DNA of 64,000 nt from Fidelibacterota bacterium (GTDB lineage: Bacteria; Fidelibacterota; Marinisomatia; SCGC-AAA003-L08; TS1B11): contig SCKJ01000002.1 in NCBI GenBank assembly GCA_004124875.1, positions 248,001 through 312,000 of the forward strand. Direction: 5' to 3'. The translations under genes and the position numbers were made by a program. Positions 1-64,000 of the stretch are shown here, in pieces. The notes below the pieces were generated by a model. The model was given only the letters and a program-made list of their open reading frames with translations, was not told the DNA's origin and did not search any database. Positions within the stretch are counted from its first letter, which is position 1; every line of letters begins with the position of its first letter.

Positions 1-3000
1 GGATAGTTGTTGGCTAAACCAAATGCAAGGGGCAACTCAGCCAGCACATCTTCCGCGGCTTGAGCCACATAAGCGGCCGAGCCGGCCACTAAAGTGAACC
101 GGTACGGGAACATTTCGTTGTAGTCACGGACAAGCACAGGCCCGAATCCGTGGGTCACATTGTGAACCATTCTGCTTTGATGGTCAATAAGTTTGACCTG
201 CGACCCAGCCGGTAGATTTCCCATAATATCTGCGCTCAGCGCGATAGGACCTTTTTCGCCCTTGGTGTAGAGGGCCAGGTCCCATGAACCGTTCTCCTCC
301 TGCAATGATCTGATATCGGAGGTCAGCAGGGGCAGGTCTTCATCCAGATCGGATCTATCCATGGCAAGATAGACATATTTATCAATGTACGGCGGCTCGG
401 GATTATCAAAATGATCGTAACCCTCGGTGGCGCCTTCAAGTCTGCCGATAAACGTATTGACATCGCCATAGGTCGGTCCCTGCGCTTTCAAATTCAGTTG
501 CCAGCCGGCAATCTCTTCGGTATCCTTCCCCAGCACTCCCTTATTGAGGGTGGGGATCACGAATTTTATCGTGCCGGCCGCCCCACGATTGAAGATGGCG
601 TAGCCGGTCCACGGCATCATTGCCGTTACCGGCGCACCCCAACTGGTGCCGGTGTACTCCACAGGTCCATAGTAATCGGCCGAGGGCGCTATAACGACGA
701 CCTCGAACGCATAGGGGTTGCCGATCAAATGCCAGCCCGCCGCCAGGGTTTTGGTTTGCGCAGCTTGCCCGCTGGTACGCCCGGCGCCGATAACGAAATG
801 CAGGTTTTCTTCCACACGCTGGTATAGCCAGTAGGCCTCGCCTGTAACCAGTGTTGAGGGATTCTCCACATAGCTTCCGTTCTGGGCCGCAAACATTTTC
901 CACAGCGTTTCGGACTGTGTTCCCAACTCATCAAGCGTCGATGATATCGACGCATTGCTCAAGGTGGCGGGTATGGATATCATCCGCCATTGATCTTTGG
1001 GATAACCGCTCGTATAAGGATGACCGGATACGGAAGCGGTCCCGATGTTATCTGCCTCGGCAAAATTTGTGCCAATAAATGTCGTATCGGTTACGGCGGC
1101 GTTGCCAGATATATCCACGGCACGGATAAAGGAGACAACGCCGTTAAGAGTAATGTTTTGCCCGGCAATGGTGTTTGTAAAGGTAGTGCCTGTGACAAAA
1201 GTCATGCGCATGGCGGTAAAAGCGGCCCCGTTTCCCCCGGCAACATATAGATCGACGAAATCTATGGAATCATTATCGGCCACATTAACGCTCACAGTGA
1301 GAGGCACTCCCAGAGCGGGTATGAGAGGAGATAAATTAATGCCTGAAATGGTCGGCACGGCAGTGTCGATGGCCTCGATACGCGTTACCGCAAACTGGCT
1401 GAATCCACTGACTCCGCCGAAACTCATTGTAGCATCGGTAGCGGGCTGTTGAGCCCTTCCCGGTACTGCCGTCCAGTTGCCTGTCCCCCCGCTTCCACGC
1501 CGGATCAGAGCGATGGTGCTCAAGTCTGCCAGGTCCGCTGCCGTGAATGTGCCGGGGGCAAATGACAGCGTAAAATCTACCGAAAATGTGCCGGTGCCAT
1601 AGAAGTTAAACTCCCAGAACTGCCCCCCAAGCACGGTGTGATTTGTAGGTAGCGCGCCGTCAGGATCGGATGAAAAAGCGATGACCTCCACCGTATCGCC
1701 CCCGGCCCCCGATAAGAAAGTGAAGTCCATCACGACCCCGGCGTTGGGATAGCTCACCGGTCCGTCACCGGTCACCTCCTGCTGGTCGACGACGACCCCA
1801 GCTACCGCCGGCGTGGTGAATGATTGCCTGCGCCCCACAGCGACGGGGCTCCCGTCTTCCAGGGCCACCGCACGGAAGTTATAGGTTGTGCCCTCAGTCA
1901 GCCCGGTCAGGAAGGCGGATGAGGTCGCGCTCGCATAGGCCGCCACATTGGCCGGACTGCCAGCGACCAGGAGCGTATCTAGCGTGCCGCTGACGTTCAC
2001 CTGAAACCCGATGCTCCAGGGCCGGTCGGAAGTTTTCACGGACGCGCTGATATCCGCCGAGGTGCTGGTGACGTTGCTCGCCAACCGAGTTCTGACGAAG
2101 TTGGTGATCAGTTCATTGTATTTCTCGTGAGCTGCCTGAGCGTTGGCTTGCAGATCAATCAGGGTCGCACCCCCCACCACCGCAAATGTGGCTGTCGCAG
2201 ATCCATTGATGGGCAGGTTGAAAGGACCCGCCGCCAACATGGTCCTGCCATCGCCGGCAATAGCGCCATTGTTGATGTTGGTGGTCATGCTCTCGTACAG
2301 GCCGGCTTCACTGAACAGATCGACATCGCCAACTGCCTGGCCCCCGAATCGTCCACTGAGCAGAACCACGCCGTAGAAGTTGTGGAAGGATTCAACTGCT
2401 GTCGTCGCCCTGGAGGGAAAATATTTACGTGGCGAGAATGGCGATGAGGAGGGGGCAGGAGAAAAGCCCGAGGGATTCTCATACATATAGTTAAGCAGCA
2501 GGTCTTGGTTGAAACCGCCCAGGTTGTCATGCCAATACCCGATGTCCCACTCCATGGCCAAGCCGATATAGAGGCCGGTCAGATTGGCCCCGGACAGGTT
2601 CTCGACATCATAATTGATAATGACATAATCGTTGTCAGGCGCAGTTGACTTGGACAGCGATGTCTGGCGAACGGCCACGCCGATGGGGTCGTACGATTTG
2701 GCATCATCATAGAACAGCTGTATGCCTTTCTCAAATCCCGGTGGTAGTTCTGGCACCTCGAATCCGCTACGGGGAGCAAACTCATCATAAATGGGACCCG
2801 CCTGCAGCTCTCCTGACACCTGGCCGGCCGATACGCCGATGACCAGGGTGCCTTCAAGCAGCGCGTTCGGATCACCCGGCCCGAAGGAAAATCCGGTACC
2901 GATTCCCCAGTTGGCTCCGCCGCCAAGAATACCGTTGTTGAGCACGGACAAAATGGCGTTATTATTGGCGTGAGTGTCGCTGGCAATGGGTACCTGGTTC

Positions 3001-5435
3001 ACCCAGATGTCATAGTAGGCCGTGTCCTTACCTGCGCTGTTGAAGGCGGCCACTTCGAACGAGAATCGGTTGACAACTCCCTGCGCGGGGGTCCATTCAA
3101 TGGTGCTTCCCGTCAGCGTCAGATTGGCCGGTTTTCCGTCAGGATTAAGAGTGACATCAGGCCTTGGATGGCCGCGCACAATCAATTCGTGGGAAAGGAA
3201 CTGGTCCACCGTCGCAATGAGGTCTTCAACGATAAATATGGGCGGTATACTCACCTCCTGCTGAGCGTAGATGGCTATGATTTCGGCGAAGTCGTACCCC
3301 AGCAGCAGATGGTTCTTGTTGCCGGTTAAATCGACGGCCACCGGTTGTTCCACTCCGCCAAAACCGGCCTCACTGTCAAGGGGCCAGTAGCCGCGCAGGT
3401 TGGCTTCGCTGCCGAGCAAGGTTTTCCCCATGCCGTCAACAATCTCAACGGCCGATTTGGCAACGTCCCACAGGCGCAGCTCATCGACCAAGCCATACAG
3501 GGGGTCAAGATCGTAAAATGGATCGTCGAACAAATCGTGACCGCCCACAAACAGGCCGACACCACCGGCGTCAAGCGGGAAGGTGACATTGATGGAGCCG
3601 TTCGCGACGCCATTGATATGAATGGTAATTTTCGCGCCGTCATAGACGCCGGCAATATGAATCCATTCCGCCAGGTTTATGATTGACGTGCTGACGACGA
3701 CGGCTTCGCTGCCATCGGCCCCTCCAATGAGAAATTCGGCGTAGATCACATTGCCCGTCTGCACCAGCCGCAGGGCGTAGGAATAAAGCGCCTCGCCGAC
3801 AAATGACGGGCGGGCCGCAATAATACTGGTTCCGCCGACGGCAGCCAGATCGAGGGGGTAGACCCACGCTTCGAGCGTCATGGTGTTGCCGGTGATCTGC
3901 AACTGCCCCGGCGCCGCGCCCGCATCGAAGGCGTCATCATACGCGACAGCATAGCTCCCATGTCCCAGGAAATAGAGCGAGGCGATATTGGGCGCTGCCG
4001 TGCTCGGCGCCTCAGGCGTGGCGCTAACCGTGGCCGAAGTGCCGCTTTCCACGCCTGAGAGATTCACAGCGGTAATATAAAAATCGTAGGCCGTGCCGTT
4101 GTTCAAACCGGCGCGGGTATAGGATGTATCACCGGCTGCGGCAGCCGCTGTCGAATCGACCCGCACGGGTAGGGCGCCCCCTGTCGTCCCCATATAGATG
4201 TAATAGCGGTTAAAATCGGACTCGCTGTTGGCCCGCCAGATCAGTGCCACTGAGCTGTTGCCCGCTGTGGCCACCAGTCCGGTTGGGTCGGCAGGTGGCA
4301 GGATCCCCTCAGGTGTGGCGCTGACCGTGGCCGACGTGCCACTTATCGCGCCTGATTGATTCACGGCGGTAATATAAAAATGGTAGGTCGTGCTATTGAT
4401 CAACCCTGTGCGAGTATAGCTCGTGTCGTTCGCTGCCAGAGGTCCCGTCGAATCAACCAATACAGGGGTCACACCTGTAAGTCCCTGGTAAATGTAGTAG
4501 CGGTCAAAATCGGATTCGCTGTTGGCCCGCCAGATCAAATCAACTATTTTGTCGCCGGCAGTGGCGATAAGGCCGATCGGAGCGGCAGGAGCTGGCGCCC
4601 TCGGTGTGGCAGTGACTGTGGCCGACGGGCCACTTTCACCATCGGAAAGATTTTTAGCCGTGACATAAAAATCATAGGCCGTGCCGTTGTCCAGACCGAC
4701 GCTCGTGTAGGAGGTATCACCGGTCGCAGCAAGCGCCGTAGAACTGACCAATACGGGGGTCGCCCCTGCAAGTCCCCGATAGATGTAGTAGCGGCTAAAA
4801 TCTGATTCGCTGTTGGCCCTCCAGATGAGGTCAACCTTTGCATCGCCAGCGGTTGCTATCAGGCCAACCGGAGCGGCGGGAGGTGGAATGGCTGCAGGCG
4901 TGGCGCTGACCGTGGCCGAGGGGTCGCTCTCCTGGCCCGCTTGGTTTACAGCGGTGACGTAAAACTCGTAGGCGATGCCGTTATCCAGACCCGTGCTAGC
5001 GTAGGTCGTATCGTTCGCTGCCACAGGTCCGGTAGAATCGACCAGCGTGAGAGTGCTTCCGGCCAGACCCTGATAGATGCGGTAGCGGTCAAAATCGAGT
5101 TCGCTGTTGGCCCGCCAGATCAGGTCAACTTTATTGACGCCGGCGTTAGCCGTCAGGCCGGCCGGGGCGTTGGGTGCGGCTCCGGGTGGACGCAGGAAAT
5201 GGGTAACGCCACCGGCAATGGCGAATGAGCCGGCGGATCCGAAGCCCCCGGCATGGATACCGGCGGCGCCGGAGAGTTGGAAGTTGCCGGCGCTGGATGT
5301 CCCACCGCCGCCGGTAATGGCGCCCTGGACTTCAATCGTTTGGGCTGCGGCCAGTGCGGGCAGGGCCAGCGAGGCCAGAATCATCACCCCGGCCACTCTG
5401 TGTGACAGGGCTTGCATGGCGGTGGGTCTGCCCAT
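1..5435 (-). CDS. Giant secreted multidomain protein (FN3 x4, LamG-like), C-terminus cut by window edge
   Basis: The frame is open without a stop from ATG 5435 to the left edge, about 1,811 codons, so the C-terminus is missing. The start has an Ala/Leu-rich signal peptide ending near ALAAAQ; ATG 5417, in the same frame, is an alternative start. Four tandem fibronectin type III repeats of about 97 residues follow (about 85-475), each carrying a VDLIWRANSE(S/L)DF motif and ending in SATP. Next come a LamG/concanavalin-like domain (about 480-700, with MTLEAWVYP and WIHIAGVYDG) and an Ig/cadherin-like segment (about 715-810). A long C-terminal part follows. The last visible residues are FGLANNYP, which matches the opening of the QNYPNPFNP-type sorting domain of type IX secretion substrates; that reading is an inference. 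The gene starts 1 nt after the upstream stop, so it is probably cotranscribed with the two genes upstream. A surface or exported adhesin or enzyme scaffold is likely. No catalytic domain was recognised. Confidence 0.85.
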   Translation of the reverse strand, partial: MGRPTAMQALSHRVAGVMILASLALPALAAAQTIEVQGAITGGGGTSSAGNFQLSGAAGIHAGGFGSAGSFAIAGGVTHFLRPPGAAPNAPAGLTANAGVNKVDLIWRANSELDFDRYRIYQGLAGSTLTLVDSTGPVAANDTTYASTGLDNGIAYEFYVTAVNQAGQESDPSATVSATPAAIPPPAAPVGLIATAGDAKVDLIWRANSESDFSRYYIYRGLAGATPVLVSSTALAATGDTSYTSVGLDNGTAYDFYVTAKNLSDGESGPSATVTATPRAPAPAAPIGLIATAGDKIVDLIWRANSESDFDRYYIYQGLTGVTPVLVDSTGPLAANDTSYTRTGLINSTTYHFYITAVNQSGAISGTSATVSATPEGILPPADPTGLVATAGNSSVALIWRANSESDFNRYYIYMGTTGGALPVRVDSTAAAAAGDTSYTRAGLNNGTAYDFYITAVNLSGVESGTSATVSATPEAPSTAAPNIASLYFLGHGSYAVAYDDAFDAGAAPGQLQITGNTMTLEAWVYPLDLAAVGGTSIIAARPSFVGEALYSYALRLVQTGNVIYAEFLIGGADGSEAVVVSTSIINLAEWIHIAGVYDGAKITIHINGVANGSINVTFPLDAGGVGLFVGGHDLFDDPFYDLDPLYGLVDELRLWDVAKSAVEIVDGMGKTLLGSEANLRGYWPLDSEAGFGGVEQPVAVDLTGNKNHLLLGYDFAEIIAIYAQQEVSIPPIFIVEDLIATVDQFLSHELIVRGHPRPDVTLNPDGKPANLTLTGSTIEWTPAQGVVNRFSFEVAAFNSAGKDTAYYDIWVNQVPIASDTHANNNAILSVLNNGILGGGANWGIGTGFSFGPGDPNALLEGTLVIGVSAGQVSGELQAGPIYDEFAPRSGFEVPELPPGFEKGIQLFYDDAKSYDPIGVAVRQTSLSKSTAPDNDYVIINYDVENLSGANLTGLYIGLAMEWDIGYWHDNLGGFNQDLLLNYMYENPSGFSPAPSSSPFSPRKYFPSRATTAVESFHNFYGVVLLSGRFGGQAVGDVDLFSEAGLYESMTTNINNGAIAGDGRTMLAAGPFNLPINGSATATFAVVGGATLIDLQANAQAAHEKYNELITNFVRTRLASNVTSTSADISASVKTSDRPWSIGFQVNVSGTLDTLLVAGSPANVAAYASATSSAFLTGLTEGTTYNFRAVALEDGSPVAVGRRQSFTTPAVAGVVVDQQEVTGDGPVSYPNAGVVMDFTFLSGAGGDTVEVIAFSSDPDGALPTNHTVLGGQFWEFNFYGTGTFSVDFTLSFAPGTFTAADLADLSTIALIRRGSGGTGNWTAVPGRAQQPATDATMSFGGVSGFSQFAVTRIEAIDTAVPTISGINLSPLIPALGVPLTVSVNVADNDSIDFVDLYVAGGNGAAFTAMRMTFVTGTTFTNTIAGQNITLNGVVSFIRAVDISGNAAVTDTTFIGTNFAEADNIGTASVSGHPYTSGYPKDQWRMISIPATLSNASISSTLDELGTQSETLWKMFAAQNGSYVENPSTLVTGEAYWLYQRVEENLHFVIGAGRTSGQAAQTKTLAAGWHLIGNPYAFEVVVIAPSADYYGPVEYTGTSWGAPVTAMMPWTGYAIFNRGAAGTIKFVIPTLNKGVLGKDTEEIAGWQLNLKAQGPTYGDVNTFIGRLEGATEGYDHFDNPEPPYIDKYVYLAMDRSDLDEDLPLLTSDIRSLQEENGSWDLALYTKGEKGPIALSADIMGNLPAGSQVKLIDHQSRMVHNVTHGFGPVLVRDYNEMFPYRFTLVAGSAAYVAQAAEDVLAELPLAFGLANNY

Positions 5436-5436
5436 G

Positions 5437-7056
5437 TTACGGCAGCGGCTCGGTTATCGTGTACGTAATGCGGACATTATAAAACCTGAGGTTTTTCAAG
5501 GTAGAGAATGAGTAGGGTTTCCACATGACCGTGACGATATATGAGAATTTGCTGTTGTCCACGGTGGTGCCAGTAATCGTTTCCTCATGGGTGTTGGCGG
5601 TAGCCCCCGCCACGGTCGTAACAAATTCGGTCAAAATGGCTCTGGGCGCAATTCCGGGATCTATTTCATAAAAATTAACGGTGAAATCGGAGCTGTCGCC
5701 CCCGCTGAATTCATTATCGTAGTAACTGATGCGGATAGCGCTTATTAAAGCGCCATGCGGAAAGTGCACCGGCGCCACAACCTTCGTCCTGAAAAAACTG
5801 TCTGGGCTGTAAAGGTAATACTCAGTGCTGTCAACACTGGAGATGCCAGACATCGACGTAAACTCCACGGCGGGGATAGAGTAGTAGCGCTTTTGCCCCG
5901 GGAGCAACAGACTGTTCGCGGTGAGGGATCCCGTTACATCCAGCGAAGTTGCTATGATACTGCCGGCCACTTCCAGCTTGGCGTTAGGAGTGACGGTCCC
6001 GATGCCCACATTGCCAACTGCATCAATAACGAGTCGCGCTACGCCACTGGTGGCATCATAAATGGAGAAGCCGCCCGGTGGCACCTGATTTTCGTCTGCG
6101 CCGGTAGCGCCTACCTGCAGGTCAAAGATGCGACCGCCGGGCTGAACGTTTTCTATCCGGATCTGGCGCCCCGTCACATCGGCTTCAGCCGCCATAACGT
6201 GAATGCGCAACTGTGCCCCAGGGGTGCCGAAGCCGACGTTTCCGCCCGTGAAATAGGCTTGGGTTTTGCCCAAGGTGTACCCTCTGAGCACTAGGGTAAG
6301 TGAATCAATGTCGTCACGTAATGCGAGCGCGCCTCCGCCTCCTGCCTCTGGAAAACCAATTAATGCTCCCAGTCTGAATCCGTTGGAGGAATTAGTCAAA
6401 CTGATCCCCATCACTGAGTCACTGACGATTTCCAAATTAGGAAAAATCGCAGTCCCCAGGTGCACTGTTCCTGATGAGGGGAACGTATTGGCGCCTCCCG
6501 CAACCTCATACGCTTCCCAGGCAAAATCGGTAGAGTCGGCCCAGTCGGCATCCCAGGCGAAATCGGCCGTGTCGGCATCGAAGGCAAACGTGACCGAGTC
6601 GACACCTGCGGCGGTGAGGGCAAAGGCGGCTGTATCTGCAGCAAAAGCTCTGCCGGCCACGATGGCGTAGGGCACCGATGTCAGCACGGTCCGCGGCTTC
6701 ATGGCAACCCACCCTGCGCCACTCCAGACGGCGATCTCCAGGTAGTACGGTTTGTCGAATTCCAGCACGGTGAGGTCGCCCTGGCTGCCGATGATGGATG
6801 TAAACGCGCCGTTTGCTCCCAAGGTATCGGGGATGCTGCCATCGGTGATGGAGTGCAATTCCTCGTAGATATACGTCCCCGCCGATTTATCGACAAATAT
6901 CCAAAATCGCAGACTGACGGGATCACCTGGCTGCAGGGCACCGCTGTCATCCTGCAAAACTCCCTGGTAGGTGATGGCGGCAGGTATCTGCCCCCAAACC
7001 GTGGTGGCAAACAACAGTGAGGCCAGGTAGGTGTATAATGAACGGGACCGTGTCAT
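5437..7056 (-). CDS. Secreted surface protein with tail-fibre-like repeats
   Basis: 539 residues. ATG 7056 is chosen because a strong AAAGGAG ribosome site lies 5-6 nt upstream and a signal peptide (MTRSRSLYTYLASLLFA, cut after VWG) begins there. The open frame extends upstream to 7104 without such support. Mature residues begin with IPAAITYQGVLQDDSG, a segment common at the N-terminus of secreted proteins in FCB bacteria. Residues about 85-180 hold a low-complexity A/D/F/W run (repeated ADTADFA and DSTDFAW units). The middle has NVGIGTVTPNAKLEVAG, the motif of phage-tail and surface fibres that precede an intramolecular chaperone or head domain. No S74 peptidase domain was recognised at the C-terminus. 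The gene sits between a CsgG-like protein gene and the giant FN3 gene, so export to the cell surface is the likely fate. Function is unknown. Confidence 0.8.
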   Translation of the reverse strand: MTRSRSLYTYLASLLFATTVWGQIPAAITYQGVLQDDSGALQPGDPVSLRFWIFVDKSAGTYIYEELHSITDGSIPDTLGANGAFTSIIGSQGDLTVLEFDKPYYLEIAVWSGAGWVAMKPRTVLTSVPYAIVAGRAFAADTAAFALTAAGVDSVTFAFDADTADFAWDADWADSTDFAWEAYEVAGGANTFPSSGTVHLGTAIFPNLEIVSDSVMGISLTNSSNGFRLGALIGFPEAGGGGALALRDDIDSLTLVLRGYTLGKTQAYFTGGNVGFGTPGAQLRIHVMAAEADVTGRQIRIENVQPGGRIFDLQVGATGADENQVPPGGFSIYDATSGVARLVIDAVGNVGIGTVTPNAKLEVAGSIIATSLDVTGSLTANSLLLPGQKRYYSIPAVEFTSMSGISSVDSTEYYLYSPDSFFRTKVVAPVHFPHGALISAIRISYYDNEFSGGDSSDFTVNFYEIDPGIAPRAILTEFVTTVAGATANTHEETITGTTVDNSKFSYIVTVMWKPYSFSTLKNLRFYNVRITYTITEPLP

Positions 7057-7128
7057 GAATGCTCCTTTGTGCGTGCTCTGCCATCGCACGTGGGGACCGT
7101 GCAAGTTTTACGACTCAGCATTATAAGG

Positions 7129-7905
7129 TCAGGGATTCGGAAAAGGAGGTGGACTGCTTATGGGCTCCAGCACAGTTCCGTCATCGGGGAGCAGCACCAG
7201 AGCGTAATATCCGCCGCCCCCGGCCACCGCCAAAAGAGCGGTCCACAGCAGCAACCTGCTGGTGCCCCCTTTTTTCTTCTCGCCATCGCTGACAGTCGTC
7301 GGCCCCTGCCCAGCAGCCCCTCTGCGCTTGGCCATATCTTCCAGAGTCATGCCGGACGGCTCGGTCTGCAAATCCCTCAGAATCTGGTCCGGATGAACCA
7401 GGCCGACCAGTTCCCAGGCGATATACTCGATCTCGGTGATCAAACCGTCAATTTCGCCGCGGTAGTCGCGGGTCATGGTGCCGGAAATGGCGCCGGTCTC
7501 AATGTCAATGGTGCGCAAGTCGAGAGTGTATGTCGAGCCGATCTTGCCCACCGTCCCGGCGATCATCATCGTCACGCCCAGCAGCTGTCCCACTTCAACG
7601 GCGCATTCATCCGAGGTACAGCCGGAGAGTTGGAAGTCTTGTTCGGCCAGAATGGCCTGCATGGCGCCCCGCTCAACCACGGTTACCACGCCGGTGGCGA
7701 CGAGCTCGGAACGCATGCGGTCAGTCAGGGTGGCCGCCTCAATGGCGGATATGCCGCGGCCCTCCATATCCATGACCGCCACGGACTCCTTGGCCTGGGC
7801 CAGAAGGCCGCCAGCAGGGGCCAACAGCGCTATATGGAGCACAAATATGACCACGCTGCGAGAAAGGGACAAATGCAAATTTGAGTTATTCCCGATGCTG
7901 AACAT
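7129..7905 (-). CDS. CsgG/LpoB-like secreted protein with C-terminal membrane anchor
   Basis: 258 residues. The N-terminal hydrophobic signal segment ends near LLAQA. The core (about 40-165) resembles the CsgG/HfaB/LpoB fold: a VAVMDMEGRG opening strand, a LTDRMRSELVATG helix, VVERGAMQAILAEQ, and then a GVTMMIAGTVGKIGSTYTLDLRTID strand pair. A Cys pair in SGCTSDECA could form a disulfide. Near residue 220 a single transmembrane helix (LLLWTALLAVAGGGGYY) precedes a short Pro-rich tail, which is not usual for CsgG. It is the first gene of a minus-strand run of three, 72 nt ahead of the next start. It may help export or anchor the two large surface proteins downstream, but that is only inferred from position. 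Confidence 0.7.
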   Translation of the reverse strand: MFSIGNNSNLHLSLSRSVVIFVLHIALLAPAGGLLAQAKESVAVMDMEGRGISAIEAATLTDRMRSELVATGVVTVVERGAMQAILAEQDFQLSGCTSDECAVEVGQLLGVTMMIAGTVGKIGSTYTLDLRTIDIETGAISGTMTRDYRGEIDGLITEIEYIAWELVGLVHPDQILRDLQTEPSGMTLEDMAKRRGAAGQGPTTVSDGEKKKGGTSRLLLWTALLAVAGGGGYYALVLLPDDGTVLEPISSPPPFPNP

Positions 7906-8128
7906 GACCCATCCAATCCTGTTTCAAGTCTAGAAAGTGTGGCGCAGATTATCGTTTTAAGTCGTGGAAGACTCTCAGCTCCACCGCATGAATCTACAGA
8001 ACGGGAGCGGTGGGGACAAGCTTTACCCTTCCGGTACCACCTGCCGATTTCCCTCGGAAGACGCGCGGCATGTGACGCAGCTAACAAACCAGCGGCAGTG
8101 GCAGGGGCAGTTATCCACCATCCTAATC

Positions 8129-8216
8129 TTTGCCATCGCGAGCCACGCGCAGCGATCTTCCCCGGGAACAACCGGGAGATTGCCACTCCGCCAGCTGACG
8201 GATCGCGATGACAAAC
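8129..8216 (+). repeat. Dispersed palindromic repeat, copy A
   Basis: This intergenic element runs from CATCGCGAGCCACGCGCAGC through GAGATTGCCACT to GATCGCGATGACA. Its ends are imperfect inverted repeats. It aligns over its whole length with the reverse complement of 25013-25105, so the two are copies of one element in opposite orientation. Elements of this look (TCATTGCGAG... GCAATCTC...) are scattered through many environmental bacterial genomes, in intergenic space. No gene is seen in 7906-8442. The rest of that stretch is unremarkable apart from this repeat, an AT-rich run near 8230-8260 and the inverted repeats before the next gene. Confidence 0.75.
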
Positions 8217-8347
8217 TATTTTTTTAACCTGTCCAACATCCAATATCCAATATCAATCTTCCATTGACAATGCCTGTCATTCCGTTCATGGGCCTTGAAA
8301 TACCCCCTATCCCTGCTTACCTTTGGTCCTGCTTGAAAAATGAGGCG

Positions 8348-8387
8348 CAGTTCCCCCTTATGAACTGCCGGAAAATCGAGCGCAGTT
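8348..8387. promoter_or_regulatory. Overlapping inverted repeats upstream of the sensor-cyclase gene
   Basis: CAGTTC (8348-8353) pairs with GAACTG (8362-8367), and AACTGC (8363-8368) pairs with GCAGTT (8382-8387). The middle arm is shared, so two alternative hairpins or two operator half-site arrangements are possible 55-95 nt before the start at 8443. Another GGAACTG follows at 8402-8408. The role is unknown: operator, attenuator or chance. Confidence 0.3.
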
Positions 8388-8442
8388 TCCGCTAGCCGTG
8401 ACGGAACTGTGTGTGCTGGGCTTGTGGCCCGGATGGGGAAAC

Positions 8443-10176
8443 ATGATTTCGTCCCTCACTTCACGGTTTGTCGCCGCCATTGTCAATTCGATGCGCAGGA
8501 GCTTTGCCAACGTCGCTCCGTTCCTCACGATTGCGGCCCTCATGAGCATTGCCGGGCAGATCGGCTTTTACTTCATCTGGACTTATGTCTTCCCCCAACC
8601 GTATGAAAATTTTACCCTGCGGCTGCTGGGGGCGCTCCTGTCGCTCCCCCTCGTATTCTGGCGTCGCTGGCCGGCAGGGGCCATCCGCTTTCGGCCACTC
8701 TATTTTCATGTTGTGGTGCTGTACCATCTTCCGTTCATATTCCTCTACTTCCTGGTGCGCAACGACTTCAATCTCATCTGGGTTCTCTCCTCCCTGGGGG
8801 CGGCCTTTGTGCTCACCTTTTTAATAGAGTGGCGCGCCGTTGGCATGCTGTACCTCGTGGGGGCCCTGGGCTGGAAGTCCCTTGAAAAGATGATACCCCC
8901 GCATGCGATATCCACGGATTTGACCTCTTATGTGGCGGTCCTGCTGTTTCCCCTCTCTTTCGGGGCCATTTTCAGTTACCAGCTGACCCGCTACAGGGAA
9001 GCCCAGCAAACGCTACACAGCAGAATCCGCAAAATATCGGATGAAAATGCCCGCATGATCAATGAGCAGAATCAGCTGTTCAGCCTTTTCGTCAGCAACA
9101 GCATTGTGCTGCGGCTGCGCCAGTTTCAAGCAAAGTTTGGTCTGGAGAAAGCCATCTCCATGATCACCCGGCAGGAGCAGCGTTTTTGCGGCATCATGGA
9201 AGCCGACATCCGCAATTTTACCCAGATGCTGGGACGCGAGTCAGAGCAGAAAGTGGCCCAGCTTATCAGCCGCTGCTTCCGTGATATTACTTCCGTCGGG
9301 CAAGACCTGTCGGTCGTCAAACCTGTGGGCGACAGTCTGTTTATTTACACCGATGACAGCAAGGGCCGGGAGTTGGCCGTCACCAATGTGCTGGCCCTGG
9401 CCATCCTGTTCGTGCAGTCGCTCGAGGAAATCAACCGGATCATCATTCTGGAGCAGGGCGCGCCGCTCAATTTCGGCATTGCCGTTCACGCCGGGAACGC
9501 CGTGTACGGCAATCTGGCCAGCGATACGCTTATTGATCCGACGATCATTGGTCTGAATGTCAATCTAACCGCCCGGCTCGAAGAGCTGACCAAGGCTCCT
9601 GCCCTGCAGAATATCATTGGCCCCAACGCTATTTTGATCACCCCGGAGGCGGCGACGTATTGCCACAAACTAGTAGGCCGGCACCGTCTTATGGCCATCG
9701 ACCTGCCGGAAATGGGACTGTCGGTCAGGGACTTCCCCGAAATTGACCAGATATTTGCCCTGTCGAGCGCTTCAGCGGCCACCCTCTTTAACCAGGCAGC
9801 GATGCATGTCCGGCAGCAGCGCGAGAAATTGTCGGAAAGCGGCTCAGGTGTGGAAGCGGGCCGCTATCACGACATCCCTTACTATTATGAATCCCAAGGC
9901 AGTGGTCCCGATACCAGTTGGACCATACTTATCGATTTTGGCGACCTGTCCGGACGCGTTCTGGAAGACTATGCCGCGGGGCACTTAAACGATATGGTTT
10001 ACGATATTCAGGAGGGCGATACTCAGCGGATCGTCCTCTCCACCGCAAATACTCCCGGCAGGTATGATGAAAACGATGTCGAAATGAAAGTGCGGTCCGT
10101 CATCCGGGGGATGGAGCCCATGCTCGCCGCTGCCCGAAACCGGGCCGTCAAACCTGCGCCCATTGCCAGGGCCTAG
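8443..10176 (+). CDS. CqsS-like membrane sensor fused to class III adenylate/guanylate cyclase
   Basis: 577 residues from ATG 8443, which has purine-rich GGATGGGGAAA just upstream; the GTG at 8398 adds 15 residues but lacks a ribosome site. Residues 25-185 hold about six membrane helices that match, from memory, the sensor half of Vibrio CqsS: GFYFIWTYVFPQPYEN against CqsS YYFIWEYWFPQSYEN, and LPF...NDFNLIW against LPF...NDWSTIW. The CqsS ligand-pocket residues W104 and S107 align with W113 and S116; C170 aligns with F177. A short coiled coil (185-215) leads to a class III cyclase domain. Its two metal aspartates are D255 (ADIRNFT) and D297 (VKPVGDS), with K293 as the base-binding lysine and N374 and R378 (NLTARLE) as transition-state residues, so the domain looks active. 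About 130 C-terminal residues are unassigned. There is no histidine-kinase domain. The gene is convergent with the CqsA-like synthase, 11 bp away. Product cAMP or cGMP cannot be decided. Confidence 0.85.
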   Translation: MISSLTSRFVAAIVNSMRRSFANVAPFLTIAALMSIAGQIGFYFIWTYVFPQPYENFTLRLLGALLSLPLVFWRRWPAGAIRFRPLYFHVVVLYHLPFIFLYFLVRNDFNLIWVLSSLGAAFVLTFLIEWRAVGMLYLVGALGWKSLEKMIPPHAISTDLTSYVAVLLFPLSFGAIFSYQLTRYREAQQTLHSRIRKISDENARMINEQNQLFSLFVSNSIVLRLRQFQAKFGLEKAISMITRQEQRFCGIMEADIRNFTQMLGRESEQKVAQLISRCFRDITSVGQDLSVVKPVGDSLFIYTDDSKGRELAVTNVLALAILFVQSLEEINRIIILEQGAPLNFGIAVHAGNAVYGNLASDTLIDPTIIGLNVNLTARLEELTKAPALQNIIGPNAILITPEAATYCHKLVGRHRLMAIDLPEMGLSVRDFPEIDQIFALSSASAATLFNQAAMHVRQQREKLSESGSGVEAGRYHDIPYYYESQGSGPDTSWTILIDFGDLSGRVLEDYAAGHLNDMVYDIQEGDTQRIVLSTANTPGRYDENDVEMKVRSVIRGMEPMLAAARNRAVKPAPIARA

Positions 10177-10187
10177 TGGCGTCCGGT

Positions 10188-11405
10188 TCAGCTGCGGGGC
10201 ACTGGCCAGAGTTGCGGCTCAACTTCCGGGGCAATTTCTGCGCATACATCAATGACGCGGTCGAGCTGGCTTTGTGTCAGGTTGCCATGCAGCGAAAATC
10301 GCACCAGCGACCGTTTCCTGCCAGTTGCGGGCCAACAAAATACCGATCCAAATACGCCCCGTTTTTCGAGGACATCCCGGAGCCGAATGGTGCGGCCATC
10401 TGCCCCCGAAACCAGGCTGATGATCTGGCTCTGGCTGGCAGACACGTTGTATCCGGCGGCTGCAAGACCTTCGCGCAGGTAGTCCGCTTTCGCCTGTAAC
10501 TCTGCCCGCATGAGCGCCGCCCCTGCTACGATCTCCTGCGTCGCCAGAAAACCTGCCGCCTCATGATCCATGACTGAGGATGAGAATATGGCCGGCCGGG
10601 CGTTGTAGCGGAAATACTCCAGGTTCTCACTCGATCCGATGATAATGCCGCCGCGGGAGGCAAATGTCTTTGATAGACTGGCGGTGATAAAATCGACCTG
10701 ATCCTGCAAGTTCAGCGCCGCTACCATGCCCGCTCCCATGGGCCCGAACAGCCCGAGTGAGTGCGATTCATCCACCACCAGTATGGCGCCGTAGCGGCTG
10801 GAGACTTCAGCCATATCGGCCAACGGAGCGACAGACCCGCTCGTGCTGTAGACGGAATCGATAGCGATGATGCCGGGACCATGCCGCTTGAGCATGTTTT
10901 CCAGCGATTGGGCGCTGTTATGCCTGAAAGGCCTCGGTTTGGCCTGGGCACTGTGCGTCCCTTCCCACAGGGACATATGCGCCTCCATATCGAGGTAGAC
11001 CGGCACCTGCTTATCGGCCAGCGCCTGAATCAGTCCCACGTTGGCGTTCCAACCCGACTGCGTGAGCAATGCGGACGGCATGCCTGTCCACTGCGCCATC
11101 CTCTGCTCAAAACTGGCCAATGGACCCAGTTCATGGCGGAAGACATCGGAGCGCATGAGACCACGGCCCTGTTCGACGAGGTAATCCGCCTGCGCCCGGG
11201 TGACCACGGGGTTGGCGGCAAGGCACAAGTAGTCGTTGGAGCTGAGGATGATGGCTCCGTCACCGGGGATACCGCCTTGCAGAATATGACTGCCGTGCCC
11301 CATGGCCCGCTGGCGATAGTCGGCTATTTTCGCGGATAGAAATACCGGCGGCCCCGGCACAGTGCCCGCCGAAATGTCTCGAAATAGTTGTTCCGTATTC
11401 CCCAT
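10188..11405 (-). CDS. cqsA: CqsA-type alpha-hydroxyketone autoinducer synthase
   Basis: 405 residues from ATG 11405, which has GGAGGA six nt upstream; the open frame runs on to 11507 without support. It is a PLP-dependent alpha-oxoamine synthase. H143 (EAHMSLWEG) should stack on PLP, D212 and H215 lie in VDESHSLG, and K246 (TASLSKTF) is the Schiff-base lysine. What separates it from 8-amino-7-oxononanoate synthase (BioF) and KBL is a set of CqsA/LqsA signatures: LLTQSGWNANVG, AHMSLWEG, KRHGPGII, RPAIFSSSV and RGVFGSVFCWPAT. In vibrios CqsA condenses an acyl-CoA with S-adenosylmethionine or 2-aminobutyrate on the way to CAI-1; the substrates here are unknown. No biotin genes are nearby. The neighbour is a CqsS-like receptor, as in the vibrio cqsA-cqsS locus, which supports a signalling role. 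Confidence 0.85.
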   Translation of the reverse strand: MGNTEQLFRDISAGTVPGPPVFLSAKIADYRQRAMGHGSHILQGGIPGDGAIILSSNDYLCLAANPVVTRAQADYLVEQGRGLMRSDVFRHELGPLASFEQRMAQWTGMPSALLTQSGWNANVGLIQALADKQVPVYLDMEAHMSLWEGTHSAQAKPRPFRHNSAQSLENMLKRHGPGIIAIDSVYSTSGSVAPLADMAEVSSRYGAILVVDESHSLGLFGPMGAGMVAALNLQDQVDFITASLSKTFASRGGIIIGSSENLEYFRYNARPAIFSSSVMDHEAAGFLATQEIVAGAALMRAELQAKADYLREGLAAAGYNVSASQSQIISLVSGADGRTIRLRDVLEKRGVFGSVFCWPATGRKRSLVRFSLHGNLTQSQLDRVIDVCAEIAPEVEPQLWPVPRS

Positions 11406-11539
11406 CCATTTTCCTCCGGAGTCGCCATCCCGGAAATCATAACTCGGGATTGGATGGCTCCCTGTCAAGATTAAGGCAAGAATGGGGCCAAGTCTGCCGC
11501 GCGCCACCTGCTACGGCCTTCACCACCTTGCTGCAATGG

Positions 11540-11570
11540 TTGGAATACTGCCGCTATCACATTGTATACT
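11540..11570 (+). promoter_or_regulatory. Possible sigma-70-like promoter
   Basis: TTGGAA (11540-11545) and TATACT (11565-11570) are separated by 19 bp, longer than ideal, in the 332-bp gap between the divergent cqsA-like and GlmU-like genes. The nearby ACTATAGTATAC-like palindrome could serve the other strand. Nothing else was recognised in this gap; a 107-codon minus-strand frame here looks non-coding. Confidence 0.25.
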
Positions 11571-11737
11571 ATAGTTTTATGGATCGAGCTATCACGCCAT
11601 CCTATGAGCCAGTGGCACTGCCTTTCACGAACGATCAGCTGTTCCAGCGTGACCCAAAATTCCCCTGCTTCAGCCTGATGTTCCGGCTGTAATTTGAAAC
11701 GCCATGCATTTCCTGACTTCAGCCGGGCAAACCTGAC

Positions 11738-12949
11738 ATGGACCTTCTCATTTGCGAAGGGGGGCGTGAATCGGGTCTGTTTCCATTGACCCACACCCGC
11801 GCCACCTTCGATTTATGGTGCGGCGCCCGGTCCCTCAAATCGAGGATAGAGGCCGCTTACGGCGTCACATCGTCATTCCTGGGCGTGCGCGATGAGATTC
11901 TCGCTGTGACGGCCGAATCGTTCCCTGGCTCTACGGTCAATCAATGGCCCGCAGGTGCCTTGCTCATCATCAATGGCCGCGCGCTGTGGAGCGCTAAACT
12001 GGCTGAACAGATTCCCCTGGACGGCCCCGACAGAGTGTACATGTCGGGCAACGATACCGTGGCGGCCCGCCTGAGTGAATCGCCCCAAGCTGCGGATAAG
12101 TTCTCCAATGCGCTCTCCCTGGCCCCCTCTTCGCTGCCCATCACAACGGTGGAGGCCACCGTCATTCGCTACCCCTGGGAACTGGTGCGGGAAAACGGCC
12201 AGCAGATCATTGCCGATGCGGCCGGAGAGCCGGGCCTGGCCCGTGATATCTCCGCCAGGCCGAACGGTACCCAGCTCATTGCGCCGGAACGCATTATCCT
12301 GGCAGATGACGTAAACCTTGGCGCCGGGGCGGTGATTGATGCGACCGGGGGGCCGGTGATCATCGCCAGTGGGGCCAAGGTAGGCCACAACGCCGTCATC
12401 ATGGGTCCCGTCTACGTTGGCGCGGACACCATCATTAACCCCGGCGCACACATACTGGGCGGCACGACCCTTGGCGATGCCTGCAAAATCGGGGGTGAGG
12501 TGAGACAATCGATAGTGCTGGCCTGTTCCAATAAGCAGCACGATGGCTTCCTGGGGCACTCTTACCTGGGCAGCTGGGTCAATCTGGGGGCCGGCACCAC
12601 CAACAGCAATCTGAAAAATACCTACGGCAGTGTTAAAGTGCCTGTTGACGGGGAATGGCTCGACAGCGGAGAGCTGTTTGTCGGCGCCACCCTGGGTGAC
12701 CACACCATGACCGGCATTGGGACACTGCTCAACAGCGGCACGGCGGTGGGCGTGGGCTGCAATATTTTTGGCGGTGGCATGATTACGGGCGTGGTGCCCA
12801 ATTTCTCGTGGGGTGGGGCGGACAAACTGGAGCCCTACCGCATCGACAAAATGCTTGAAGTTGCCGCCCTGGCCATGGCGCGCCGCCAGATGTCGCTGAG
12901 CAGCGCCCAGGAGGCCCTCCTCCGGCGTCTGGCCGCCACCACGGACTGA
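11738..12949 (+). CDS. GlmU-like UDP-GlcNAc diphosphorylase / glucosamine-1-phosphate N-acetyltransferase (FCB variant)
   Basis: 403 residues. The N-terminal half (1-175) is a reduced nucleotidyltransferase domain with LLICEGGRESGLFPLTHTRA, the form of the alternative GlmU found in Bacteroidetes and relatives (NTP_transf_4 type) rather than the LAAGxGTRM motif of classical GlmU. Residues about 190-375 form a left-handed beta-helix of hexapeptide repeats (GAVIDAT, GAKVGHNAVIMGPVYVG, HILGGTTLGD, GEVRQS) followed by HDGFLGHSYLG, LGAGTTNSNLKN and GVVPNFSWGG. These are the acetyltransferase-type segments of this family. The expected role is cytoplasmic supply of UDP-N-acetylglucosamine for peptidoglycan and lipopolysaccharide. 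It stands alone, divergent from the autoinducer synthase gene. The substrate is inferred from the family; a related sugar nucleotide is possible. Confidence 0.75.
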   Translation: MDLLICEGGRESGLFPLTHTRATFDLWCGARSLKSRIEAAYGVTSSFLGVRDEILAVTAESFPGSTVNQWPAGALLIINGRALWSAKLAEQIPLDGPDRVYMSGNDTVAARLSESPQAADKFSNALSLAPSSLPITTVEATVIRYPWELVRENGQQIIADAAGEPGLARDISARPNGTQLIAPERIILADDVNLGAGAVIDATGGPVIIASGAKVGHNAVIMGPVYVGADTIINPGAHILGGTTLGDACKIGGEVRQSIVLACSNKQHDGFLGHSYLGSWVNLGAGTTNSNLKNTYGSVKVPVDGEWLDSGELFVGATLGDHTMTGIGTLLNSGTAVGVGCNIFGGGMITGVVPNFSWGGADKLEPYRIDKMLEVAALAMARRQMSLSSAQEALLRRLAATTD

Positions 12950-13073
12950 TCATTAGTCTAATTATACGTTGACAGGGGTCACCGGGCAACCTTTTGGCCC
13001 CGCATCGCGTCATACCATCTGAAGCACCTGTAAAATAACATTTTTCCCCGGACCATCATATTGAGAGGCTGAT

Positions 13074-15734
13074 ATGCTGCGCCATTCCACCTTTTTCATT
13101 GCCGGTATATTAATCACTGGCCCACTCCCGGCTGCCGAAAGCGATCATCCCCAAAAGGAACTCACCGCTTACCCGCTTATCGGCGCTATCCGCATTGACG
13201 GCCATCTGGACGAGGCCATCTGGGAATCTCCGGCCGTTACGACATTCACCCAGCGCAATCCCCAGGAAGGCGAGCCGGCGACCCAAAGAACGGAGGTCGT
13301 GGTGGCATACGATAAAAACGCTATCTATATCGGTGCACGGCTGTTTGACACGGCTCCCGACTCCATCATTCATCGGCTTGCCCGCCGGGACGACGACGTC
13401 TCGGCGGACCAATTCACCATCGGCATCGATGCCTGGCTCGACCACCGCACCGGATTCTACTTCGGTATAACCGCCGGCGGCTCCATTCGTGATGGCACCC
13501 TGTTCAACGATATCGGTACCGACGGTTCCTGGGATGGCGTGTGGGAGAGCGCAGTTCAGATTACCGATGAGGGCTGGTTTGTGGAAGTGCGCATCCCCTT
13601 CTCGCAGCTGCGTTATCCCGACCGCCCCGTGCATACCTGGGGTATCAATTTCAGGCGGCAAATAGAGCGCAACCGGGAGGATGCGTGGTATGTGGCCGTG
13701 CCCAAAGCGTCCACCGGCATGGTCTCGTGGTTCGCTCACCTTAACGGCATAGAAGACATCAGCTCCCCCTCCCGCATTGAACTATTGCCCTACAGCGTGG
13801 GCAAAAACGCACTGACCCATCCGGATGATGGCGACCCTTTCACCGACGGCAGCGATTTCAGCGGGCAGCTGGGTCTCGATTTCAAACTGCGGCTCACCAG
13901 CAGTCTCACGCTCGATGGCACTATCAATCCCGACTTCGGCCAGGTGGAAGTGGATCCCGCCGTGGTCAACCTTTCGGATTTCGAAACTTTTTTCCCTGAA
14001 AGGCGGCCCTTTTTTATTGAAGGGCGCGACATTTTCAGGTTCGGCCGCGGCGGCACCAACAACAACTGGAGTTTCAATTGGGGTGACCCGAACCACTTCT
14101 ATTCCCGGCGGATTGGCCGCCAGCCGCAACTGGCGCCGGTGCGCCTCTACGATTATCTATCGACACCTGACGGCACTTCCATCCTCGGCGCTGCCAAGCT
14201 GACCGGAAAACTGACGGAGCAGTGGTCGATTGGCGTGATGAGCGCCGTCACGGGACGCGAGTTTGCTCAGGCCGATTCAGCCGGCGACCGGTTCACTGAA
14301 GAAGTGGAGCCGCTCAGCAGCTACAACGTCATCCGGGCAAAACGGGAATTCGATGAGGGCCGGCATGGTCTGGGCATACTCTCCGCATTTATGGCGCGTG
14401 ACCTGCGCTCCGACAGATTGGAGGGCGCTCTGTCCCGCACATCCCTGGACAGCGGCGTTGACGGATGGATTACCCTGGACAAGGACAACACCTACGTCCT
14501 GGCAGGCTGGATTGCCACCAGTACCGTCAGGGGAAATTCGGATGTCATCACCGCCCTGCAGACCTCAAGCACACATTACTTCCAGCGCCCCGGCATCGAT
14601 TACCTAAGCGTCGATTCATCCGCCACGAGGCTGTCGGGACTTTCGGGCCGCCTCTACATCAACAAGCAAAAGGGTAATGTTGTCTTTAACTCCGCCCTGG
14701 GTACTGTATCACCGGGTTATGAGGTGAACGACATGGGCTTCCAGTCAAATTCAGACCGGATCAACTGGCACCTGGCGCTGGGCTACCGGACATACCAGCC
14801 CGGCAGGTACTTTCGCGACACGTTTGTGGCTCTGGCCACTTTCAGGAACTGGGACTACGGCGGCAACCTCTTTGGCGAGGGTTATTTCCTGTTTACCGAC
14901 GCCACGTTCCTGAACTACTGGTCAGGATCATTTAATCTCTTCTATAATCCTGAGGTTATCAATAAAAACCTCACCCGGGGTGGGGTCCTGACCTTGCAGC
15001 CCCCGCAGAATTTTTTCAGCCTGAATTTTAACTCCGACAGGCGCAAAAATTTATCTTTCAATGCCGGCGTTTTTCAAGGTCGTGCCACGCGCGTATTCCG
15101 CAGCGCCAACGTGGGCATCAATTACAAGCCCAACGCCACCGTCCAGATTAACTTGAGTCCCGAATACTCTGTTGATATAACCGAGGCGTCATGGATCGGA
15201 CAGATAGAGGACGCCACTGCGACCGCCACCGCCGGCACGCGTTACCTATATGCGGAATCGGTGCAGAAATCATTCACCCTCCGGACCCGCCTGAACTGGA
15301 CTTTTACCCCCAAGCTTTCGCTGCAGCTTTACGCCCAGCCGCTCATTTTCGCCATCGACTATAAGGACTACAAAGAGCTGGCGGCATCGAACAGCTTCAG
15401 GTTTAACATCTATGGCCAGGACGCCGGCTCGACCATTACCAGCGCCACAGACAGCTTCGGCGACATTTCCCATACAATAGATCCTGACGGGACTGGAGCG
15501 GCGCCATCATTTACAATAGATGATGCCGACTTTAACTTCAAGTCGTTGCGCGGCAACGTCGTCCTGCGCTGGGAGTACCGGCCCGGGTCGGTCTTTTACT
15601 TCGCCTGGACGCAGACCCGCAGCAATTTCGAATCGATCGGCGTGTTTGATCTGGCCGCCAACAGCAGAACTTTGCTACGGGAGAAGAGTGATAATATCTT
15701 TCTCATCAAATTCACCTACTGGCTGACGCCGTAG
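13074..15734 (+). CDS. DUF5916 outer-membrane protein with CBM9-like N-terminal domain
   Basis: 886 residues. A signal peptide (cut near LPAAES) is followed by a CBM9-like beta-sandwich (about 30-230: IDGHLDEAIWESP, VVVAYDKNAIYIGARLFD, GWFVEVRIPFSQLRY). Then comes a DUF5916 region with the family hallmark NPDFGQVEVDPAVVNLSD, FETFFPERRPFFIEG and YSRRIGR. The rest alternates polar and aromatic strands and ends LIKFTYWLTP, fitting an outer-membrane beta-barrel with a terminal aromatic strand. GAGAGG precedes the ATG. Members of this family are common in FCB bacteria, often near peptidases or polymer-use genes; no substrate is known for this one. It stands alone, with msrB 26 nt downstream on the same strand. 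Confidence 0.85.
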   Translation: MLRHSTFFIAGILITGPLPAAESDHPQKELTAYPLIGAIRIDGHLDEAIWESPAVTTFTQRNPQEGEPATQRTEVVVAYDKNAIYIGARLFDTAPDSIIHRLARRDDDVSADQFTIGIDAWLDHRTGFYFGITAGGSIRDGTLFNDIGTDGSWDGVWESAVQITDEGWFVEVRIPFSQLRYPDRPVHTWGINFRRQIERNREDAWYVAVPKASTGMVSWFAHLNGIEDISSPSRIELLPYSVGKNALTHPDDGDPFTDGSDFSGQLGLDFKLRLTSSLTLDGTINPDFGQVEVDPAVVNLSDFETFFPERRPFFIEGRDIFRFGRGGTNNNWSFNWGDPNHFYSRRIGRQPQLAPVRLYDYLSTPDGTSILGAAKLTGKLTEQWSIGVMSAVTGREFAQADSAGDRFTEEVEPLSSYNVIRAKREFDEGRHGLGILSAFMARDLRSDRLEGALSRTSLDSGVDGWITLDKDNTYVLAGWIATSTVRGNSDVITALQTSSTHYFQRPGIDYLSVDSSATRLSGLSGRLYINKQKGNVVFNSALGTVSPGYEVNDMGFQSNSDRINWHLALGYRTYQPGRYFRDTFVALATFRNWDYGGNLFGEGYFLFTDATFLNYWSGSFNLFYNPEVINKNLTRGGVLTLQPPQNFFSLNFNSDRRKNLSFNAGVFQGRATRVFRSANVGINYKPNATVQINLSPEYSVDITEASWIGQIEDATATATAGTRYLYAESVQKSFTLRTRLNWTFTPKLSLQLYAQPLIFAIDYKDYKELAASNSFRFNIYGQDAGSTITSATDSFGDISHTIDPDGTGAAPSFTIDDADFNFKSLRGNVVLRWEYRPGSVFYFAWTQTRSNFESIGVFDLAANSRTLLREKSDNIFLIKFTYWLTP

Positions 15735-15760
15735 GCCGGCATAATGAAAGGCTATCCATC

Positions 15761-16183
15761 TTGGGCACAGCGGAAAAATTAAGCGATGCGCAGTGGCGCA
15801 GCCGGTTGACCCCAAGCCAGTACCAGGTGCTGCGGCAAAGTGGGACGGAGCCGGCCTTCACCGGCGAATATTACAAGCATTCCCTGGAAGGGGAGTACCA
15901 CTGCGCCGGCTGCGGCGAGCCGCTTTTTTCCTCAGCCGCCAAGTATGCGTCAGGTTCGGGGTGGCCCAGCTTTTATGAGCCCCTCAGTGATTCGGCCGGT
16001 GAGCGGCAAGAGGATACGTCTTTGGGCATGGCGCGCATCGAGTTCCGGTGCGGGGCCTGCGAAAGTCACTTGGGCCATATATTTCCGGATGGGCCCGCGC
16101 CCACCGGCCAACGCTATTGCATCAACTCCGCCGCACTGGTATTTGAGCCTGCCGGAGAGCGGGAGTCCCCCGGAGATAGTTAA
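15761..16183 (+). CDS. msrB: Peptide-methionine (R)-S-oxide reductase
   Basis: 140 residues. It repairs oxidised methionine (R-sulfoxide) in proteins, using thioredoxin as usual reductant. Two CxxC pairs that bind the structural zinc are present (YHCAGCGEPLF and FRCGACESHLG). The SGWPSF, HLGHIFPDGP and RYCINSAAL blocks hold the active-site Cys near residue 119 and the catalytic His residues. The start is TTG 15761, 9 nt after AAAGG; there is no in-frame ATG close to the conserved KLSDAQWRSRLTPSQY opening, so TTG is preferred. No signal peptide is present, so the protein is cytoplasmic. The 3' end overlaps the convergent lipoprotein gene by 4 nt. It may be cotranscribed with the DUF5916 gene. 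Confidence 0.93.
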   Translation: MGTAEKLSDAQWRSRLTPSQYQVLRQSGTEPAFTGEYYKHSLEGEYHCAGCGEPLFSSAAKYASGSGWPSFYEPLSDSAGERQEDTSLGMARIEFRCGACESHLGHIFPDGPAPTGQRYCINSAALVFEPAGERESPGDS

Positions 16184-17040
16184 GCCGGGCCAGCCGCCCC
16201 CAAGGGCCTGAAGGCATAAATCATAATGCCTCCGAACAACGGTCCGTCCTCCCGGAAGTAGTAGCCCATAAAATCTTGCCGCACCGTCTCCCCCGCCTCC
16301 TGGCCGGCATGGATCAAGTCGCTGCCGTCTATAATCATCCCCTCGTGCCCAATCAGCAGTCCGATTTTGAAGTAGCTCGGCTTCACGAAAGCGACCCCTA
16401 CGATACGGGGCAATTTCGATAGCAGTTCAAGGGTAATCTGGTCATTGGGAATATACCTGGCCGTCAAGGTTCGCGACCAGGCCAGATCGAGGAACTCCTT
16501 GCCGTCGGCTCCGCGGTTTAAAGTGATGTCAACCGACGCCAGGTTCTCTGCGGCCACCAGTTCGCCGGAAATATCGGCCGTGGACGGGTTGCTCAGCAGC
16601 CGGTCTGCCGTATAGTGCCAGCGGCTTTTGTAGGTTGCCCGCTGCTGCCCGTTGGCATCAGGTTTATAGTGCAGGCTGATCATGTTCGTGCGGGCTTCGT
16701 CCCAGGTATGGCTCTGCGCGAGGCTTAAAGAGGTCAGCACGTGGGCGGTGCAGTCGGACAGATCCAGCCTGAATATGGGGTCGAGGTCGGGCTCCACCTC
16801 TTCGCCCAGCTGGTATATCGCGTACGGTGTGCCGACTCGCCATAGCGCCAGGGCTCGCAAGCGATCCTCGAACAGAGGGTAACGCTGGTGAAAGCGGGGC
16901 ATGATGGCGCTAACCTCGCTCCGGGACATTTGCCACGGTTTCGGCAGCGAAGCCAACCAGGCCTGCTCATCTATCCGGCTGCCGCAGGCCATGAGCGCCA
17001 GTAAGCCAAGCAGGCAAAACGAATGCAGGAATTTTTTCAT
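16180..17040 (-). CDS. DUF1460 (NlpC/P60-like amidase) lipoprotein
   Basis: 286 residues. The N-terminal lipoprotein signal has the lipobox LMAC with Cys19, so the mature protein is membrane-anchored. The body fits the DUF1460 / N-acetylmuramoyl-L-alanine amidase-like branch of the NlpC/P60 superfamily. It has WRVGTPYAIYQLGE, then LDLSDCTAHV with the probable nucleophile C97, a conserved ASVDITLNRG...FLDL region, and IGHEGMIIDGSDLIHAG, which supplies the catalytic His and the following LIHAS-like motif. The likely role is cell-wall peptide trimming in the periplasm. Its ATG overlaps the TGA of the upstream receiver-domain relic (ATGA), so translation may be coupled to it. Confidence 0.75.
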   Translation of the reverse strand: MKKFLHSFCLLGLLALMACGSRIDEQAWLASLPKPWQMSRSEVSAIMPRFHQRYPLFEDRLRALALWRVGTPYAIYQLGEEVEPDLDPIFRLDLSDCTAHVLTSLSLAQSHTWDEARTNMISLHYKPDANGQQRATYKSRWHYTADRLLSNPSTADISGELVAAENLASVDITLNRGADGKEFLDLAWSRTLTARYIPNDQITLELLSKLPRIVGVAFVKPSYFKIGLLIGHEGMIIDGSDLIHAGQEAGETVRQDFMGYYFREDGPLFGGIMIYAFRPLGAAGPA

Positions 17041-17300
17041 GACTGCAACACCTCAGCGACAACGTGCGACAACTTTTTTACATCAAAGGGCTTCGGCATG
17101 ACCCCCATAAATCCGGGTTCCCTGTAACGGCCCATCAGCGGATCCTCAGTATAGCCGCTGGCCACGATAGCCTTGATGGCGGGGTCATATGCCAGCAGCC
17201 GCTCGATGGTATCTTTTCCGCCGAGTCCGCCGGGAATGGTCAGGTCCAGGATGACCAAGGCAAAGGGATGGCCCGATTCTTTGTGGCTTTTATACTCATC
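17037..17300 (-). pseudogene. Relic C-terminal half of a response-regulator receiver domain
   Basis: The frame encodes ESGHPFALVILDLTIPGG, DPAIKAIVASGYTEDPLM and GVMPKPFDVKKLSHVV. This is the second half of a receiver domain of the kind found at the C-terminus of hybrid histidine kinases, with phospho-acceptor Asp, SGY and the conserved Lys. The N-terminal half with the acidic pair and any kinase domain are absent. Upstream sequence (17300-17400) no longer resembles the family. The first ATG codon in frame, at 17258, would give only 73 residues. The TGA overlaps the lipoprotein ATG. It is most simply the stump left by deletion of a longer gene. Confidence 0.7.
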
Positions 17301-17409
17301 ACCGCCTGGCCAGATGCCGGAGCAGCAAAACTATCCGCAACCGCAAAGATAGTCTATTTATAACGTAAATGGCTTGAAATATCAAGAAAAAAGCGGATAT
17401 GTCAGGAGA

Positions 17410-20400
17410 TCATTTGGAAAGTTGCAGCATCCGGCGGCTCCATACCCGCACGTCATCCAGGGCAATGTATATTGTCGGCAAGATGACCAACGTGACGACA
17501 GTTGAAAAAGTCAGGCCGCCAACGATGGCCCGGGCCATAGGGGCGTAAGGGGGACCGTCGCCGCCAATCTGGGTATTGGTGATGGCCAGCGGAATCATGC
17601 CCAGAACGGTGGTTGCCGCCGTCATTAAAATGGCTCTCAGACGGTCGTGGCTCCCCTGCAGAATGGCCTCCCGCCTCGACATGCCCGAATCCCGCAGCTG
17701 GTTGACCCTGTCGATGAGAACAATGCCGTTATTGACCACAATCCCCATGAGGATCAAAATGCCGATCCAGGCCATGAGCGAGAAAGTGGTCCCGGTAATC
17801 AGGAAAAACCACCAGACGCCAATGATGGAGAACATGATGGAGGACCAGATGGCTGCCGGAAAGATGAGCGATTCAAACAGCGCCGCCATGACAAAATAGA
17901 TCAGCGCCAGCGCCAGCAAGGTGTTGACCAACATGGTCTTAATCGTATCGTCTTCGAAATCGAAGGACGATCCGAAGCTCCAACTGTAACCCGCGGGCAG
18001 CTGGTAAAGCCCCATGATCTCCTTGATTTTATCGCGGGCCTCGTCTGATGTGAGGCCGTCAAGATTTACCGTAATGCCGAGAGAAGTGATCCTGTTTTCG
18101 CGGGTGATCCGGCGCGGGCCATTGCGAATTTTGAAATCCGCCAATGCGGCCAATTTGATCGGCTGCCCCGTTTCCGGCTGGTACATGGGCAGTTCACTGA
18201 GCCGTTTCAGGGTCCGGTTGTCACGGTTTGCCAGGTTGAGCCGCACTTCAATTTCGCCTTCGTTATCCCGCAGCCTGGGCAAATTGATGCCGCGCATGGC
18301 CGCCGCAACGGTCTGGGCAATGGCCATGGTCGTAAAGCCGTACTGACTGGCCCTTTCGCGATCGATGACGACATGAACCTCCTTGTTGCCCGATTCTGCC
18401 GCGGAGCGCACGGTCTCAAAACCGTCGATCCGTTCCAGCAGGGCAGCCACTTCGCGGGTCAGTTCGGCGAGGCGCTCACTCGATTTCCCGGACAGCTGCA
18501 GACCCACATTCTCAGCGCCACCTGAACGTTTCCGCTCCAGCGAGGGGCGGCCGACACTGATGGCGGGGACGCTGTCCTGAATCGCCTTCTTGATATCATC
18601 AAGAGAGCGCTTCAGTTTATCATCCGTCAGGTAGATGGTCGACATGGCATATTCGGGGGTGTAGTAGCTGTAAACTGACTTAATCTCGAACTCTTCCTTG
18701 TGTGCGAACAGGTAATCTTCGATGCGGTCGACGGCTTGCTCTACCTTCTCAACGCTGTAACTGCCATTAATGTAATAGTTGAGGCGCAACGTCTTACTGG
18801 TCGCCTCTTCAAACATTTCCGTCTTTACGAATTTTATCGGGATGGCCGTTGCCGCCATCAACAGGAAGACTAACCCGATGGAAGCGCGGTGATGGTCCAG
18901 GGTCCATGTAAGTATGCGCCCGTGAAAGTTTTGCAGCCGGTCAATGCTGGCGCTTTGCGGTTTGGGTGTCCGGTTTTTTGTGCTCAGTCTGGATGCCAGC
19001 AGGGGCACAATCGTCTGGGCGATGATCAGCGAAGCGGCCAGCGAGATGACAATCGGTATGGCCATATGGCTGAGCTGGATCGACAGCATGTTATCCGTAG
19101 ATATAATGTTGGGAAGAAACACGACCGCAGTCGTAAAAGTGCCGGCCGAAACCGCCAGCGCCACTTCTTTCACGCCGTCTCTGGTCGCCTTCTCGACATC
19201 CGGGTTCAGCCGTTGATGCCGATGGATATTTTCCGTGACGACTACGGCGTTGTCAACCAGCATGCCCACGGCCAGCATCAGGCCCAGCATGGACAGTATA
19301 TTGAGCGATATATCGGCAAAATACATGACGCCCATTGCGGTGGCGAGAGATGCCGGCACGGCCATGGCTACAATCAGGGTAGTGGCCAAACTGCGTAAGA
19401 AATAAAAGAGCACGATCATGGACATGACACCGCCGATAGCGCCGGACTTAAGCAGCTCGCTTAGGGAAGTGACGATGCCGGCAGCCTGGTTTTCCAGAAA
19501 AATCATCCTGATGCCATCCATTTCAGGCAGCTTCGATATGTCCTCTACTTCGGCGATGACCGCTTCGGCCACCGAAACGGTGTTGGAGCCTGACTCCTTA
19601 AAGACATCCAGCCCCACGGCGTACCGGCGGTCCAGGTGCCTGCCATAGTTGAGAATGGGATTGTCAAAGGTGATCTTGGCAATGTCCCTCAGGCGCATAT
19701 TTCCATTTCCCACCGGCAGGTTCGCGAGGTCGTCCGCAGTTGACAGCTCGCTAATGGGCCGCACCAGCAACCGGCGGCCGCCAGCATTAATGCGTCCCGC
19801 CGTGACCATAAAATTGCTGCTCCGGAGGTCTTCGATAAGCTTTCGAGGGTCAATGCCCTGCGCCACCAACCGGTCCATCTGCAGCTCTATCTGGATCTCC
19901 TGCTTTTCGACGCCGTACAGGTCAACCTTGGAGACCCCGTTGATGCGTTCCACCCGCCTGACGAGATTGCGCTGCAACATATCATAGGCGCTGGACAGGT
20001 CGCGATTGCTCGATATCCTGAAGTTGAGAATCGGCTGATCCGCCGTGGAAAATTTGCGGATAAAGATTCTCTCCACGTCGTCCGGCAGCAGATGCCGCAC
20101 GCCATCGATCTTTTCCTTGACCTGAATGGCCAGGGTGGAGACATCCTGCCCCCAGTCGAACCGCAGGAATATGTTGGCGCCCTGTTCATGCGTATTCGAG
20201 TTCATGTTCTGTATCCCGCTGAGAGTTGCCAGGGCCTCCTCAACTGGGCGGGTAATGATCCTTTCGACCTCCTCGGGGGTGGAGCCGGGATAGGGAATTT
20301 CGATGAAAACCGCGGGGAATTCGAGGTCGGGGAAAAAGGCCAGGGGCAGCAGCTTTCCGCCAATGGCGCCGATCAGGAGGGCCGAGGCGAACATCATCAG

Positions 20401-20442
20401 GGTCGTTACCGGCCGGCGCAGGGCGATGGTGGTCACATTCAT
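17410..20442 (-). CDS. RND-family efflux pump, inner-membrane subunit (second in operon)
   Basis: 1,010 residues, typical for AcrB/HAE1-type transporters. It starts MNVTTIALRRPVTTLMMFA with TM1, followed by a porter loop (FPDLEFPAVFIEIPYPGSTP...). A helix bundle carries AVGMLVDNAVVVTENIHRH (TM4 with the proton-relay Asp), then a second porter loop and a C-terminal helix bundle with GIVVNNGIVLIDRVNQLRD. It exports small hydrophobic or amphipathic compounds by proton antiport. The gene overlaps the upstream RND gene by 4 nt (ATGA), so the two subunits are translated together, as in MdtBC-type pumps where two different RND proteins form one trimer. No outer-membrane channel is encoded in this operon. 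The substrate is unknown. Confidence 0.92.
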   Translation of the reverse strand: MNVTTIALRRPVTTLMMFASALLIGAIGGKLLPLAFFPDLEFPAVFIEIPYPGSTPEEVERIITRPVEEALATLSGIQNMNSNTHEQGANIFLRFDWGQDVSTLAIQVKEKIDGVRHLLPDDVERIFIRKFSTADQPILNFRISSNRDLSSAYDMLQRNLVRRVERINGVSKVDLYGVEKQEIQIELQMDRLVAQGIDPRKLIEDLRSSNFMVTAGRINAGGRRLLVRPISELSTADDLANLPVGNGNMRLRDIAKITFDNPILNYGRHLDRRYAVGLDVFKESGSNTVSVAEAVIAEVEDISKLPEMDGIRMIFLENQAAGIVTSLSELLKSGAIGGVMSMIVLFYFLRSLATTLIVAMAVPASLATAMGVMYFADISLNILSMLGLMLAVGMLVDNAVVVTENIHRHQRLNPDVEKATRDGVKEVALAVSAGTFTTAVVFLPNIISTDNMLSIQLSHMAIPIVISLAASLIIAQTIVPLLASRLSTKNRTPKPQSASIDRLQNFHGRILTWTLDHHRASIGLVFLLMAATAIPIKFVKTEMFEEATSKTLRLNYYINGSYSVEKVEQAVDRIEDYLFAHKEEFEIKSVYSYYTPEYAMSTIYLTDDKLKRSLDDIKKAIQDSVPAISVGRPSLERKRSGGAENVGLQLSGKSSERLAELTREVAALLERIDGFETVRSAAESGNKEVHVVIDRERASQYGFTTMAIAQTVAAAMRGINLPRLRDNEGEIEVRLNLANRDNRTLKRLSELPMYQPETGQPIKLAALADFKIRNGPRRITRENRITSLGITVNLDGLTSDEARDKIKEIMGLYQLPAGYSWSFGSSFDFEDDTIKTMLVNTLLALALIYFVMAALFESLIFPAAIWSSIMFSIIGVWWFFLITGTTFSLMAWIGILILMGIVVNNGIVLIDRVNQLRDSGMSRREAILQGSHDRLRAILMTAATTVLGMIPLAITNTQIGGDGPPYAPMARAIVGGLTFSTVVTLVILPTIYIALDDVRVWSRRMLQLSK

Positions 20443-23400
20443 GCGGTGGCCCCTGTCGTTGGCGGCATGAACTTTTTGCGGTCCAGCAGATCGTAGGCCA
20501 CGGGGATCACCACCAGGGTCAGCAGAGTGGCAACCGCCAGGCCGCCAATGACCGTCACCGCCATGGGAGCGCGAATTTCAGCCCCGTCGCCGCGCCCCAA
20601 AGCGAGCGGCAGCAGTCCCAGAATGGTGGTCAGCGTCGTCATCAGGATGGGCCTGAGGCGCAGTTGTCCCGCCTGTATGATGGCAGACCGTTTCTCGACG
20701 CCCTGCTGCCGGAGCTGATTAATTCTGTCGATGAGCACAATGGCGTTATTGACCACAATGCCCGTTAGTAATATTACCCCGATAAGCACCACGACATTGA
20801 TGGTTGAGCCGGTAATCCAGAGCGCCAGCACGGCGCCGACCAGGGCCAACGGGACCGTGAAGAGAATCACGAAGGGATGAATGAGCGATTCGAATTGCGA
20901 CGCCATGACGAGGTAGACCAGGAATACCGCCATCAGCAGCGCGATTCGCAGCGATTTGAATGATGTTGCCATCTGTTCGTTCTGCCCGGTTATGCTGGCG
21001 GAAAGGCCGGTGGGCATGGGAATGCCGGCGAGAATATTTTCAAGCTCCCCAGCTGCCGCCCCAAGATCCCCATAACGGATGTTCGCCGTCACCAGGGAGA
21101 CCCGCTGCTGGCCAATACGGTGTATTTCACCGGGTCCCATATTGACCACGATCTCCGCCACCGCGTCAAGGGTCACCGGCCGTTCGCTGTCGGGATTGAT
21201 GATGATCTGGCGAATGTCATCCACCGAAGACCTGTCCGCTTCCCTGGCCCTGACGATGATGTCAATCTTCCGGTCCCGCCAAGCGTAGCGGGTGGCTACA
21301 TCCCCGCGGACATGGGCCACGACCCGTTTGGCAATAAGGTTCACCTGCAGTCCAAGCGCTGCGGCCCGGTTCCGGTCAAACAGGATCTGAATCTCAGGAT
21401 GCCCCGATCCCATCGTCGATTTGATGTCCGCGAAACGGCCCGACGCCGCCATACGCGCGCTGATTTCGTCACTGACCCGTTTGAGCTGCTTCAAATTGTA
21501 GCCGGCCACTTCGACTTCGATGGGCGTACGGAACGAGAACAGCGTGGCGCGGCCAAATTTATAGCTGACGCCGGGGATCTTTTCAGCGAACGCGCGCAGT
21601 TTATTCATGACCTCCTGCTCATCTTCCCGGCTTGATCCACGATGGAGCACCACCGTCAGCTCACCCCAGTTTTCGCCCCCCTCTTCCGGATTGGCATCCA
21701 TGCGGTTTCCGGTGCCGGCCACCGCGAATGTGTGGTCAATATTGTCAAGCTTGCCCGCCTCTGCCTGCACCCTGGCCAGAATCTCATCGGTGGCTTCAAG
21801 CGGGGCCCCTGGAGGGAGTAGAATCTCCATCTGGAATTCCCCCTGGGAAAGTTGTGGAATCAACTCCACCCCCATTGATCCCAGCGCCAGAATAGCGACC
21901 AAAAACAGTGCCAAAGCCGAGCCGATGACCGGCCCGCGGTGACTGAGGCTCCAGCGCAGCAGTGGCCCGTACGCCTGCTCAAGCCGATTATAAAGGCGGT
22001 CGAAACGGTCCAGAACGGGACCCAGCAGCCGGCCGGAGCCACGGCTGGCCAGGCGCACGAGGCGCCGCACCTGCCGGAGCAGAAACACAGGGACGGTGGT
22101 CAGCAGAAACAGACGCGTATGCCGCAGCCATTTGCCGGGGCGTGTTTTGGGCGGTACCAGCACAGGCGCGGTCAGCAGGACAGATTTCTCGGCGGATATC
22201 GAGGCCAGCATCGGTATGAGTGTCAGCGCCACCAACAGGGAGGCAACCAGCGCGAAAGTGACGGTCAGGGCCTGATCCCTGAACAGCTGTCCGGCAATGC
22301 CCTGGACAAAAACCAGGGGGAAAAACACGGCCACGCTGGTCAATGTGGAGGCGGTGACCGCCGTGCTGACCTCGCTGGCTCCGTCTCTGGCGGCAGCGCG
22401 CGCATCTGCCCCACGGGCCCGGTGCCGGGAAACATTTTCAAGCACGACAATCGAGTTGTCCACCAGCAGCCCTATGCCCAGGGCGATGCCACCTAGGGAC
22501 ATGATATTCAGGGAGAGCCCGTATCCGTACATGAGGCCGAAGGTGGCGATGACTGAAACGGGTATGGCCAGGGAAATAATCACGGTGCTGCCAATATCGC
22601 GCAGAAACAGGTACAGCACCATAACGGCCAGGAGACCGCCGAGCATGGCGGCATTGATCACTGAATTAATGGCCTGCGTGATGAAATGCGACTGGTTGTA
22701 AACGTTTTCGAGCGCCAGATCATCGGGAATGTTTTCCCTGATGCGTTTGAGCCGCCGCTCCACGGCCGAGGCCACCTTGACAGTATTGGCGTCGCCCTCC
22801 TTATAAATGGCAATCTCCACGGCTTCACTGCCATTCATCCGCGTGATAGCCTGCCGCTCCCGGTACCCTCGGCGAATGTCGGCGATATCTTTCAGGTAGA
22901 CGGGAGTGCCGCCCCTGTAGGCCACAATCACTTCCCCAATGGCGTCCACGGTCTTGAACTGATTCAGCGTCCGCACCAGGTACTGCCGGGACCCCTCCTC
23001 CAGGCGGCCGCCGGAAAGGTTGACATTCTCCAGCCGCAGCTGCTCGGATATATCCTCCAAATTGAGGTTCAGCTGACTCAGCCGGTGCTGATCCATGAGC
23101 ACCTGGATTTCATCTTCCAGGCCACCGCTGATTTTGACCGAAGCCACACCGATCACCGACTCCAGCGTCGTTTTTAATTCTTCCTCGGCATACCGGCGCA
23201 GGTATTTCAAATCGTCCTCAAGGTCCTCTGCTGTCGATGGCAGACTTTGCGCCGCCATGACAATCTGGGAACGGCTGCGCTCGTCGGATTTATGCTCTTC
23301 ATCGGCAGGTTCCGGCGACTCATCCTGCTGCATGGCGAGGCTGAAGCGCATGATGGGATCGAGCGAGGGATCGAACCTGAGGATCACCGGGCGCCGCACT

Positions 23401-23759
23401 TCCAGCGGCAGCAGGACGGCGTCGATTTTCTCGCGGATATCGAGGCTGGCGAAATTCATATCGGTGCCCCAAATGAACTCAACGAGCACGTCCGACTGTC
23501 CCGACCGCGAGATGGAACGCACCTGCCGCACATTTTTCACCACACCCACCGCTTCCTCAATCGGTTTGCTGATCAGGTTTTCCACCTCAGTCGGCGCCGC
23601 GCCCGTGTACTCCGTGCGAACGGTCAGGGTGGGATAGCTCAAATCGGGCAGCAGGTTCGTTTTCAGCCGCGTGAGGGCCACCATGCCAAACAAGATGACG
23701 GTAACGGTAAACATGGCCACGGTCACCCGCCGCCGGACAGATATTTCTATGATGCTCAT
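20439..23759 (-). CDS. RND-family efflux pump, inner-membrane subunit (first in operon)
   Basis: 1,106 residues, long for the family. The opening MSIIEISVRRRVTVAMF and the TM4 segment GIGLLVDNSIVVLENVSRH are standard. The extra length comes from an acidic insertion near residue 150-180 (QQDESPEPADEEHKSDERSR) in the first porter loop and from a basic segment near 540-600 (PKTRPGKWLRHTRL... RQVRRLVRLASRGSGR) between the two halves. The C-terminal half has GIVVNNAIVLIDRINQLRQQG. It follows the membrane-fusion protein gene by 45 nt and overlaps the next RND gene by 4 nt. It belongs to the HAE1-like or broader multidrug class; a metal-efflux (CusA) role is less likely because no Met-rich metal motif was seen. 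Confidence 0.92.
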   Translation of the reverse strand: MSIIEISVRRRVTVAMFTVTVILFGMVALTRLKTNLLPDLSYPTLTVRTEYTGAAPTEVENLISKPIEEAVGVVKNVRQVRSISRSGQSDVLVEFIWGTDMNFASLDIREKIDAVLLPLEVRRPVILRFDPSLDPIMRFSLAMQQDESPEPADEEHKSDERSRSQIVMAAQSLPSTAEDLEDDLKYLRRYAEEELKTTLESVIGVASVKISGGLEDEIQVLMDQHRLSQLNLNLEDISEQLRLENVNLSGGRLEEGSRQYLVRTLNQFKTVDAIGEVIVAYRGGTPVYLKDIADIRRGYRERQAITRMNGSEAVEIAIYKEGDANTVKVASAVERRLKRIRENIPDDLALENVYNQSHFITQAINSVINAAMLGGLLAVMVLYLFLRDIGSTVIISLAIPVSVIATFGLMYGYGLSLNIMSLGGIALGIGLLVDNSIVVLENVSRHRARGADARAAARDGASEVSTAVTASTLTSVAVFFPLVFVQGIAGQLFRDQALTVTFALVASLLVALTLIPMLASISAEKSVLLTAPVLVPPKTRPGKWLRHTRLFLLTTVPVFLLRQVRRLVRLASRGSGRLLGPVLDRFDRLYNRLEQAYGPLLRWSLSHRGPVIGSALALFLVAILALGSMGVELIPQLSQGEFQMEILLPPGAPLEATDEILARVQAEAGKLDNIDHTFAVAGTGNRMDANPEEGGENWGELTVVLHRGSSREDEQEVMNKLRAFAEKIPGVSYKFGRATLFSFRTPIEVEVAGYNLKQLKRVSDEISARMAASGRFADIKSTMGSGHPEIQILFDRNRAAALGLQVNLIAKRVVAHVRGDVATRYAWRDRKIDIIVRAREADRSSVDDIRQIIINPDSERPVTLDAVAEIVVNMGPGEIHRIGQQRVSLVTANIRYGDLGAAAGELENILAGIPMPTGLSASITGQNEQMATSFKSLRIALLMAVFLVYLVMASQFESLIHPFVILFTVPLALVGAVLALWITGSTINVVVLIGVILLTGIVVNNAIVLIDRINQLRQQGVEKRSAIIQAGQLRLRPILMTTLTTILGLLPLALGRGDGAEIRAPMAVTVIGGLAVATLLTLVVIPVAYDLLDRKKFMPPTTGATA

Positions 23760-23804
23760 GCGATGCCTTGGGTCATGGTTCGCTGGGGAGGCCGCGCGGA
23801 CCGC

Positions 23805-24860
23805 TTAATTTTCGACGACGAAGATGCGGGTGCTGTCCCTCAGGCCCGACTGGCCTGTCGTGATCACCTGCTCACCTTGCTGCAGGCCGTCAATGATTTC
23901 ATAGCTGACGCTATTAATCAGCCCCAGGGTCACCTTGCGGCGGAGCGCCAGAGTATCGGCAACAACAAAGACGTTGGTCTCCTTGTCTTCGGCCAGCACC
24001 GCCTCCTTGGGCAGCAGGAGAACATTTCTGTGGATTTCGTGCATAATCTCGATGCGTCCGAACATGCCCGGCTTGAGGGCGCCAGCGCTGTTATCGATGG
24101 CCACCGTCACCTTGACCGTGCCGGATGCGGGGTCGACGACTGGAGCGATAAGCCGCACTTCACCTTTAAAATCCCGGCCAGGGAGAGCGTCGAGCTTGAC
24201 GGTGGCAGGTTGCCCCACCTGCAGCTTGTCGAGCTCGATTTCAGGGACGTACAGCGTCGCCTTTAAGGCAGCGTAGTCGATGATCCTGAATGTCGGATCA
24301 TTCAGGGCCACCATATTGCCCACCTTGATGGACCGCTCGGCCACCACGCCGGCAAAGGGAGCCCGCAGGGTGGTGTACCCTTTTTTCATGCGGGCCAGTT
24401 TCCAGGCGGCATTCTGGCCCTCATACGCGTATTGCGACCTCTCGTAAATTTCGGCGCTGATCAGGTTTTTGCCGAACAGCTCCTTGTTGCGCTTGAAGTC
24501 CGACTCGTACTGGCGCAGCAGGGCTTTGGCCTGGGCCAGCTGGTGCGTCTCCTGGGCATCCTCCAGTTGGGCCAGCTTCTGCCCCGCCTTCACCCTCTGC
24601 CCCTCCTCGACATAAATTTTCTCAACGATGCCGGAGGCCTTGGCCACAACCATCGCGTCCGTTTCGGTTTCCAATGTCATGGGTCCGGCAAAATAGTTGG
24701 CTATATCGCCTCGAACGATGGCGTGGGCCTCGACCGGTATGGCCGGCTCGACCTTCTCCGCCTCATCCGAATTCGCTTCCGCTTTGCTGCCGCATCCGGC
24801 GGCCATCAGGCCTGCCATGGAGATGATGAGCGCCATGCGCATATACTGGGGTTGCTTCAT
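23805..24860 (-). CDS. RND periplasmic adaptor (membrane-fusion) lipoprotein
   Basis: 351 residues from ATG 24860, chosen over ATG 24872 because the lipoprotein signal (LMAAGCGS) starts there at normal length. It joins RND pumps to an outer-membrane channel. The order is lipoyl half (DAMVVAKASGIVEKIYVEEGQRVKAGQKLAQLE), a coiled-coil hairpin (QLAQAKALLRQYESDFKRNKELF...), the second lipoyl half (YTTLRAPFAGVVAERSIKVGNMV), a beta-barrel (ATLYVPEIELDKLQVGQPATVKLDA) and a membrane-proximal domain. It leads the three-gene operon with the two RND genes. The upstream 580 bp hold a dispersed repeat and no other gene. Confidence 0.92.
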   Translation of the reverse strand: MKQPQYMRMALIISMAGLMAAGCGSKAEANSDEAEKVEPAIPVEAHAIVRGDIANYFAGPMTLETETDAMVVAKASGIVEKIYVEEGQRVKAGQKLAQLEDAQETHQLAQAKALLRQYESDFKRNKELFGKNLISAEIYERSQYAYEGQNAAWKLARMKKGYTTLRAPFAGVVAERSIKVGNMVALNDPTFRIIDYAALKATLYVPEIELDKLQVGQPATVKLDALPGRDFKGEVRLIAPVVDPASGTVKVTVAIDNSAGALKPGMFGRIEIMHEIHRNVLLLPKEAVLAEDKETNVFVVADTLALRRKVTLGLINSVSYEIIDGLQQGEQVITTGQSGLRDSTRIFVVEN

Positions 24861-25012
24861 ATTACCGCCCATGAAATTGGTCTTATAGTTGACGTTTTAG
24901 TTGCACTGTAGCCTTTTGACTTGGGCTGCGGCCGTTTTGTTGCCAAAAAAGATTCCCTCGAGGAGAAGACGGCCGGTTTGGTGTTCTAGCTGGCTGGAAC
25001 GGTGGGGTTATA

Positions 25013-25105
25013 CTGTCATTGCGAGGGAGTCCAGCAAGGGACGACCGTGGCAATCTCAGGGTTGGTCCTGGGGAGGATCGCTTCGCCCGGCTCGCGATGA
25101 CAAGA
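25013..25105 (-). repeat. Dispersed palindromic repeat, copy B
   Basis: It reads TGTCATTGCGAG ... CGTGGCAATCTC ... GGATCGCTTCGCCC ... CTCGCGATGACA on the plus strand. The reverse complement aligns end to end with 8129-8216. Ends are inverted repeats. It lies in the gap between the RND operon and the AT-rich island; just to its right a second, shorter TGTCATTCC-like stretch (25120-25165) is present. The frames crossing it give the ASRAKRSS.. / RNDS peptide typical of such repeats and are not genes. No other feature was recognised in 24861-25441. Confidence 0.75.
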
Positions 25106-25441
25106 GGGATGGGGTGCCAGTCAGATTCCTCTCGCGAACAATCGGGACCGGAATGACAGGGAGGCACATTGTCATGTCGAGTGCTTCGGTTGTCTGCAGT
25201 GAGGAAGGAAAATGTCATTGCTGATAAATTGGGTTGTTGGCAATGGGGACACATCCATCCCTCACATTGCGCCCAAATAGTCTTGTCAGCAAATCAAAAT
25301 GAATGACATGCTTGTGCTTAAGCCTAGTATAACAATCTGCAGGATGGGAAATTGCGGACAGTTCATCTCCTTCGCATTTGTAACTAGGTTTAAATTTCGA
25401 TGGTTTGATTCGTGGGCGTAAAGAATTAAGGACGTTGGTAT

Positions 25442-25960
25442 ATGGGGAAAAAGGATGATGCAGGACCTGAGGAGGGTTTCCGTCAAGTATACGAAGGCTT
25501 TGACGATTATTGCCAACAATTTATCCGGGTTATTGATCCCAAATGGGATGCATCAACGAGAATGTTCAATATCGAGTATTGCCTCTTCCTTTATGGTGCT
25601 GCTCTTGCAATCGCGCGCGGTACTGGTCGGGAGGATGGTTACTCGGCGGTTCTTTGGGCACCATATTTATCGCTGTTCATGGATTTGGAAGATTCAACCA
25701 AATGGGCTCTCAAGTGCGAGAAAGAGTGCAGTAAATCCGTTAGGTTGCAGGAAATACGGGCCGCTGGCAATAATACTGCTCAGGCCGTATTTTATGCCGG
25801 AAGTCATGGTCGTTCCGGTGATTTAAATACTGCCGAGAATATGAACTTTCTGCTTTTAGTATTCTCTGAACTAAGCAAACATATGAAAGAGGCGAGTACA
25901 TCCGGCCAGGGAATCGTAGAGGCAAGCAGTCTAATTTATGATTCAATTGTAAATGGATGA
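25442..25960 (+). CDS. Hypothetical protein of an AT-rich island
   Basis: 172 residues with AAGGACG upstream of the ATG. It is soluble, mostly helical by composition, with no signal peptide, membrane helix or recognised motif. Notable segments are YCLFLYGAALAIARGTGRED, LFMDLEDSTKWALKCEKECSK and NTAENMNFLLLVFSELSKHM. Base composition is clearly more AT-rich than the flanks, as is the next gene 58 bp downstream on the same strand, suggesting they arrived together. The product is not recognised. A defence or toxin-antitoxin-like pair is possible but nothing in the sequence shows it. Confidence 0.6.
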   Translation: MGKKDDAGPEEGFRQVYEGFDDYCQQFIRVIDPKWDASTRMFNIEYCLFLYGAALAIARGTGREDGYSAVLWAPYLSLFMDLEDSTKWALKCEKECSKSVRLQEIRAAGNNTAQAVFYAGSHGRSGDLNTAENMNFLLLVFSELSKHMKEASTSGQGIVEASSLIYDSIVNG

Positions 25961-26018
25961 ATCATATGAGGATAGGGGTTGGGAGTGTGATAGTATTCTA
26001 TATTAGGGGGATCTCACT

Positions 26019-26795
26019 GTGGCGCGGCAGTACAGCAATAAAACAACTGATGCTCTGGCTCATTTCATCGCTAATAATAATTCCACACCAGGCATAAGAA
26101 GTCTTTTTCTCGCTGTATCTGTTCCATCGGAATTAGACGATGGGACCAGCAAATTGGATAGAGCGCTAAATGTCTGCATAAACTTGGCGAATAATCAGGT
26201 GGCCAATGCTAGTGCTATTTTTAATGACCTGATGAGTGAGGCAGTATACCGTAGTCGTGATTTATTAAATAGTGACTTTTCTGGCCACGAGGAGTGTGTC
26301 AGATTGGTTCAATGCCTGCGATCTGATGGTTACGATATTCAAAATGGTGAAATCGTTGGATTTGATTTTCCGGATGAACAGGTGACCGAAGAAGTCAGCG
26401 TAATTGAACAAAGACTAAAATCACGTGGAATGGATGATGTAGCAATTCATATGGATCAAGCACATCAAAATTATATTGACCAAAATTATGAAGCATCAAA
26501 CGCAATGCTTCGTTCCGCTCTAGAAGGGACTATCAACCACATTGCTATTATTAAGGCTGGAAGCGAGGCATATATCCCCCGATCAAATCCAAAGTTTTTA
26601 GCCCCTCGAGATTATAGGAATTATCTTGAAGTGTCGGGATTTCTTGAGAGTGATGAAATGGATCTACTTAATCGGTTTTATGGATACGCAAGCCAGGATG
26701 GTTCGCATCCAGGGATAAGTTCAGAGCCGGAATGTAGGCTTAGGAGACTTTTTACCATTGCCCTTGTCCAGTACTTGCTTGAAAAGTTAGAATAG
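26019..26795 (+). CDS. Hypothetical helical protein, possible HEPN/Abi-like C-terminal domain
   Basis: 258 residues from GTG 26019, preceded by AGGGGG about 10 nt upstream. The N-terminal part (1-120) is helical and unrecognised. The C-terminal part (130-258) has DQNYEASNAMLRSALEGTIN, FLESDEMDLLNRFYGY and SQDGSHPGISSEPECRLRRL, ending YLLEKLE. This resembles the all-helical domain of several uncharacterised proteins that occur with abortive-infection or HEPN-type systems; the link is from memory and weak. No RxxxxH nuclease motif was found. AT-rich composition, shared with the preceding gene, points to transfer. Cytoplasmic. Confidence 0.6.
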   Translation: MARQYSNKTTDALAHFIANNNSTPGIRSLFLAVSVPSELDDGTSKLDRALNVCINLANNQVANASAIFNDLMSEAVYRSRDLLNSDFSGHEECVRLVQCLRSDGYDIQNGEIVGFDFPDEQVTEEVSVIEQRLKSRGMDDVAIHMDQAHQNYIDQNYEASNAMLRSALEGTINHIAIIKAGSEAYIPRSNPKFLAPRDYRNYLEVSGFLESDEMDLLNRFYGYASQDGSHPGISSEPECRLRRLFTIALVQYLLEKLE

Positions 26796-26956
26796 CAGTT
26801 TTGCGTATATTTAGTAATTAAATCGTGAAAATTATCTGATGTATCGCGCCCAAACTCGATTCCCGGAATCATGCCACCGCTCACCACCGCCCCCGCTCCA
26901 CCCTTTCCGCCGCAGCCCGGCAGCCGGGTCGCCCGCGGGCAAAGAATTATCAGCCC

Positions 26957-27247
26957 CTAAGCGTTGGGATTATAGACCTCGTACAGCCGGACAGACGCCT
27001 CTGCGGTGGCCTTGGCGGCAATGGCCGGCATCATCTCCGGCCCGATAACCGCTGCCGCTGCGGTAGCGTCAGCCTCACTTTCCCAGTGGATCACCAGGCC
27101 ATAGTCACCCGCCTCATCGTCCATAATCATCACAACGGACTGGCAGCCATGCTGTGCCGTTATCTTGGGCATATAAACATCCGCCAGTTCCTTGGCGGCA
27201 GCCCCATTTCGTGGTCCCAGATTGAATTGTACCAGTCGAATAAACAT
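26957..27247 (-). CDS. Small dimeric alpha/beta-barrel (ABM-like) protein
   Basis: 96 residues, with a perfect GGAGG five nt before the ATG. The fold pattern MFIRLVQFNLGPRNGAAAKE ... GCQSVVMIMDDEAGDYGLVIHWES ... ATAEASVRLYEVYNP, with strand-helix-strand-strand-helix-strand order, fits the dimeric alpha-beta barrel of the antibiotic-biosynthesis-monooxygenase family. These small proteins often act as monooxygenases or ligand binders, but the catalytic capacity here is unknown. It stands alone between the AT-rich island and pncA. Cytoplasmic. Confidence 0.75.
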   Translation of the reverse strand: MFIRLVQFNLGPRNGAAAKELADVYMPKITAQHGCQSVVMIMDDEAGDYGLVIHWESEADATAAAAVIGPEMMPAIAAKATAEASVRLYEVYNPNA

Positions 27248-27401
27248 TTTATCCTCCTTGAACTTACCCTCATTCGGGCCTGCGACGCTCTCGTTGCCCG
27301 GCCAGTGTTATAACATAAGAATGCGCAAATTAAGCCCAATAAGTATGGCAAATTGCACGCACGGCAAATAAATCCGTTAGCGGAAGCATACTGCCCATAT
27401 T

Positions 27402-27959
27402 CTAGGGCGCGGCGCTCATCACCGCCCCCCGCTCAACCATCTTGTCAATAGCCCCCTGGCTATCGCCGGGCGCGACCTCCACCCCCCGGATTCCGGCAGC
27501 CATGATCTCCACGCCGAAGCCCGCCTCGAGGCCGTCGAGCACCGTGGCCTTCACGCAGTAGTCGGTGGCCAGGCCGCAGACCACCAGTTTCTCCACCGCC
27601 AGAGCTTTCAGGCGGTCGGCGAGATCGGTGCCGTCAAAGCCCGAGTAGGCGTCCCTGTCCTGTCGCTCACCCTTGCTGATAATGGCGGCATCCCCGGGCA
27701 GTTGCAGGTCCGGGTGGAACTGCGCCCCACGGGTCGCCTGCACGCAATGCGGCGGCCAGATGCCTCCCTGGGCCACAAAGCTGATGTGATCGGCCACATG
27801 CCAGTCGCGGGTGGCAAAGATGGGCGCCCCCTGCCCGCTGAACCGGGCGATGAGGGCGTTGACCACCGGCACGACCTGATCGCCTTCCCGGACCGCCAGT
27901 GTGCCCCCGGGGCAGAAATCGTTTTGCAGGTCGACAATTATGAGCGCTGTGGCAGCCAT
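27402..27959 (-). CDS. pncA: Nicotinamidase
   Basis: 185 residues. It hydrolyses nicotinamide to nicotinate and ammonia in NAD salvage. The isochorismatase-like hydrolase triad is visible: D10 (IIVDLQNDFCPGG), K96 (ISKG) and C135 (CGLATDYCVKA). Metal ligands D52 and H54 (RDWH) and H71 (WPPHC) are present, and the cis-peptide-type Val-Cys-Gly region is normal. AGGAG lies 9 nt upstream of the ATG. It follows pncB by 17 nt on the same strand, so the two consecutive salvage steps are made from one transcript. Confidence 0.95.
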   Translation of the reverse strand: MAATALIIVDLQNDFCPGGTLAVREGDQVVPVVNALIARFSGQGAPIFATRDWHVADHISFVAQGGIWPPHCVQATRGAQFHPDLQLPGDAAIISKGERQDRDAYSGFDGTDLADRLKALAVEKLVVCGLATDYCVKATVLDGLEAGFGVEIMAAGIRGVEVAPGDSQGAIDKMVERGAVMSAAP

Positions 27960-27976
27960 GGGAAGGTGCTCCTGTT

Positions 27977-29200
27977 CTACAGCGGAATGTGGACCAGCCG
28001 CTCGTTGGGCTGCAGGCTGCGCCCGATTTTGGCCACGGGGCGGCCTTCGAGCTGCACGACATCGGCGGTGAAATCGCGGATACCGTCCATCAATGTTGAG
28101 CCGACGCCATAGGCATCCACAGGGACGCCGGCAGCTTCAAAGGCGGCGATCCGGTCGGCATTGAAACCGCCCGAAACGATAATCTTCACGTGGCCGAATC
28201 CTTCACGGTCGAGCGCGGTCCGGACAATTTCCACCAAATGGGAATTTACCCCGGTAGGTTTGAAATCGCCCATCATGTTCGCCACGGATTTGTCGACTAT
28301 ATTAGCAGAGGTATCGAGACGCACGCCCCATAATTTGTCGCCCATCTCGCGGGCAACCTGCAGCGAGGTGCCCACGCTGTCGTTGTCAAAATCGACCAGC
28401 GCAATGAGATTGGCGTCAGGATAGTTTTCGGCGAACAGTTTGACCGCGGCCACCGTGTCGCCTTCACAGGCCGCTATCAGGGCATGCGGAATCGTCCCCG
28501 CGCCAGAAACGCCCCACCACTCCCCCTGGGCATCGGTAGAGACCGTCAATGCGCCGCCGATGCGCGCGGCGTAGCCATCCCCGCCCTGCATGTGCCAATG
28601 GTCGAAGCGGGCCGGAAAGTAGAGGATCGGCTTGGCCCCCGCCGCCGTCACGACCCGACGAACGTTGGTGGCGATTTTGGTCCGGCGCGCAAGGATACCC
28701 AGGTAAAGCGTCTCCAGATGAATGAACTGGTACAGCGGCCCCTCTATGGTCATGGCCGTCTCCCAGGGCGTAAGGTCATCGCCATCCTTAAGCGTGTTTA
28801 CCTGCAGCTCCCCACTGGTCTGGGTCCACAGTTCATCCAGCGCCTTTTCGATTTTCAGCCTCTCGTTCTGGGCGGCAAGCATCTTTGAAGGTGACGTATA
28901 ATAGAGGGAGCGCACCTTTCTTTTGACCAGCATCAGTTCGTCGAACTTTTTATAGGCGGCTTCCCGGTCCGTGTAGTAGCCGGAGCCGAGCTTCAGGGTC
29001 GCCAACACTTCGTCAACGCCACACAAAACGGAGTCGCCGCGCTGGAATATCTGCATCAGCACCGAAGCATGCCTGCGTTGATTTTCCAGAGCGACCTTGC
29101 TGCGCCAGAAATAGACATCGCTGCGGTACCCGCGCCTGATTTCATGCACGGGAATGTCGAATGTCTCCGAAGGGAGAGGGGTCCACGGTTTGCGGGTCAT
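27977..29200 (-). CDS. pncB: Nicotinate phosphoribosyltransferase
   Basis: 407 residues from ATG 29200. The frame extends to 29278 but the added 26 residues (Cys- and His-rich) do not look like the family, so the internal Met is preferred. It converts nicotinate and PRPP to nicotinate mononucleotide in the Preiss-Handler pathway. Family segments visible are GYRSDVYFWR, SGSGYYTD-like LGSGYYTDREAAYKKFDEL, a phosphoribosyl loop region with IALVDFDNDS, GVRLDTSAN and IVSGGFNADRIAAFEAAGVPVDAYGVGS. It is the first gene of the pncB-pncA pair. Cytoplasmic. The gap to the divergent gene at 29399 (about 200 bp) probably holds both promoters. Confidence 0.92.
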   Translation of the reverse strand: MTRKPWTPLPSETFDIPVHEIRRGYRSDVYFWRSKVALENQRRHASVLMQIFQRGDSVLCGVDEVLATLKLGSGYYTDREAAYKKFDELMLVKRKVRSLYYTSPSKMLAAQNERLKIEKALDELWTQTSGELQVNTLKDGDDLTPWETAMTIEGPLYQFIHLETLYLGILARRTKIATNVRRVVTAAGAKPILYFPARFDHWHMQGGDGYAARIGGALTVSTDAQGEWWGVSGAGTIPHALIAACEGDTVAAVKLFAENYPDANLIALVDFDNDSVGTSLQVAREMGDKLWGVRLDTSANIVDKSVANMMGDFKPTGVNSHLVEIVRTALDREGFGHVKIIVSGGFNADRIAAFEAAGVPVDAYGVGSTLMDGIRDFTADVVQLEGRPVAKIGRSLQPNERLVHIPL

Positions 29201-29398
29201 GGGGTCGCCACCATGCCTTAACTTACACTCATGATACATGCGACTACAGCAACTGTGCGCAGTGATGTCTTGCCGCATACAGCTGTTGAGGCTGGTCTAT
29301 CAAAATAGGCACTATTGCTGACAACCAATAGCTGCGCCATCGGGTCAAACCACTGAACTCGGGAAGCCGATTATGCAGCCGCCAGTAAGGAGAGCATC

Positions 29399-30553
29399 AT
29401 GCAGAGCTTGGGCAATAAGCTAAATATTATCATTATCGTCGTCGCTATGGCCTTCGGTCAGCGGCTACTGGCGCAGGGTGGCAGCGATGGGAGCTGGGAG
29501 TTCAAGGTTAAATCGGGACAGGAGCTCCGCGTGGACCTTGAAACCGGCGGCAATGTGACCATCAAGGGCTGGAAGGATAACAAGGTATCGGTGACGGCCC
29601 GGTCACAGTGGGGCGACAGCGACGATATTGATGTAGAGGTGATAAAGACTTCGTACGGCGTGCTGGTGGCGACCTCCACTGCCTTCAGCTGGCGGGAGTT
29701 CGGATGGGGCTCCAACAGTCCGGACATCGACTTCATCATCAGGATCCCTGAAAAATTTGATATCGAAGTGAAGTCGCATGGCGGAGACCTCAACATCTCC
29801 GGCATTGAAGGCCGCCTGGAAGGGCAGACCATGGGCGGCGACCTCGACCTGAGTGACTTAAAAGGTGAAATCGACCTGGGCACCATGGGCGGCGATATCG
29901 ACCTCAGTGATGCTTTCCTCAAGGGACGCGTACATACGATGGGTGGCGACGTGACGCTCACTAACGTCAGTGGTGGCGTAAAAGGGTCGACCATGGGCGG
30001 CGATATTCACTACCGGGGCGGCAAAGACGCCATCATGTCGGAGCCCATTCGCGTCAGTACCATGGGTGGCGATATTGAGCTCAACGATGCCTCCGCCGGC
30101 GGCGTCGTGAAAACAATGGGTGGCGACATCACCATAAAGAATGCCGGCAAGCATATTTCCGCCCGGACCATGGGCGGCGACATCGAAATCGCCGCATTGG
30201 ACGGCAGCGTCACTGCCACAACCATGGGTGGCGACATTCATATCAGGATGGTCGGTGATGTCAACCAGTATGATCGCGAGGTGGAGATTGTGTCCAAAGG
30301 CGGTGATGTGACCCTTATCGTGCCCGCAGACCTCTCCATGGAGGTCGATATAACCATTACTTTCACTCGCCGGGGAGCGAATCGCGCCCGTATCGTAAGC
30401 GATTTTGATTTAACGATTACCGAGGAAACCGGCGCTGATGATCGATGGTCTCGCAGAAATTATATCTACGGAAGAGGGTCCTTCTCCGGCGGTAAGCACA
30501 AAATCAGGATTGAAACGGTCAACGGGAGAGTGACCCTGAAAAAAGGGAAATAG
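29399..30553 (+). CDS. Secreted DUF4097-like beta-helix protein with TMGGD repeats
   Basis: 384 residues. GGAGAG lies 5 nt before the ATG, followed by a signal peptide ending LLAQG. The N-terminal part (30-115) has LRVDLETGGNVTIKGW and DFIIRIPEKFDIEVKS, as in DUF4097 adhesin-like beta-helix proteins. From about 125 to 285 a TMGGD motif followed by strand residues recurs eight times (QTMGGDLDL, GTMGGDIDL, HTMGGDVTL, STMGGDIHY, STMGGDIEL, KTMGGDITI, RTMGGDIEI, TTMGGDIHI), flanked by degenerate SHGGD and SKGGD copies. Spacing is about 15-29 residues, fitting rungs of a right-handed helix with an Asp ladder. The protein should be periplasmic or surface-exposed. Function is unknown. Confidence 0.8.
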   Translation: MQSLGNKLNIIIIVVAMAFGQRLLAQGGSDGSWEFKVKSGQELRVDLETGGNVTIKGWKDNKVSVTARSQWGDSDDIDVEVIKTSYGVLVATSTAFSWREFGWGSNSPDIDFIIRIPEKFDIEVKSHGGDLNISGIEGRLEGQTMGGDLDLSDLKGEIDLGTMGGDIDLSDAFLKGRVHTMGGDVTLTNVSGGVKGSTMGGDIHYRGGKDAIMSEPIRVSTMGGDIELNDASAGGVVKTMGGDITIKNAGKHISARTMGGDIEIAALDGSVTATTMGGDIHIRMVGDVNQYDREVEIVSKGGDVTLIVPADLSMEVDITITFTRRGANRARIVSDFDLTITEETGADDRWSRRNYIYGRGSFSGGKHKIRIETVNGRVTLKKGK

Positions 30554-30560
30554 TGGCCGC

Positions 30561-31442
30561 CTATCGCTTTGGCAGGCGGTCTGGAGGACGGTGACCGCTC
30601 CCTCTGGCCACTATGGCCTGAAACAGCCGCCCCGGCAGCACTCGCGATAAAAAGATCAGCAGCTTGGCCCTGCGTCCGGCCGCGTAGCGCAACCGTGGGC
30701 GTGGCTTGTTGACTATTTTCTCAACCAGGCGGGCCACATCTTCCGGGTCCCGCATGCCGTCCGGATCGGCAAGCATGGCCTCCATCCTTTTGGACATCCG
30801 CTGACCGAGCGCAAAGTAGGGACTTTCCTCGTCGCCGAAACCGTGTGCCCGCACAGCGTTCTGGTCAAAGATTTTCGTCCGGTAGCTGCCCGGTTCCACC
30901 AGTATCACCCGAATATTGAACGGCAGCAATTCGTAGTACAGCGCTTCACTGAACGCCTCCAGGGCAAATTTGGAACCGCTGTAGGCGCTGAGCCCCGGCA
31001 CGGCCATCTTGCCCTGCACGCTGGAAATGTTGATGATCTTGACCCCCGGGGCGTTTTGAGCAGTCAGGCGCAGCAGCGGCAGGGCGCATCGGGTCACCTC
31101 CTGCACGCCGAAAAAGTTGGTGTCAAACTGGGCCCTGATTTCCTCCTGCGTCAACTCCTCAAAATATCCGCCCAGTCCGTAACCGGCGTTGTTGATCAGC
31201 ACGTCCAGCCGTCCATCCGTCTGTTGCACCTGCGCGATGGCGCCTGCGACGCTCTCAGGATCGGTGACATCGAGCCTGAGCAGGGTGGCGGACGCATTTC
31301 TGCGCCTGAGCTCGGCCTCCAAGTCAGCGGACTTGCCCAGTTCCCGCATAGAGGCGTACACGGTATGGCCCGACGCGGCAAACCGGGCGGCGAACAGCAT
31401 CCCAAAACCCGAGGATGTGCCGGTAATCAGGATGACGGACAA
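30561..31442 (-). CDS. Short-chain dehydrogenase/reductase
   Basis: 293 residues. The Rossmann glycine motif TGTSSGFG is at residues 8-15 and NNAG marks strand 4. The catalytic Ser is in INISSVQG, and Tyr/Lys are in the YSGSK motif, so a full SDR active site is present. The C-terminal 60 residues are basic (RYAAGRRAKLLIFLSR...), typical for the oxidoreductases of this subgroup that end in a membrane-associating helix. Substrate unknown; NADP use is suggested by the basic residue after strand 2. The start is TTG 31442, only 8 nt after the response-regulator stop, so it is translated as the third gene of the kinase operon. Confidence 0.9.
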   Translation of the reverse strand: MSVILITGTSSGFGMLFAARFAASGHTVYASMRELGKSADLEAELRRRNASATLLRLDVTDPESVAGAIAQVQQTDGRLDVLINNAGYGLGGYFEELTQEEIRAQFDTNFFGVQEVTRCALPLLRLTAQNAPGVKIINISSVQGKMAVPGLSAYSGSKFALEAFSEALYYELLPFNIRVILVEPGSYRTKIFDQNAVRAHGFGDEESPYFALGQRMSKRMEAMLADPDGMRDPEDVARLVEKIVNKPRPRLRYAAGRRAKLLIFLSRVLPGRLFQAIVARGSGHRPPDRLPKR

Positions 31443-31450
31443 TGGAGGCG

Positions 31451-32131
31451 CTATTTGATAAACTTGTAGCCGACGGAATGGGCCGTCGTGATGTGCCGGG
31501 GGTTGCTGGGATCCCCTTCAATTTTTTTCCGCAGTGAGAGGATGAAATTATCCACCGTCCGGGTTGTGGGAAATGTTTCGTAGCCCCACACTTCATCCAG
31601 CAGCTGTTTGCGGCTGACCACTTCGCCTTCATGTTCAATGAAATACCGCATAACTTCGAACTCCTTCGCGGTCAGCTTCAGCGGCTCCCCCGAACGCGTG
31701 ACCTCCTGCTTCTTGAAATTGATCCACACTTCGCCAAAGGAATATTCCACCAGATCGGGCGTCAGCGCACCTCCGCGCCGCAAAATGGCCCTGATGCGGG
31801 CCAACAATTCACGGGTGCCAAAAGGTTTGGTCATGTAGTCATCGGCGCCCAGCTCCAGTCCCAGCACCTTATCAAACTCTTCCTGCTTGTTGCTGAGGAT
31901 CAGGATCGGCGTGTCATTGCCGGATCCCCGCAGTTCCCGGCAGACATCCTCGCCGGTTTTACCGGGCAGCAACAGGTCCAGGATAATGATATCGTAGCGG
32001 GTTTCCTGGGCCATTTCCAGGGCGGTGATGCCATCCTCAGCCTGCGCCACCTCGAAATGCTCCAATTCCAGACTCTCGGTTATTCCGCGTAGCACGGCGC
32101 GGTCATCTTCTACCACCAGCACGGTGGTCAT
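31451..32131 (-). CDS. OmpR/PhoB-family response regulator
   Basis: 226 residues. The receiver domain (1-120) has the acidic pocket E8-D9, phospho-acceptor D52 (IIILDLLLPG), ILILSN for the switch Ser and TKPF for the conserved Lys. The winged-helix output domain (130-226) has LKLTAKEFEVMRYF, VSRKQLLDEVWG, RTVDNFILSLRKKI and HSVGYKF, the PhoB/OmpR signature. Proteins of this class bind 11-bp direct repeats as head-to-tail dimers. A four-copy 11-bp array lies at 34719-34756, next to its own operon, and is the obvious candidate target. ATG overlaps the kinase TGA by 4 nt. Confidence 0.95.
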   Translation of the reverse strand: MTTVLVVEDDRAVLRGITESLELEHFEVAQAEDGITALEMAQETRYDIIILDLLLPGKTGEDVCRELRGSGNDTPILILSNKQEEFDKVLGLELGADDYMTKPFGTRELLARIRAILRRGGALTPDLVEYSFGEVWINFKKQEVTRSGEPLKLTAKEFEVMRYFIEHEGEVVSRKQLLDEVWGYETFPTTRTVDNFILSLRKKIEGDPSNPRHITTAHSVGYKFIK

Positions 32132-34593
32132 GCTGGGGCTTCCGAGGGAAAAACCAGGATAAAGGTGCTCCCCTTCCCTGGCGTGCTGTCCAGGTCAATC
32201 GACCCGTGGTGCGCCTCCATGACATGTTTGACAACGGACAGTCCCAGGCCCGCGCCGGGAGGGCCGGCTGAATTTTTGGTTGCAGCCCGGATGAAGGGGT
32301 CAAATATCTGCGACTGCATCTCGGGCGGAATGCCGATGCCTTCATCTGTGACTGCAAGGCAGGCTGTCCCGTTGCGCATGTAGGTGGCGACTTGAATAAC
32401 CCGCTTGTCGGCAACATACTTCATACTGTTTGCCAGCAAGTTGACCAGGACTTCAATCACGGCATCCGCGTCGGCGTTCACTACTATTTCATTTTTGTCC
32501 AACTTTTGCTCGGTCACAAAGTCGTTGAGTTGAAACTGATACTCCAGCGAGTGCATGACATGCGCTACCAGCCCGTTAAGGTCGATTTCGGAGAAATGGT
32601 ATTCCTTGATGCCCTTTTCAATTTTGGCAAAGTCGAGAACATTGTTGATCAGCCGCGTCAGCCGGTCGGTTTCGCCTTCGATGATGCGGCAGAAATCCTG
32701 AACCTTGTCCTCAGGGAGCTCTCCAGTGCGCATCATTTCGGCAAACAGCCGTATGGAGGTCAGCGGCGTCTTCAGGTCGTGCGACACGGATGAGACGAAA
32801 TACGATTTCATGTTATTGAGTTCTTCGAGCCGCCGGCTCTCTGCCTTTTCCAGGACCAATTTTTGATGCATCAGGATGCGCTCTATCGCCAGCGAGGCCT
32901 GGGTGCCCACCACCTCCAGCAGATCGACTTCCCGCCGCGAATATTTTTGGCCCGACTTCTTACGGCTGAGCAGAATGACCCCCAACAGTCCCCCATCCTC
33001 GGTGAGCATGGGGACGCCCAGCACCATGCCCATCTGGGCGAATGCCTCTTCCGGCGCCGCTCCGGAATCGGCATCGGTTTCCACCCAGGCGGCAATAGCC
33101 ATGGGCCTTGTGCTAAACGCCAGAGACTCGTTGAGATCAAGCGGCAGCCTTCCGCCGGGAAGTGGCTCCAGGTTGCGATGGTCGAGCAGCTGCATAGTTC
33201 CCTGTTCGACCACAGTGCCGAAAACGGCGATCCGGCGCAGCAGCAGGAAGCCGTCCAACTCCTCAACGATCACTTGGGCAACCTCGCGCGCGTCAATGCA
33301 CTTGGGCAGGCGGCTGATGAATCGCTTCTGCGCTTCACGGTAGCTGAACTGTGTCCTGAAAAATGTCCGGTCGACAAAGTGGGTGACCATGCGGCGGGTC
33401 GGCTCGAAAATGAGCACCACCACCGCGGCGGCCGCGCCCGTGGCAAACAACGACGACTGTACCGTAAAGGTCTGCACCAGAGCGGAGATAATCCCTACCA
33501 CCAGAGCATAGACGGCTAAAGAGGCGCCCAAAATGAGCGTCGCGGCCGTGCTGCGATTGAACAACAATACGATGTCAAATGCGTTGTGCCTGACAATGGC
33601 AATGGCGAATGTGATCGGGAATATGGCCAGCGTGAGCATCAGCAGCTCCACCGGTATGAGGGACTCGGAAATAAGCATCATAGGCACAACCCATAAGAAT
33701 ATGTAGGTCATGGGACCGATAACCAGACCCGGCACCGTCCACATAATTTTCCTTTTATCCTGCTCTTCCCTGGCTGTGATGTAGGAGTGCGCGAGATTGA
33801 TACCCACACCCACAAATGTGACGGAGAGCAACACTCGGGCGACTGTAAATGATGGGAGAAACCTCCTGAAGGCCTCAATATCGGGAGGGTTGATTGCTGC
33901 GGCAAAAGTGACCGACATCCAGATGATCAGCGCTGTGGCCACAAGGTACGGAATCACCATGTAGCGGGTTCCGCCAATGCCTTTCACCCGAGGAAATATG
34001 AAACTGAAGTGCAGGGCCAGCGCCGGCACAAGAGCATCGGCGAACAAGTTTACCCACTGCAGGATATAGCCGAGTGAAGTCGGTTGGATCGTATAACTGG
34101 CCCAGACCGATACCGTTTTCAGCGCAGCCAGGATTACCAGCCAGTGAAACACGAGCGACAGCTCGCTGCCGCGCCGCTTGACCAGCACGAGAATGCCCAG
34201 GAAGATATAAAGCCCGGCAACGATGCCGTGAATGGCCACCTGAAAAGGGGTGAAATGGCGCACCAGAGCCAGCGAGTAGGTCACCTCGCGGCCAGCGCGC
34301 AGCACGGTTACATCCGCAAATTGCCACGGCAAATGATGATCGGTTAGGAATTCGATCTCGTTGTAACTGTAGATCCGGGCGCCATCAACGGCTACGAGAA
34401 TATCTCCGGCCATAAGGGTGGTGTCGGCCTGTGGTGTCAGGGTCCTTTCAACGACAAATCCCTGCTCGCTTTCGACAAACATGGCCGGTAGCCGGGCCTT
34501 GGACTGCAGCCGGTACACGCCCAGCAACGCCACACCAATGAGCAGGGCGTCGACTGCGAATATCCATGACCGGCGAGGGGATAATTCAGGCAT
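32128..34593 (-). CDS. Membrane histidine kinase with PDZ-like sensor and GAF domain
   Basis: 821 residues. After TM1 (12-28) a periplasmic PDZ-like segment (about 45-110: TTLMAGDILVAVDGARIYSY, then VTVLRAGREVTYSL) precedes about ten further membrane helices (115-400). Residues 420-590 look like a GAF domain (RISRLP..AREVAQVIVEELDGFLLL ... GVPMLTEDGGLLGVILLSRK). The kinase core follows: H605 in SVSHDLKTPLTSIRLF, the N box VNLLANSMKY, the G1 box DEGIGIP and the G2 box PGAGLGLSVVKHV. It should autophosphorylate H605 and pass the phosphate to D52 of the cotranscribed regulator. PDZ plus a large membrane region suggests sensing of envelope protein state or a lipid. The start lacks a strong ribosome site. 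Confidence 0.9.
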   Translation of the reverse strand: MPELSPRRSWIFAVDALLIGVALLGVYRLQSKARLPAMFVESEQGFVVERTLTPQADTTLMAGDILVAVDGARIYSYNEIEFLTDHHLPWQFADVTVLRAGREVTYSLALVRHFTPFQVAIHGIVAGLYIFLGILVLVKRRGSELSLVFHWLVILAALKTVSVWASYTIQPTSLGYILQWVNLFADALVPALALHFSFIFPRVKGIGGTRYMVIPYLVATALIIWMSVTFAAAINPPDIEAFRRFLPSFTVARVLLSVTFVGVGINLAHSYITAREEQDKRKIMWTVPGLVIGPMTYIFLWVVPMMLISESLIPVELLMLTLAIFPITFAIAIVRHNAFDIVLLFNRSTAATLILGASLAVYALVVGIISALVQTFTVQSSLFATGAAAAVVVLIFEPTRRMVTHFVDRTFFRTQFSYREAQKRFISRLPKCIDAREVAQVIVEELDGFLLLRRIAVFGTVVEQGTMQLLDHRNLEPLPGGRLPLDLNESLAFSTRPMAIAAWVETDADSGAAPEEAFAQMGMVLGVPMLTEDGGLLGVILLSRKKSGQKYSRREVDLLEVVGTQASLAIERILMHQKLVLEKAESRRLEELNNMKSYFVSSVSHDLKTPLTSIRLFAEMMRTGELPEDKVQDFCRIIEGETDRLTRLINNVLDFAKIEKGIKEYHFSEIDLNGLVAHVMHSLEYQFQLNDFVTEQKLDKNEIVVNADADAVIEVLVNLLANSMKYVADKRVIQVATYMRNGTACLAVTDEGIGIPPEMQSQIFDPFIRAATKNSAGPPGAGLGLSVVKHVMEAHHGSIDLDSTPGKGSTFILVFPSEAPA

Positions 34594-34718
34594 TACTCAG
34601 CATACCACTATTCTTGTCTGAGACCATGGGATGCGAAAGGATAATAATTCACAGGCCGCGTGTCAACTCTTTCCTGCCGCCTGCAAAATTATTTCCCGGC
34701 ATCCATGTTACCCTTTTT

Positions 34719-34756
34719 TGACAATCTTTTGACACTCTTTTGACATGGTCATGACA
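34719..34756 (+). promoter_or_regulatory. Four-copy 11-bp direct-repeat operator (PhoB-type box)
   Basis: TGACA starts at 34719, 34730, 34741 and 34752, exactly 11 bp apart each time; three of the four read TTTTGACA. The reverse complement reads TGTCA-N6-TGTCA-N6, the geometry of PhoB/OmpR-family boxes. It sits between the kinase operon (starts 34593, minus) and the envelope gene cluster (plus). Each TTGACA also resembles a -35 element. A weak TACTTT at 34777-34782 could serve as -10 for the plus-strand genes. Confidence 0.6.
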
Positions 34757-34871
34757 ATCGCGGGTCGAGCGCTGCCTACTTTTGATTCAGCAACAGGAGG
34801 AATTAATGATGCGAGTTTTCAGTAAACATAACAACCGTTCCAAAACCGGGAATCGAAAGGGAGGATATAAA

Positions 34872-36347
34872 ATGAAATCCGCAAAACAGACCCTGGCGGC
34901 GCTGTTCGCCATAACCGTCATGGCACAAGTCATCTGGGCGCAAGAGGTCTCTATACTGTCGTCTCAAAAGGTGGCTATCAAGACGTTGGCGACCGAGAGA
35001 GGGTTCACATCCGTGGAACTCAATGGGTACCTCTACCAGACGTTGGGCGCCTCCATCGACAACCTCACGGCAGTTCAGGGCGCGGCCATGATCCGCCGCT
35101 TCCAGTCAGATAACCCACCAAAGCCTGGCGACGCAAAGCCCCAAACGGCGGCTTTCCGGTCTGCGCCAGCCGTGCGGGCAACGCCGCGTCCGCCTGAACC
35201 CGCCGCCCCCATCAGGGCCTCGATACTCGAAGTGGGCATGTCCAAGCGATTCCATCTTCTCGATGGCAACATCATCAACGGCTCGATTATAAAAATCGTT
35301 GACGGCGTCTGCCATATCGAAACCATCGACGGCCTGCTTCAGGTTCCCTCAGAGGTGATACTCGAAGAGACCGCCACGATTCGCAAAAAGGATGATACCC
35401 GCTATGTCGGCCCCGTGCTGCGCGATACCGATGAGGAAATCGTGCTGCGCTCCGTGTATGGCGATGTGGTCATCAGCAAGCGCGATATTAAGGACATGGA
35501 CCGCTATTACGGCGGAAAGCGGGTCGCCTGGGCCGAGGAAAAGAAGCGCTTCTATCAGGGCGAAGCGACCTTGACCGATATCTTTAACGACCCCACAGCC
35601 TTTCCGCTGCCGGCCAACACCTTTTATGTCAGCGGCCTCTCCATCGGTTATGCGTTCACAGACCGCTTTATGGTACGCTCCAAGTTTGGCAACGATTTCC
35701 AGGGTGACCTGAATCTACAGCCGATATTCCAGTTCTACCATCGTCAGACAGGGCGGTCAGAAGTGGCCTCGGCCGTAGGTATCCACATGTACAATCACCA
35801 TCCGGTGACAGCGCTGGGCGCCAAATATTCTAATCAGATTGTTGACTCGACCGGTAGTTCGATAAACAGTCTGGGCGTACCGTTGAGTGAGGCCATGTCC
35901 CAGCGGAACTCATTTTATTGGGAAGCCTACCTGATTCTGTCATCCAGGCAGGCGCTGTCGAACGACCGCGGGAAATTAGGCTGGCATCTCGGCCTGCGGA
36001 CCAATTCGCTGGCGGTGAACAAGCCGGCTCTTAACGAGGGTTATAAATGGAATGAGAAGTTCATCCCCTACCGCGCCTGGGCAGGCTTTGAATACGACCT
36101 GTCCAAGCGGCTGAAGCTGATCATGGAGATGTGGGCCGACAACGGGCACAAGTTCCGCAATATCGGCGACACCTATAGTGACTATTTCACCGATGGCACG
36201 CCCTTTGTGTTCGATTCCGCCGGTGGCGAATACCGCCCGGTTGACTTCGATTTCGGCGTCCTCTACGCGCTCAAGGACAACCTGCGCCTTGGCCTCCATT
36301 TCCAGGAGCCGTACTTCGTGATCTACTGGGAATTTTACGAGCTATGA
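34872..36347 (+). CDS. Secreted envelope protein, outer-membrane beta-barrel-like
   Basis: 491 residues from ATG 34872, with GGAGG 7 nt upstream and a clean signal peptide (LFAITVMAQVIWA). An in-frame ATG at 34806 also has a GGAGG site and would add 22 basic residues, so two starts are possible. The mature N-terminus (SQKVAIKTLATERGFTSVELNGYLYQTLG) is followed by a Pro/Ala linker (about 95-125). Next is a pair of small beta-domains (KRFHLLDGNIINGSIIKIVDG and DEEIVLRSVYGDVVISKRDI) that look like SH3/Sm-type barrels. The C-terminal half (about 250-491) has alternating strands (YVSGLSIGYAFTDRFMVRS, LGWHLGLRTNSLAV, ENLRLGLHFQ-like DNLRLGLHFQEP) and ends YWEFYEL, as in outer-membrane barrels. It is first in a three-gene cluster downstream of the 11-bp box array. 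Confidence 0.75.
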   Translation: MKSAKQTLAALFAITVMAQVIWAQEVSILSSQKVAIKTLATERGFTSVELNGYLYQTLGASIDNLTAVQGAAMIRRFQSDNPPKPGDAKPQTAAFRSAPAVRATPRPPEPAAPIRASILEVGMSKRFHLLDGNIINGSIIKIVDGVCHIETIDGLLQVPSEVILEETATIRKKDDTRYVGPVLRDTDEEIVLRSVYGDVVISKRDIKDMDRYYGGKRVAWAEEKKRFYQGEATLTDIFNDPTAFPLPANTFYVSGLSIGYAFTDRFMVRSKFGNDFQGDLNLQPIFQFYHRQTGRSEVASAVGIHMYNHHPVTALGAKYSNQIVDSTGSSINSLGVPLSEAMSQRNSFYWEAYLILSSRQALSNDRGKLGWHLGLRTNSLAVNKPALNEGYKWNEKFIPYRAWAGFEYDLSKRLKLIMEMWADNGHKFRNIGDTYSDYFTDGTPFVFDSAGGEYRPVDFDFGVLYALKDNLRLGLHFQEPYFVIYWEFYEL

Positions 36348-36373
36348 AACATGACCTCACGAGGAGATTTAAG

Positions 36374-36859
36374 ATGAACACCCCCTTAAGAAGGGCATCC
36401 CTGGCGATCCTGCTTCTGCTCACCTTTCTACCTCTCAGTCTAGCTGGGCAGGAGCGGACGCTGGGGCCTACCCCCCAGCAGATCAGGGCGCGAAAACTGG
36501 CTGACCAGTGGCGCGGCAAGAAGGTCATCTTTATCATCGAGTCGGGCGATGACATTGTTGGCCGGCCCGTGAAGGCCACCTTTTACTCCCTGACTTTGGA
36601 CGTAAACGGCAGGCGGATAGTCCTCCCCATCGACACCCTGTCCGCCGCCATCTTAAGACCCGGCCCACCGGAGCTGATGCTTTCGGCGGTGGCCGGCATA
36701 CTGGGTGGCGCGCTGGGGTACGGGGCTGTGGAGCTGACCATACCCACTGCAACCAGCGGGCAGATCCAGACGGCGGCGGCCGTTACCGGTATTTTAGCCA
36801 CGGTTTGGGGACTGCGAACATTCTACCGCAAAATCAGGTACGACCTGAAAGGAGAGTAA
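36374..36859 (+). CDS. Small exported glycine-rich membrane protein
   Basis: 161 residues from ATG 36374, which has GAGGAG 7 nt upstream; ATG 36344, overlapping the preceding stop, is less likely. The signal segment ends SLAGQE. The soluble part (30-105: KKVIFIIESGDDIVGRPV, ATFYSLTLDVNGRRIVLP) resembles the small beta-barrel of the upstream gene product. Residues about 110-150 hold a hydrophobic Gly/Ala-rich pair of helices (AVAGILGGALGYGAVEL, AAVTGILATVWGL) before a basic tail. It is unrecognised otherwise and probably cotranscribed with both neighbours; the next start is 2 nt away. Confidence 0.7.
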   Translation: MNTPLRRASLAILLLLTFLPLSLAGQERTLGPTPQQIRARKLADQWRGKKVIFIIESGDDIVGRPVKATFYSLTLDVNGRRIVLPIDTLSAAILRPGPPELMLSAVAGILGGALGYGAVELTIPTATSGQIQTAAAVTGILATVWGLRTFYRKIRYDLKGE

Positions 36860-36861
36860 AA

Positions 36862-37512
36862 ATGAACAAGCCCCGATTTCCAAAGGCAGCCGTATTTGCG
36901 CTGCTATCCACGGCGATGGTGTTGGCCCAGGAGCGTAATCCGGTGTCGTTCGATCCTGTTACAGGCCTGCCCATCATGGCGGCCCAGATCCTACCGGAGG
37001 AGACCGGATTGCCGGCCACCGCTAAAAATGAGACCGGCATCACAGCGCCCGTCGCCACCGCCTATGATCCCCTGACCGGTCTTCCTGTGGCCGCCACGTC
37101 AACGGCAACCAGACAGTTCACCTTGGACAGGGGGCCCGGCAATCTCAGCATTATCGGCTTGGCCACCAACGATGCCCGAAAGAGCCACGCTTCAGGACAG
37201 TGGCTGCTGGCTGGCGGCATGGCCAATATTGGCGCGCTGATGTTCGGCGGCATAGCAGGTGGGGTCGTGACCTCATCGCCTATGGGAGTCCTGCTGGGCA
37301 GCGTGGCCGGCGTCTATCTGGTGACGCGCACCCTGTCGAGAGTCACCGGTCCAATTGCCGTGCCCGTCGTGCTGAAAGATGTGTCGGCGTCCAAGCAGAA
37401 TATCTACAAGGACTCATACAGATTGCGCACCCAGGCGCTGCGCAAAGGCAGCGCGTATCTGGGGACGATCCTTGTGGGCGGCAGCTTGATGATGGTCATG
37501 GCGCTGCTGTGA
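36862..37512 (+). CDS. Exported membrane protein with DP(V/L)TGLP repeats
   Basis: 216 residues from ATG 36862 with AAGGAG upstream. A signal peptide (ALLSTAMVLAQ) precedes two copies of an F/Y-DP-V/L-TGLP motif (FDPVTGLP, YDPLTGLP) spaced about 43 residues apart. Residues about 115-165 form two Gly-rich hydrophobic helices (LLAGGMANIGALMFGGIAGG and GVLLGSVAGVYLV). A C-terminal helix ends GTILVGGSLMMVMALL. No family recognised. It is last in the three-gene cluster. A short paralogous tail is found 120 bp downstream (37631-37711). Confidence 0.7.
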   Translation: MNKPRFPKAAVFALLSTAMVLAQERNPVSFDPVTGLPIMAAQILPEETGLPATAKNETGITAPVATAYDPLTGLPVAATSTATRQFTLDRGPGNLSIIGLATNDARKSHASGQWLLAGGMANIGALMFGGIAGGVVTSSPMGVLLGSVAGVYLVTRTLSRVTGPIAVPVVLKDVSASKQNIYKDSYRLRTQALRKGSAYLGTILVGGSLMMVMALL

Positions 37513-37630
37513 AGTCGAGCTACGTGCGCTGCTTTAAGCCCCGGGGAGGACCGGAATCCGCCTGCTGTTCACCGGTGGTGGACCGTCACTCCGGCAGGTT
37601 CATCCGCCGCGGGAGGGAGTGGAAGGGAGG

Positions 37631-37711
37631 TTGTTGCGCAAGAGAAGCGCTTATCTCGGAGCGATTGCTGCGGCCGTCGGCCTGATGATGGTAATCAACG
37701 CCGCGCTATAA
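37631..37711 (+). pseudogene. Tail fragment paralogous to the preceding gene
   Basis: The frame LRKRSAYLGAIAAAVGLMMV ending INAAL-stop parallels the end of the preceding protein, RKGSAYLGTI...SLMMVMALL-stop, residue for residue. Only this C-terminal stretch is recognisable; 37513-37630 shows no further similarity. A GGGAGG followed by TTG at 37631 would even allow a 26-residue membrane peptide, so a tiny gene cannot be excluded. Confidence 0.55.
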
Positions 37712-37823
37712 TACAGATGTTCAGGTAAGGTATCAGTCCCTTTAATTTCAATGACAGGCAGCACGCTGTTCCGTGCTGCGTGCGGGTGGTATGCTGCCGG
37801 GTCGCTCCCAGGAGGCAATTATC

Positions 37824-39050
37824 TTGAGCAGGTTGAAAATGTATCCACGCAAGTACTTGGACATTGCCATCAAGGATCTGGTTGCCGCCCTGCTCTACTG
37901 TATGGATTATCGTCTAGATCGAACGAGCCTGATCAGGCAGCTGGAGGAACTGTGGTCCCGGGAGGACGACGCCCTGGTGGCCCTTTCCGTGAGGTCAGTT
38001 TTTGACGCCCTGCTATCGGTCCTGAAGCTGCAGGCCGGTTCAGAGGTGATCATGTCAGGTATCAATATACCGGACATGTCTGCCATCGTTCTCCGCCACG
38101 GCCTGAAAGTGGTACCCGTGGACCTCATCCACAATACCTTGCAGGTTGACATCGATCAACTGGCGCAGGCCATCAATCCCAAAACGAGGGTTGTGGTGGT
38201 GGCACACCTGTTTGGTTCGGTGATGGAAATGGAGCCCATCATCGGAATTGTTCGGGAACATGAAAATATCCTGTTGGTAGAGGATTGCGCCCAGGCATTT
38301 GCTGGCTGTTCCGGGTACCGGGGCGCTGGCCGGTCTAATGTGAGCATGTTCAGTTTTGGCGCCATCAAGACCGCCACTGCCCTCGGAGGGGCTATGGCAA
38401 GGGTTCCTGGCGCTGACCTTCGCGCCGCCATGAGGGATCGTCTGGCGTTCTATCCACTGCGTAGACGCAGCTATTTTTTCAAAAGAGTGCTGAAGTACAT
38501 GGCCCTGAAGGTTCTGTCGTATCCCGGAATTTATGGCGCCACTATCCGCATGCTTAAGGCGATGGGCATTGATTACGACGCGTTCATCGTTAAGCTCGTG
38601 CGGACCTTCAACGGCAGATCGCTGATGGACCTTATTCGGATGCAGCCGTCAACACCCTTACTCGCTTTGTTGCTGCGGCGCTTGAAGTCCTATGGGCAAA
38701 GCGATCTGGATGGGCGCAAAAGTGCGGGTCATTATGTGATCAACGCCTTGGGCAATCGGTCCGCCATACCCGGGGCTGACAATCCAAGCCACACATTTTG
38801 GTTATTCCCGCTGCTCACCTCTGATGCTGAACCGCTCATAGACTCTCTGAGACGGTCCGGTTTTGACGCCGCCTCGGATTCCACACAGTTGCATTGTGTC
38901 AGCTCTGAAACTGGTCAGGGAGCAGCGCTCGAGGTTTCAAGAAATATTATCGACACCGCCATCTATCTACCGGTGTACGAGAGCATTCCCACAAGGGACC
39001 TGGAGAGGATGGTCAGCATCGTGAATGCGTCTGCCCCGGCTGCGATGTAA
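37824..39050 (+). CDS. DegT/DnrJ/EryC1/StrS-family PLP aminotransferase
   Basis: 408 residues from TTG 37824, which has AGGAGG 8 nt upstream; the frame also opens at GTG 37773. Family features: SVRSVFDALLSVL (nucleotide-sugar aminotransferase glycine-type turn region), SGINIPDMSAIVLRHG, VVVVAHLFGSVMEMEPI, then LLVEDCAQAFAG with the Asp that binds the PLP ring, and MFSFGAIKTATALGGAM with the probable Schiff-base Lys. A hydrophobic stretch about 230-260 (YMALKVLSYPGIYGATIRM) is unusual for the family. No sugar-nucleotide genes are next to it, so the substrate is open; a lipid or surface-sugar precursor is likely. The gap to 39379 contains no supported gene. Confidence 0.8.
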   Translation: MSRLKMYPRKYLDIAIKDLVAALLYCMDYRLDRTSLIRQLEELWSREDDALVALSVRSVFDALLSVLKLQAGSEVIMSGINIPDMSAIVLRHGLKVVPVDLIHNTLQVDIDQLAQAINPKTRVVVVAHLFGSVMEMEPIIGIVREHENILLVEDCAQAFAGCSGYRGAGRSNVSMFSFGAIKTATALGGAMARVPGADLRAAMRDRLAFYPLRRRSYFFKRVLKYMALKVLSYPGIYGATIRMLKAMGIDYDAFIVKLVRTFNGRSLMDLIRMQPSTPLLALLLRRLKSYGQSDLDGRKSAGHYVINALGNRSAIPGADNPSHTFWLFPLLTSDAEPLIDSLRRSGFDAASDSTQLHCVSSETGQGAALEVSRNIIDTAIYLPVYESIPTRDLERMVSIVNASAPAAM

Positions 39051-39379
39051 TAACGGGATAACGTGTTCAGCTTTTACACGGCCGATTTTCTGCCTGACTC
39101 CCCAGTCCGGCCCGCACGACACCGTAATTTCTGGCGGTCAGTTTGCGCATCTTGTTCCAGTACTGAAGGGAGTTTTAGATTTTATCCGGCTAACAATATG
39201 TGCCCATTCCATACCAATTACACGGGATTTCGCAATGAACACGGCGCCCGTCTCGCTCCCAGCATGGGCCGCTATGACATCGGCAGGGACTGTCTGCTGC
39301 TACAATGCTTGCGCCAATATCCCATCATCGGCAAAATTCGCCCCCGCTCCTCCATTTCCTCGCACATCGGACTTCCGCC
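39051..39379. other. Gap without supported gene
   Basis: Open frames cross this stretch but have Cys/Pro/Ser-rich, family-less translations, and one continues into the end of the RND gene in antisense. No ribosome site, hairpin terminator or RNA gene was recognised. Confidence 0.5.
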
Positions 39380-42300
39380 CTATACCCCTTCCACCTCCAC
39401 TTTCGCCTCCTCCAGTAGCGCTCCCGCCTGCTCTTCACCGGCAGCGGGGATAAAGTAGTAGCTCTCCAAACCGGGAATTTTCCTGATGAGTTTTCCAATA
39501 TCATGCTGCACCATGTACAGAGAGGGCAAGAGCAGCAGGGTCAGCGGTGTGGCGAACAGGATGCCATATCCCAGCGCCAGAGCCATGGGGGCAATGAAGG
39601 CGTTATAACCGCCTAGACCGTAGGCCGTGGGCAGCAGGCCTGCCACCGTGGTGATAGAGGTCAGCAGAATCGGCCTGAAGCGGGAAGCTGTCCCTTTGGC
39701 CACCAGTTTCAGATAATCCTCGTCCTTTGTGCCCGGGCGATGGCTGTTGATGTGGTTGACCAGAATCAGTGAGTCATTAACGACCACACCCATCATGCCG
39801 ATAACGCCCATCATGGCCAGAAAGCCCAGCGGCTCGCCATGCAGTGAGAATGCCGCGATAATGCCGATCAGCCCAAACGGAATAGCGAACATCACCAGGA
39901 TCGGCTGGGTCATGGAGTTGAACAGCAGCACCAGCACCAGGTAAATGCCGATGCCGGCCATGCCCATTGCTTTCCCGAGGCTGACCATCGATTCCTGGGT
40001 TTCCTGCGCCTCCCCGCCCACCACAAAACGCATCCCCGGCCAATCGCTGGCGAGGTCAAACCGGTCCACGATAGCTTTGGTCGCCTGTAACGGCGTCATG
40101 GGACTGCCCTTCTCCAGGTCGGCGGTAATGCGCACGGCGCGGTCTCCCTGATAGTGATAAAAGGCGGACGGTCCCGGCCCGATCTCGAAGGAGGCTACGT
40201 CCTTCAGGGGAATCAGGCGTCCCTGGCGATTGGGAATCTGCAGGTCACCCAAATATCCGGGCTGCTGCCGGGCCGATTCCTCCATGATGATGCGAAACCC
40301 GACATCCTCGTCGCCGTAGCGCACTTTAGTGATCACTTCGCCATCGTAGGCCAGGCGCACATTGCGGGCAATGTCGGCCACAGTAAGGCCCAGTTGAGAC
40401 AGGCGCACATGGTCGGGGATAATCGAAACTTGCTCCTTGCCCAGCTTGTCGTCGCGGTTAATTTCAGTGACACCTTCCATCGTGCCCAGAAAGTCTACCA
40501 CTGCATCGGCAAGCGCCTTTCGGCGGGCATCGTCATTGCCGACCACGCGCAACGTGATGGCCGAACCCACCGGCGGTCCCCCCGCATCGACAAAGTAGCG
40601 GACCACCTCACTGCCAAACAATTCATCCGTGCGGGTCCGCAGCTCATCCACAATCTCATTCGCGCTGCGGCCGCGTACGTTGTAGGGGGTCAGTGTAACC
40701 GCAGACAACGCCCAATTCTCACTCTCGCCGGGCGAAAAGGGTGGCCCACCCCCTCCAGTCTGACTGCCGATCACCGTCCAGTAGGAGACCATTTCTTCTG
40801 CGGGAAGTTCGTCCAGCAGCTCTTCGATGCGATTGACCTGGTCAGTGGTAGCACGGAGCGAGGTGCCGGTCTCCAGTTCCACGATAATGTAAAACTGATC
40901 GGCAATGTCCCCGGGAAAGAGGACAAACTGCATATGTTTGCCGGCATAAGCGAAGGCTCCAATGAGCATGGAAACAAAAAAGGCGATGACGAGGTAGCGA
41001 AACCGTAGGAGCCCCATCAGCATCCGCTCGAACCCTTGGCGAATAGGAATAAACCAGTTGCGTTTGGTGACTCTGGCTCCGCCCCTCATATTAGCGCGAC
41101 CCCCGGTAACGTGCGCCGGAAGAATGGTGAGGGCCTCAACAAACGATACGGCCAGAGCCAGTATGATAATGAGCGGAAAGGCCCACATGAATTTCCCCAT
41201 GATGCCCGACATGAAGAAAAAGGGTCCGAATGCCAGTGTGGTGGTAATGATGGTGGCAAACACGGGACGCAATACGTTGTATGTTCCGTTGACGGCCGCA
41301 TCCAGAGGCAAATCGCCCATCTCTCTGCGGGTGGAAATATTCTCCGCAATCACAATGGCATCGTCAACGATCAGTCCCAGCACAATAATGAGCCCCATCA
41401 AGGTCAGCATGTTGATGGAGGCGTTAAAGAAGGGTGAGATAATGAACACTGCCATGAGAGACAATGGAATGCCCATTGCGACCCAAAAAGCAGTGCGAAA
41501 ATCGAGGAATACGAACAGCACCGCGATGACCAGGAACAGCCCTATCAGGCCGTTGGTGATCATGATTTGCAGCATACTGCGCACAAACCGCGACTCATCC
41601 GATGAGTACTCCAGTTCCACGCCGGGCGGCAAGTTGGCCCGCTCATGTTCTACCAGCTGCTTGATCTCCTCCACCACCCGGATCACATCGGCGCTGCTCT
41701 GCTTGGTGATGGTGAAGCCGATAACCGCTTTGCCGTTCATACGAAAGCGGGTTTTCTCAGGCTCGAAACCATCGCGAATGACGGCGAGATCCTTGATCAG
41801 GATACGCGGACCTTCGAACGTGGAACGGACGATGACATCCCCCACCTCCTGCGGCTCCCGGAACTGCGCCAGCGTGACGATGCTCTTGTCGGACGTGTAC
41901 GATTCAAACGATCCGCCCGTGGCACGAATATTCCGCAGCTGGATGGCCGCCATAATGTCCCTGAGCGGAATCTGGTATTCCTCCATTTTCTGTTGGGACA
42001 CTTCGATCTTGATTTCGCGGGCCAAATAGCCGGTCTTATAAACGCCGGAAACGCCCTTGATATCCTTGAGCTTTTTTTCAAATTGGCGGGCATGGGCCGC
42101 CAGCTCCGCGTAAGGAATAGAGCCCCCCATCCCCACCCGGATGATTTCGAAGTTTTCCGTCTTGATTTCGAACACGGCCGGGGCATCGGTAACTTCCGGG
42201 GGGAAGTTGGTGACCCTGTTCACCGCGTCCCTGATATCGCGTTTGAACTTTTCAGTGTCGCCGGCGCCGGAGTCCAGGGTAATGTTGATGACAGAGATAT

Positions 42301-42562
42301 TCTCGAGGGAGTAGGAGGTCATGATGTCAATGCCATCCACCGACTTCAGCTCGTTCTCCAATTTGTTGGTAACGTTTAATTCAACGTCTTCCGGCGAGGC
42401 GCCGGGATACCGGGTCGTGACCACCAGTTCATCGAGATCGACGGCTGGAAACATGTCGCGCTTCATGGAGGTGAGCGACATGTAGCCCAGCACTAAAATG
42501 CTGAAAGTGAGCAGGTTTGCCAGCAGATGGCGTTGCGCGAAATAGCGTATCAGCGACTTCAT
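39380..42562 (-). CDS. RND-family efflux pump, inner-membrane subunit
   Basis: 1,060 residues. It differs from the two RND proteins at 17-24 kb: TM1 start MKSLIRYFAQRHLLANLLTF, porter loop FPAVDLDELVVTTRYPGASPED, and TM4 GLIVDDAIVIAENISTRR with two adjacent Asp residues. The second half has GVVVNDSLILVNHINSHR. It resembles the RND group whose substrates are often lipidic or unknown in FCB bacteria. The 3' tail is Glu/Val-rich (EEAKVEVEGV). It overlaps the upstream TolC-type gene by 4 nt, so channel and pump are coupled; no adaptor gene is next to them, and the adaptor at 23805-24860 may be shared or another lies elsewhere. Part of its second porter loop recurs as a relic at 49520-49620. Confidence 0.9.
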   Translation of the reverse strand: MKSLIRYFAQRHLLANLLTFSILVLGYMSLTSMKRDMFPAVDLDELVVTTRYPGASPEDVELNVTNKLENELKSVDGIDIMTSYSLENISVINITLDSGAGDTEKFKRDIRDAVNRVTNFPPEVTDAPAVFEIKTENFEIIRVGMGGSIPYAELAAHARQFEKKLKDIKGVSGVYKTGYLAREIKIEVSQQKMEEYQIPLRDIMAAIQLRNIRATGGSFESYTSDKSIVTLAQFREPQEVGDVIVRSTFEGPRILIKDLAVIRDGFEPEKTRFRMNGKAVIGFTITKQSSADVIRVVEEIKQLVEHERANLPPGVELEYSSDESRFVRSMLQIMITNGLIGLFLVIAVLFVFLDFRTAFWVAMGIPLSLMAVFIISPFFNASINMLTLMGLIIVLGLIVDDAIVIAENISTRREMGDLPLDAAVNGTYNVLRPVFATIITTTLAFGPFFFMSGIMGKFMWAFPLIIILALAVSFVEALTILPAHVTGGRANMRGGARVTKRNWFIPIRQGFERMLMGLLRFRYLVIAFFVSMLIGAFAYAGKHMQFVLFPGDIADQFYIIVELETGTSLRATTDQVNRIEELLDELPAEEMVSYWTVIGSQTGGGGPPFSPGESENWALSAVTLTPYNVRGRSANEIVDELRTRTDELFGSEVVRYFVDAGGPPVGSAITLRVVGNDDARRKALADAVVDFLGTMEGVTEINRDDKLGKEQVSIIPDHVRLSQLGLTVADIARNVRLAYDGEVITKVRYGDEDVGFRIIMEESARQQPGYLGDLQIPNRQGRLIPLKDVASFEIGPGPSAFYHYQGDRAVRITADLEKGSPMTPLQATKAIVDRFDLASDWPGMRFVVGGEAQETQESMVSLGKAMGMAGIGIYLVLVLLFNSMTQPILVMFAIPFGLIGIIAAFSLHGEPLGFLAMMGVIGMMGVVVNDSLILVNHINSHRPGTKDEDYLKLVAKGTASRFRPILLTSITTVAGLLPTAYGLGGYNAFIAPMALALGYGILFATPLTLLLLPSLYMVQHDIGKLIRKIPGLESYYFIPAAGEEQAGALLEEAKVEVEGV

Positions 42563-44022
42563 GGTTGGTCCTCTTCCGGTGACGTCAGCAGTTCATCCAT
42601 CAAGGCACGAATCTGCAGGTTCAGCCGGTGATAGTTAGCGGCATTTTCCGCATATGACAGTGCCGCGCGCTCTTCGTTGTCCTGCCCCTGGAGGACGAAG
42701 GTGAGGTCGCCGCGGCCCTGATTATAGCGATCCAGTTCGGCCTGCGTCCGCTGGCGGGCCGTCTCTATCTGGCCCACATTGAGGGTGAGCACCTGTTCCA
42801 TATGTTCAGCCTGGATCAGCAGGCTGCGGAGCGCCGCTTCCAGCGCCAACAATATCTCGCCTCTCTCATAGTCCAACTGTCTCGATTGAAGCCGCACCTT
42901 GCGGACATCAGAGCGGGCCTTGTCATTGCCCAGAGGATAACGGAACTGCAGGAACAGGCCGGCGTCGCTCTTGTTCAGACTCATGGAGTTGTCGAATTCC
43001 GGGGCACCGCTTTTTAAGGAGAGCTGACTGCTGAGGAAAAGCTGCGGGCGGGTCAATTCTACCAGTCCCTGTTCCTGCCGAAGGAGCAAATCGCGTCGAA
43101 TGCTGAGCATGTTCAGCGGTCTCGATTGAGCCTTTAGCCGCTCAAGATAAGCGGCCACCGCTGGCCGCTCGACGCGGCTATAGAGATCTAAATCAGGTGT
43201 CTGCTCATAGAGGGCAGTGGACCCGGACAAGACCGCCAGCTCCGCCTGCTTGGCGAGCCACTGCGCTTCCACCAGCACGGTGCCTTGCTCCGCCAACCGG
43301 AGGGCGTCCTCTGACCGGAGCACATCCACCCGGTCAACGAGGTTCGCTTTGCGCTTGCTGGTCACCTGCTCGAGTTGCTGCCGCAGCAGGTCCAAACGGC
43401 CTGCGGCAATGTTCCTCTGCTCAGTCAAGACGACCCAATCGATGAATTTGAGCCCCATCTCAAGGAGCAGAGTCTCCTGATTCTCCAGCGACCGCGTTTT
43501 GGCCAGTCTCACCGTATACTGACTGACTTCGTAGCCCAGGCGGTCGAGAGACCCCCTAAAATTCTGCATGAGCGGCTGCGTGTAGGTGAGGGCCAGGGCA
43601 TTTTGATAGAATTCTGGGGGCGGAGTTATTGAGACACCAAGAATATCAATTGGTTTGATAACTTGTTCCGTGAAATCGGAGGTCCAGCCGAGCGACAGGC
43701 GTCCGCCGGTGCTCCAGAACGGTTTTTCCAGCGATCCCCCGGCAGATGTCTGCGAGATGCGGGTCGGCGTAAAGGCGCTTAATGCCAATGGACGCTGATC
43801 CAGATAGTATGGCGAAAACTGCAGCACGGCGTTTTGGCCGCCCAGGTAGCCATCGCGCACTTCAGATTCGATGATGGGAGACAGCGCCTCCCGCCCAAAC
43901 AGAGGATGATTCTGCTGCACCTGCTCCATGAAATGATCGATGCGGATGGTTTGGGCCGACAGATTTGCGCCCACGAGTACCAATGTTATGATTGATGTGG
44001 TCAGACTTATTCTCTGCGCCAT
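42559..44022 (-). CDS. TolC-family outer-membrane efflux protein
   Basis: 487 residues with a signal peptide (LVGANLSAQ). Long alternating helix and strand segments with Q/E/R/L-rich coiled coils (for example LEQVTSKRKANLVDRVDVLRSEDALRLAEQG and RTQAELDRYNQGRGDLTFVLQGQ) fit the alpha-barrel half-repeats of TolC-like channels. The LxxxxYNQGRxDLTxVL-like motif is the family mark. Trimeric, outer membrane to periplasm. It is translated just before, and overlaps, the RND gene. It is the only TolC-type gene in the window and may serve the RND operon at 17-24 kb as well. Confidence 0.88.
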   Translation of the reverse strand: MAQRISLTTSIITLVLVGANLSAQTIRIDHFMEQVQQNHPLFGREALSPIIESEVRDGYLGGQNAVLQFSPYYLDQRPLALSAFTPTRISQTSAGGSLEKPFWSTGGRLSLGWTSDFTEQVIKPIDILGVSITPPPEFYQNALALTYTQPLMQNFRGSLDRLGYEVSQYTVRLAKTRSLENQETLLLEMGLKFIDWVVLTEQRNIAAGRLDLLRQQLEQVTSKRKANLVDRVDVLRSEDALRLAEQGTVLVEAQWLAKQAELAVLSGSTALYEQTPDLDLYSRVERPAVAAYLERLKAQSRPLNMLSIRRDLLLRQEQGLVELTRPQLFLSSQLSLKSGAPEFDNSMSLNKSDAGLFLQFRYPLGNDKARSDVRKVRLQSRQLDYERGEILLALEAALRSLLIQAEHMEQVLTLNVGQIETARQRTQAELDRYNQGRGDLTFVLQGQDNEERAALSYAENAANYHRLNLQIRALMDELLTSPEEDQP

Positions 44023-44248
44023 GATTCTGCTCCCGATTCTAAAATATGTATCGCATATCCGACGCGACTATATAGGTTATGACGTTTTTATGCTAAATAT
44101 ATTGCAAAATTAATCACGCGGTATTACGGGCACCCATGCAAATGAGCGCCTTGGAGGGATCATCGCACGATTTCCTTGCGATCCGAGTGGGGAGGAACCC
44201 TCTGGCGGCCAGAGAGGCGGTGGACGGATGGGGCAGTTGCTGGCATCA

Positions 44249-44737
44249 CTACTTCAGGTTGACGAACTGCAGCGGCACCGGCAGATCGGCTCCTTTGAGC
44301 AACCCGATCACCGCCTGAAGGTCGTCGATCTTCTTGCCTGTCACCCGCACCTGGTTGTCCTGGATGGCCGGTTGCACTTTCATTTTCTGCTCCTTGATCA
44401 TTTTGACGATCTTCCGGGCAGACTCCTTGTCGATGCCCTCGGAGATTCCGGCCACGCACTTTACATCGCCGTGAGCGGTCGCTTCCACCTGACCGAATTT
44501 GAGATTCTTGCCAGACACCTTACGCTTGGCGAAGTTTTCCACCAGCATGCCCTGTAAGGTTTCCATCTGCATTTCGCTGCCGGCGACCAGATTGATTTTC
44601 TTTTCCTGTCTGTTCAGGTTCACCTGGGTATTGGTATCGCGGAAGTCGTAGCGCCGGGCCACCTCCTTCAGCGTGTTGTTGACGGCATTATCCACCTCCT
44701 GAAGGTTGATCTGGTTGACAATATCAAAGGAGGGCAT
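44249..44737 (-). CDS. yajQ: YajQ-family nucleotide-binding protein
   Basis: 162 residues, full length for the family. The start MPSFDIVNQINLQEVDNAVNN is diagnostic, followed by RRYDFRDTNTQVNLN, KRKVSGKNLKFGQVE, IVKMIKEQKMKVQPAIQDNQVRVTGKKIDDLQAVI and the end QFVNLK. Members bind nucleotides or c-di-GMP in some species, or tRNA; here the role is open. An AGGAACC site precedes the ATG. A truncated copy with the same leader is at 46885-47130. Confidence 0.93.
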   Translation of the reverse strand: MPSFDIVNQINLQEVDNAVNNTLKEVARRYDFRDTNTQVNLNRQEKKINLVAGSEMQMETLQGMLVENFAKRKVSGKNLKFGQVEATAHGDVKCVAGISEGIDKESARKIVKMIKEQKMKVQPAIQDNQVRVTGKKIDDLQAVIGLLKGADLPVPLQFVNLK

Positions 44738-44773
44738 GGCTTGGTTCCTGTTCCAGTTAGAAAATTATTTCAG

Positions 44774-44793
44774 CGACATGTTAATAAGGGACG
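44774..44793 (-). repeat. Shared upstream motif, copy 1
   Basis: ACATGTTAATAAGGGACG, 40-55 nt upstream of yajQ. Related copies stand upstream of the yajQ fragment and of the GNAT gene. It may be a promoter element carried along with a duplicated leader. Confidence 0.4.
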
Positions 44794-44853
44794 TCCCGCA
44801 GGGCAATGAAGTATGAACGGCGGGGCCAGCCCATTTAGCGCTTCAGGACAGGC

Positions 44854-46047
44854 CTATGATCGAAATAGCGTCGCTTCACGGTTGAACCAGATCACGCATC
44901 CCCAGATACTCACTCCGGCCAGCACCAACAGCGATACATACACCTCGGCCAGGTAGAACGGGTTGATGCTGCCCGCGAGCAGATCCTTGGTTGCCAGGGC
45001 GACGTTCAGGATGGGTACGAGGGCGGTAGTGGCATTCAGTTCGATTCCAGGCAGCAATCCGATCATTGCGGGAAAAATAATGGCAATATTCAAAGGAGTG
45101 ATGATACTTTGGGCTTCCTTGAATGACCGTGCATAGATCGAAAGGCTGAGAATCACCGCTGCGAAAAAGGCGGTAAGGGGCAGTATCAGGGTAAACAAGA
45201 AAAATACCATCCGGAGGCCGAGCATATCCGTGATTACATCCAAAATGTGGGCGGGCATTTCGGGAAAGCTATGCATAGCCAGGAATATTCCCAACAAGGC
45301 GAGGAGCGCAGTCGCTACCCCGGCGGCCATCACCACCAATAATTTCCCTATTACAATCTCCAGCCGCGCGGCAGGCGTTGAGAGCAACGTTTCGAGTGTA
45401 CCGCGTTCCTTCTCGCCGGCGCCCAGGTCGATACCGGGATACATGGCCCCCATAAATCCAAAAATGATAAACATATATGGCAGGAAGCCACCGACCGCTT
45501 CGGCTATTTTTTCCTGCATGGTGGCCAAATCCGTCTGCTCTATTTTAATGGCATCAAACAGATTTGGGTCCAACTTCAGACGCTTGACGCGTTCGTTGAC
45601 AATCTCTCGATCATACGCTTCAATCAGATCAATCAGCCGGTCTTTCGCAGTGCCGAAAGCATCGGAGCCTTGGAAAATAATCTGGACCTGGGCCTGTTGA
45701 TCACCGGCAATCCGGATCAGGAAATCCGGTGCCACAAGTACCGCCCCGGCCAGTTCCTCGCTGGTAATCATGTTGACGAGGCTGTCTTCTTCGATGCCAT
45801 TTATGAGTAGCAAGCGCTCATCGGCTTCGAACCGGGCGTAAAGTTCAGGCGCATACTCGATTCCAAAAAAGGCAATTCTTTGCTGTTGCCGCTCAGCCTT
45901 TTCGAATTGAGCTGACTGAATTCTCGTAACAGCCAACAGCAGGAGGGGGATCAGCAGCAACGGCATACCTACCATAATCATCAAGGTACGGCGATCCCTG
46001 AGGGTGTCCAGCGCCTCTTTGCGGAATATGATCCAAATCCTCCTCAT
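44854..46047 (-). CDS. ABC-2 type exporter permease (NatB-like)
   Basis: 397 residues. The N-terminal helix begins KEALDTLRDRRTLMIMVGMPLLLIPLLLL, the usual opening of NatB/CcmB-like ABC-2 permeases. A large extracellular domain (about 40-185: FGIEYAPELYARFEADERLLLING, SEELAGAVLVAPDF) follows. Then five or six helices include GEKERGTLETLLSTPA, the conserved cytoplasmic loop of NatB-type proteins. It pairs with the ATPase just upstream (no gap, TAGATG). Substrate unknown; Na+ export is only a family-level guess. Confidence 0.88.
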   Translation of the reverse strand: MRRIWIIFRKEALDTLRDRRTLMIMVGMPLLLIPLLLLAVTRIQSAQFEKAERQQQRIAFFGIEYAPELYARFEADERLLLINGIEEDSLVNMITSEELAGAVLVAPDFLIRIAGDQQAQVQIIFQGSDAFGTAKDRLIDLIEAYDREIVNERVKRLKLDPNLFDAIKIEQTDLATMQEKIAEAVGGFLPYMFIIFGFMGAMYPGIDLGAGEKERGTLETLLSTPAARLEIVIGKLLVVMAAGVATALLALLGIFLAMHSFPEMPAHILDVITDMLGLRMVFFLFTLILPLTAFFAAVILSLSIYARSFKEAQSIITPLNIAIIFPAMIGLLPGIELNATTALVPILNVALATKDLLAGSINPFYLAEVYVSLLVLAGVSIWGCVIWFNREATLFRS

Positions 46048-46818
46048 CTAGCCCTCTCCCACCAGGTGGATGAATTCGTCTTCGTAGCTCTCCTTCGTCA
46101 TTTGGGCCTCAAATTGTTCCACCGTTCCGTTGAAGTAGAGGATTCCCTTATGGATGATAGCGATGTCATCGCAGATCAGTTTCACCTCGCCCATGCGATG
46201 CGTCGAAAAGATGACGGTTTTTCCATCACTGCTGCAGGACCTGATAAGATCAATAATGGCCCGCGAGGTCATCACATCGAGCCCTTCCGTGGGCTCATCG
46301 AATACCATGACCTCCGCATCGTGAATGATCGTCCGGGCAATGGAGGTTTTCTGTTTCATGCCGCTGCTCAGCCGGCCGATCCGCCGGTCGGCAAATTCGT
46401 GGATGTTGAGGAGGGTGAAGAGTTCATCCCGGCGTTCGGTGAAACGAGCCGGTTCCATGCCGTGGAGATCGGCGATGTACTTGACCATTTCATTGGGTGT
46501 CAACCGGTCATACAGGGCTGTCTGGCCGGTCATGAAGCCGATGTTTTCGCGGACACGCTGCCCATCCTTTTGGGTGTCATAACCGGCCACTTTGATGAAG
46601 CCGCCGGTCGGCTTAAGCATGGTCGCAATCATTCGCAGGATCGTTGTCTTGCCGGCGCCGTTGGGACCCAGCAGGCCGAATATCCTCCCAGGTGCGCATT
46701 CAAAACTGACGCCATCTACTGCCTTGATTGACTTTGCGTCTTTGTAGGCCCGGCCCATCTCCCGCCGTAACTGTCTGGAGAGACTGAACTCCTTGGTGAC
46801 GTTGCCGACCTCGATCAT
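46048..46818 (-). CDS. ABC exporter ATPase (NatA-like)
   Basis: 256 residues. Walker A GPNGAGKTT, Q-loop (GFMTGQ), signature LSSGMKQ, Walker B VMVFDEP and H-loop STH are present. The N-terminal segment with FSLSRQLRREMGRAYKDAKSIKAVDG, the 20-residue insertion between strand 1 and the Walker loop, is typical for the CcmA/NatA-type ATPases. It drives the cotranscribed permease. It starts 66 nt downstream of a truncated yajQ copy on the same strand, so that relic may lead the transcript. Confidence 0.92.
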   Translation of the reverse strand: MIEVGNVTKEFSLSRQLRREMGRAYKDAKSIKAVDGVSFECAPGRIFGLLGPNGAGKTTILRMIATMLKPTGGFIKVAGYDTQKDGQRVRENIGFMTGQTALYDRLTPNEMVKYIADLHGMEPARFTERRDELFTLLNIHEFADRRIGRLSSGMKQKTSIARTIIHDAEVMVFDEPTEGLDVMTSRAIIDLIRSCSSDGKTVIFSTHRMGEVKLICDDIAIIHKGILYFNGTVEQFEAQMTKESYEDEFIHLVGEG

Positions 46819-46884
46819 ACCTGACTGCCGGTGGATACAACTTGATAAAAGGTTTGAGAAGAGATGCTGGCGAGCATATCGAGT

Positions 46885-47130
46885 TTACGGGCTGCCTATA
46901 GCCGCCGCAAGATGGTTCTTTGCGATCTGCGCATGCCCCACGGCCTGCAAGGTTTCCATCTGCCGATCGCTGCCGGCGATCAGATTGATTTTCTGGTCCC
47001 GTTTGTTCAGGTTCACCTGGATATTGGTGTCGCGGAAGTCGTAGCGCCGGGGCACCTCTTTCAACGTGTTGTTGACGGCATTGTCCACCTCCCGGAGGTC
47101 GATCCGGTTGACGATATCAAAGGAGCGCAT
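46885..47130 (-). pseudogene. Truncated second copy of yajQ
   Basis: 81 residues. The first 62 are aligned without gaps to full-length YajQ and 49 of them are identical (MRSFDIVNRIDLREVDNAVNN, RRYDFRDTNIQVNLNK). After METLQ the match stops and an unrelated 19-residue tail (AVGHAQIAKNHLAAAIGSP) leads to a stop. The C-terminal half of the family domain is missing. The ribosome-site region (AGGAACCGAGCC) and the CATGTTAAT motif further upstream match those before the full gene, so the duplication included the leader. The ABC pair lies between the two copies. Confidence 0.85.
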
Positions 47131-47167
47131 GGCTCGGTTCCTGTTTAACTACGGGCGAAATTACCCC

Positions 47168-47190
47168 GGCATGTTAATCATGGATGCGCC
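47168..47190 (-). repeat. Shared upstream motif, copy 2
   Basis: CATGTTAATCATGGATGCG about 40 nt upstream of the truncated yajQ copy; compare 44774 and 49387. Confidence 0.45.
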
Positions 47191-47250
47191 AGTGACGCAA
47201 CGAGCGATGAGGGGCGGGCGGTGACCAGGAGCAAGTGGCAGCCGGCAGAG

Positions 47251-47320
47251 AGGTTTCAGGTTTCAGGTTTCGGGTTTCAGGTTTCGGGTTTCAGGTTTCG
47301 GGTTTCAAGTTTCGGGTTCG
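47251..47320 (+). repeat. Heptamer tandem repeat (ten units)
   Basis: Ten consecutive 7-bp units of the form (A/G)GGTTTC: three AGGTTTC, then alternating GGGTTTC and AGGTTTC, one AAGTTTC and a last degenerate GGGTTCG. Unit length is exact over 70 bp. It separates the yajQ fragment from the P63C gene. The rest of the 360-bp gap (47131-47493) shows no gene. Confidence 0.9.
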
Positions 47321-47493
47321 CAATTTTCGGTAGTGTCCTAATTTGAATTATTTACTCCGCTAGGCCCGAACCCAGTCGCCAAATCCTACTTTTCTCACTG
47401 CTATCTTAATTACTCTCGCATTTATGCTTGACCGCCCATGCACCAACTTGTAAGTTACCCTATGCTTGAACGGTTATGCATGAGGTAAATCAC

Positions 47494-48552
47494 ATGACAA
47501 AAGGTATCGAAATAACGCAGAAGAAGAAAAACCGCCATGCCGTGGCCCTTGGCAAGAAGGGTGGTAAAAAGGGTGGCAAGGCTAGGGCCGAAAATCTAAC
47601 ATCCGAGAGACGGAAGGCTATTGCCCAAAAGGCAGCCGCTATGAGATGGGGAAAAATGCCGTCAAATAAATCGCTTGCTGATTCGGAATCAGGACAAAAA
47701 TCTCCATTTGCCAAATATCAGGGAGCCTTAAGTCTTGGAGGCGATCCGATTGACGTTTATGTATTGGATACGGACGAGAGAGTAATGAGCCTTCGGTCAG
47801 TCGTAAAAGCAATCGCGGGAGTTGAGCATGGCGACCTGGGGGGATATATAGGGGTGCAAGTACTCAAACCTTATATTAACAGTGACTTAATCCTGGGGGA
47901 AACCAAAGAGTTTCACATCCCCGGCACTCAACTAATGGGGAAAGGCATCAAAGCAGAGGGATTCTTAGAAATATGCAATGCATACATTCGCGCCCTTGAA
48001 GATCACACCCTTGCAACCGACCGCCAAAAGGAAATCGCGATCCAATGTAGTATCCTACTTGGTGCTTGTGCCAAAATTGGGCTCATTGCGCTTATTGACG
48101 AAGCTACTGGATTCCAATACGAGAGACAGGAGGATGCTCTCAGAGTCAAGATTCGGGCATTCATTGCAGATGAATTACGTGAATGGGAAAAAACTTTCCC
48201 CGATGAACTTTGGGAGCAATTCGGTCGCCTAACTAATTGGAGGGGTGCACTTCATTCCCGGCCTAAGTGGTGGGGAAAACTAGTTCTAGAGTTGATTTAT
48301 GATGCGCTTGATCCAGATATTGCTAAATACTTAAAGGAAAATAAACCTCCCCCCAGAGTGGGACAAAATTACCATCAATGGTTTACTCAAGACTTGGGGC
48401 TTAAAGCATTAATACCACATATCTACGAAGTCATTGGCATTGCCAAGACATGCGAAAACATCCGCGAACTGCGCCAAAAGGTAGCAGAACTCTACGGGCG
48501 TGAACCGATGCAGATGACCTTATATTTACCGAGGAACATATCTAGAAATTGA
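47494..48552 (+). CDS. P63C-domain protein
   Basis: 352 residues from ATG 47494, with GAGG 8 nt upstream (the frame also opens at ATG 47476). The N-terminus is Lys/Gly/Ala-rich (ALGKKGGKKGGKARAENLT, then RRKAIAQKAAAMRW), like the short basic repeat regions that often precede this family. The C-terminal part (about 235-335: ELWEQFGRLTNW, RPKWWGKLVLELIYDALDP, NYHQWFTQDLGLKALIPHI) matches the P63C domain, seen mainly in phage and mobile-element proteins of unknown function. Composition is more AT-rich than the surroundings and it stands alone, so it was probably acquired. A hairpin follows the stop codon by 11 nt. Confidence 0.8.
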   Translation: MTKGIEITQKKKNRHAVALGKKGGKKGGKARAENLTSERRKAIAQKAAAMRWGKMPSNKSLADSESGQKSPFAKYQGALSLGGDPIDVYVLDTDERVMSLRSVVKAIAGVEHGDLGGYIGVQVLKPYINSDLILGETKEFHIPGTQLMGKGIKAEGFLEICNAYIRALEDHTLATDRQKEIAIQCSILLGACAKIGLIALIDEATGFQYERQEDALRVKIRAFIADELREWEKTFPDELWEQFGRLTNWRGALHSRPKWWGKLVLELIYDALDPDIAKYLKENKPPPRVGQNYHQWFTQDLGLKALIPHIYEVIGIAKTCENIRELRQKVAELYGREPMQMTLYLPRNISRN

Positions 48553-48562
48553 TACAAAGCGA

Positions 48563-48588
48563 ACCGGGGTCGCTGGAACGACCCCGGT
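48563..48588 (+). terminator. Hairpin after the P63C gene
   Basis: ACCGGGGTCG (48563-48572) and CGACCCCGGT (48579-48588) form a perfect 10-bp stem with a 6-nt loop. No T-run follows, so it may be a factor-dependent or processed 3' end rather than a classical terminator. Confidence 0.5.
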
Positions 48589-48718
48589 CAATGAAACAAT
48601 GCCCCATTACCGATTAAATAAAAGGACAGCACGCAATTTTCATTCTTCAATCTTCATTTCTCATCGCTCTTGGCTCAGGGCACACCGCTGAAATGGCTCC
48701 GTTTGAACAGCACCCTCC

Positions 48719-49333
48719 TCACCGCTTCCCTTTTGAGGCGCTATCAGGGAGTCCTGGGGCGCTGGCAAAAGCCTCAGACCCTTCTTTCAACTCCGTATAG
48801 GCGTCAAATGTTAAGTACATGGGTTGAAATTGGGCTTGACCGTCACCATCCAGCGGTCCGAACGGCACAAATCCCAGGTGTTTGTAGAGTTTAATCTGCC
48901 GGAGAGTCCCCGACATGATGGCCAGATCATACCCACAGCTTTCGCAGTATCGGGCCAACAACAGCATGATGCCCTGGAACACCTGCGGGCTCCGGTGATT
49001 TTTTTCGACTGCCAGGAGCCGAAATTCACAAAGTGATTGATGTGGCGGCAGGTACGTTTCGATTTTCTGCAGCTTGGCGTCAAGCGAAAACGGCCGCTCG
49101 TGCCTGACGGCGACCATACCCACCACCCGATCACCGCGCAAGCAGATCAGGTAGGTGTTTTCATCGTGGAATTTGTCCACCAGGGTCTGCTGCGGATTGC
49201 GCGGGTGCTGTGGAATTTCCTCAACAAAGGTCTTGTAGTTGAGCCGGTGAATTTGCTCAAATTCCCATTCCTCAGATGCTATTTTAAAAATATGGAGCGT
49301 CTCCAAACCACCCTCCTTAATGGTTACATCCAC
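48719..49333 (-). CDS. GNAT-family N-acyltransferase (FeeM/autoinducer-synthase-like)
   Basis: 204 residues. Features are EFEQIHRLNYKTFVEEIPQH, HDENTYLICLRGDRVVGMVAVR, CEFRLLAVEKNHRSPQVFQG, GYDLAIMSGTLRQIKLYKHLGFVPFGPL and FQPMYL. This pattern is known as an N-terminal acyltransferase module fused to class V aminotransferases in some bacteria; here it is a free-standing protein that ends just after the module. Possible reaction: acylation of an amino acid or a related amine. Cytoplasmic. The C-terminal 30 residues are low in conservation. No aminotransferase remnant was found downstream (48560-48718). Confidence 0.7.
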   Translation of the reverse strand: MDVTIKEGGLETLHIFKIASEEWEFEQIHRLNYKTFVEEIPQHPRNPQQTLVDKFHDENTYLICLRGDRVVGMVAVRHERPFSLDAKLQKIETYLPPHQSLCEFRLLAVEKNHRSPQVFQGIMLLLARYCESCGYDLAIMSGTLRQIKLYKHLGFVPFGPLDGDGQAQFQPMYLTFDAYTELKEGSEAFASAPGLPDSASKGKR

Positions 49334-49386
49334 CGGGTTGACGCCGGTCTTGCCATCGATTCCTGTGCCAAGTTTGGTAAATTCTG

Positions 49387-49410
49387 CACATGTTAATCAT
49401 GGATGTGCCC
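49387..49410 (-). repeat. Shared upstream motif, copy 3
   Basis: CATGTTAATCATGGATGTG, 55 nt upstream of the GNAT start; nearly identical to the copy at 47168. Confidence 0.45.
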
Positions 49411-49519
49411 CTGTACCAATGAAGGATGGGGAATGAACCGTGGCTGTGGGTGGCGAGGAAGGTGCTCCCCCCCGTTTGGCATGCGGGCTATGGGTGCGGC
49501 AGAACATGCCGGCGCACCC

Positions 49520-49620
49520 GCGCATCGACGAAGTAGCGGACCACCTCCATGCCAAACATTTCCTCCGTGCGGGACCGCAGCTTATCCGCGATGTCAGTTG
49601 CGCTGAGGCCGGGTCCGCGC
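49520..49620 (-). pseudogene. RND transporter gene scrap
   Basis: Translated on the minus strand it gives SATDIADKLRSRTEEMFG then MEVVRYFVDA. The RND protein at 39380-42562 has SANEIVDELRTRTDELFG then SEVVRYFVDA at the same place. 20 of 28 residues agree and DNA identity is evident. Sequence on both sides is not RND-like, so this is an isolated remnant of another RND gene or a partial duplication. Confidence 0.75.
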
Positions 49621-49649
49621 CTGTGCTTGGCCATTCGGCCTCCTGACTC

Positions 49650-50075
49650 CTAATAGACGGGCGGAAACATGCAGTAGGTTCGGTCCGCATAGCTCCGCCA
49701 ATCCTCCCCGAACTTCTCCGCTAAAGCGTCATCTTCCAGCCTCGCGACATAAATCGCTGACGGAATCAGTAGCAGGAGCGTTCCGGCAATGCTCCAGACA
49801 CTCCTGAAACCAATAGCAAGCCCCATGATCAGTATGATGCCGCCGAGATAATATGGATGCCGGACTATTCTATAAGGCCCATCTGTGGCCAAAGCCTCCA
49901 CCCCGGTTTGAGCCTTGCTTCGGGTTGCGCGCCACGTATAAACACCCGAGTAGATTAGCAGATACAGCCCAAAGGCGAAGATTGAAAAGCCAACAACTTG
50001 CAGAATCCGCGTTGGCCTGGCGATGCTTGTCGCCCTATCCGCCACGTCATTAGATTCCGCCCGACAGGCAGACAA
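49650..50075 (-). CDS. Isoprenylcysteine carboxyl methyltransferase-like membrane protein
   Basis: 141 residues from TTG 50075, or about 131 from GTG 50045; neither start is strong. Two hydrophobic helices (ILQVVGFSIFAFGLYLLIYSG, GGIILIMGLAIGFRSVWSIAG), then TDGPYRIVRHPYYLGG, the family SAM-binding motif (R-H-P-x-Y), and an EDDALAEKFGEDWRSYADR helix near the end. It belongs to the ICMT/PEMT family of membrane methyltransferases; the substrate is unknown. It is divergent from the menI-like gene, whose start lies 11 nt away, so the promoters overlap the coding ends. Confidence 0.75.
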   Translation of the reverse strand: MSACRAESNDVADRATSIARPTRILQVVGFSIFAFGLYLLIYSGVYTWRATRSKAQTGVEALATDGPYRIVRHPYYLGGIILIMGLAIGFRSVWSIAGTLLLLIPSAIYVARLEDDALAEKFGEDWRSYADRTYCMFPPVY

Positions 50076-50086
50076 AAAGGATAACT

Positions 50087-50515
50087 ATGGAACCATTTGA
50101 ATATCGCCATATCGTGAGATTCAGCGAGGTCGATCAAGCCGGCGTGGTTTTCTTCGCCCGTTATTTTGAGATCGCCCACGCTGCCCTGGAGGCTTTTTTT
50201 GATCATATCGGCTGGAGTTTTGCCCAACTGTTTAAAGCGGGCAAAGAAGGGTTTCCCCTAGTGCATGCAGAGGCGAATTACCAGGCGCCCGCCCGGTTGG
50301 GTGATGCCCTGACAGTTCGCCTCACGGTGTCGCGGCTTTCCACCTCATCTTTTACATTGCGCTACGAATTCATGGATGCCAAGGGCCGCCCTGCCGCCAC
50401 CGTATCAACCAGCCATGTATGGGTAAAACTGGATACGTTTCAGAAGTCCCCCTTGCCGGAGAACCTGAAGGATCAGTTGAAACCTTACCTGTTGCCCGAG
50501 TCTGCGACTGATTGA
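50087..50515 (+). CDS. menI: Hotdog-fold thioesterase, probable 1,4-dihydroxy-2-naphthoyl-CoA hydrolase
   Basis: 142 residues with AAGGA before the ATG. The 4-hydroxybenzoyl-CoA thioesterase-type opening VRFSEVDQAGVVFFARYFE, with its catalytic Asp (VDQAG), is present. LVHAEANYQAPARLGDALTV, TLRYEFMDAKGRPAATVSTSHVWV and the rest fit a single hotdog domain. The pathway gap it could fill is DHNA-CoA hydrolysis between MenB and MenA. The men operon is the convergent neighbour and 31 bp of coding ends overlap with menE. The symbol is by context and family, not proven. Confidence 0.65.
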   Translation: MEPFEYRHIVRFSEVDQAGVVFFARYFEIAHAALEAFFDHIGWSFAQLFKAGKEGFPLVHAEANYQAPARLGDALTVRLTVSRLSTSSFTLRYEFMDAKGRPAATVSTSHVWVKLDTFQKSPLPENLKDQLKPYLLPESATD

Positions 50516-51993
50516 TGCGCTGCCGCATCACCTGCTAGCAGCCTGCGCCGTATCTCTGCCCGCCTCAATTTCCCGCTGGCGGAGCGTGGCAGCGATGCCC
50601 ATATGACCCACGCCCTCGGCACCTTATAACCGGCCATCCGCTGTCGGCAGAGCCTCGCCAGCGAGTCAACGTTCGTCCCGGGAGTTTGCGCCTTCAGCAC
50701 CGCGACAACCCGTTGCCCCAGATCTTCGTCCGGCAGGCCAACCACACAGACATCGGCGACACCCGGCATATCCAGGAGCGCCGACTCGACTTCCAGGGGA
50801 TCCACATTCTCGCCCCCCGAAATGATCAACAAACTCCGGCCCGGCTCAAGATAGAGAAATCCATCCTCGTCCAAACGGCCATAGTCACCGGTGGTATAGA
50901 CACCATCTCTTAAGGGGGGCTGCCCCCGATAGCCGGTCATCACGGCGGACGACTTCACCCTGATCAGACCCGTCTCGCCTGTTGGCAGTTGGAGGCCCGC
51001 ATCATCGACGATGGCGATCTGTCCCTCTCCAAAAGGGCGGCCCACCGATCCCCGTTTGCCGGGCTGATCGGTTACCTTTAGCGCCGTGAACCCTGCCGCT
51101 GTCTCGGTCATCCCGTAAGTCAGCACCAGCGGCGCCCGGTGCTGCAGAGCCGCCGTGATCAATGCCGGGGAAGCCGGCGCTCCTCCGAGGATAATCGCCT
51201 TTACGGTGCTGCGAAACGCCTGCCCGTTGCGCTCTATGAGCATCCGCTGGAGCTGCGTCGGCACCAGGGAAACATGGGTGATATTGCCTTTATCCAGTTG
51301 CGCGTTGATCGTTGCGGCATCGCCCGATGGCAGGCAGGTTACCGGAATACCGGCACGTGCGCCCCTGAGCAGGACGCCCATCCCGGCCACATGACTCAGC
51401 GGCAGCGCCGATAGATAGTGATCCTCCGGTGACAAACTCAGAAAGGATATCCACCCATCACTCCCGGCTCGCTGATTGCCGTAGGTCAGCTGAACCGCCT
51501 TGGGCTGCCCGGTCGTGCCCGAGGTCATCACTATGGCGTGCAGATCGTGATCCCGGGGAGGCATAGCGTCCCCTATCACTCCCGGCAAACGCGGCCCATC
51601 GCTCCGGAGCAGTTCCTTTAGCGGCAGCACAACGAGATCATCCGGCAGCCGGCCCCGCAGCTGGGCGGCCCGTTCTCTGGTGGTGATCAGTCTGCTGCAG
51701 CCGGTCCGCGCAAGATTGTCCAGCAGTTCATCGACCTGCAGCCGGTCATGCAGCGGCAGCACTACGCCGCCAGTCCGGGAGACGGCCCACAGGGTGAGGA
51801 TCATGGCAACCCCATCGGGTAGCCAGATGCCGACAGGCCCGGCATGCCAGCCGTGGGCCTGGATTTTGCCAGCCGCCTGATCCACCTCCAGCGCCAGCTC
51901 CTTAAACGTGAAATGATGCTGCTCCACCTGCAAGCATGACGCGTTGGGTTGCGCGGCTGCCTGCTGGTGCAACCAGGTTTCAACGGTTGCCAT
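50485..51993 (-). CDS. menE: o-Succinylbenzoate-CoA ligase
   Basis: 502 residues. ANL superfamily: P-loop MTSGTTGQPKAV, YGMTETAAGF, GDYGRLDEDGFLYL, SLLIISGGENVDP and the C-terminal catalytic Lys in RSASGKLRR. It activates o-succinylbenzoate with CoA and ATP. It is last of seven minus-strand men genes and its ATG overlaps the menC stop by 1 nt (TGATG). The 3' end overlaps the menI-like gene. Confidence 0.9.
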   Translation of the reverse strand: MATVETWLHQQAAAQPNASCLQVEQHHFTFKELALEVDQAAGKIQAHGWHAGPVGIWLPDGVAMILTLWAVSRTGGVVLPLHDRLQVDELLDNLARTGCSRLITTRERAAQLRGRLPDDLVVLPLKELLRSDGPRLPGVIGDAMPPRDHDLHAIVMTSGTTGQPKAVQLTYGNQRAGSDGWISFLSLSPEDHYLSALPLSHVAGMGVLLRGARAGIPVTCLPSGDAATINAQLDKGNITHVSLVPTQLQRMLIERNGQAFRSTVKAIILGGAPASPALITAALQHRAPLVLTYGMTETAAGFTALKVTDQPGKRGSVGRPFGEGQIAIVDDAGLQLPTGETGLIRVKSSAVMTGYRGQPPLRDGVYTTGDYGRLDEDGFLYLEPGRSLLIISGGENVDPLEVESALLDMPGVADVCVVGLPDEDLGQRVVAVLKAQTPGTNVDSLARLCRQRMAGYKVPRAWVIWASLPRSASGKLRRAEIRRRLLAGDAAAHQSVADSGNR

Positions 51994-53063
51994 CAGCCCT
52001 CAATCCTGGAAATGGCCAGCCCCGGCGCTACAGGCAGCTCGGCCACTCCGCCAGACACAACCAGCGGGTCGGGGGCCAAATCATGCGCTAGAAAACCGCC
52101 GGTGGCCAAGCCGTGTGCCAGGTCCAGCGTTCCACAGGCCGCCGCCAGATGCGCCGCCGCCACCCGCCCGACCACGGTGTCCAGGGTGGTGGTTATGACG
52201 ACCAGAACATCTGCATCAGCGGCCAGCCGGGCCATCTCCATACAGGCCCGCAGACCGCCCTGAATCATCGGCTTCAAGATGATCACATCCATGGCCTCCT
52301 GCTCGAGCAACTGTTTCACCGAAGTCATATCCGACACCGATTCATCCGCAGCCACAGCAATGCCCACCTCACGGCGCAGCTCGGCCAGGGCCTGATCGTC
52401 GCCGGGCGGGAGCGGTTGTTCCACGTAGGCAATCCCATACGGCTCGAACTGGCGCATCACGGCCATCGCCGTGGGGAGGTCCCAGGCGCCGTTGGCATCG
52501 AGCCGCAGCGCCACCTCAGCGCCCAGCCGCGCGCGCAGAGCCGCCAGCAAGGCCTCGTCATCAGGGCCGCGAATTTTCAATTTCAACGTCCGGTAGCCCT
52601 CGCCGACCCGCCGCGCTGCCGTTTCAACCGTCTGCTTCAGTTCGCCCAAAGGCAGTACCGCATTGAGCGAGACTTTCGCCGGCGCATGGGCGTTTAACCG
52701 GCGAAAAAGGGGTTGCCGGGATGCTTGGGCGGCGAGGTCCAGCAGGGCAGTCTCCAGGGCGAAAATCATGGCCGGCCGGCCTGGAAACATGCCGGGAATC
52801 TGCTTGATAAGGGCGTCCATTTCCGTGGACTGCGCCGCAACCCGCAGCAGATCCAACGCGTCCTGCACAGCCCTTGCTCCGTCCTGGGTGACATCGGGAC
52901 TCCACCCCGGCAACGGCGCCCATTCCCCCTGCCCCACGCGGCCCGCCTCATCCTCGATCTGGACGATCCAGCCACTCCGGACGCCGACCTCACCGGTGGC
53001 GGTCGCAAAGGGGGTGGTCAGTGGAATATGATAGGGAACTGTATGGGCGGCGGAGAGGATCAA
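51993..53063 (-). CDS. menC: o-Succinylbenzoate synthase
   Basis: 356 residues. The start is TTG 53063: TTGA overlaps the menA TGA, GGGAG lies 7 nt upstream, and the frame runs on for 125 non-family residues upstream. An enolase-superfamily fold is visible: LKLKIRGPD (Lys acid-base), LRLDANGAW and YVEQPL and ADESV (metal Asp, Glu, Asp), and IILKPMIQGG (second catalytic Lys). It dehydrates SHCHC to o-succinylbenzoate. Translationally coupled to menA and menE. Confidence 0.9.
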   Translation of the reverse strand: MILSAAHTVPYHIPLTTPFATATGEVGVRSGWIVQIEDEAGRVGQGEWAPLPGWSPDVTQDGARAVQDALDLLRVAAQSTEMDALIKQIPGMFPGRPAMIFALETALLDLAAQASRQPLFRRLNAHAPAKVSLNAVLPLGELKQTVETAARRVGEGYRTLKLKIRGPDDEALLAALRARLGAEVALRLDANGAWDLPTAMAVMRQFEPYGIAYVEQPLPPGDDQALAELRREVGIAVAADESVSDMTSVKQLLEQEAMDVIILKPMIQGGLRACMEMARLAADADVLVVITTTLDTVVGRVAAAHLAAACGTLDLAHGLATGGFLAHDLAPDPLVVSGGVAELPVAPGLAISRIEG

Positions 53064-53938
53064 AACAGGACTCCCGCGACGAACAGAACGCCGAAAAGAG
53101 CCTGGAGCCCGGCGGTGCGGGCCAGTGTCTGGTTTAAATGGGCTCCACTGCCGGTGGTGAGCGCCCGGAAATTGCGCCATGCCAGTGGCAGTGACACCAG
53201 CGGCAGCAGCAGCACTGGCGCGCCGCCGCTCCGCCACCAGTGGAAGCCCACCGTCCCATAGGCCAGCAGCAGCAGCAACGCATACTCGATTTCCGACCCC
53301 CGGCGTCCCAGACGAACGGCCAGGGTCTGCTTGCCGGCCTGCTGATCCGTCGCCAAATCGCGCACGTTGTTCACCACCAGGATCGTCGTCGCCAGCGCCC
53401 GCATAGGGATGGCCCCCCACAGGCTGGACAGCAGCCAATCATCGGCATGTAGGTAGACCGTGCCACCCACGGCCACCAGACCAAAAAAGAGAAAGACCAT
53501 CAGGTCCCCCAGACCGTGGTAGCCGAAGGGCCAGGGTCCCCCCGTATAGGCGATGGCAGCCGTGATGCTCAGCAGTCCGATGGCCACGATGGGCCAGCCG
53601 CCTACCCAGGCCAGGTAGAAACCGATGCCGATGGCTAGGGCAAATACCATGACCATGCCGCGCTGCACCTGTTGGGGTGTCAGCAGGCCCCGCTCGGTGA
53701 CCCGCGGCGGTCCCAGCCGGTCGCCTGAATCGGCGCCTTTGAGGAAATCGAACACGTCATTGGCCAGGTTCGCGCCGATCTGGATCAGCAGCGCCGCCAC
53801 AGCGATGGCCAGGGTCACGCCGGGCCGGACGTGCCCTTCCCGCGCGGCAATGGCCGTACCGACTGCCACCGGCGTCAGCGCCGCCCACAAGGTTTTGGGG
53901 CGGGCCGCCAGAATCCAGATCTGCAGCCGCGGAAACAT
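53060..53938 (-). CDS. menA: 1,4-Dihydroxy-2-naphthoate polyprenyltransferase
   Basis: 292 residues, about eight membrane helices. UbiA-family Asp-rich motifs are seen as NDVFDFLKGADSGDR and NNVRDLATDQQAGKQTLA, which bind the prenyl diphosphate through Mg2+. TERGLLTPQQV and GYHGLGDLMVFLFFG are family segments. It attaches the isoprenoid tail in the inner membrane. It starts 7 nt after the menB stop. Confidence 0.92.
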   Translation of the reverse strand: MFPRLQIWILAARPKTLWAALTPVAVGTAIAAREGHVRPGVTLAIAVAALLIQIGANLANDVFDFLKGADSGDRLGPPRVTERGLLTPQQVQRGMVMVFALAIGIGFYLAWVGGWPIVAIGLLSITAAIAYTGGPWPFGYHGLGDLMVFLFFGLVAVGGTVYLHADDWLLSSLWGAIPMRALATTILVVNNVRDLATDQQAGKQTLAVRLGRRGSEIEYALLLLLAYGTVGFHWWRSGGAPVLLLPLVSLPLAWRNFRALTTGSGAHLNQTLARTAGLQALFGVLFVAGVLF

Positions 53939-53945
53939 TTTCTGC

Positions 53946-54764
53946 CTATGGTTGGCGAGGAAATTTGCCGAAGTCAGGTTTGCGCTTTTCCAAAAAGGCG
54001 TTGCGGCCTTCCTGCGCCTCTTCGGTCATGTAAAAGAGCATGGTGGCGTTGCCGGCCAGTTCCTGCAGGCCAGCCTGACCGTCGCAGTCGGCATTGAGCG
54101 CCGCTTTCAGCAGCCGGATTGCGGTGGGGCTGTTGGCCAGCATCTCCCGGCACCACTGCACCGTCTCTTCCTCCAACCGGGCCAACGGCACGACCGTATT
54201 CACCAGCCCCATATCGAGGGCCTGCCGGGCATCGTACAGGCGGCAGAGAAACCAGATTTCGCGGGCCTTCTTCTGTCCCACGATGCGGGCCATATAGCTC
54301 GCGCCATAGCCGCCGTCGAAGCTGCCCACCCTGGGACCAGTCTGACCGAACTGCGCGTTATCCGCCGCAATGGTCAGGTCGCACATCATATGCAGCACGT
54401 GGCCACCCCCCACCGCATAGCCGGCCACCATGGCGACCACCGGCTTGGGCAGGGTCCTGATCTGGCGTTGGAGGTCCAGGACGTTCAGCCGCGGCTTGCC
54501 ATCGCTGCCGATATAACCCGAATCGCCCCGAATGGACTGGTCGCCACCGGAGCAGAACGCCTTATCCCCGGCGCCGGTAAGGATCACCACACCGATGTCG
54601 CTGTCCTCCCGGGCATCGGCAAAAGCGGCCTCCATTTCGGTCACCGTCCGGGGGCGAAAAGCGTTGCGCACCTCCGGCCGGTTGATGACGATCTTCGCCA
54701 TCCCCTCAGCCTTGTAGTATAGAATGTCCGTGTAATCTTCGGCCTGTTGCCATGCCACTCCCAT
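53946..54764 (-). CDS. menB: 1,4-Dihydroxy-2-naphthoyl-CoA synthase
   Basis: 272 residues from ATG 54764 with GGAGG 5 nt upstream; ATG 54776 lacks a site. Crotonase family: [39 protein letters not shown], the oxyanion glycine pair, and [22 protein letters not shown] are typical for MenB. It closes the second ring from o-succinylbenzoyl-CoA. A 105-nt gap separates it from menH and is the largest in the operon, so an internal promoter is possible. Confidence 0.95.
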
Positions 54765-54869
54765 GATCTCCTCCATCCATTCAACGTGAAAATTGTTCCG
54801 CTAAAAGATTTTAACCCCGCTTCATGCAGACCGGTAACAGGATCAAGTTTAGCGCGGATTCAGGAACAA

Positions 54870-55667
54870 TCAAATTTTCATGCCGACCATTGCCAGGAAT
54901 TCCGAGACGGCTGCTTGAAACTTTGCCGGTTGTTCCAGATGGGCCGCGTGTCCCGCATCGGAAATGACTGCTTTTCGTCCCCCCGGCAACAGGCCTGCCA
55001 TGCGGTTCGCCATGTGGGTGAATTTCTCATCCTCCCGACCGCTAAGCAACAGCACCGGCAAGTCAAGATGCGGCAGTTGGGACCATAGATTGGGCTGATA
55101 GCCCAGGCCAAACGCTTTTAAGGCGTCAGCCCAGCCGCGGGGATCGTGGTCCAGCCGCCTGGAATGGATCGCCCTGGCCGCCTGGGGGTTGCGTGCCGCC
55201 TGCCGTGAAAACAGGGAACCTCTGTTCCAATCGGCAAGGAACGCTCCCTTATCTGCGGTCATCGCCTGTGCCCAGGCGGCCTCCTGCGCCTGGCGTTCCC
55301 GGATGGCCCCATCGCTTTCAAGGCCCGGAGAGACGCTTTCCAGGATCAGCGAAGCAAGCAGCTGCGGCGCCCGGAGGGCCAATCCCAGCGCCAGACGGCC
55401 GCCCATGGAGTACCCCAACAGGTGCGCTTTTTCCAAACCCGACTGCCGCAGCCAGCTCTCCAGCCGCTCCAGCGTCTGCTGAAAATCATCCCCTGGGTCC
55501 AGCGGCGATTGGCCATGCCCCGGCAGGTCGATGGCCACGGTGCGCCAGGCAGGTCGCAGGCGCTGGCGAAGATCGTCCCAGTCGGCCAGAGACCCCATGA
55601 AACCGTGCAGCAGCACCACGGCGGGCAGGGAGCCGCCATCGTCCTGAAAATGGAAGTCGCTCAGCAT
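54870..55667 (-). CDS. menH: SHCHC synthase, alpha/beta hydrolase
   Basis: 265 residues. VVLLHGFMGSLADW, DLPGHGQSPLD, nucleophile Ser in LLGYSMGGRLALG, Asp in LSGREDEKF and His in SDAGHAAHLEQP form the catalytic set. In the MenH branch it removes pyruvate from SEPHCHC. It begins 6 nt after menD ends. Confidence 0.88.
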   Translation of the reverse strand: MLSDFHFQDDGGSLPAVVLLHGFMGSLADWDDLRQRLRPAWRTVAIDLPGHGQSPLDPGDDFQQTLERLESWLRQSGLEKAHLLGYSMGGRLALGLALRAPQLLASLILESVSPGLESDGAIRERQAQEAAWAQAMTADKGAFLADWNRGSLFSRQAARNPQAARAIHSRRLDHDPRGWADALKAFGLGYQPNLWSQLPHLDLPVLLLSGREDEKFTHMANRMAGLLPGGRKAVISDAGHAAHLEQPAKFQAAVSEFLAMVGMKI

Positions 55668-55673
55668 GGCATG

Positions 55674-57398
55674 TTACGGCTGAAGGTTTTTCAACGCCGC
55701 CTGAACCTGCTGCCACCGCTGCGTTTCCTCAGCCGGATCGAGGATGGCCTCGATGATCTGCACACCGGGAGCAAGCATGCTTCGTCCAATCTCCTCCCGC
55801 GCCCCGGCGAGGTCGGACACGCGGTAGTATTCCAGGCCGAACATCTCCGCCGCTCCCTTAAACTCCAATCCGTGTGGCATGCGGAACAGCCGCTCGAATG
55901 TCTCCCCCAGGGACGCCACCGGAAGATTCGCAAATATGTTGCCGCCATTATTGTTGGCCACTACCAAAGTGGCGCGCATGCCGCCCGTGGCAGCAGCCAG
56001 CCCTGGCAGATCGTGATAGAAACTCATGTCGCCCAGGTAAAGGCAGACAGGCCGGCCTGAGCCCGCCGCGGCCCCCAGGGCGGAGGAGGTCACGCCATCG
56101 ATACCGCTGGCGCCCCGGTTGGAGTGCACCGTCAACGGCCCGGTGCGGCCGGAGGCCAGACCAAAACGCTCCAGCTGGCGTACCGGCATGGAGTTTCCCA
56201 CATACAGGATGCCGCCCGGCGGAGTCAGTTCCACGCACAGCGCCGCGAGGTGTCCCTCGAAAAAAGGCTGTTCAGGCGACAGGCCATTTTGAAGCAGGCG
56301 GCCGGCGGCCATATCCCAACGCCCCAGCAGTTCCAGCCACTCGGTATCTGTGTCCGGCGGGACCAGGCTGGCGGCCAGTGTGCGACAGAGGGCCACCGGC
56401 TCGACGCAGATAATCTCCGCGCCCAGCCGGTCACCATTGGGCCACAGCCCCTCCCCATCGATGATGACCTGCTCAGGCTTATCGGCATCGAGCAACTGCC
56501 CCAGCGCCTTGGAGGTTGGCCTCGCGCCAAAGCGAATCACAATCCCCGGCTGGAAGATTTCCCTGAACTCGCCGTTTTGGAGCAGGGCGTCGAAATGCTC
56601 AATGCGCAGGGTTGAGGCGTTGAGGCCATAGCGTACCTGACCGGTGCTTTCGGCCAAAATGGGATAGCCCGTGGCATCCGAAAGCGCCGCCAGCGCTTCA
56701 GGGAAGCCCTCCCTGGGCGTCATCGGCCCTACCACCAAAACGCCGCGCTGGTGGGCCGTTACCAACCCCGCCAGGTCGGCCACATCCGGCGCCGTCAGCT
56801 CTACCCTCTCAGCCTTGCCCGGCTCCGGTGCCTCTGTCCCCCCACCGGAAAGTCCGCCCGGCATGGTCAGCGGCTCCCGGAAAGGGATGTTCAGGTGGAC
56901 CGGACCCGCCGGCGCTCCCACCGCATGCTGCGCCGCTTCCACCAGCACCTGTTGCAATGCGCCCAGTATCGTGTCATCGGGCGGCGGCAAATCGCTGAAA
57001 AAGCGCACCTGTTCGCCATACAGATTGATCTGATCAATGGTCTGGTTGGCCCCCGTTTTGCGCAGCTCGGGAGGCCGGTCCGCGGTCAGCACGACCAGCG
57101 GCGTCGCGCTGTAAAATGCTTCGATGACCGCCGGGAAAAAGTTAACCGCCGCCGTCCCCGATGTGCAGACCAGCGCCACCGGACGGCCCGTCGCCTTCGC
57201 TATCCCCAGCCCGAAAAAGCCGCCGCTGCGCTCGTCCATATGGGTGTGGATCGTGACGCCCTGATGGCGGTCGAAAGCCAGCGAGAGCGGGGCGCTGCGG
57301 TGTCCCGGCGATATGCAAACATGCTCCACGCCGAGGCTGTGCAGGGACCGGACAATCGTATCGCCCCACCAGGCGTTAAGCCTGGCCTGATCTGTCAC
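55674..57398 (-). CDS. menD: SEPHCHC synthase
   Basis: 574 residues from GTG 57398, which has AGGAG 5 nt upstream and lies 8 nt after the menF stop; the frame extends 75 non-family residues further. ThDP-dependent enzyme: catalytic Glu in DERSGGFFGLG, SGTAAVNFFPAVIEA, TADRPPELRKTGANQTIDQ, then the C-terminal ThDP/Mg motif GDMSFYHDLPGL ... NNNGGNIF. It condenses isochorismate with 2-oxoglutarate. Confidence 0.93.
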   Translation of the reverse strand: MTDQARLNAWWGDTIVRSLHSLGVEHVCISPGHRSAPLSLAFDRHQGVTIHTHMDERSGGFFGLGIAKATGRPVALVCTSGTAAVNFFPAVIEAFYSATPLVVLTADRPPELRKTGANQTIDQINLYGEQVRFFSDLPPPDDTILGALQQVLVEAAQHAVGAPAGPVHLNIPFREPLTMPGGLSGGGTEAPEPGKAERVELTAPDVADLAGLVTAHQRGVLVVGPMTPREGFPEALAALSDATGYPILAESTGQVRYGLNASTLRIEHFDALLQNGEFREIFQPGIVIRFGARPTSKALGQLLDADKPEQVIIDGEGLWPNGDRLGAEIICVEPVALCRTLAASLVPPDTDTEWLELLGRWDMAAGRLLQNGLSPEQPFFEGHLAALCVELTPPGGILYVGNSMPVRQLERFGLASGRTGPLTVHSNRGASGIDGVTSSALGAAAGSGRPVCLYLGDMSFYHDLPGLAAATGGMRATLVVANNNGGNIFANLPVASLGETFERLFRMPHGLEFKGAAEMFGLEYYRVSDLAGAREEIGRSMLAPGVQIIEAILDPAEETQRWQQVQAALKNLQP

Positions 57399-57406
57399 CG
57401 GCGCTC

Positions 57407-58927
57407 CTATTCGACGCCTTCGGACGGATTGCAGAGGGCCCGTATGAGAGGACGCATTTTCAGTTTCGTCTCCTGCCACTCCTTCTCGGGCACCGATGCG
57501 GACACGATGCCGGCCCCGGCAAAGATGTAAGCGGTGGTATCCCGTAGCAGCGCAGACCGCAGTCCCACGATAAAATCGCCGTTTCCCCGGCTGTCGATCC
57601 AGCTCAATACGCCCGAGTACCACCCGCGATCCTGGTGCTCGTAACGCCCGATCACCTCCCGCGCTTCCCGTTTGGCCGTGACCCCTACCGCCGGTGTGGG
57701 ATGCAGCAGCGCCGCCAGGGTCAACGGAGGAATGGGCTCTTTCAGCCGCGCCCGGATAGGCGTGAGCAAGTGCATCACGTTCCTGAGAGACAGGATTCCC
57801 GGTTCGCCGGGTATCTCCAACCGCGTCGTCACCGGCGTCAGGCTGTCCCTGATGGCATCGACCACAAACTGGTGCTCGGCCCGCTCCTTACGGTCGCGTA
57901 AAAATAGACGCTGCTGCTGCTGGTCCTCTTGTTCGGTTGCGCCCCTGGGAAACGTTCCCGCCAGGGCCTCGGTATAGATTTCCTGCCCCTGCAAACGCAC
58001 CAGCCGCTCCGGGGTGGCCCCCAGGAAACTCCCCAGTCCGGGAAAATGGAACATGAAGGATATGCAGGAAGGATAGAGCTGCCGCAGCCGATTCAGCGCC
58101 GGGTATAGGGCAATGGGTCCGTCGAATGTCAGCTGCAGGGTCCGGGCCAGCACGACCTTTGAGATATCGGGCCCCATCCCCTTCTGGGTAAGCCGTACCA
58201 GTTCCACCCAGGTTTCATGGCCGGGCGCCTCGGTTTCACCTGTGCAATGGGCCTGTTCTTCCGGCTGCTGCTCATCGTCCAATTTATCCAGATAGAACCT
58301 GAGACGGTCCACCAGCCGGTTGCCGAGCACCTCAACATCACTGCGCGGCTCCGCAAGTATCACCACCGTCAGCGCCAGATCATTTTCCCGGCGAATCAGC
58401 AGCGCTTCCGGCAGCAGGTAGCGCCCCCGGGGGAAGCCGGCCCAAGGTGACGGCCCGTCCGGGGAAAGATTGTTTTGCCCGCCTTCCAGGTCAAAGGCAA
58501 AACCGCCCACCATGCGCAGGCTGCCCGCTCCCACCGGCTCGGGCGAACAATCGATGGCCCGCTCCAGCGCCAGGGTGATATGGTGCATGGTGCTCTCCCT
58601 GCTCACCGGCGAATCGAAATCGAAACTCACCGCCGCCCCGAAAGTGGCCATAGCGAAATTTTCGTCCGGCTTTTCCCAGTAGGTCCGGACGACATCATCG
58701 TTGGCCGCCGCCATGGGCAGCAGATCGACCAGTGGCAGACTGACGCTCAGATAGATGGGCACCGGTTGCTCCACGGCCGTGGCCTTTTGCACCGCCGCCG
58801 CGAGCGACTCCGCCACCGGATGGTCGATTGCGGGTGCTGATTTCAACGCCCCAGCGCTGGCGGTCCCGTCACGATATTGCTCGGCGAGGCCCATATGTCC
58901 ATCGGTGGAATCGGCAGTTTTACTCAT
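57407..58927 (-). CDS. menF: Isochorismate synthase
   Basis: 506 residues from ATG 58927 with AAAGGAG close by; an upstream in-frame ATG at 58948 is unsupported. Chorismate-binding family: FLGATPERLVRLQGQEIYTEALAGT, KERAEHQFVVDAIR, LHPTPAVGV and GWYSGVLSWIDSRGNGDFIVGLRSALL are conserved. It is the first enzyme and first gene of the operon. An N-terminal 70-residue low-conservation part precedes the fold. Confidence 0.93.
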   Translation of the reverse strand: MSKTADSTDGHMGLAEQYRDGTASAGALKSAPAIDHPVAESLAAAVQKATAVEQPVPIYLSVSLPLVDLLPMAAANDDVVRTYWEKPDENFAMATFGAAVSFDFDSPVSRESTMHHITLALERAIDCSPEPVGAGSLRMVGGFAFDLEGGQNNLSPDGPSPWAGFPRGRYLLPEALLIRRENDLALTVVILAEPRSDVEVLGNRLVDRLRFYLDKLDDEQQPEEQAHCTGETEAPGHETWVELVRLTQKGMGPDISKVVLARTLQLTFDGPIALYPALNRLRQLYPSCISFMFHFPGLGSFLGATPERLVRLQGQEIYTEALAGTFPRGATEQEDQQQQRLFLRDRKERAEHQFVVDAIRDSLTPVTTRLEIPGEPGILSLRNVMHLLTPIRARLKEPIPPLTLAALLHPTPAVGVTAKREAREVIGRYEHQDRGWYSGVLSWIDSRGNGDFIVGLRSALLRDTTAYIFAGAGIVSASVPEKEWQETKLKMRPLIRALCNPSEGVE

Positions 58928-59617
58928 GGTCTCCTTTGGGTTACGCACCCGTTTTAAGAGGCTATCCAGTCCTTCCAGCCGCCTGAGATAATCGAAATGT
59001 TAAGGCCGGGCCGTAGCGCCGGTACTCTAGCTCCTGGTGAAATGGACAAATATCCAGGGTCTATCAAATCGCCTACAGACCGATGCCTCCTGGATTATTT
59101 CCCGCTGCCGGCTTCGTGCCGCCGGTGATGAATTCGACCCTGCATCGTCAAAGCAATGTGGCTGTTGGGACCTGAAAGTATGAGACACAGTTCGCGTTTC
59201 CAAGGTTTAGCTGCCGCCGTTCATAAAATGACCTTCGCTTGAACTATGCCCCTTGCCCAGGACCTGTTGCAGCCTCCCTTCATAAACACGAACAGGCTTC
59301 ATTTTGTTGAGCGACTTCTGAGTCCGCTCGCGATGGGATGCCCTGATGATTCAAGCGATCTCATACGCCAGTTTCAAGGCGAATAAGAATTGCTCAGCCA
59401 TGTGACTCAGCCAAATCCAACGGTCCCAGCCCACCGGCACTCACGTTGAGAATCACTCCCGGCGGGACTGGCACGCGGCAGCATTCCGGTCATGGTCAGA
59501 CCCGGGAAATTAATGATATGGCCTCCAGCTGCAGTGCGATAGATTCCAGCCTGGCTATCATTTCTATTTGGTTGGTAAGGATGACTGCTCCATAGATTAC
59601 GAGGAGGCCGCTCAGCC
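58928..59617. other. 690-bp gap upstream of the men operon
   Basis: It should carry the promoter of menFDHBACE and of the divergent MBL gene, but no good -35/-10 pair was recognised. A minus-strand open frame at 59407-59673 has a non-family translation and is dismissed. Confidence 0.5.
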
Positions 59618-61018
59618 ATGAAGGTCACGCTGTTGGGGCACGCTTCTATCCTGGTTGAACTGGATGGAGGCACCTGCCTGATGGATCCCGTTTTTAGTGA
59701 TCCCTTTGAGGAAGGAGCAGTGGTCTCCTGCCCGAAGCGGACAGTTTATCCTGACAGGCTCCCCCCCATAGACATACTTATTGTCTCTCATCGCCACCCC
59801 GACCATTTCCACATTCCCTCCTTGGCACGAGTCTCCAGGGATGCCGACGTGATTTGCCCAGCCGACCCACTCATTGTCTATGCTTTGGAAAAATTAGGGT
59901 TTACACATATTCACGCTGTTTACCCTATGGGACCGATTTTATCGCCTGACTATGAGCTCTACCCTACGCAGTCAGAGAGCGCCACCGTGAAAGAATTTGG
60001 TATGATCTTCAAGGACCGCACAGGCACATTCTGGAACCAGGTGGACACTTTCTTATCCAATGAAACTATCTCCGTGGTGAAGAAACGCTTTGGCGGCATC
60101 GACTTGCTTTTCGCCATGTATGCCAGCCAGAATCTGGAGTTTTTTGAAAGCCGCTCGACTCTTTTCCCTTACTCGCAGCATGGCCGGAACCTGGAAGCGG
60201 CCCTATTGATTGATCCGAAGGTCGTGGCGCCCGCGTCGGCAGGATTCCGTTTTTGTCGCGATCACGCATGGCTCAACCCCTTTCTATTTCCCATTTCCCG
60301 TGATCGCTTTTTATCGGACCTGAAAAATCTCAGGCCGGACCTGGACAGTCGGATCATCAATCCCGGTGATACGATTACGCTTGAGAATGGGCAGGTCAGC
60401 TACCAGCCCGGGGCATCTGACATTGCGGTTATGGAAATAGAGGATTCATATCGGCTTCAGTTTGATCCCACCGCCCCCATCCCCGAACTTACTGATCCAA
60501 ACCCCGACGGCTATGGCCACCGGCATCTAACCCGGAGCATTGCCCAATTCATTACCAAGGGTATGGCCGGATATGTGAAGCAAGGCTATCAGACGGGGGA
60601 CAAGGTGGTAGAGCTATATCGCGACCACCAGGTAAACTACAGTATTGCTATCGTTTTTCCTCAGGATGAAACCAGAACGTATCGGTTCGAGTTCGACGAA
60701 TCTGATGTGCGGCTTGTAACTGGCGAGAGTACGGGAGAACCTGCGGACATGATTCATCGTATCGCGGCGTCGGCCCTGGTTGGTTGGATGGAATACTCCA
60801 AAAGTTTTTTCTATGTCCGAGCCTATTCCCGTCGCTCCGGAACGGTTTACGACGTATTGGAAGCTGAGCATAATATCAAGATTCAGCCGAAGATGCTGCC
60901 CGACCTTTTGATGCATTATCTGCTCAATGAGTCACCCCGGTCGAACCTGGCTGCAAAATACCAGATTGATCGAGAGGTGCGCGAGGCCCTCGCCGAAGGT
61001 CCGGCACAGCGAGAATGA
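59618..61018 (+). CDS. Metallo-beta-lactamase-fold protein with unassigned C-terminal half
   Basis: 466 residues, GAGGAGG upstream. The N-terminal domain (1-240) has the UlaG-type opening MKVTLLGHASILVELDG and the metal motif SHRHPDHFH with H58, H60, D62 and H63. Later His residues of the fold are less clear. The C-terminal 200 residues (LTDPNPDGYGHRHLTRSIA ... DMIHRIAASALVGWMEYSKSFFYVRAYSRR) are not assigned. Cytoplasmic; substrate unknown. Stands alone. Confidence 0.75.
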   Translation: MKVTLLGHASILVELDGGTCLMDPVFSDPFEEGAVVSCPKRTVYPDRLPPIDILIVSHRHPDHFHIPSLARVSRDADVICPADPLIVYALEKLGFTHIHAVYPMGPILSPDYELYPTQSESATVKEFGMIFKDRTGTFWNQVDTFLSNETISVVKKRFGGIDLLFAMYASQNLEFFESRSTLFPYSQHGRNLEAALLIDPKVVAPASAGFRFCRDHAWLNPFLFPISRDRFLSDLKNLRPDLDSRIINPGDTITLENGQVSYQPGASDIAVMEIEDSYRLQFDPTAPIPELTDPNPDGYGHRHLTRSIAQFITKGMAGYVKQGYQTGDKVVELYRDHQVNYSIAIVFPQDETRTYRFEFDESDVRLVTGESTGEPADMIHRIAASALVGWMEYSKSFFYVRAYSRRSGTVYDVLEAEHNIKIQPKMLPDLLMHYLLNESPRSNLAAKYQIDREVREALAEGPAQRE

Positions 61019-61325
61019 CCCAATGGATGAATGATGGACTGTTCCGGATATTCCTGAATCGTTGCAATGGCACATGCAGGCTGTGTCGATAGCCGCTTTT
61101 GTTACACGAATGCCACGGAGCTTGACCTGATCTGCGGATTGCTGGCGCCTGCCTCAAACCTTGCAGCAATGGCCACCTGATCTGAAAGGTATCCCGGGAT
61201 CAGCGTGATCTAAGTTTGGGGATCGGCGCTGCCCGTGCTCAAATCGCGCTGCCGCTGGGCAATATCCATTGCGGCGCCCGCTCGACCGACACCCGGCCAC
61301 AAAGGGTGGACCCCCTTAATAATGG
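61019..61325. other. 307-bp gap between convergent genes
   Basis: Neither a gene nor a clear hairpin terminator was recognised here. Confidence 0.5.
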
Positions 61326-62192
61326 TCACGACTTTTCCATGTGAGAAATAAGAAGATTCAGATTCTCATGCATCACATTTGGCGGTAGCTGGATCCTCTG
61401 CCCATGGCCTGGAAGAACCCATTCAAATGAATAATCCAGAAGTGTTTTCATCGACTCTATCTGCTCGGGCCACGAGTACCAGCAGAACCTTCTGTACGCG
61501 CCCAGCCGCTCCCGCCGCCTGCTCCACCATAAATGATCGCCGGTGAACAGATACCGGTTATGATGCAACAGGACAAGGTGACCGCGAGTATGACCGGGCG
61601 TTGGTATCACCAGGAAGTTGGGCGCAATCTCGGCCGCCTCGTCCCCTTCAAGGATTATCTCAGCGCCGGGCTGTGCCGATAGTTCGGCCCTGTGAATAAT
61701 CCGTTCGCTGTCAAATCTGGCGGCATAGCGATCTGCCTCGGCCACATCGTCCCGATGAGTCAAAAAAATGTAGCGAATGCCGCCCATGGATTCGATGGCG
61801 TGAACCAGTTTGGGCAGATATTTGGGGGAGTCAATGAGCCAGTTGCCTTCAGGGTGGCGGATGAAATAACTGCTGCCCCCGAACGACTTCGGCGAGGCAA
61901 ACCCGCAGTAGTAGACCTCATCCTCAATGGCAAGCGGAAAATCACCCATCACTTCGCTGATGGCCTCTTTCCCTAAACTGCCGATCGACCCGGTAGGGCA
62001 CGACAGAAGCGCACGCACGGCCAGCCGCCGCTCCGCCTCATCACGGGGTTGCTGCCGCACATAGGCGTAATTGCGGGCCTCACCAAACGTGGCCGGAGCC
62101 AGCTGCCGGCAAGTATCGCAATTGATGCAAGTGGAATCGACAAAGAAGTCACCTGCTACATTTTCAGAAACCTGTTTTTGTATGTTTGCCAT
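61326..62192 (-). CDS. Ferredoxin-like domain fused to metallo-beta-lactamase fold
   Basis: 288 residues. An N-terminal [4Fe-4S]-type motif is formed by C22, C25, C28 (CINCDTC) and C65 (LLSCPTG). The rest is an MBL fold: IFLTHRDDVAEADRYAARF takes the place of the usual HxHxDH (His-Arg-Asp-Asp), with VIPTPGHTRGHLVLL, YLFTGDHLWW and VLPGHGQRI further on. The changed first metal motif is a known trait of one MBL branch, so metal content may differ. It could be a redox-linked hydrolase or carrier; substrate unknown. No strong ribosome site precedes the ATG. Confidence 0.78.
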   Translation of the reverse strand: MANIQKQVSENVAGDFFVDSTCINCDTCRQLAPATFGEARNYAYVRQQPRDEAERRLAVRALLSCPTGSIGSLGKEAISEVMGDFPLAIEDEVYYCGFASPKSFGGSSYFIRHPEGNWLIDSPKYLPKLVHAIESMGGIRYIFLTHRDDVAEADRYAARFDSERIIHRAELSAQPGAEIILEGDEAAEIAPNFLVIPTPGHTRGHLVLLHHNRYLFTGDHLWWSRRRERLGAYRRFCWYSWPEQIESMKTLLDYSFEWVLPGHGQRIQLPPNVMHENLNLLISHMEKS

Positions 62193-62362
62193 GAGTCAGT
62201 CGATGCTGGATGTTGAATGTTAGAGCTTATTCATATCATCCGGCTACAGTTGGATTCCGGAATTGGGTGGCGACACTGTTCACTCGGTTTGCCGGGTTAC
62301 AATTCCGTTGCCCCGTAAATGCAAGGCGCGGTCTGATCAAGACCTCTAACCAGCGATCTTCC

Positions 62363-62824
62363 TCAAAATCGGTACTTCTTCTGAGGCATCTTAGCCCAGG
62401 GACCCAGAGCGCTAAGCGCTTTCTCCTCACTCAAAGTCTTCGACTGAAGCATTATTTCGTCTGGCACCCATTCAGGGAAGGGGATTTCCACGCTTCTATG
62501 TTGGCCTGTCGAAGTATGCTCCTCCCGCACTTGCGATAGGCGATCAAGGGGAAAACAATGAACGGCTCGTGCCAGGGCTGGCCAGAGGCGCCGATGGACA
62601 AGCGTCACCTTACCATCCACGAGCCGGCAGACGAGAATGTCTTTGGAGTCCCTTACTTTCTGAAGAGTGGCGAAAATTTGCTGACTTTTCGGGTGCGCCC
62701 ACCAACTGCCTTTAATCGGTTCATTGGCAATGGCTTCAGTCATTCGGGGAACGGGACCTTTGGCAGCAACCAGAACCACCCCGTGTTTTTCTACAAATGC
62801 CAGTGCCTTATTCTCACTATTCAC
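62363..62824 (-). CDS. Conserved hypothetical protein
   Basis: 153 residues from GTG 62824. Segments such as FVEKHGVVLVAAKGPVPRMT, KGSWWAHPKSQQIFATLQ, LVCRLVDGKVTLVHRRLWPA and EIPFPEWVPDEI look like a conserved family seen before without assigned role; I do not recognise a function. No signal peptide or membrane helix. Starts 150 bp after the partial gene upstream on the same strand ends. Confidence 0.65.
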   Translation of the reverse strand: MNSENKALAFVEKHGVVLVAAKGPVPRMTEAIANEPIKGSWWAHPKSQQIFATLQKVRDSKDILVCRLVDGKVTLVHRRLWPALARAVHCFPLDRLSQVREEHTSTGQHRSVEIPFPEWVPDEIMLQSKTLSEEKALSALGPWAKMPQKKYRF

Positions 62825-62971
62825 GCCGGACCAATATCAGCTTGTTTGCCCCTTATAGGCGTCTACGGGTTTCACATTACCTTGACGACTTACAGCGGCA
62901 TACAACTTCCATGACCAGTCGTTAAAGTGTTCTCTTATGAGAGAATCCTTTCGAGGTAATCCAACATTGTT

Positions 62972-64000
62972 CTAGTTGATATAAAATCCCAGCCCCATCT
63001 GCACCTCGAATATTTGCAGTGTAAAGCGATCATTTTCTGCTAGATTCCTCGTTCCACTTTCATAGGTATAATAATATCTCGCCGGTCGAAACTCTGCGAA
63101 GACAAATTTCCTGTCCGATATATCGACTCGGAACCCAAGGAGTCCCCGTAAAGCGAAGCCAACAGTGGTAGCATCCAGCGCCAGTGAGCCATCTTCCTGA
63201 ATCAAATTTGCCGGCCCCGGGTACTGCGACTGAACCGAGTTAATCAAGACGCCCGTGCCCAGCCCAACATACGGCTCCACTTTCACCTTCGGTAGCCAGA
63301 CAAAAACGTTGGCACCCATAAATAGCGAATGAATCATCAAGAAGCGGTCCGGGATTTCAATGTCGTTCAACGCGAGGGGAACCTCACCCAGACCTGGAAC
63401 ACGGATGAATCCGGTGGCATCGTAATAGACAGTCTGCTTGTTTGTGTGATGTGCGATAATTGACGTTTCCAATTCACCGCCCCACCGGTGCCCGCTTACT
63501 CCAATCCGGCGCCCTACAGCCGGAAACGAGATCGTCGTTTTGACTTCAGCGGCGCCGGCCTCCCATTGAGGCTTGCCGTTTTCTCCCAAGAAAACGCTCT
63601 CCGCCTGAAAATCCAGAATACTCGCGGTCGACAGCCCGCCCGAGAATATCCGATAGATTCTTGTATCATTCGCGCCCATTTCAGGGCCGACTCCCTTCAA
63701 CATTTCTCGCATCTCAAGGGTTAAAGCATTGCTCGCGAGCAAACTCAAGGCCATTCCTGCGATGGATGTCGTGGCCCAAACTGCATTGGCCCGATTCAGC
63801 GATTTTCCTCCAACGATCGACTGTCCTCCGAGTGCAACGCCGAATATGAATGAGTAAGGCGCGAAATACACATCCAGTATCACGGTATTGATGAACAAGT
63901 TCCTTGCGGCAGTCCTTCTGCTTAAAGCTGCTTTCGCCTGCGCCAGATTTCGGGTTGAATCGGCCTGTGCAAAACCAAAGTTGGCCATCAGCGCCACTAC
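62972..64000 (-). CDS. Exported protein, probable outer-membrane barrel (5' end beyond window)
   Basis: About 342 residues are visible and the frame continues beyond 64000, so the start is missing. The first residues (VVALMANFGFAQADST) look like the end of a signal peptide. Two Gly/Ala-rich stretches (APYSFIFGVALGG, ATTSIAGMALSLLASN) precede a region rich in alternating strands (FVFAEFRPARYYYTY, TLQIFEVQMGLGFYIN) with the aromatic end typical for barrel proteins. No family was recognised. Partial. Confidence 0.7.
   Translation of the reverse strand, partial: VVALMANFGFAQADSTRNLAQAKAALSRRTAARNLFINTVILDVYFAPYSFIFGVALGGQSIVGGKSLNRANAVWATTSIAGMALSLLASNALTLEMREMLKGVGPEMGANDTRIYRIFSGGLSTASILDFQAESVFLGENGKPQWEAGAAEVKTTISFPAVGRRIGVSGHRWGGELETSIIAHHTNKQTVYYDATGFIRVPGLGEVPLALNDIEIPDRFLMIHSLFMGANVFVWLPKVKVEPYVGLGTGVLINSVQSQYPGPANLIQEDGSLALDATTVGFALRGLLGFRVDISDRKFVFAEFRPARYYYTYESGTRNLAENDRFTLQIFEVQMGLGFYIN

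What the first reader, a model, noticed from the sequence alone, without database searches (positions are those of the whole stretch)
8443..11405. CqsA-type autoinducer synthase beside a CqsS-like receptor fused to a nucleotide cyclase
The minus-strand gene carries the CqsA/LqsA-specific blocks (SGWNANVG, AHMSLWEG, RGVFGSVFC) and full PLP active-site residues. The convergent plus-strand gene has a membrane half that matches the CqsS sensor half (FIWTYVFPQPYEN, NDFNLIW) but ends in a class III cyclase domain with both metal Asp, the base-binding Lys and the Asn/Arg pair intact. In vibrios the CqsS output is a histidine kinase and phosphorelay. A direct link from an alpha-hydroxyketone signal to a cyclic nucleotide would be a new kind of quorum-sensing circuit. 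The CqsS comparison was made from memory of the Vibrio sequence.
Basis: partly seen in the sequence, partly recalled or inferred. Interest (0 to 1): 0.95.

Follow-up and report, generated by a model that had tools for sequence, protein, structure and literature searches.

The report
Quorum-sensing receptor fused to cyclase
A Fidelibacterota genome carries, tail to tail, a gene from the family that makes the quorum-sensing signal of Vibrio and a gene for a membrane receptor that shares the sensing half of the Vibrio receptor CqsS but ends in a cyclic-nucleotide-making domain instead of a kinase, so the cell-density signal would likely set the level of a second messenger (predicted to be cAMP) through a single protein.

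Summary
Window 11405-10188 (-) encodes a CqsA/LqsA-type alpha-hydroxyketone (AHK) synthase: NF005526, 500 bits, cut-off 428. Window 8443-10176 (+) encodes a six-helix sensor homologous to CqsS kinases (kinase-receptor profile 138 bits, best of 5000 shuffles 14) joined to a class III cyclase with all six catalytic or base-reading positions intact. It is not a one-off. In Fidelibacterota the synthase and the sensor-cyclase occur in the same 7 of 245 genomes, always as convergent neighbours; in the SAR324 phylum in the same 4 of 52 (neighbours in 3); two betaproteobacterial loci have the pair. No kinase-type CqsS and no LqsR regulator was detected in the 11 genomes of the window's family. Cyclase-partnered synthases, plus one SAR324 synthase whose cyclase is unlinked, form one clade (100/98); the cyclase-linked sensors are one side of a branch (100/99). 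The best reading is a natural AHK-gated adenylyl cyclase that replaces the kinase phosphorelay. Beltz et al. (2016) built such a chimera (CqsS-Rv1625c) and describe the CqsS cluster of their survey as His-kinases; in my searches I found no report of a natural one. The ligand, cAMP as product, and the sign of the response are untested.

The parts
8443..10176 (+). receptor gene: CqsS-type sensor fused to a class III cyclase, 577 aa
8464..9015 (+). six-helix CqsS-type sensor (residues 8-191); W113, S116, F169, F173, F177 correspond to V. cholerae CqsS W104, S107, F162, F166, C170; L167 to F160
   Evidence: kinase-receptor profile aligns residues 8-191; V. campbellii alignment; residue counts; CqsS residue roles from PMC3376566 section 11
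9016..9171 (+). linking helix between sensor and cyclase (residues 192-243), continuous with TM6 in the low-confidence model
   Evidence: model helix 158-232, pLDDT under 50 in 202-221; alignment
9172..9594 (+). class III nucleotide cyclase core (residues 244-384): metal Asp D255 and D297, base-reading K293 and T367, N374 and R378
   Evidence: PF00211; alignment to solved adenylate cyclases CyaB 3r5g and 2w01; invariance
9790..10149 (+). C-terminal domain (residues 450-569), conserved in the family, no Pfam match
10177..10187 (.). 11-bp gap between the two convergent stop codons
10188..11405 (-). CqsA/LqsA-type AHK autoinducer synthase, 405 aa; PLP lysine K246
   Evidence: NF005526 500.5 bits; PDB CAI-1 synthases; tree

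Best explanation
The two convergent genes encode a CqsA-family synthase and a protein that joins a CqsS-type six-helix sensor to a class III cyclase; the synthase is predicted to make an alpha-hydroxy- or amino-ketone from a medium-chain acyl-CoA, which would likely bind the sensor and directly change cAMP output, replacing the histidine-kinase phosphorelay. Shown here: both family assignments, intact catalytic positions, conservation of the CqsS ligand-determining tryptophan and of one gatekeeper phenylalanine, recurrence of the pair, and no detectable kinase-type CqsS or LqsR in the family genomes. Inferred: the chemical signal; that it is this receptor's ligand (F177 matches the V. harveyi-type residue and suggests a tail of about 8-10 carbons); that the receptor works as a dimer and passes the change through the TM6 helix to the cyclase; that the product is cAMP; and that ligand raises activity, as in the CqsS-Rv1625c chimera. 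Effectors would be cyclic-nucleotide-binding proteins such as the two CRP-like regulators elsewhere in the genome.
For: Synthase: NF005526 500.5 bits over cut-off 428; 7 of 9 acyl-pocket residues listed for V. cholerae CqsA (PMC3285556, passages) are identical, V32 and F257 being L42 and Y267, read by hand from the alignment. Sensor. In 14 cyclase receptors W113 is 14, S116 11 S + 3 T, F169 14; in 51 kinase receptors W 49, S 50, F 51. Cyclase: six catalytic positions invariant, aligned with solved adenylate cyclases. Pairing: same 7 of 245 Fidelibacterota genomes, convergent neighbours in 7 of 7, in two different gene neighbourhoods and inverted as a unit in G189; same 4 of 52 SAR324 genomes. 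A profile of 28 kinase-type sensors finds one match in each of these 7 family genomes, the cyclase, and none in the other 4. LqsR: 0 of 11 family genomes and 0 of 6 genomes of the outside loci; the 3 control genomes ring, as they must, since their LqsR are in the alignment. Trees: synthase clade 100/98, sensors 100/100, membrane part only 100/99. Precedent: CqsS-Rv1625c chimera stimulated by CAI-1, best joint at Ala181, which corresponds to residue 192 here, where the CqsS similarity ends (191).
Against: No experiment exists for this pair. Identity to the V. campbellii sensor is only 27%; the gatekeeper F160 is L167, and positions 167, 173 and 177 vary among the cyclase receptors. The cyclase scores modestly (30 bits) and positions 142-183 of PF00211 are not matched. 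The genome has 14 other PF00211 matches, so this would be one of several cyclic-nucleotide sources. In one SAR324 genome the synthase has kinase- and receiver-like stretches within about 4 kb and the CqsS-cyclase lies on another contig. One betaproteobacterial genome holds a second CqsS-cyclase with no synthase in the 10 kb read. A search from a Chlorobi-type kinase sensor listed 114 proteins and no cyclase. The model is poor (pLDDT 67, pTM 0.38). Pair conservation shows functional linkage, not that the product is the ligand.
Confidence: 0.73

Rival explanations
1. The receptor senses another lipid or the state of the membrane, and the neighbouring synthase serves a different function; the genes travel together for another reason.
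For: Direct ligand binding is untested. One SAR324 genome has the two genes apart and one extra CqsS-cyclase lacks a synthase in the 10 kb read.
Against: Same 7 of 245 and same 4 of 52 genomes hold both; the cyclase is the only CqsS-type sensor detected in the family genomes; CqsS ligand-determining W113 and F169 are 14 of 14; synthase and sensor distances correlate (r 0.84, 62 loci; 0.78, 12 cyclase loci), though shared descent alone would give that.
Confidence: 0.15
2. The cyclase makes cGMP, or both cyclic nucleotides, instead of cAMP.
For: Specificity was judged from two positions only, by a rule that I recall; Pfam's model covers both adenylate and guanylate cyclases.
Against: K293 and T367 are invariant and the closest solved relatives are named adenylate cyclases; the best, CyaB, has the same Lys/Thr pattern in the printed alignment.
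Confidence: 0.1
3. The cyclase domain is degenerate and acts as a binding or dimerisation module.
For: Low PF00211 score and unmatched last part of the profile.
Against: All six catalytic or base-reading positions are invariant across Fidelibacterota, SAR324 and Betaproteobacteria, unlikely under decay.
Confidence: 0.05
4. Artefact: misassembly or contamination joining two unrelated genes.
For: The loci come from MAGs or other uncultured-bacterium assemblies, by their titles.
Against: The same gene pair and the same fusion recur in 12 loci counting the window, two of them in genomes held as one contig, G185 and G187.
Confidence: 0.01

Closest known systems
CqsA/CqsS of Vibrio
   Same: Synthase family; six-helix sensor with FPQPYEN and W..S blocks; convergent neighbour genes (V. 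campbellii)
   Different: CqsS ends in a histidine kinase plus receiver and acts by phosphorelay; here a class III cyclase follows the sensor and no kinase part is found
LqsA/LqsR/LqsS of Legionella and relatives
   Same: AHK synthase and homologous sensor; convergent order in several loci
   Different: LqsS is a kinase and LqsR is present: an LqsR-like ORF lies in 27 of 80 synthase loci but in 0 of 11 cyclase loci
Engineered CqsS-Rv1625c chimera (Beltz et al. 2016, PMC4821796)
   Same: CqsS sensor driving a class III adenylate cyclase; comparable joint
   Different: Laboratory construct with a class IIIa mycobacterial cyclase; here natural, with a class IIIb-like cyclase, an extra C-terminal domain and its own synthase next door. 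Their survey of 1616 6TM modules (outliers removed) describes the CqsS cluster as sensory His-kinases
RpfF/RpfR (BDSF)
   Same: Quorum-signal synthase paired with a receptor that is itself a second-messenger enzyme
   Different: PAS-domain receptor, fatty-acid signal, c-di-GMP turnover (PMC6361424, passages)
Class III adenylate cyclases with 6TM anchors (Rv1625c/Cya and others)
   Same: Six-helix anchor, helix, catalytic domain
   Different: Their anchors are described as orphan receptors (PMC4821796); this anchor is homologous to a receptor with a known ligand class

Membership tests
AHK autoinducer synthase (CqsA/LqsA, NF005526) | Score above the curated family cut-off | tested here: met
   500.5 bits, cut-off 428
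AHK autoinducer synthase (CqsA/LqsA, NF005526) | PLP lysine and acyl-pocket residues of CqsA | tested here: met
   K236 to K246; 7 of 9 pocket residues identical, V32 to L42, F257 to Y267 (alignment read by hand; pocket list from PMC3285556; the role of K236 is recalled)
AHK autoinducer synthase (CqsA/LqsA, NF005526) | Groups inside the family, not with BioF/KBL | tested here: met
   Tree of 82 rows, but with a single, very long outgroup row; family scores agree
AHK autoinducer synthase (CqsA/LqsA, NF005526) | Makes an alpha-hydroxy- or amino-ketone | not testable with these tools
   needs chemistry
CqsS/LqsS receptor | Homologous six-helix sensor | tested here: met
CqsS/LqsS receptor | Ligand-determining residues W104, S107, F160, F162, F166, C170 | tested here: met
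   4 of 6 identical to V. cholerae (W113, S116, F169, F173); C170 is F177 as in V. harveyi; F160 is L167, a difference
CqsS/LqsS receptor | Histidine kinase output | tested here: not met
   only PF00211 in the protein at E up to 1
CqsS/LqsS receptor | Gene beside the AHK synthase | tested here: met
CqsS/LqsS receptor | Binds the AHK | not testable with these tools
   needs assay
Class III nucleotide cyclase | PF00211 above the curated cut-off | tested here: met
   30 bits, cut-off 21.9
Class III nucleotide cyclase | Two metal Asp, base-reading pair, Asn/Arg | tested here: met
   D255, D297, K293/T367, N374, R378 invariant; the roles are recalled
Class III nucleotide cyclase | Makes cAMP | not testable with these tools
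   predicted from the K/T pair, a recalled rule
Lqs system | LqsR response regulator | tested here: not met
   0 of 11 family genomes at E 1e-20; the search works on 3 of 3 control genomes

The most novel reading that the evidence does not exclude
A natural quorum-sensing circuit in which an alpha-hydroxyketone pheromone directly gates a membrane adenylyl cyclase made as one protein with the CqsS sensor. It would have arisen by a single swap of kinase for cyclase and travelled as a two-gene cassette between Fidelibacterota, SAR324 and Betaproteobacteria. It would be a natural class III cyclase whose six-helix anchor comes with a candidate ligand made next door.
Probability: 0.65. Interest if true: 0.93.

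Novelty: new variant of a known kind. Interest (0 to 1): 0.88.

Why it matters
What the membrane anchors of class III adenylyl cyclases sense is called unknown in the 2016 and 2022 eLife papers (PMC4821796, section 6; PMC9433096, listed abstract) and a blind spot in a 2025 review (PMC12414865, title and passages), where the proof of concept cited for a receptor role is engineered CqsS chimeras. Here nature appears to have made the same kind of construct, kept in several lineages and mostly beside the gene for the likely ligand, so the question becomes directly testable. It would also give AHK quorum sensing a second output type without a phosphorelay, and would link cell density to cAMP in poorly cultured lineages.

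Tried and rejected
Considered and rejected: synthase as BioF/KBL; CqsS resemblance as membrane-composition chance (shuffles; in stretches of about 3.5 kb around 8 of the 14 other own-genome cyclase matches, L001-L008, no frame scored above 0 with the kinase-receptor profile, but the stretches may cut off N-termini); a second, kinase-type CqsS or an LqsR in the genome; tree signal driven by the linker (membrane part only).

Led nowhere or limited: the structure model from 15 sequences is poor and I draw no fold conclusion from it. A better alignment of 82 sequences (A3) could not be folded. The third protein search, from a Chlorobi-type hybrid kinase sensor, listed 114 proteins, none with a cyclase domain, so the link was visible from nearer sensors only. 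Promoter and terminator counts are close to those of shuffles. Of one search's two papers I checked one, which does not mention CqsA, CqsS or CAI-1. Rows dropped: two split kinase sensors (L063, L078) were left out of the sensor trees. 17 of 80 synthase loci had no CqsS-type receptor by my profile; in 9 of them the contig ends within 0.9 kb of the synthase's 3' end, one of these (L097) showing the start of a kinase-type sensor. The LqsR profile was built from 7 ORFs of which one (L045) was probably the wrong frame; the alignment used for the genome searches (A6) leaves it out.
Full report
What is there. The window lies in a 3.0-Mb genome of 17 contigs. At 8443-10176 (+) is a 577-aa protein, at 11405-10188 (-) a 405-aa protein; the genes converge with 11 bp between the stops.

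Synthase. It scores 500.5 bits against NF005526 (cut-off 428), more than twice any other model listed, BioF, KBL and serine palmitoyltransferase included. Its nearest solved relatives are CAI-1 synthase chains. The PLP lysine is K246. Of nine acyl-pocket residues named for V. cholerae CqsA in PMC3285556 (passages), seven are identical (H40, F89, I273, F274, C357, P359, A360) and two differ (L42 for V32, Y267 for F257); I read this by hand from the alignment.

Receptor, sensor half. A search of 5.8 billion proteins with residues 1-235 listed 16 proteins: 11 carry a cyclase domain and 5 are kinases, two of them named CqsS by their source. The reverse search from an Alcanivorax kinase sensor listed 92 proteins, itself included: 87 with a kinase ATPase domain, 4 with a cyclase domain, 1 with no domain given. 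A third search from a Chlorobi-type sensor listed 114, none with a cyclase domain. A V. campbellii gene from a public record without annotation, which I take for CqsS because it is a kinase-receiver protein beside a CqsA-type gene, matches the sensor half at 66.9 bits, best of 5000 shuffles 13.3; a profile of 203 kinase-type relatives gives 137.7, best shuffle 14.2. In it a Phe stands at 166 and Val172, Ala181 and Gly185 fall where PMC4821796 (section 6) puts them in V. harveyi CqsS, which fixes the numbering: W113, S116, L167, F169, F173, F177 here correspond to V. cholerae W104, S107, F160, F162, F166, C170, whose ligand roles are reviewed in PMC3376566 (section 11 read). In 14 cyclase receptors W113 and F169 are invariant and S116 is S (11) or T (3); in 51 kinase receptors W is 49, S 50, F 51. 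The other positions vary: 173 is F in 8 of 14 cyclase receptors and mostly G or A in kinases; 177 is F 5, V 4, I 3, L 2 in the cyclase receptors. F177 of the window is the V. harveyi-type residue at the tail-length position, which suggests a tail of about C8-C10; this is an inference.

Receptor, output half. PF00211 matches residues 244-384. Metal Asp D255 and D297, base-reading K293 and T367, and N374 and R378 are invariant in 15 sequences and in 11 diverse ones, and align with solved adenylate cyclases such as CyaB 3r5g. The K/T pair is that of class IIIb adenylyl cyclases, a rule that I recall, as are the roles of the six residues. No kinase domain is found. Residues 450-569 form a conserved C-terminal part without a Pfam match. 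The CqsS similarity ends at residue 191; the best engineered joint in CqsS-Rv1625c, Ala181, corresponds to residue 192. Alignment ends are soft, so this is suggestive only.

Recurrence. In 245 Fidelibacterota genomes the synthase is in 7 (E 1e-90) and the sensor-cyclase in 7 (E 1e-5), the same 7, all in one family of 11. In all 7 the genes are convergent neighbours, overlapping by 4-60 bp or 11 bp apart. They sit in two neighbourhoods: one in the window's genus, another shared by the other three genera, where the pair is inverted as a unit in G189. In 52 genomes of the SAR324 phylum both are in the same 4; in three they are neighbours; in the fourth the synthase has kinase- and receiver-like stretches within about 4 kb and the sensor-cyclase is on another contig. 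The phylum grouping is that of the genome set; NCBI puts Candidatus Lambdaproteobacteria in Pseudomonadota. Genomes are related, so the counts are not independent events. A scan of the species-genome collection with the synthase alignment found 252 relatives; the best 80 were kept, so counts lean towards relatives of the query. Of these 80, 11 have a CqsS-sensor cyclase, 52 a CqsS-sensor kinase, 17 neither by my profile. The 11 are six Fidelibacterota (L030-L035, the same genomes as above), three of the SAR324 phylum (L036, L038, L044) and two Betaproteobacteria by title (L042, L050). All 11 are convergent neighbours, overlapping by up to 60 bp or up to 150 bp apart.

Circuit. A profile of 28 kinase-type sensors finds exactly one match in each of the 7 family genomes, the cyclase receptor, and none in the other 4. 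LqsR-like ORFs occur in 27 of 80 synthase loci and in 0 of the 11 cyclase loci, some of which are short. A genome-wide search at E 1e-20 finds none in 11 family genomes, none in the 6 genomes of L036, L037, L038, L042, L044 and L050, and one in each of 3 control genomes, whose own LqsR are in the alignment. The window's genome has 6 cyclic-nucleotide-binding proteins over the Pfam cut-off, two with a CRP-like DNA-binding domain, which are candidate effectors, and 14 further PF00211 matches.

History. In a tree of 82 synthases the 12 cyclase-partnered rows plus the SAR324 row with an unlinked cyclase form one clade (100/98), with Betaproteobacteria, SAR324 and Fidelibacterota together; its sister is a set of four kinase-partnered rows (99/95 for the union). 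The outgroup is one very long row, so the root is weak, and several rows have long branches. In a tree of 65 sensors the 14 cyclase-linked ones are one side of a branch (100/100; membrane part only 100/99); that tree is unrooted. This fits one swap of output domain followed by transfer of the pair. Synthase and sensor distances correlate (r 0.84 for 62 loci, 0.78 for the 12 cyclase loci), which shared descent would also give.

Against print. Searches: CqsS with adenylate cyclase (15 papers), CqsA with LqsA and hydroxyketone, quorum sensing with hydroxyketone and cyclase, Marinimicrobia with quorum sensing and autoinducer, LqsS with cyclase, two of CqsS, sensor domain and domain architecture (12 of 323 listed), SAR324 with CqsA, cyclase anchor terms (7 listed). 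I saw these listings; sections of PMC4821796 (6 and 9, plus passages) and PMC3376566 (11, plus passages); and passages of PMC3285556, PMC8895600, PMC12414865, PMC7843935, PMC3310172 and PMC6361424. None of what I saw reports a natural CqsS-cyclase. PMC4821796 describes its CqsS cluster as sensory His-kinases and its cyclase anchors as separate clusters, outliers removed, and PMC12414865 still cites the synthetic chimera. The library holds open-licence papers only, so a report elsewhere cannot be excluded.

Verdict. Observation confirmed; interpretation supported as far as sequence can go. The gating of the cyclase by the neighbour's product, the cAMP product and the sign of the response remain inferred.

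Noticed in passing
L063:3514-7227, L075:2150-5896, L065:5128-8730: AHK synthase fused behind an MMPL-type exporter domain in proteobacterial MAGs (frames of 1201-1249 aa), in the clade next to the cyclase-partnered synthases; a built-in signal exporter would be an unusual arrangement.
   Followed up: partly
L088:2274-5303: AHK synthase domain fused to NB-ARC and tetratricopeptide repeats in one 1010-aa frame of a Cellvibrionaceae MAG.
   Followed up: partly
window 9790-10149 (receptor residues 450-569): Conserved C-terminal domain of the CqsS-cyclases with no Pfam match; Y480, G486, G488 and W493 are invariant in 11 receptors.
   Followed up: partly
L129:4948-6705: Second, divergent CqsS-sensor cyclase in the genome of L050 (titled uncultured beta proteobacterium), without a synthase in the 10 kb read.
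   Followed up: partly
L037 and L128: SAR324-phylum genome whose AHK synthase has kinase- and receiver-like stretches nearby while its CqsS-cyclase is on another contig.
   Followed up: partly
G000:C7:7064-7594 (L001): One PF00211 match of the genome scores 216 bits, far above the 14 others, the next being 85; not examined further.
   Followed up: no
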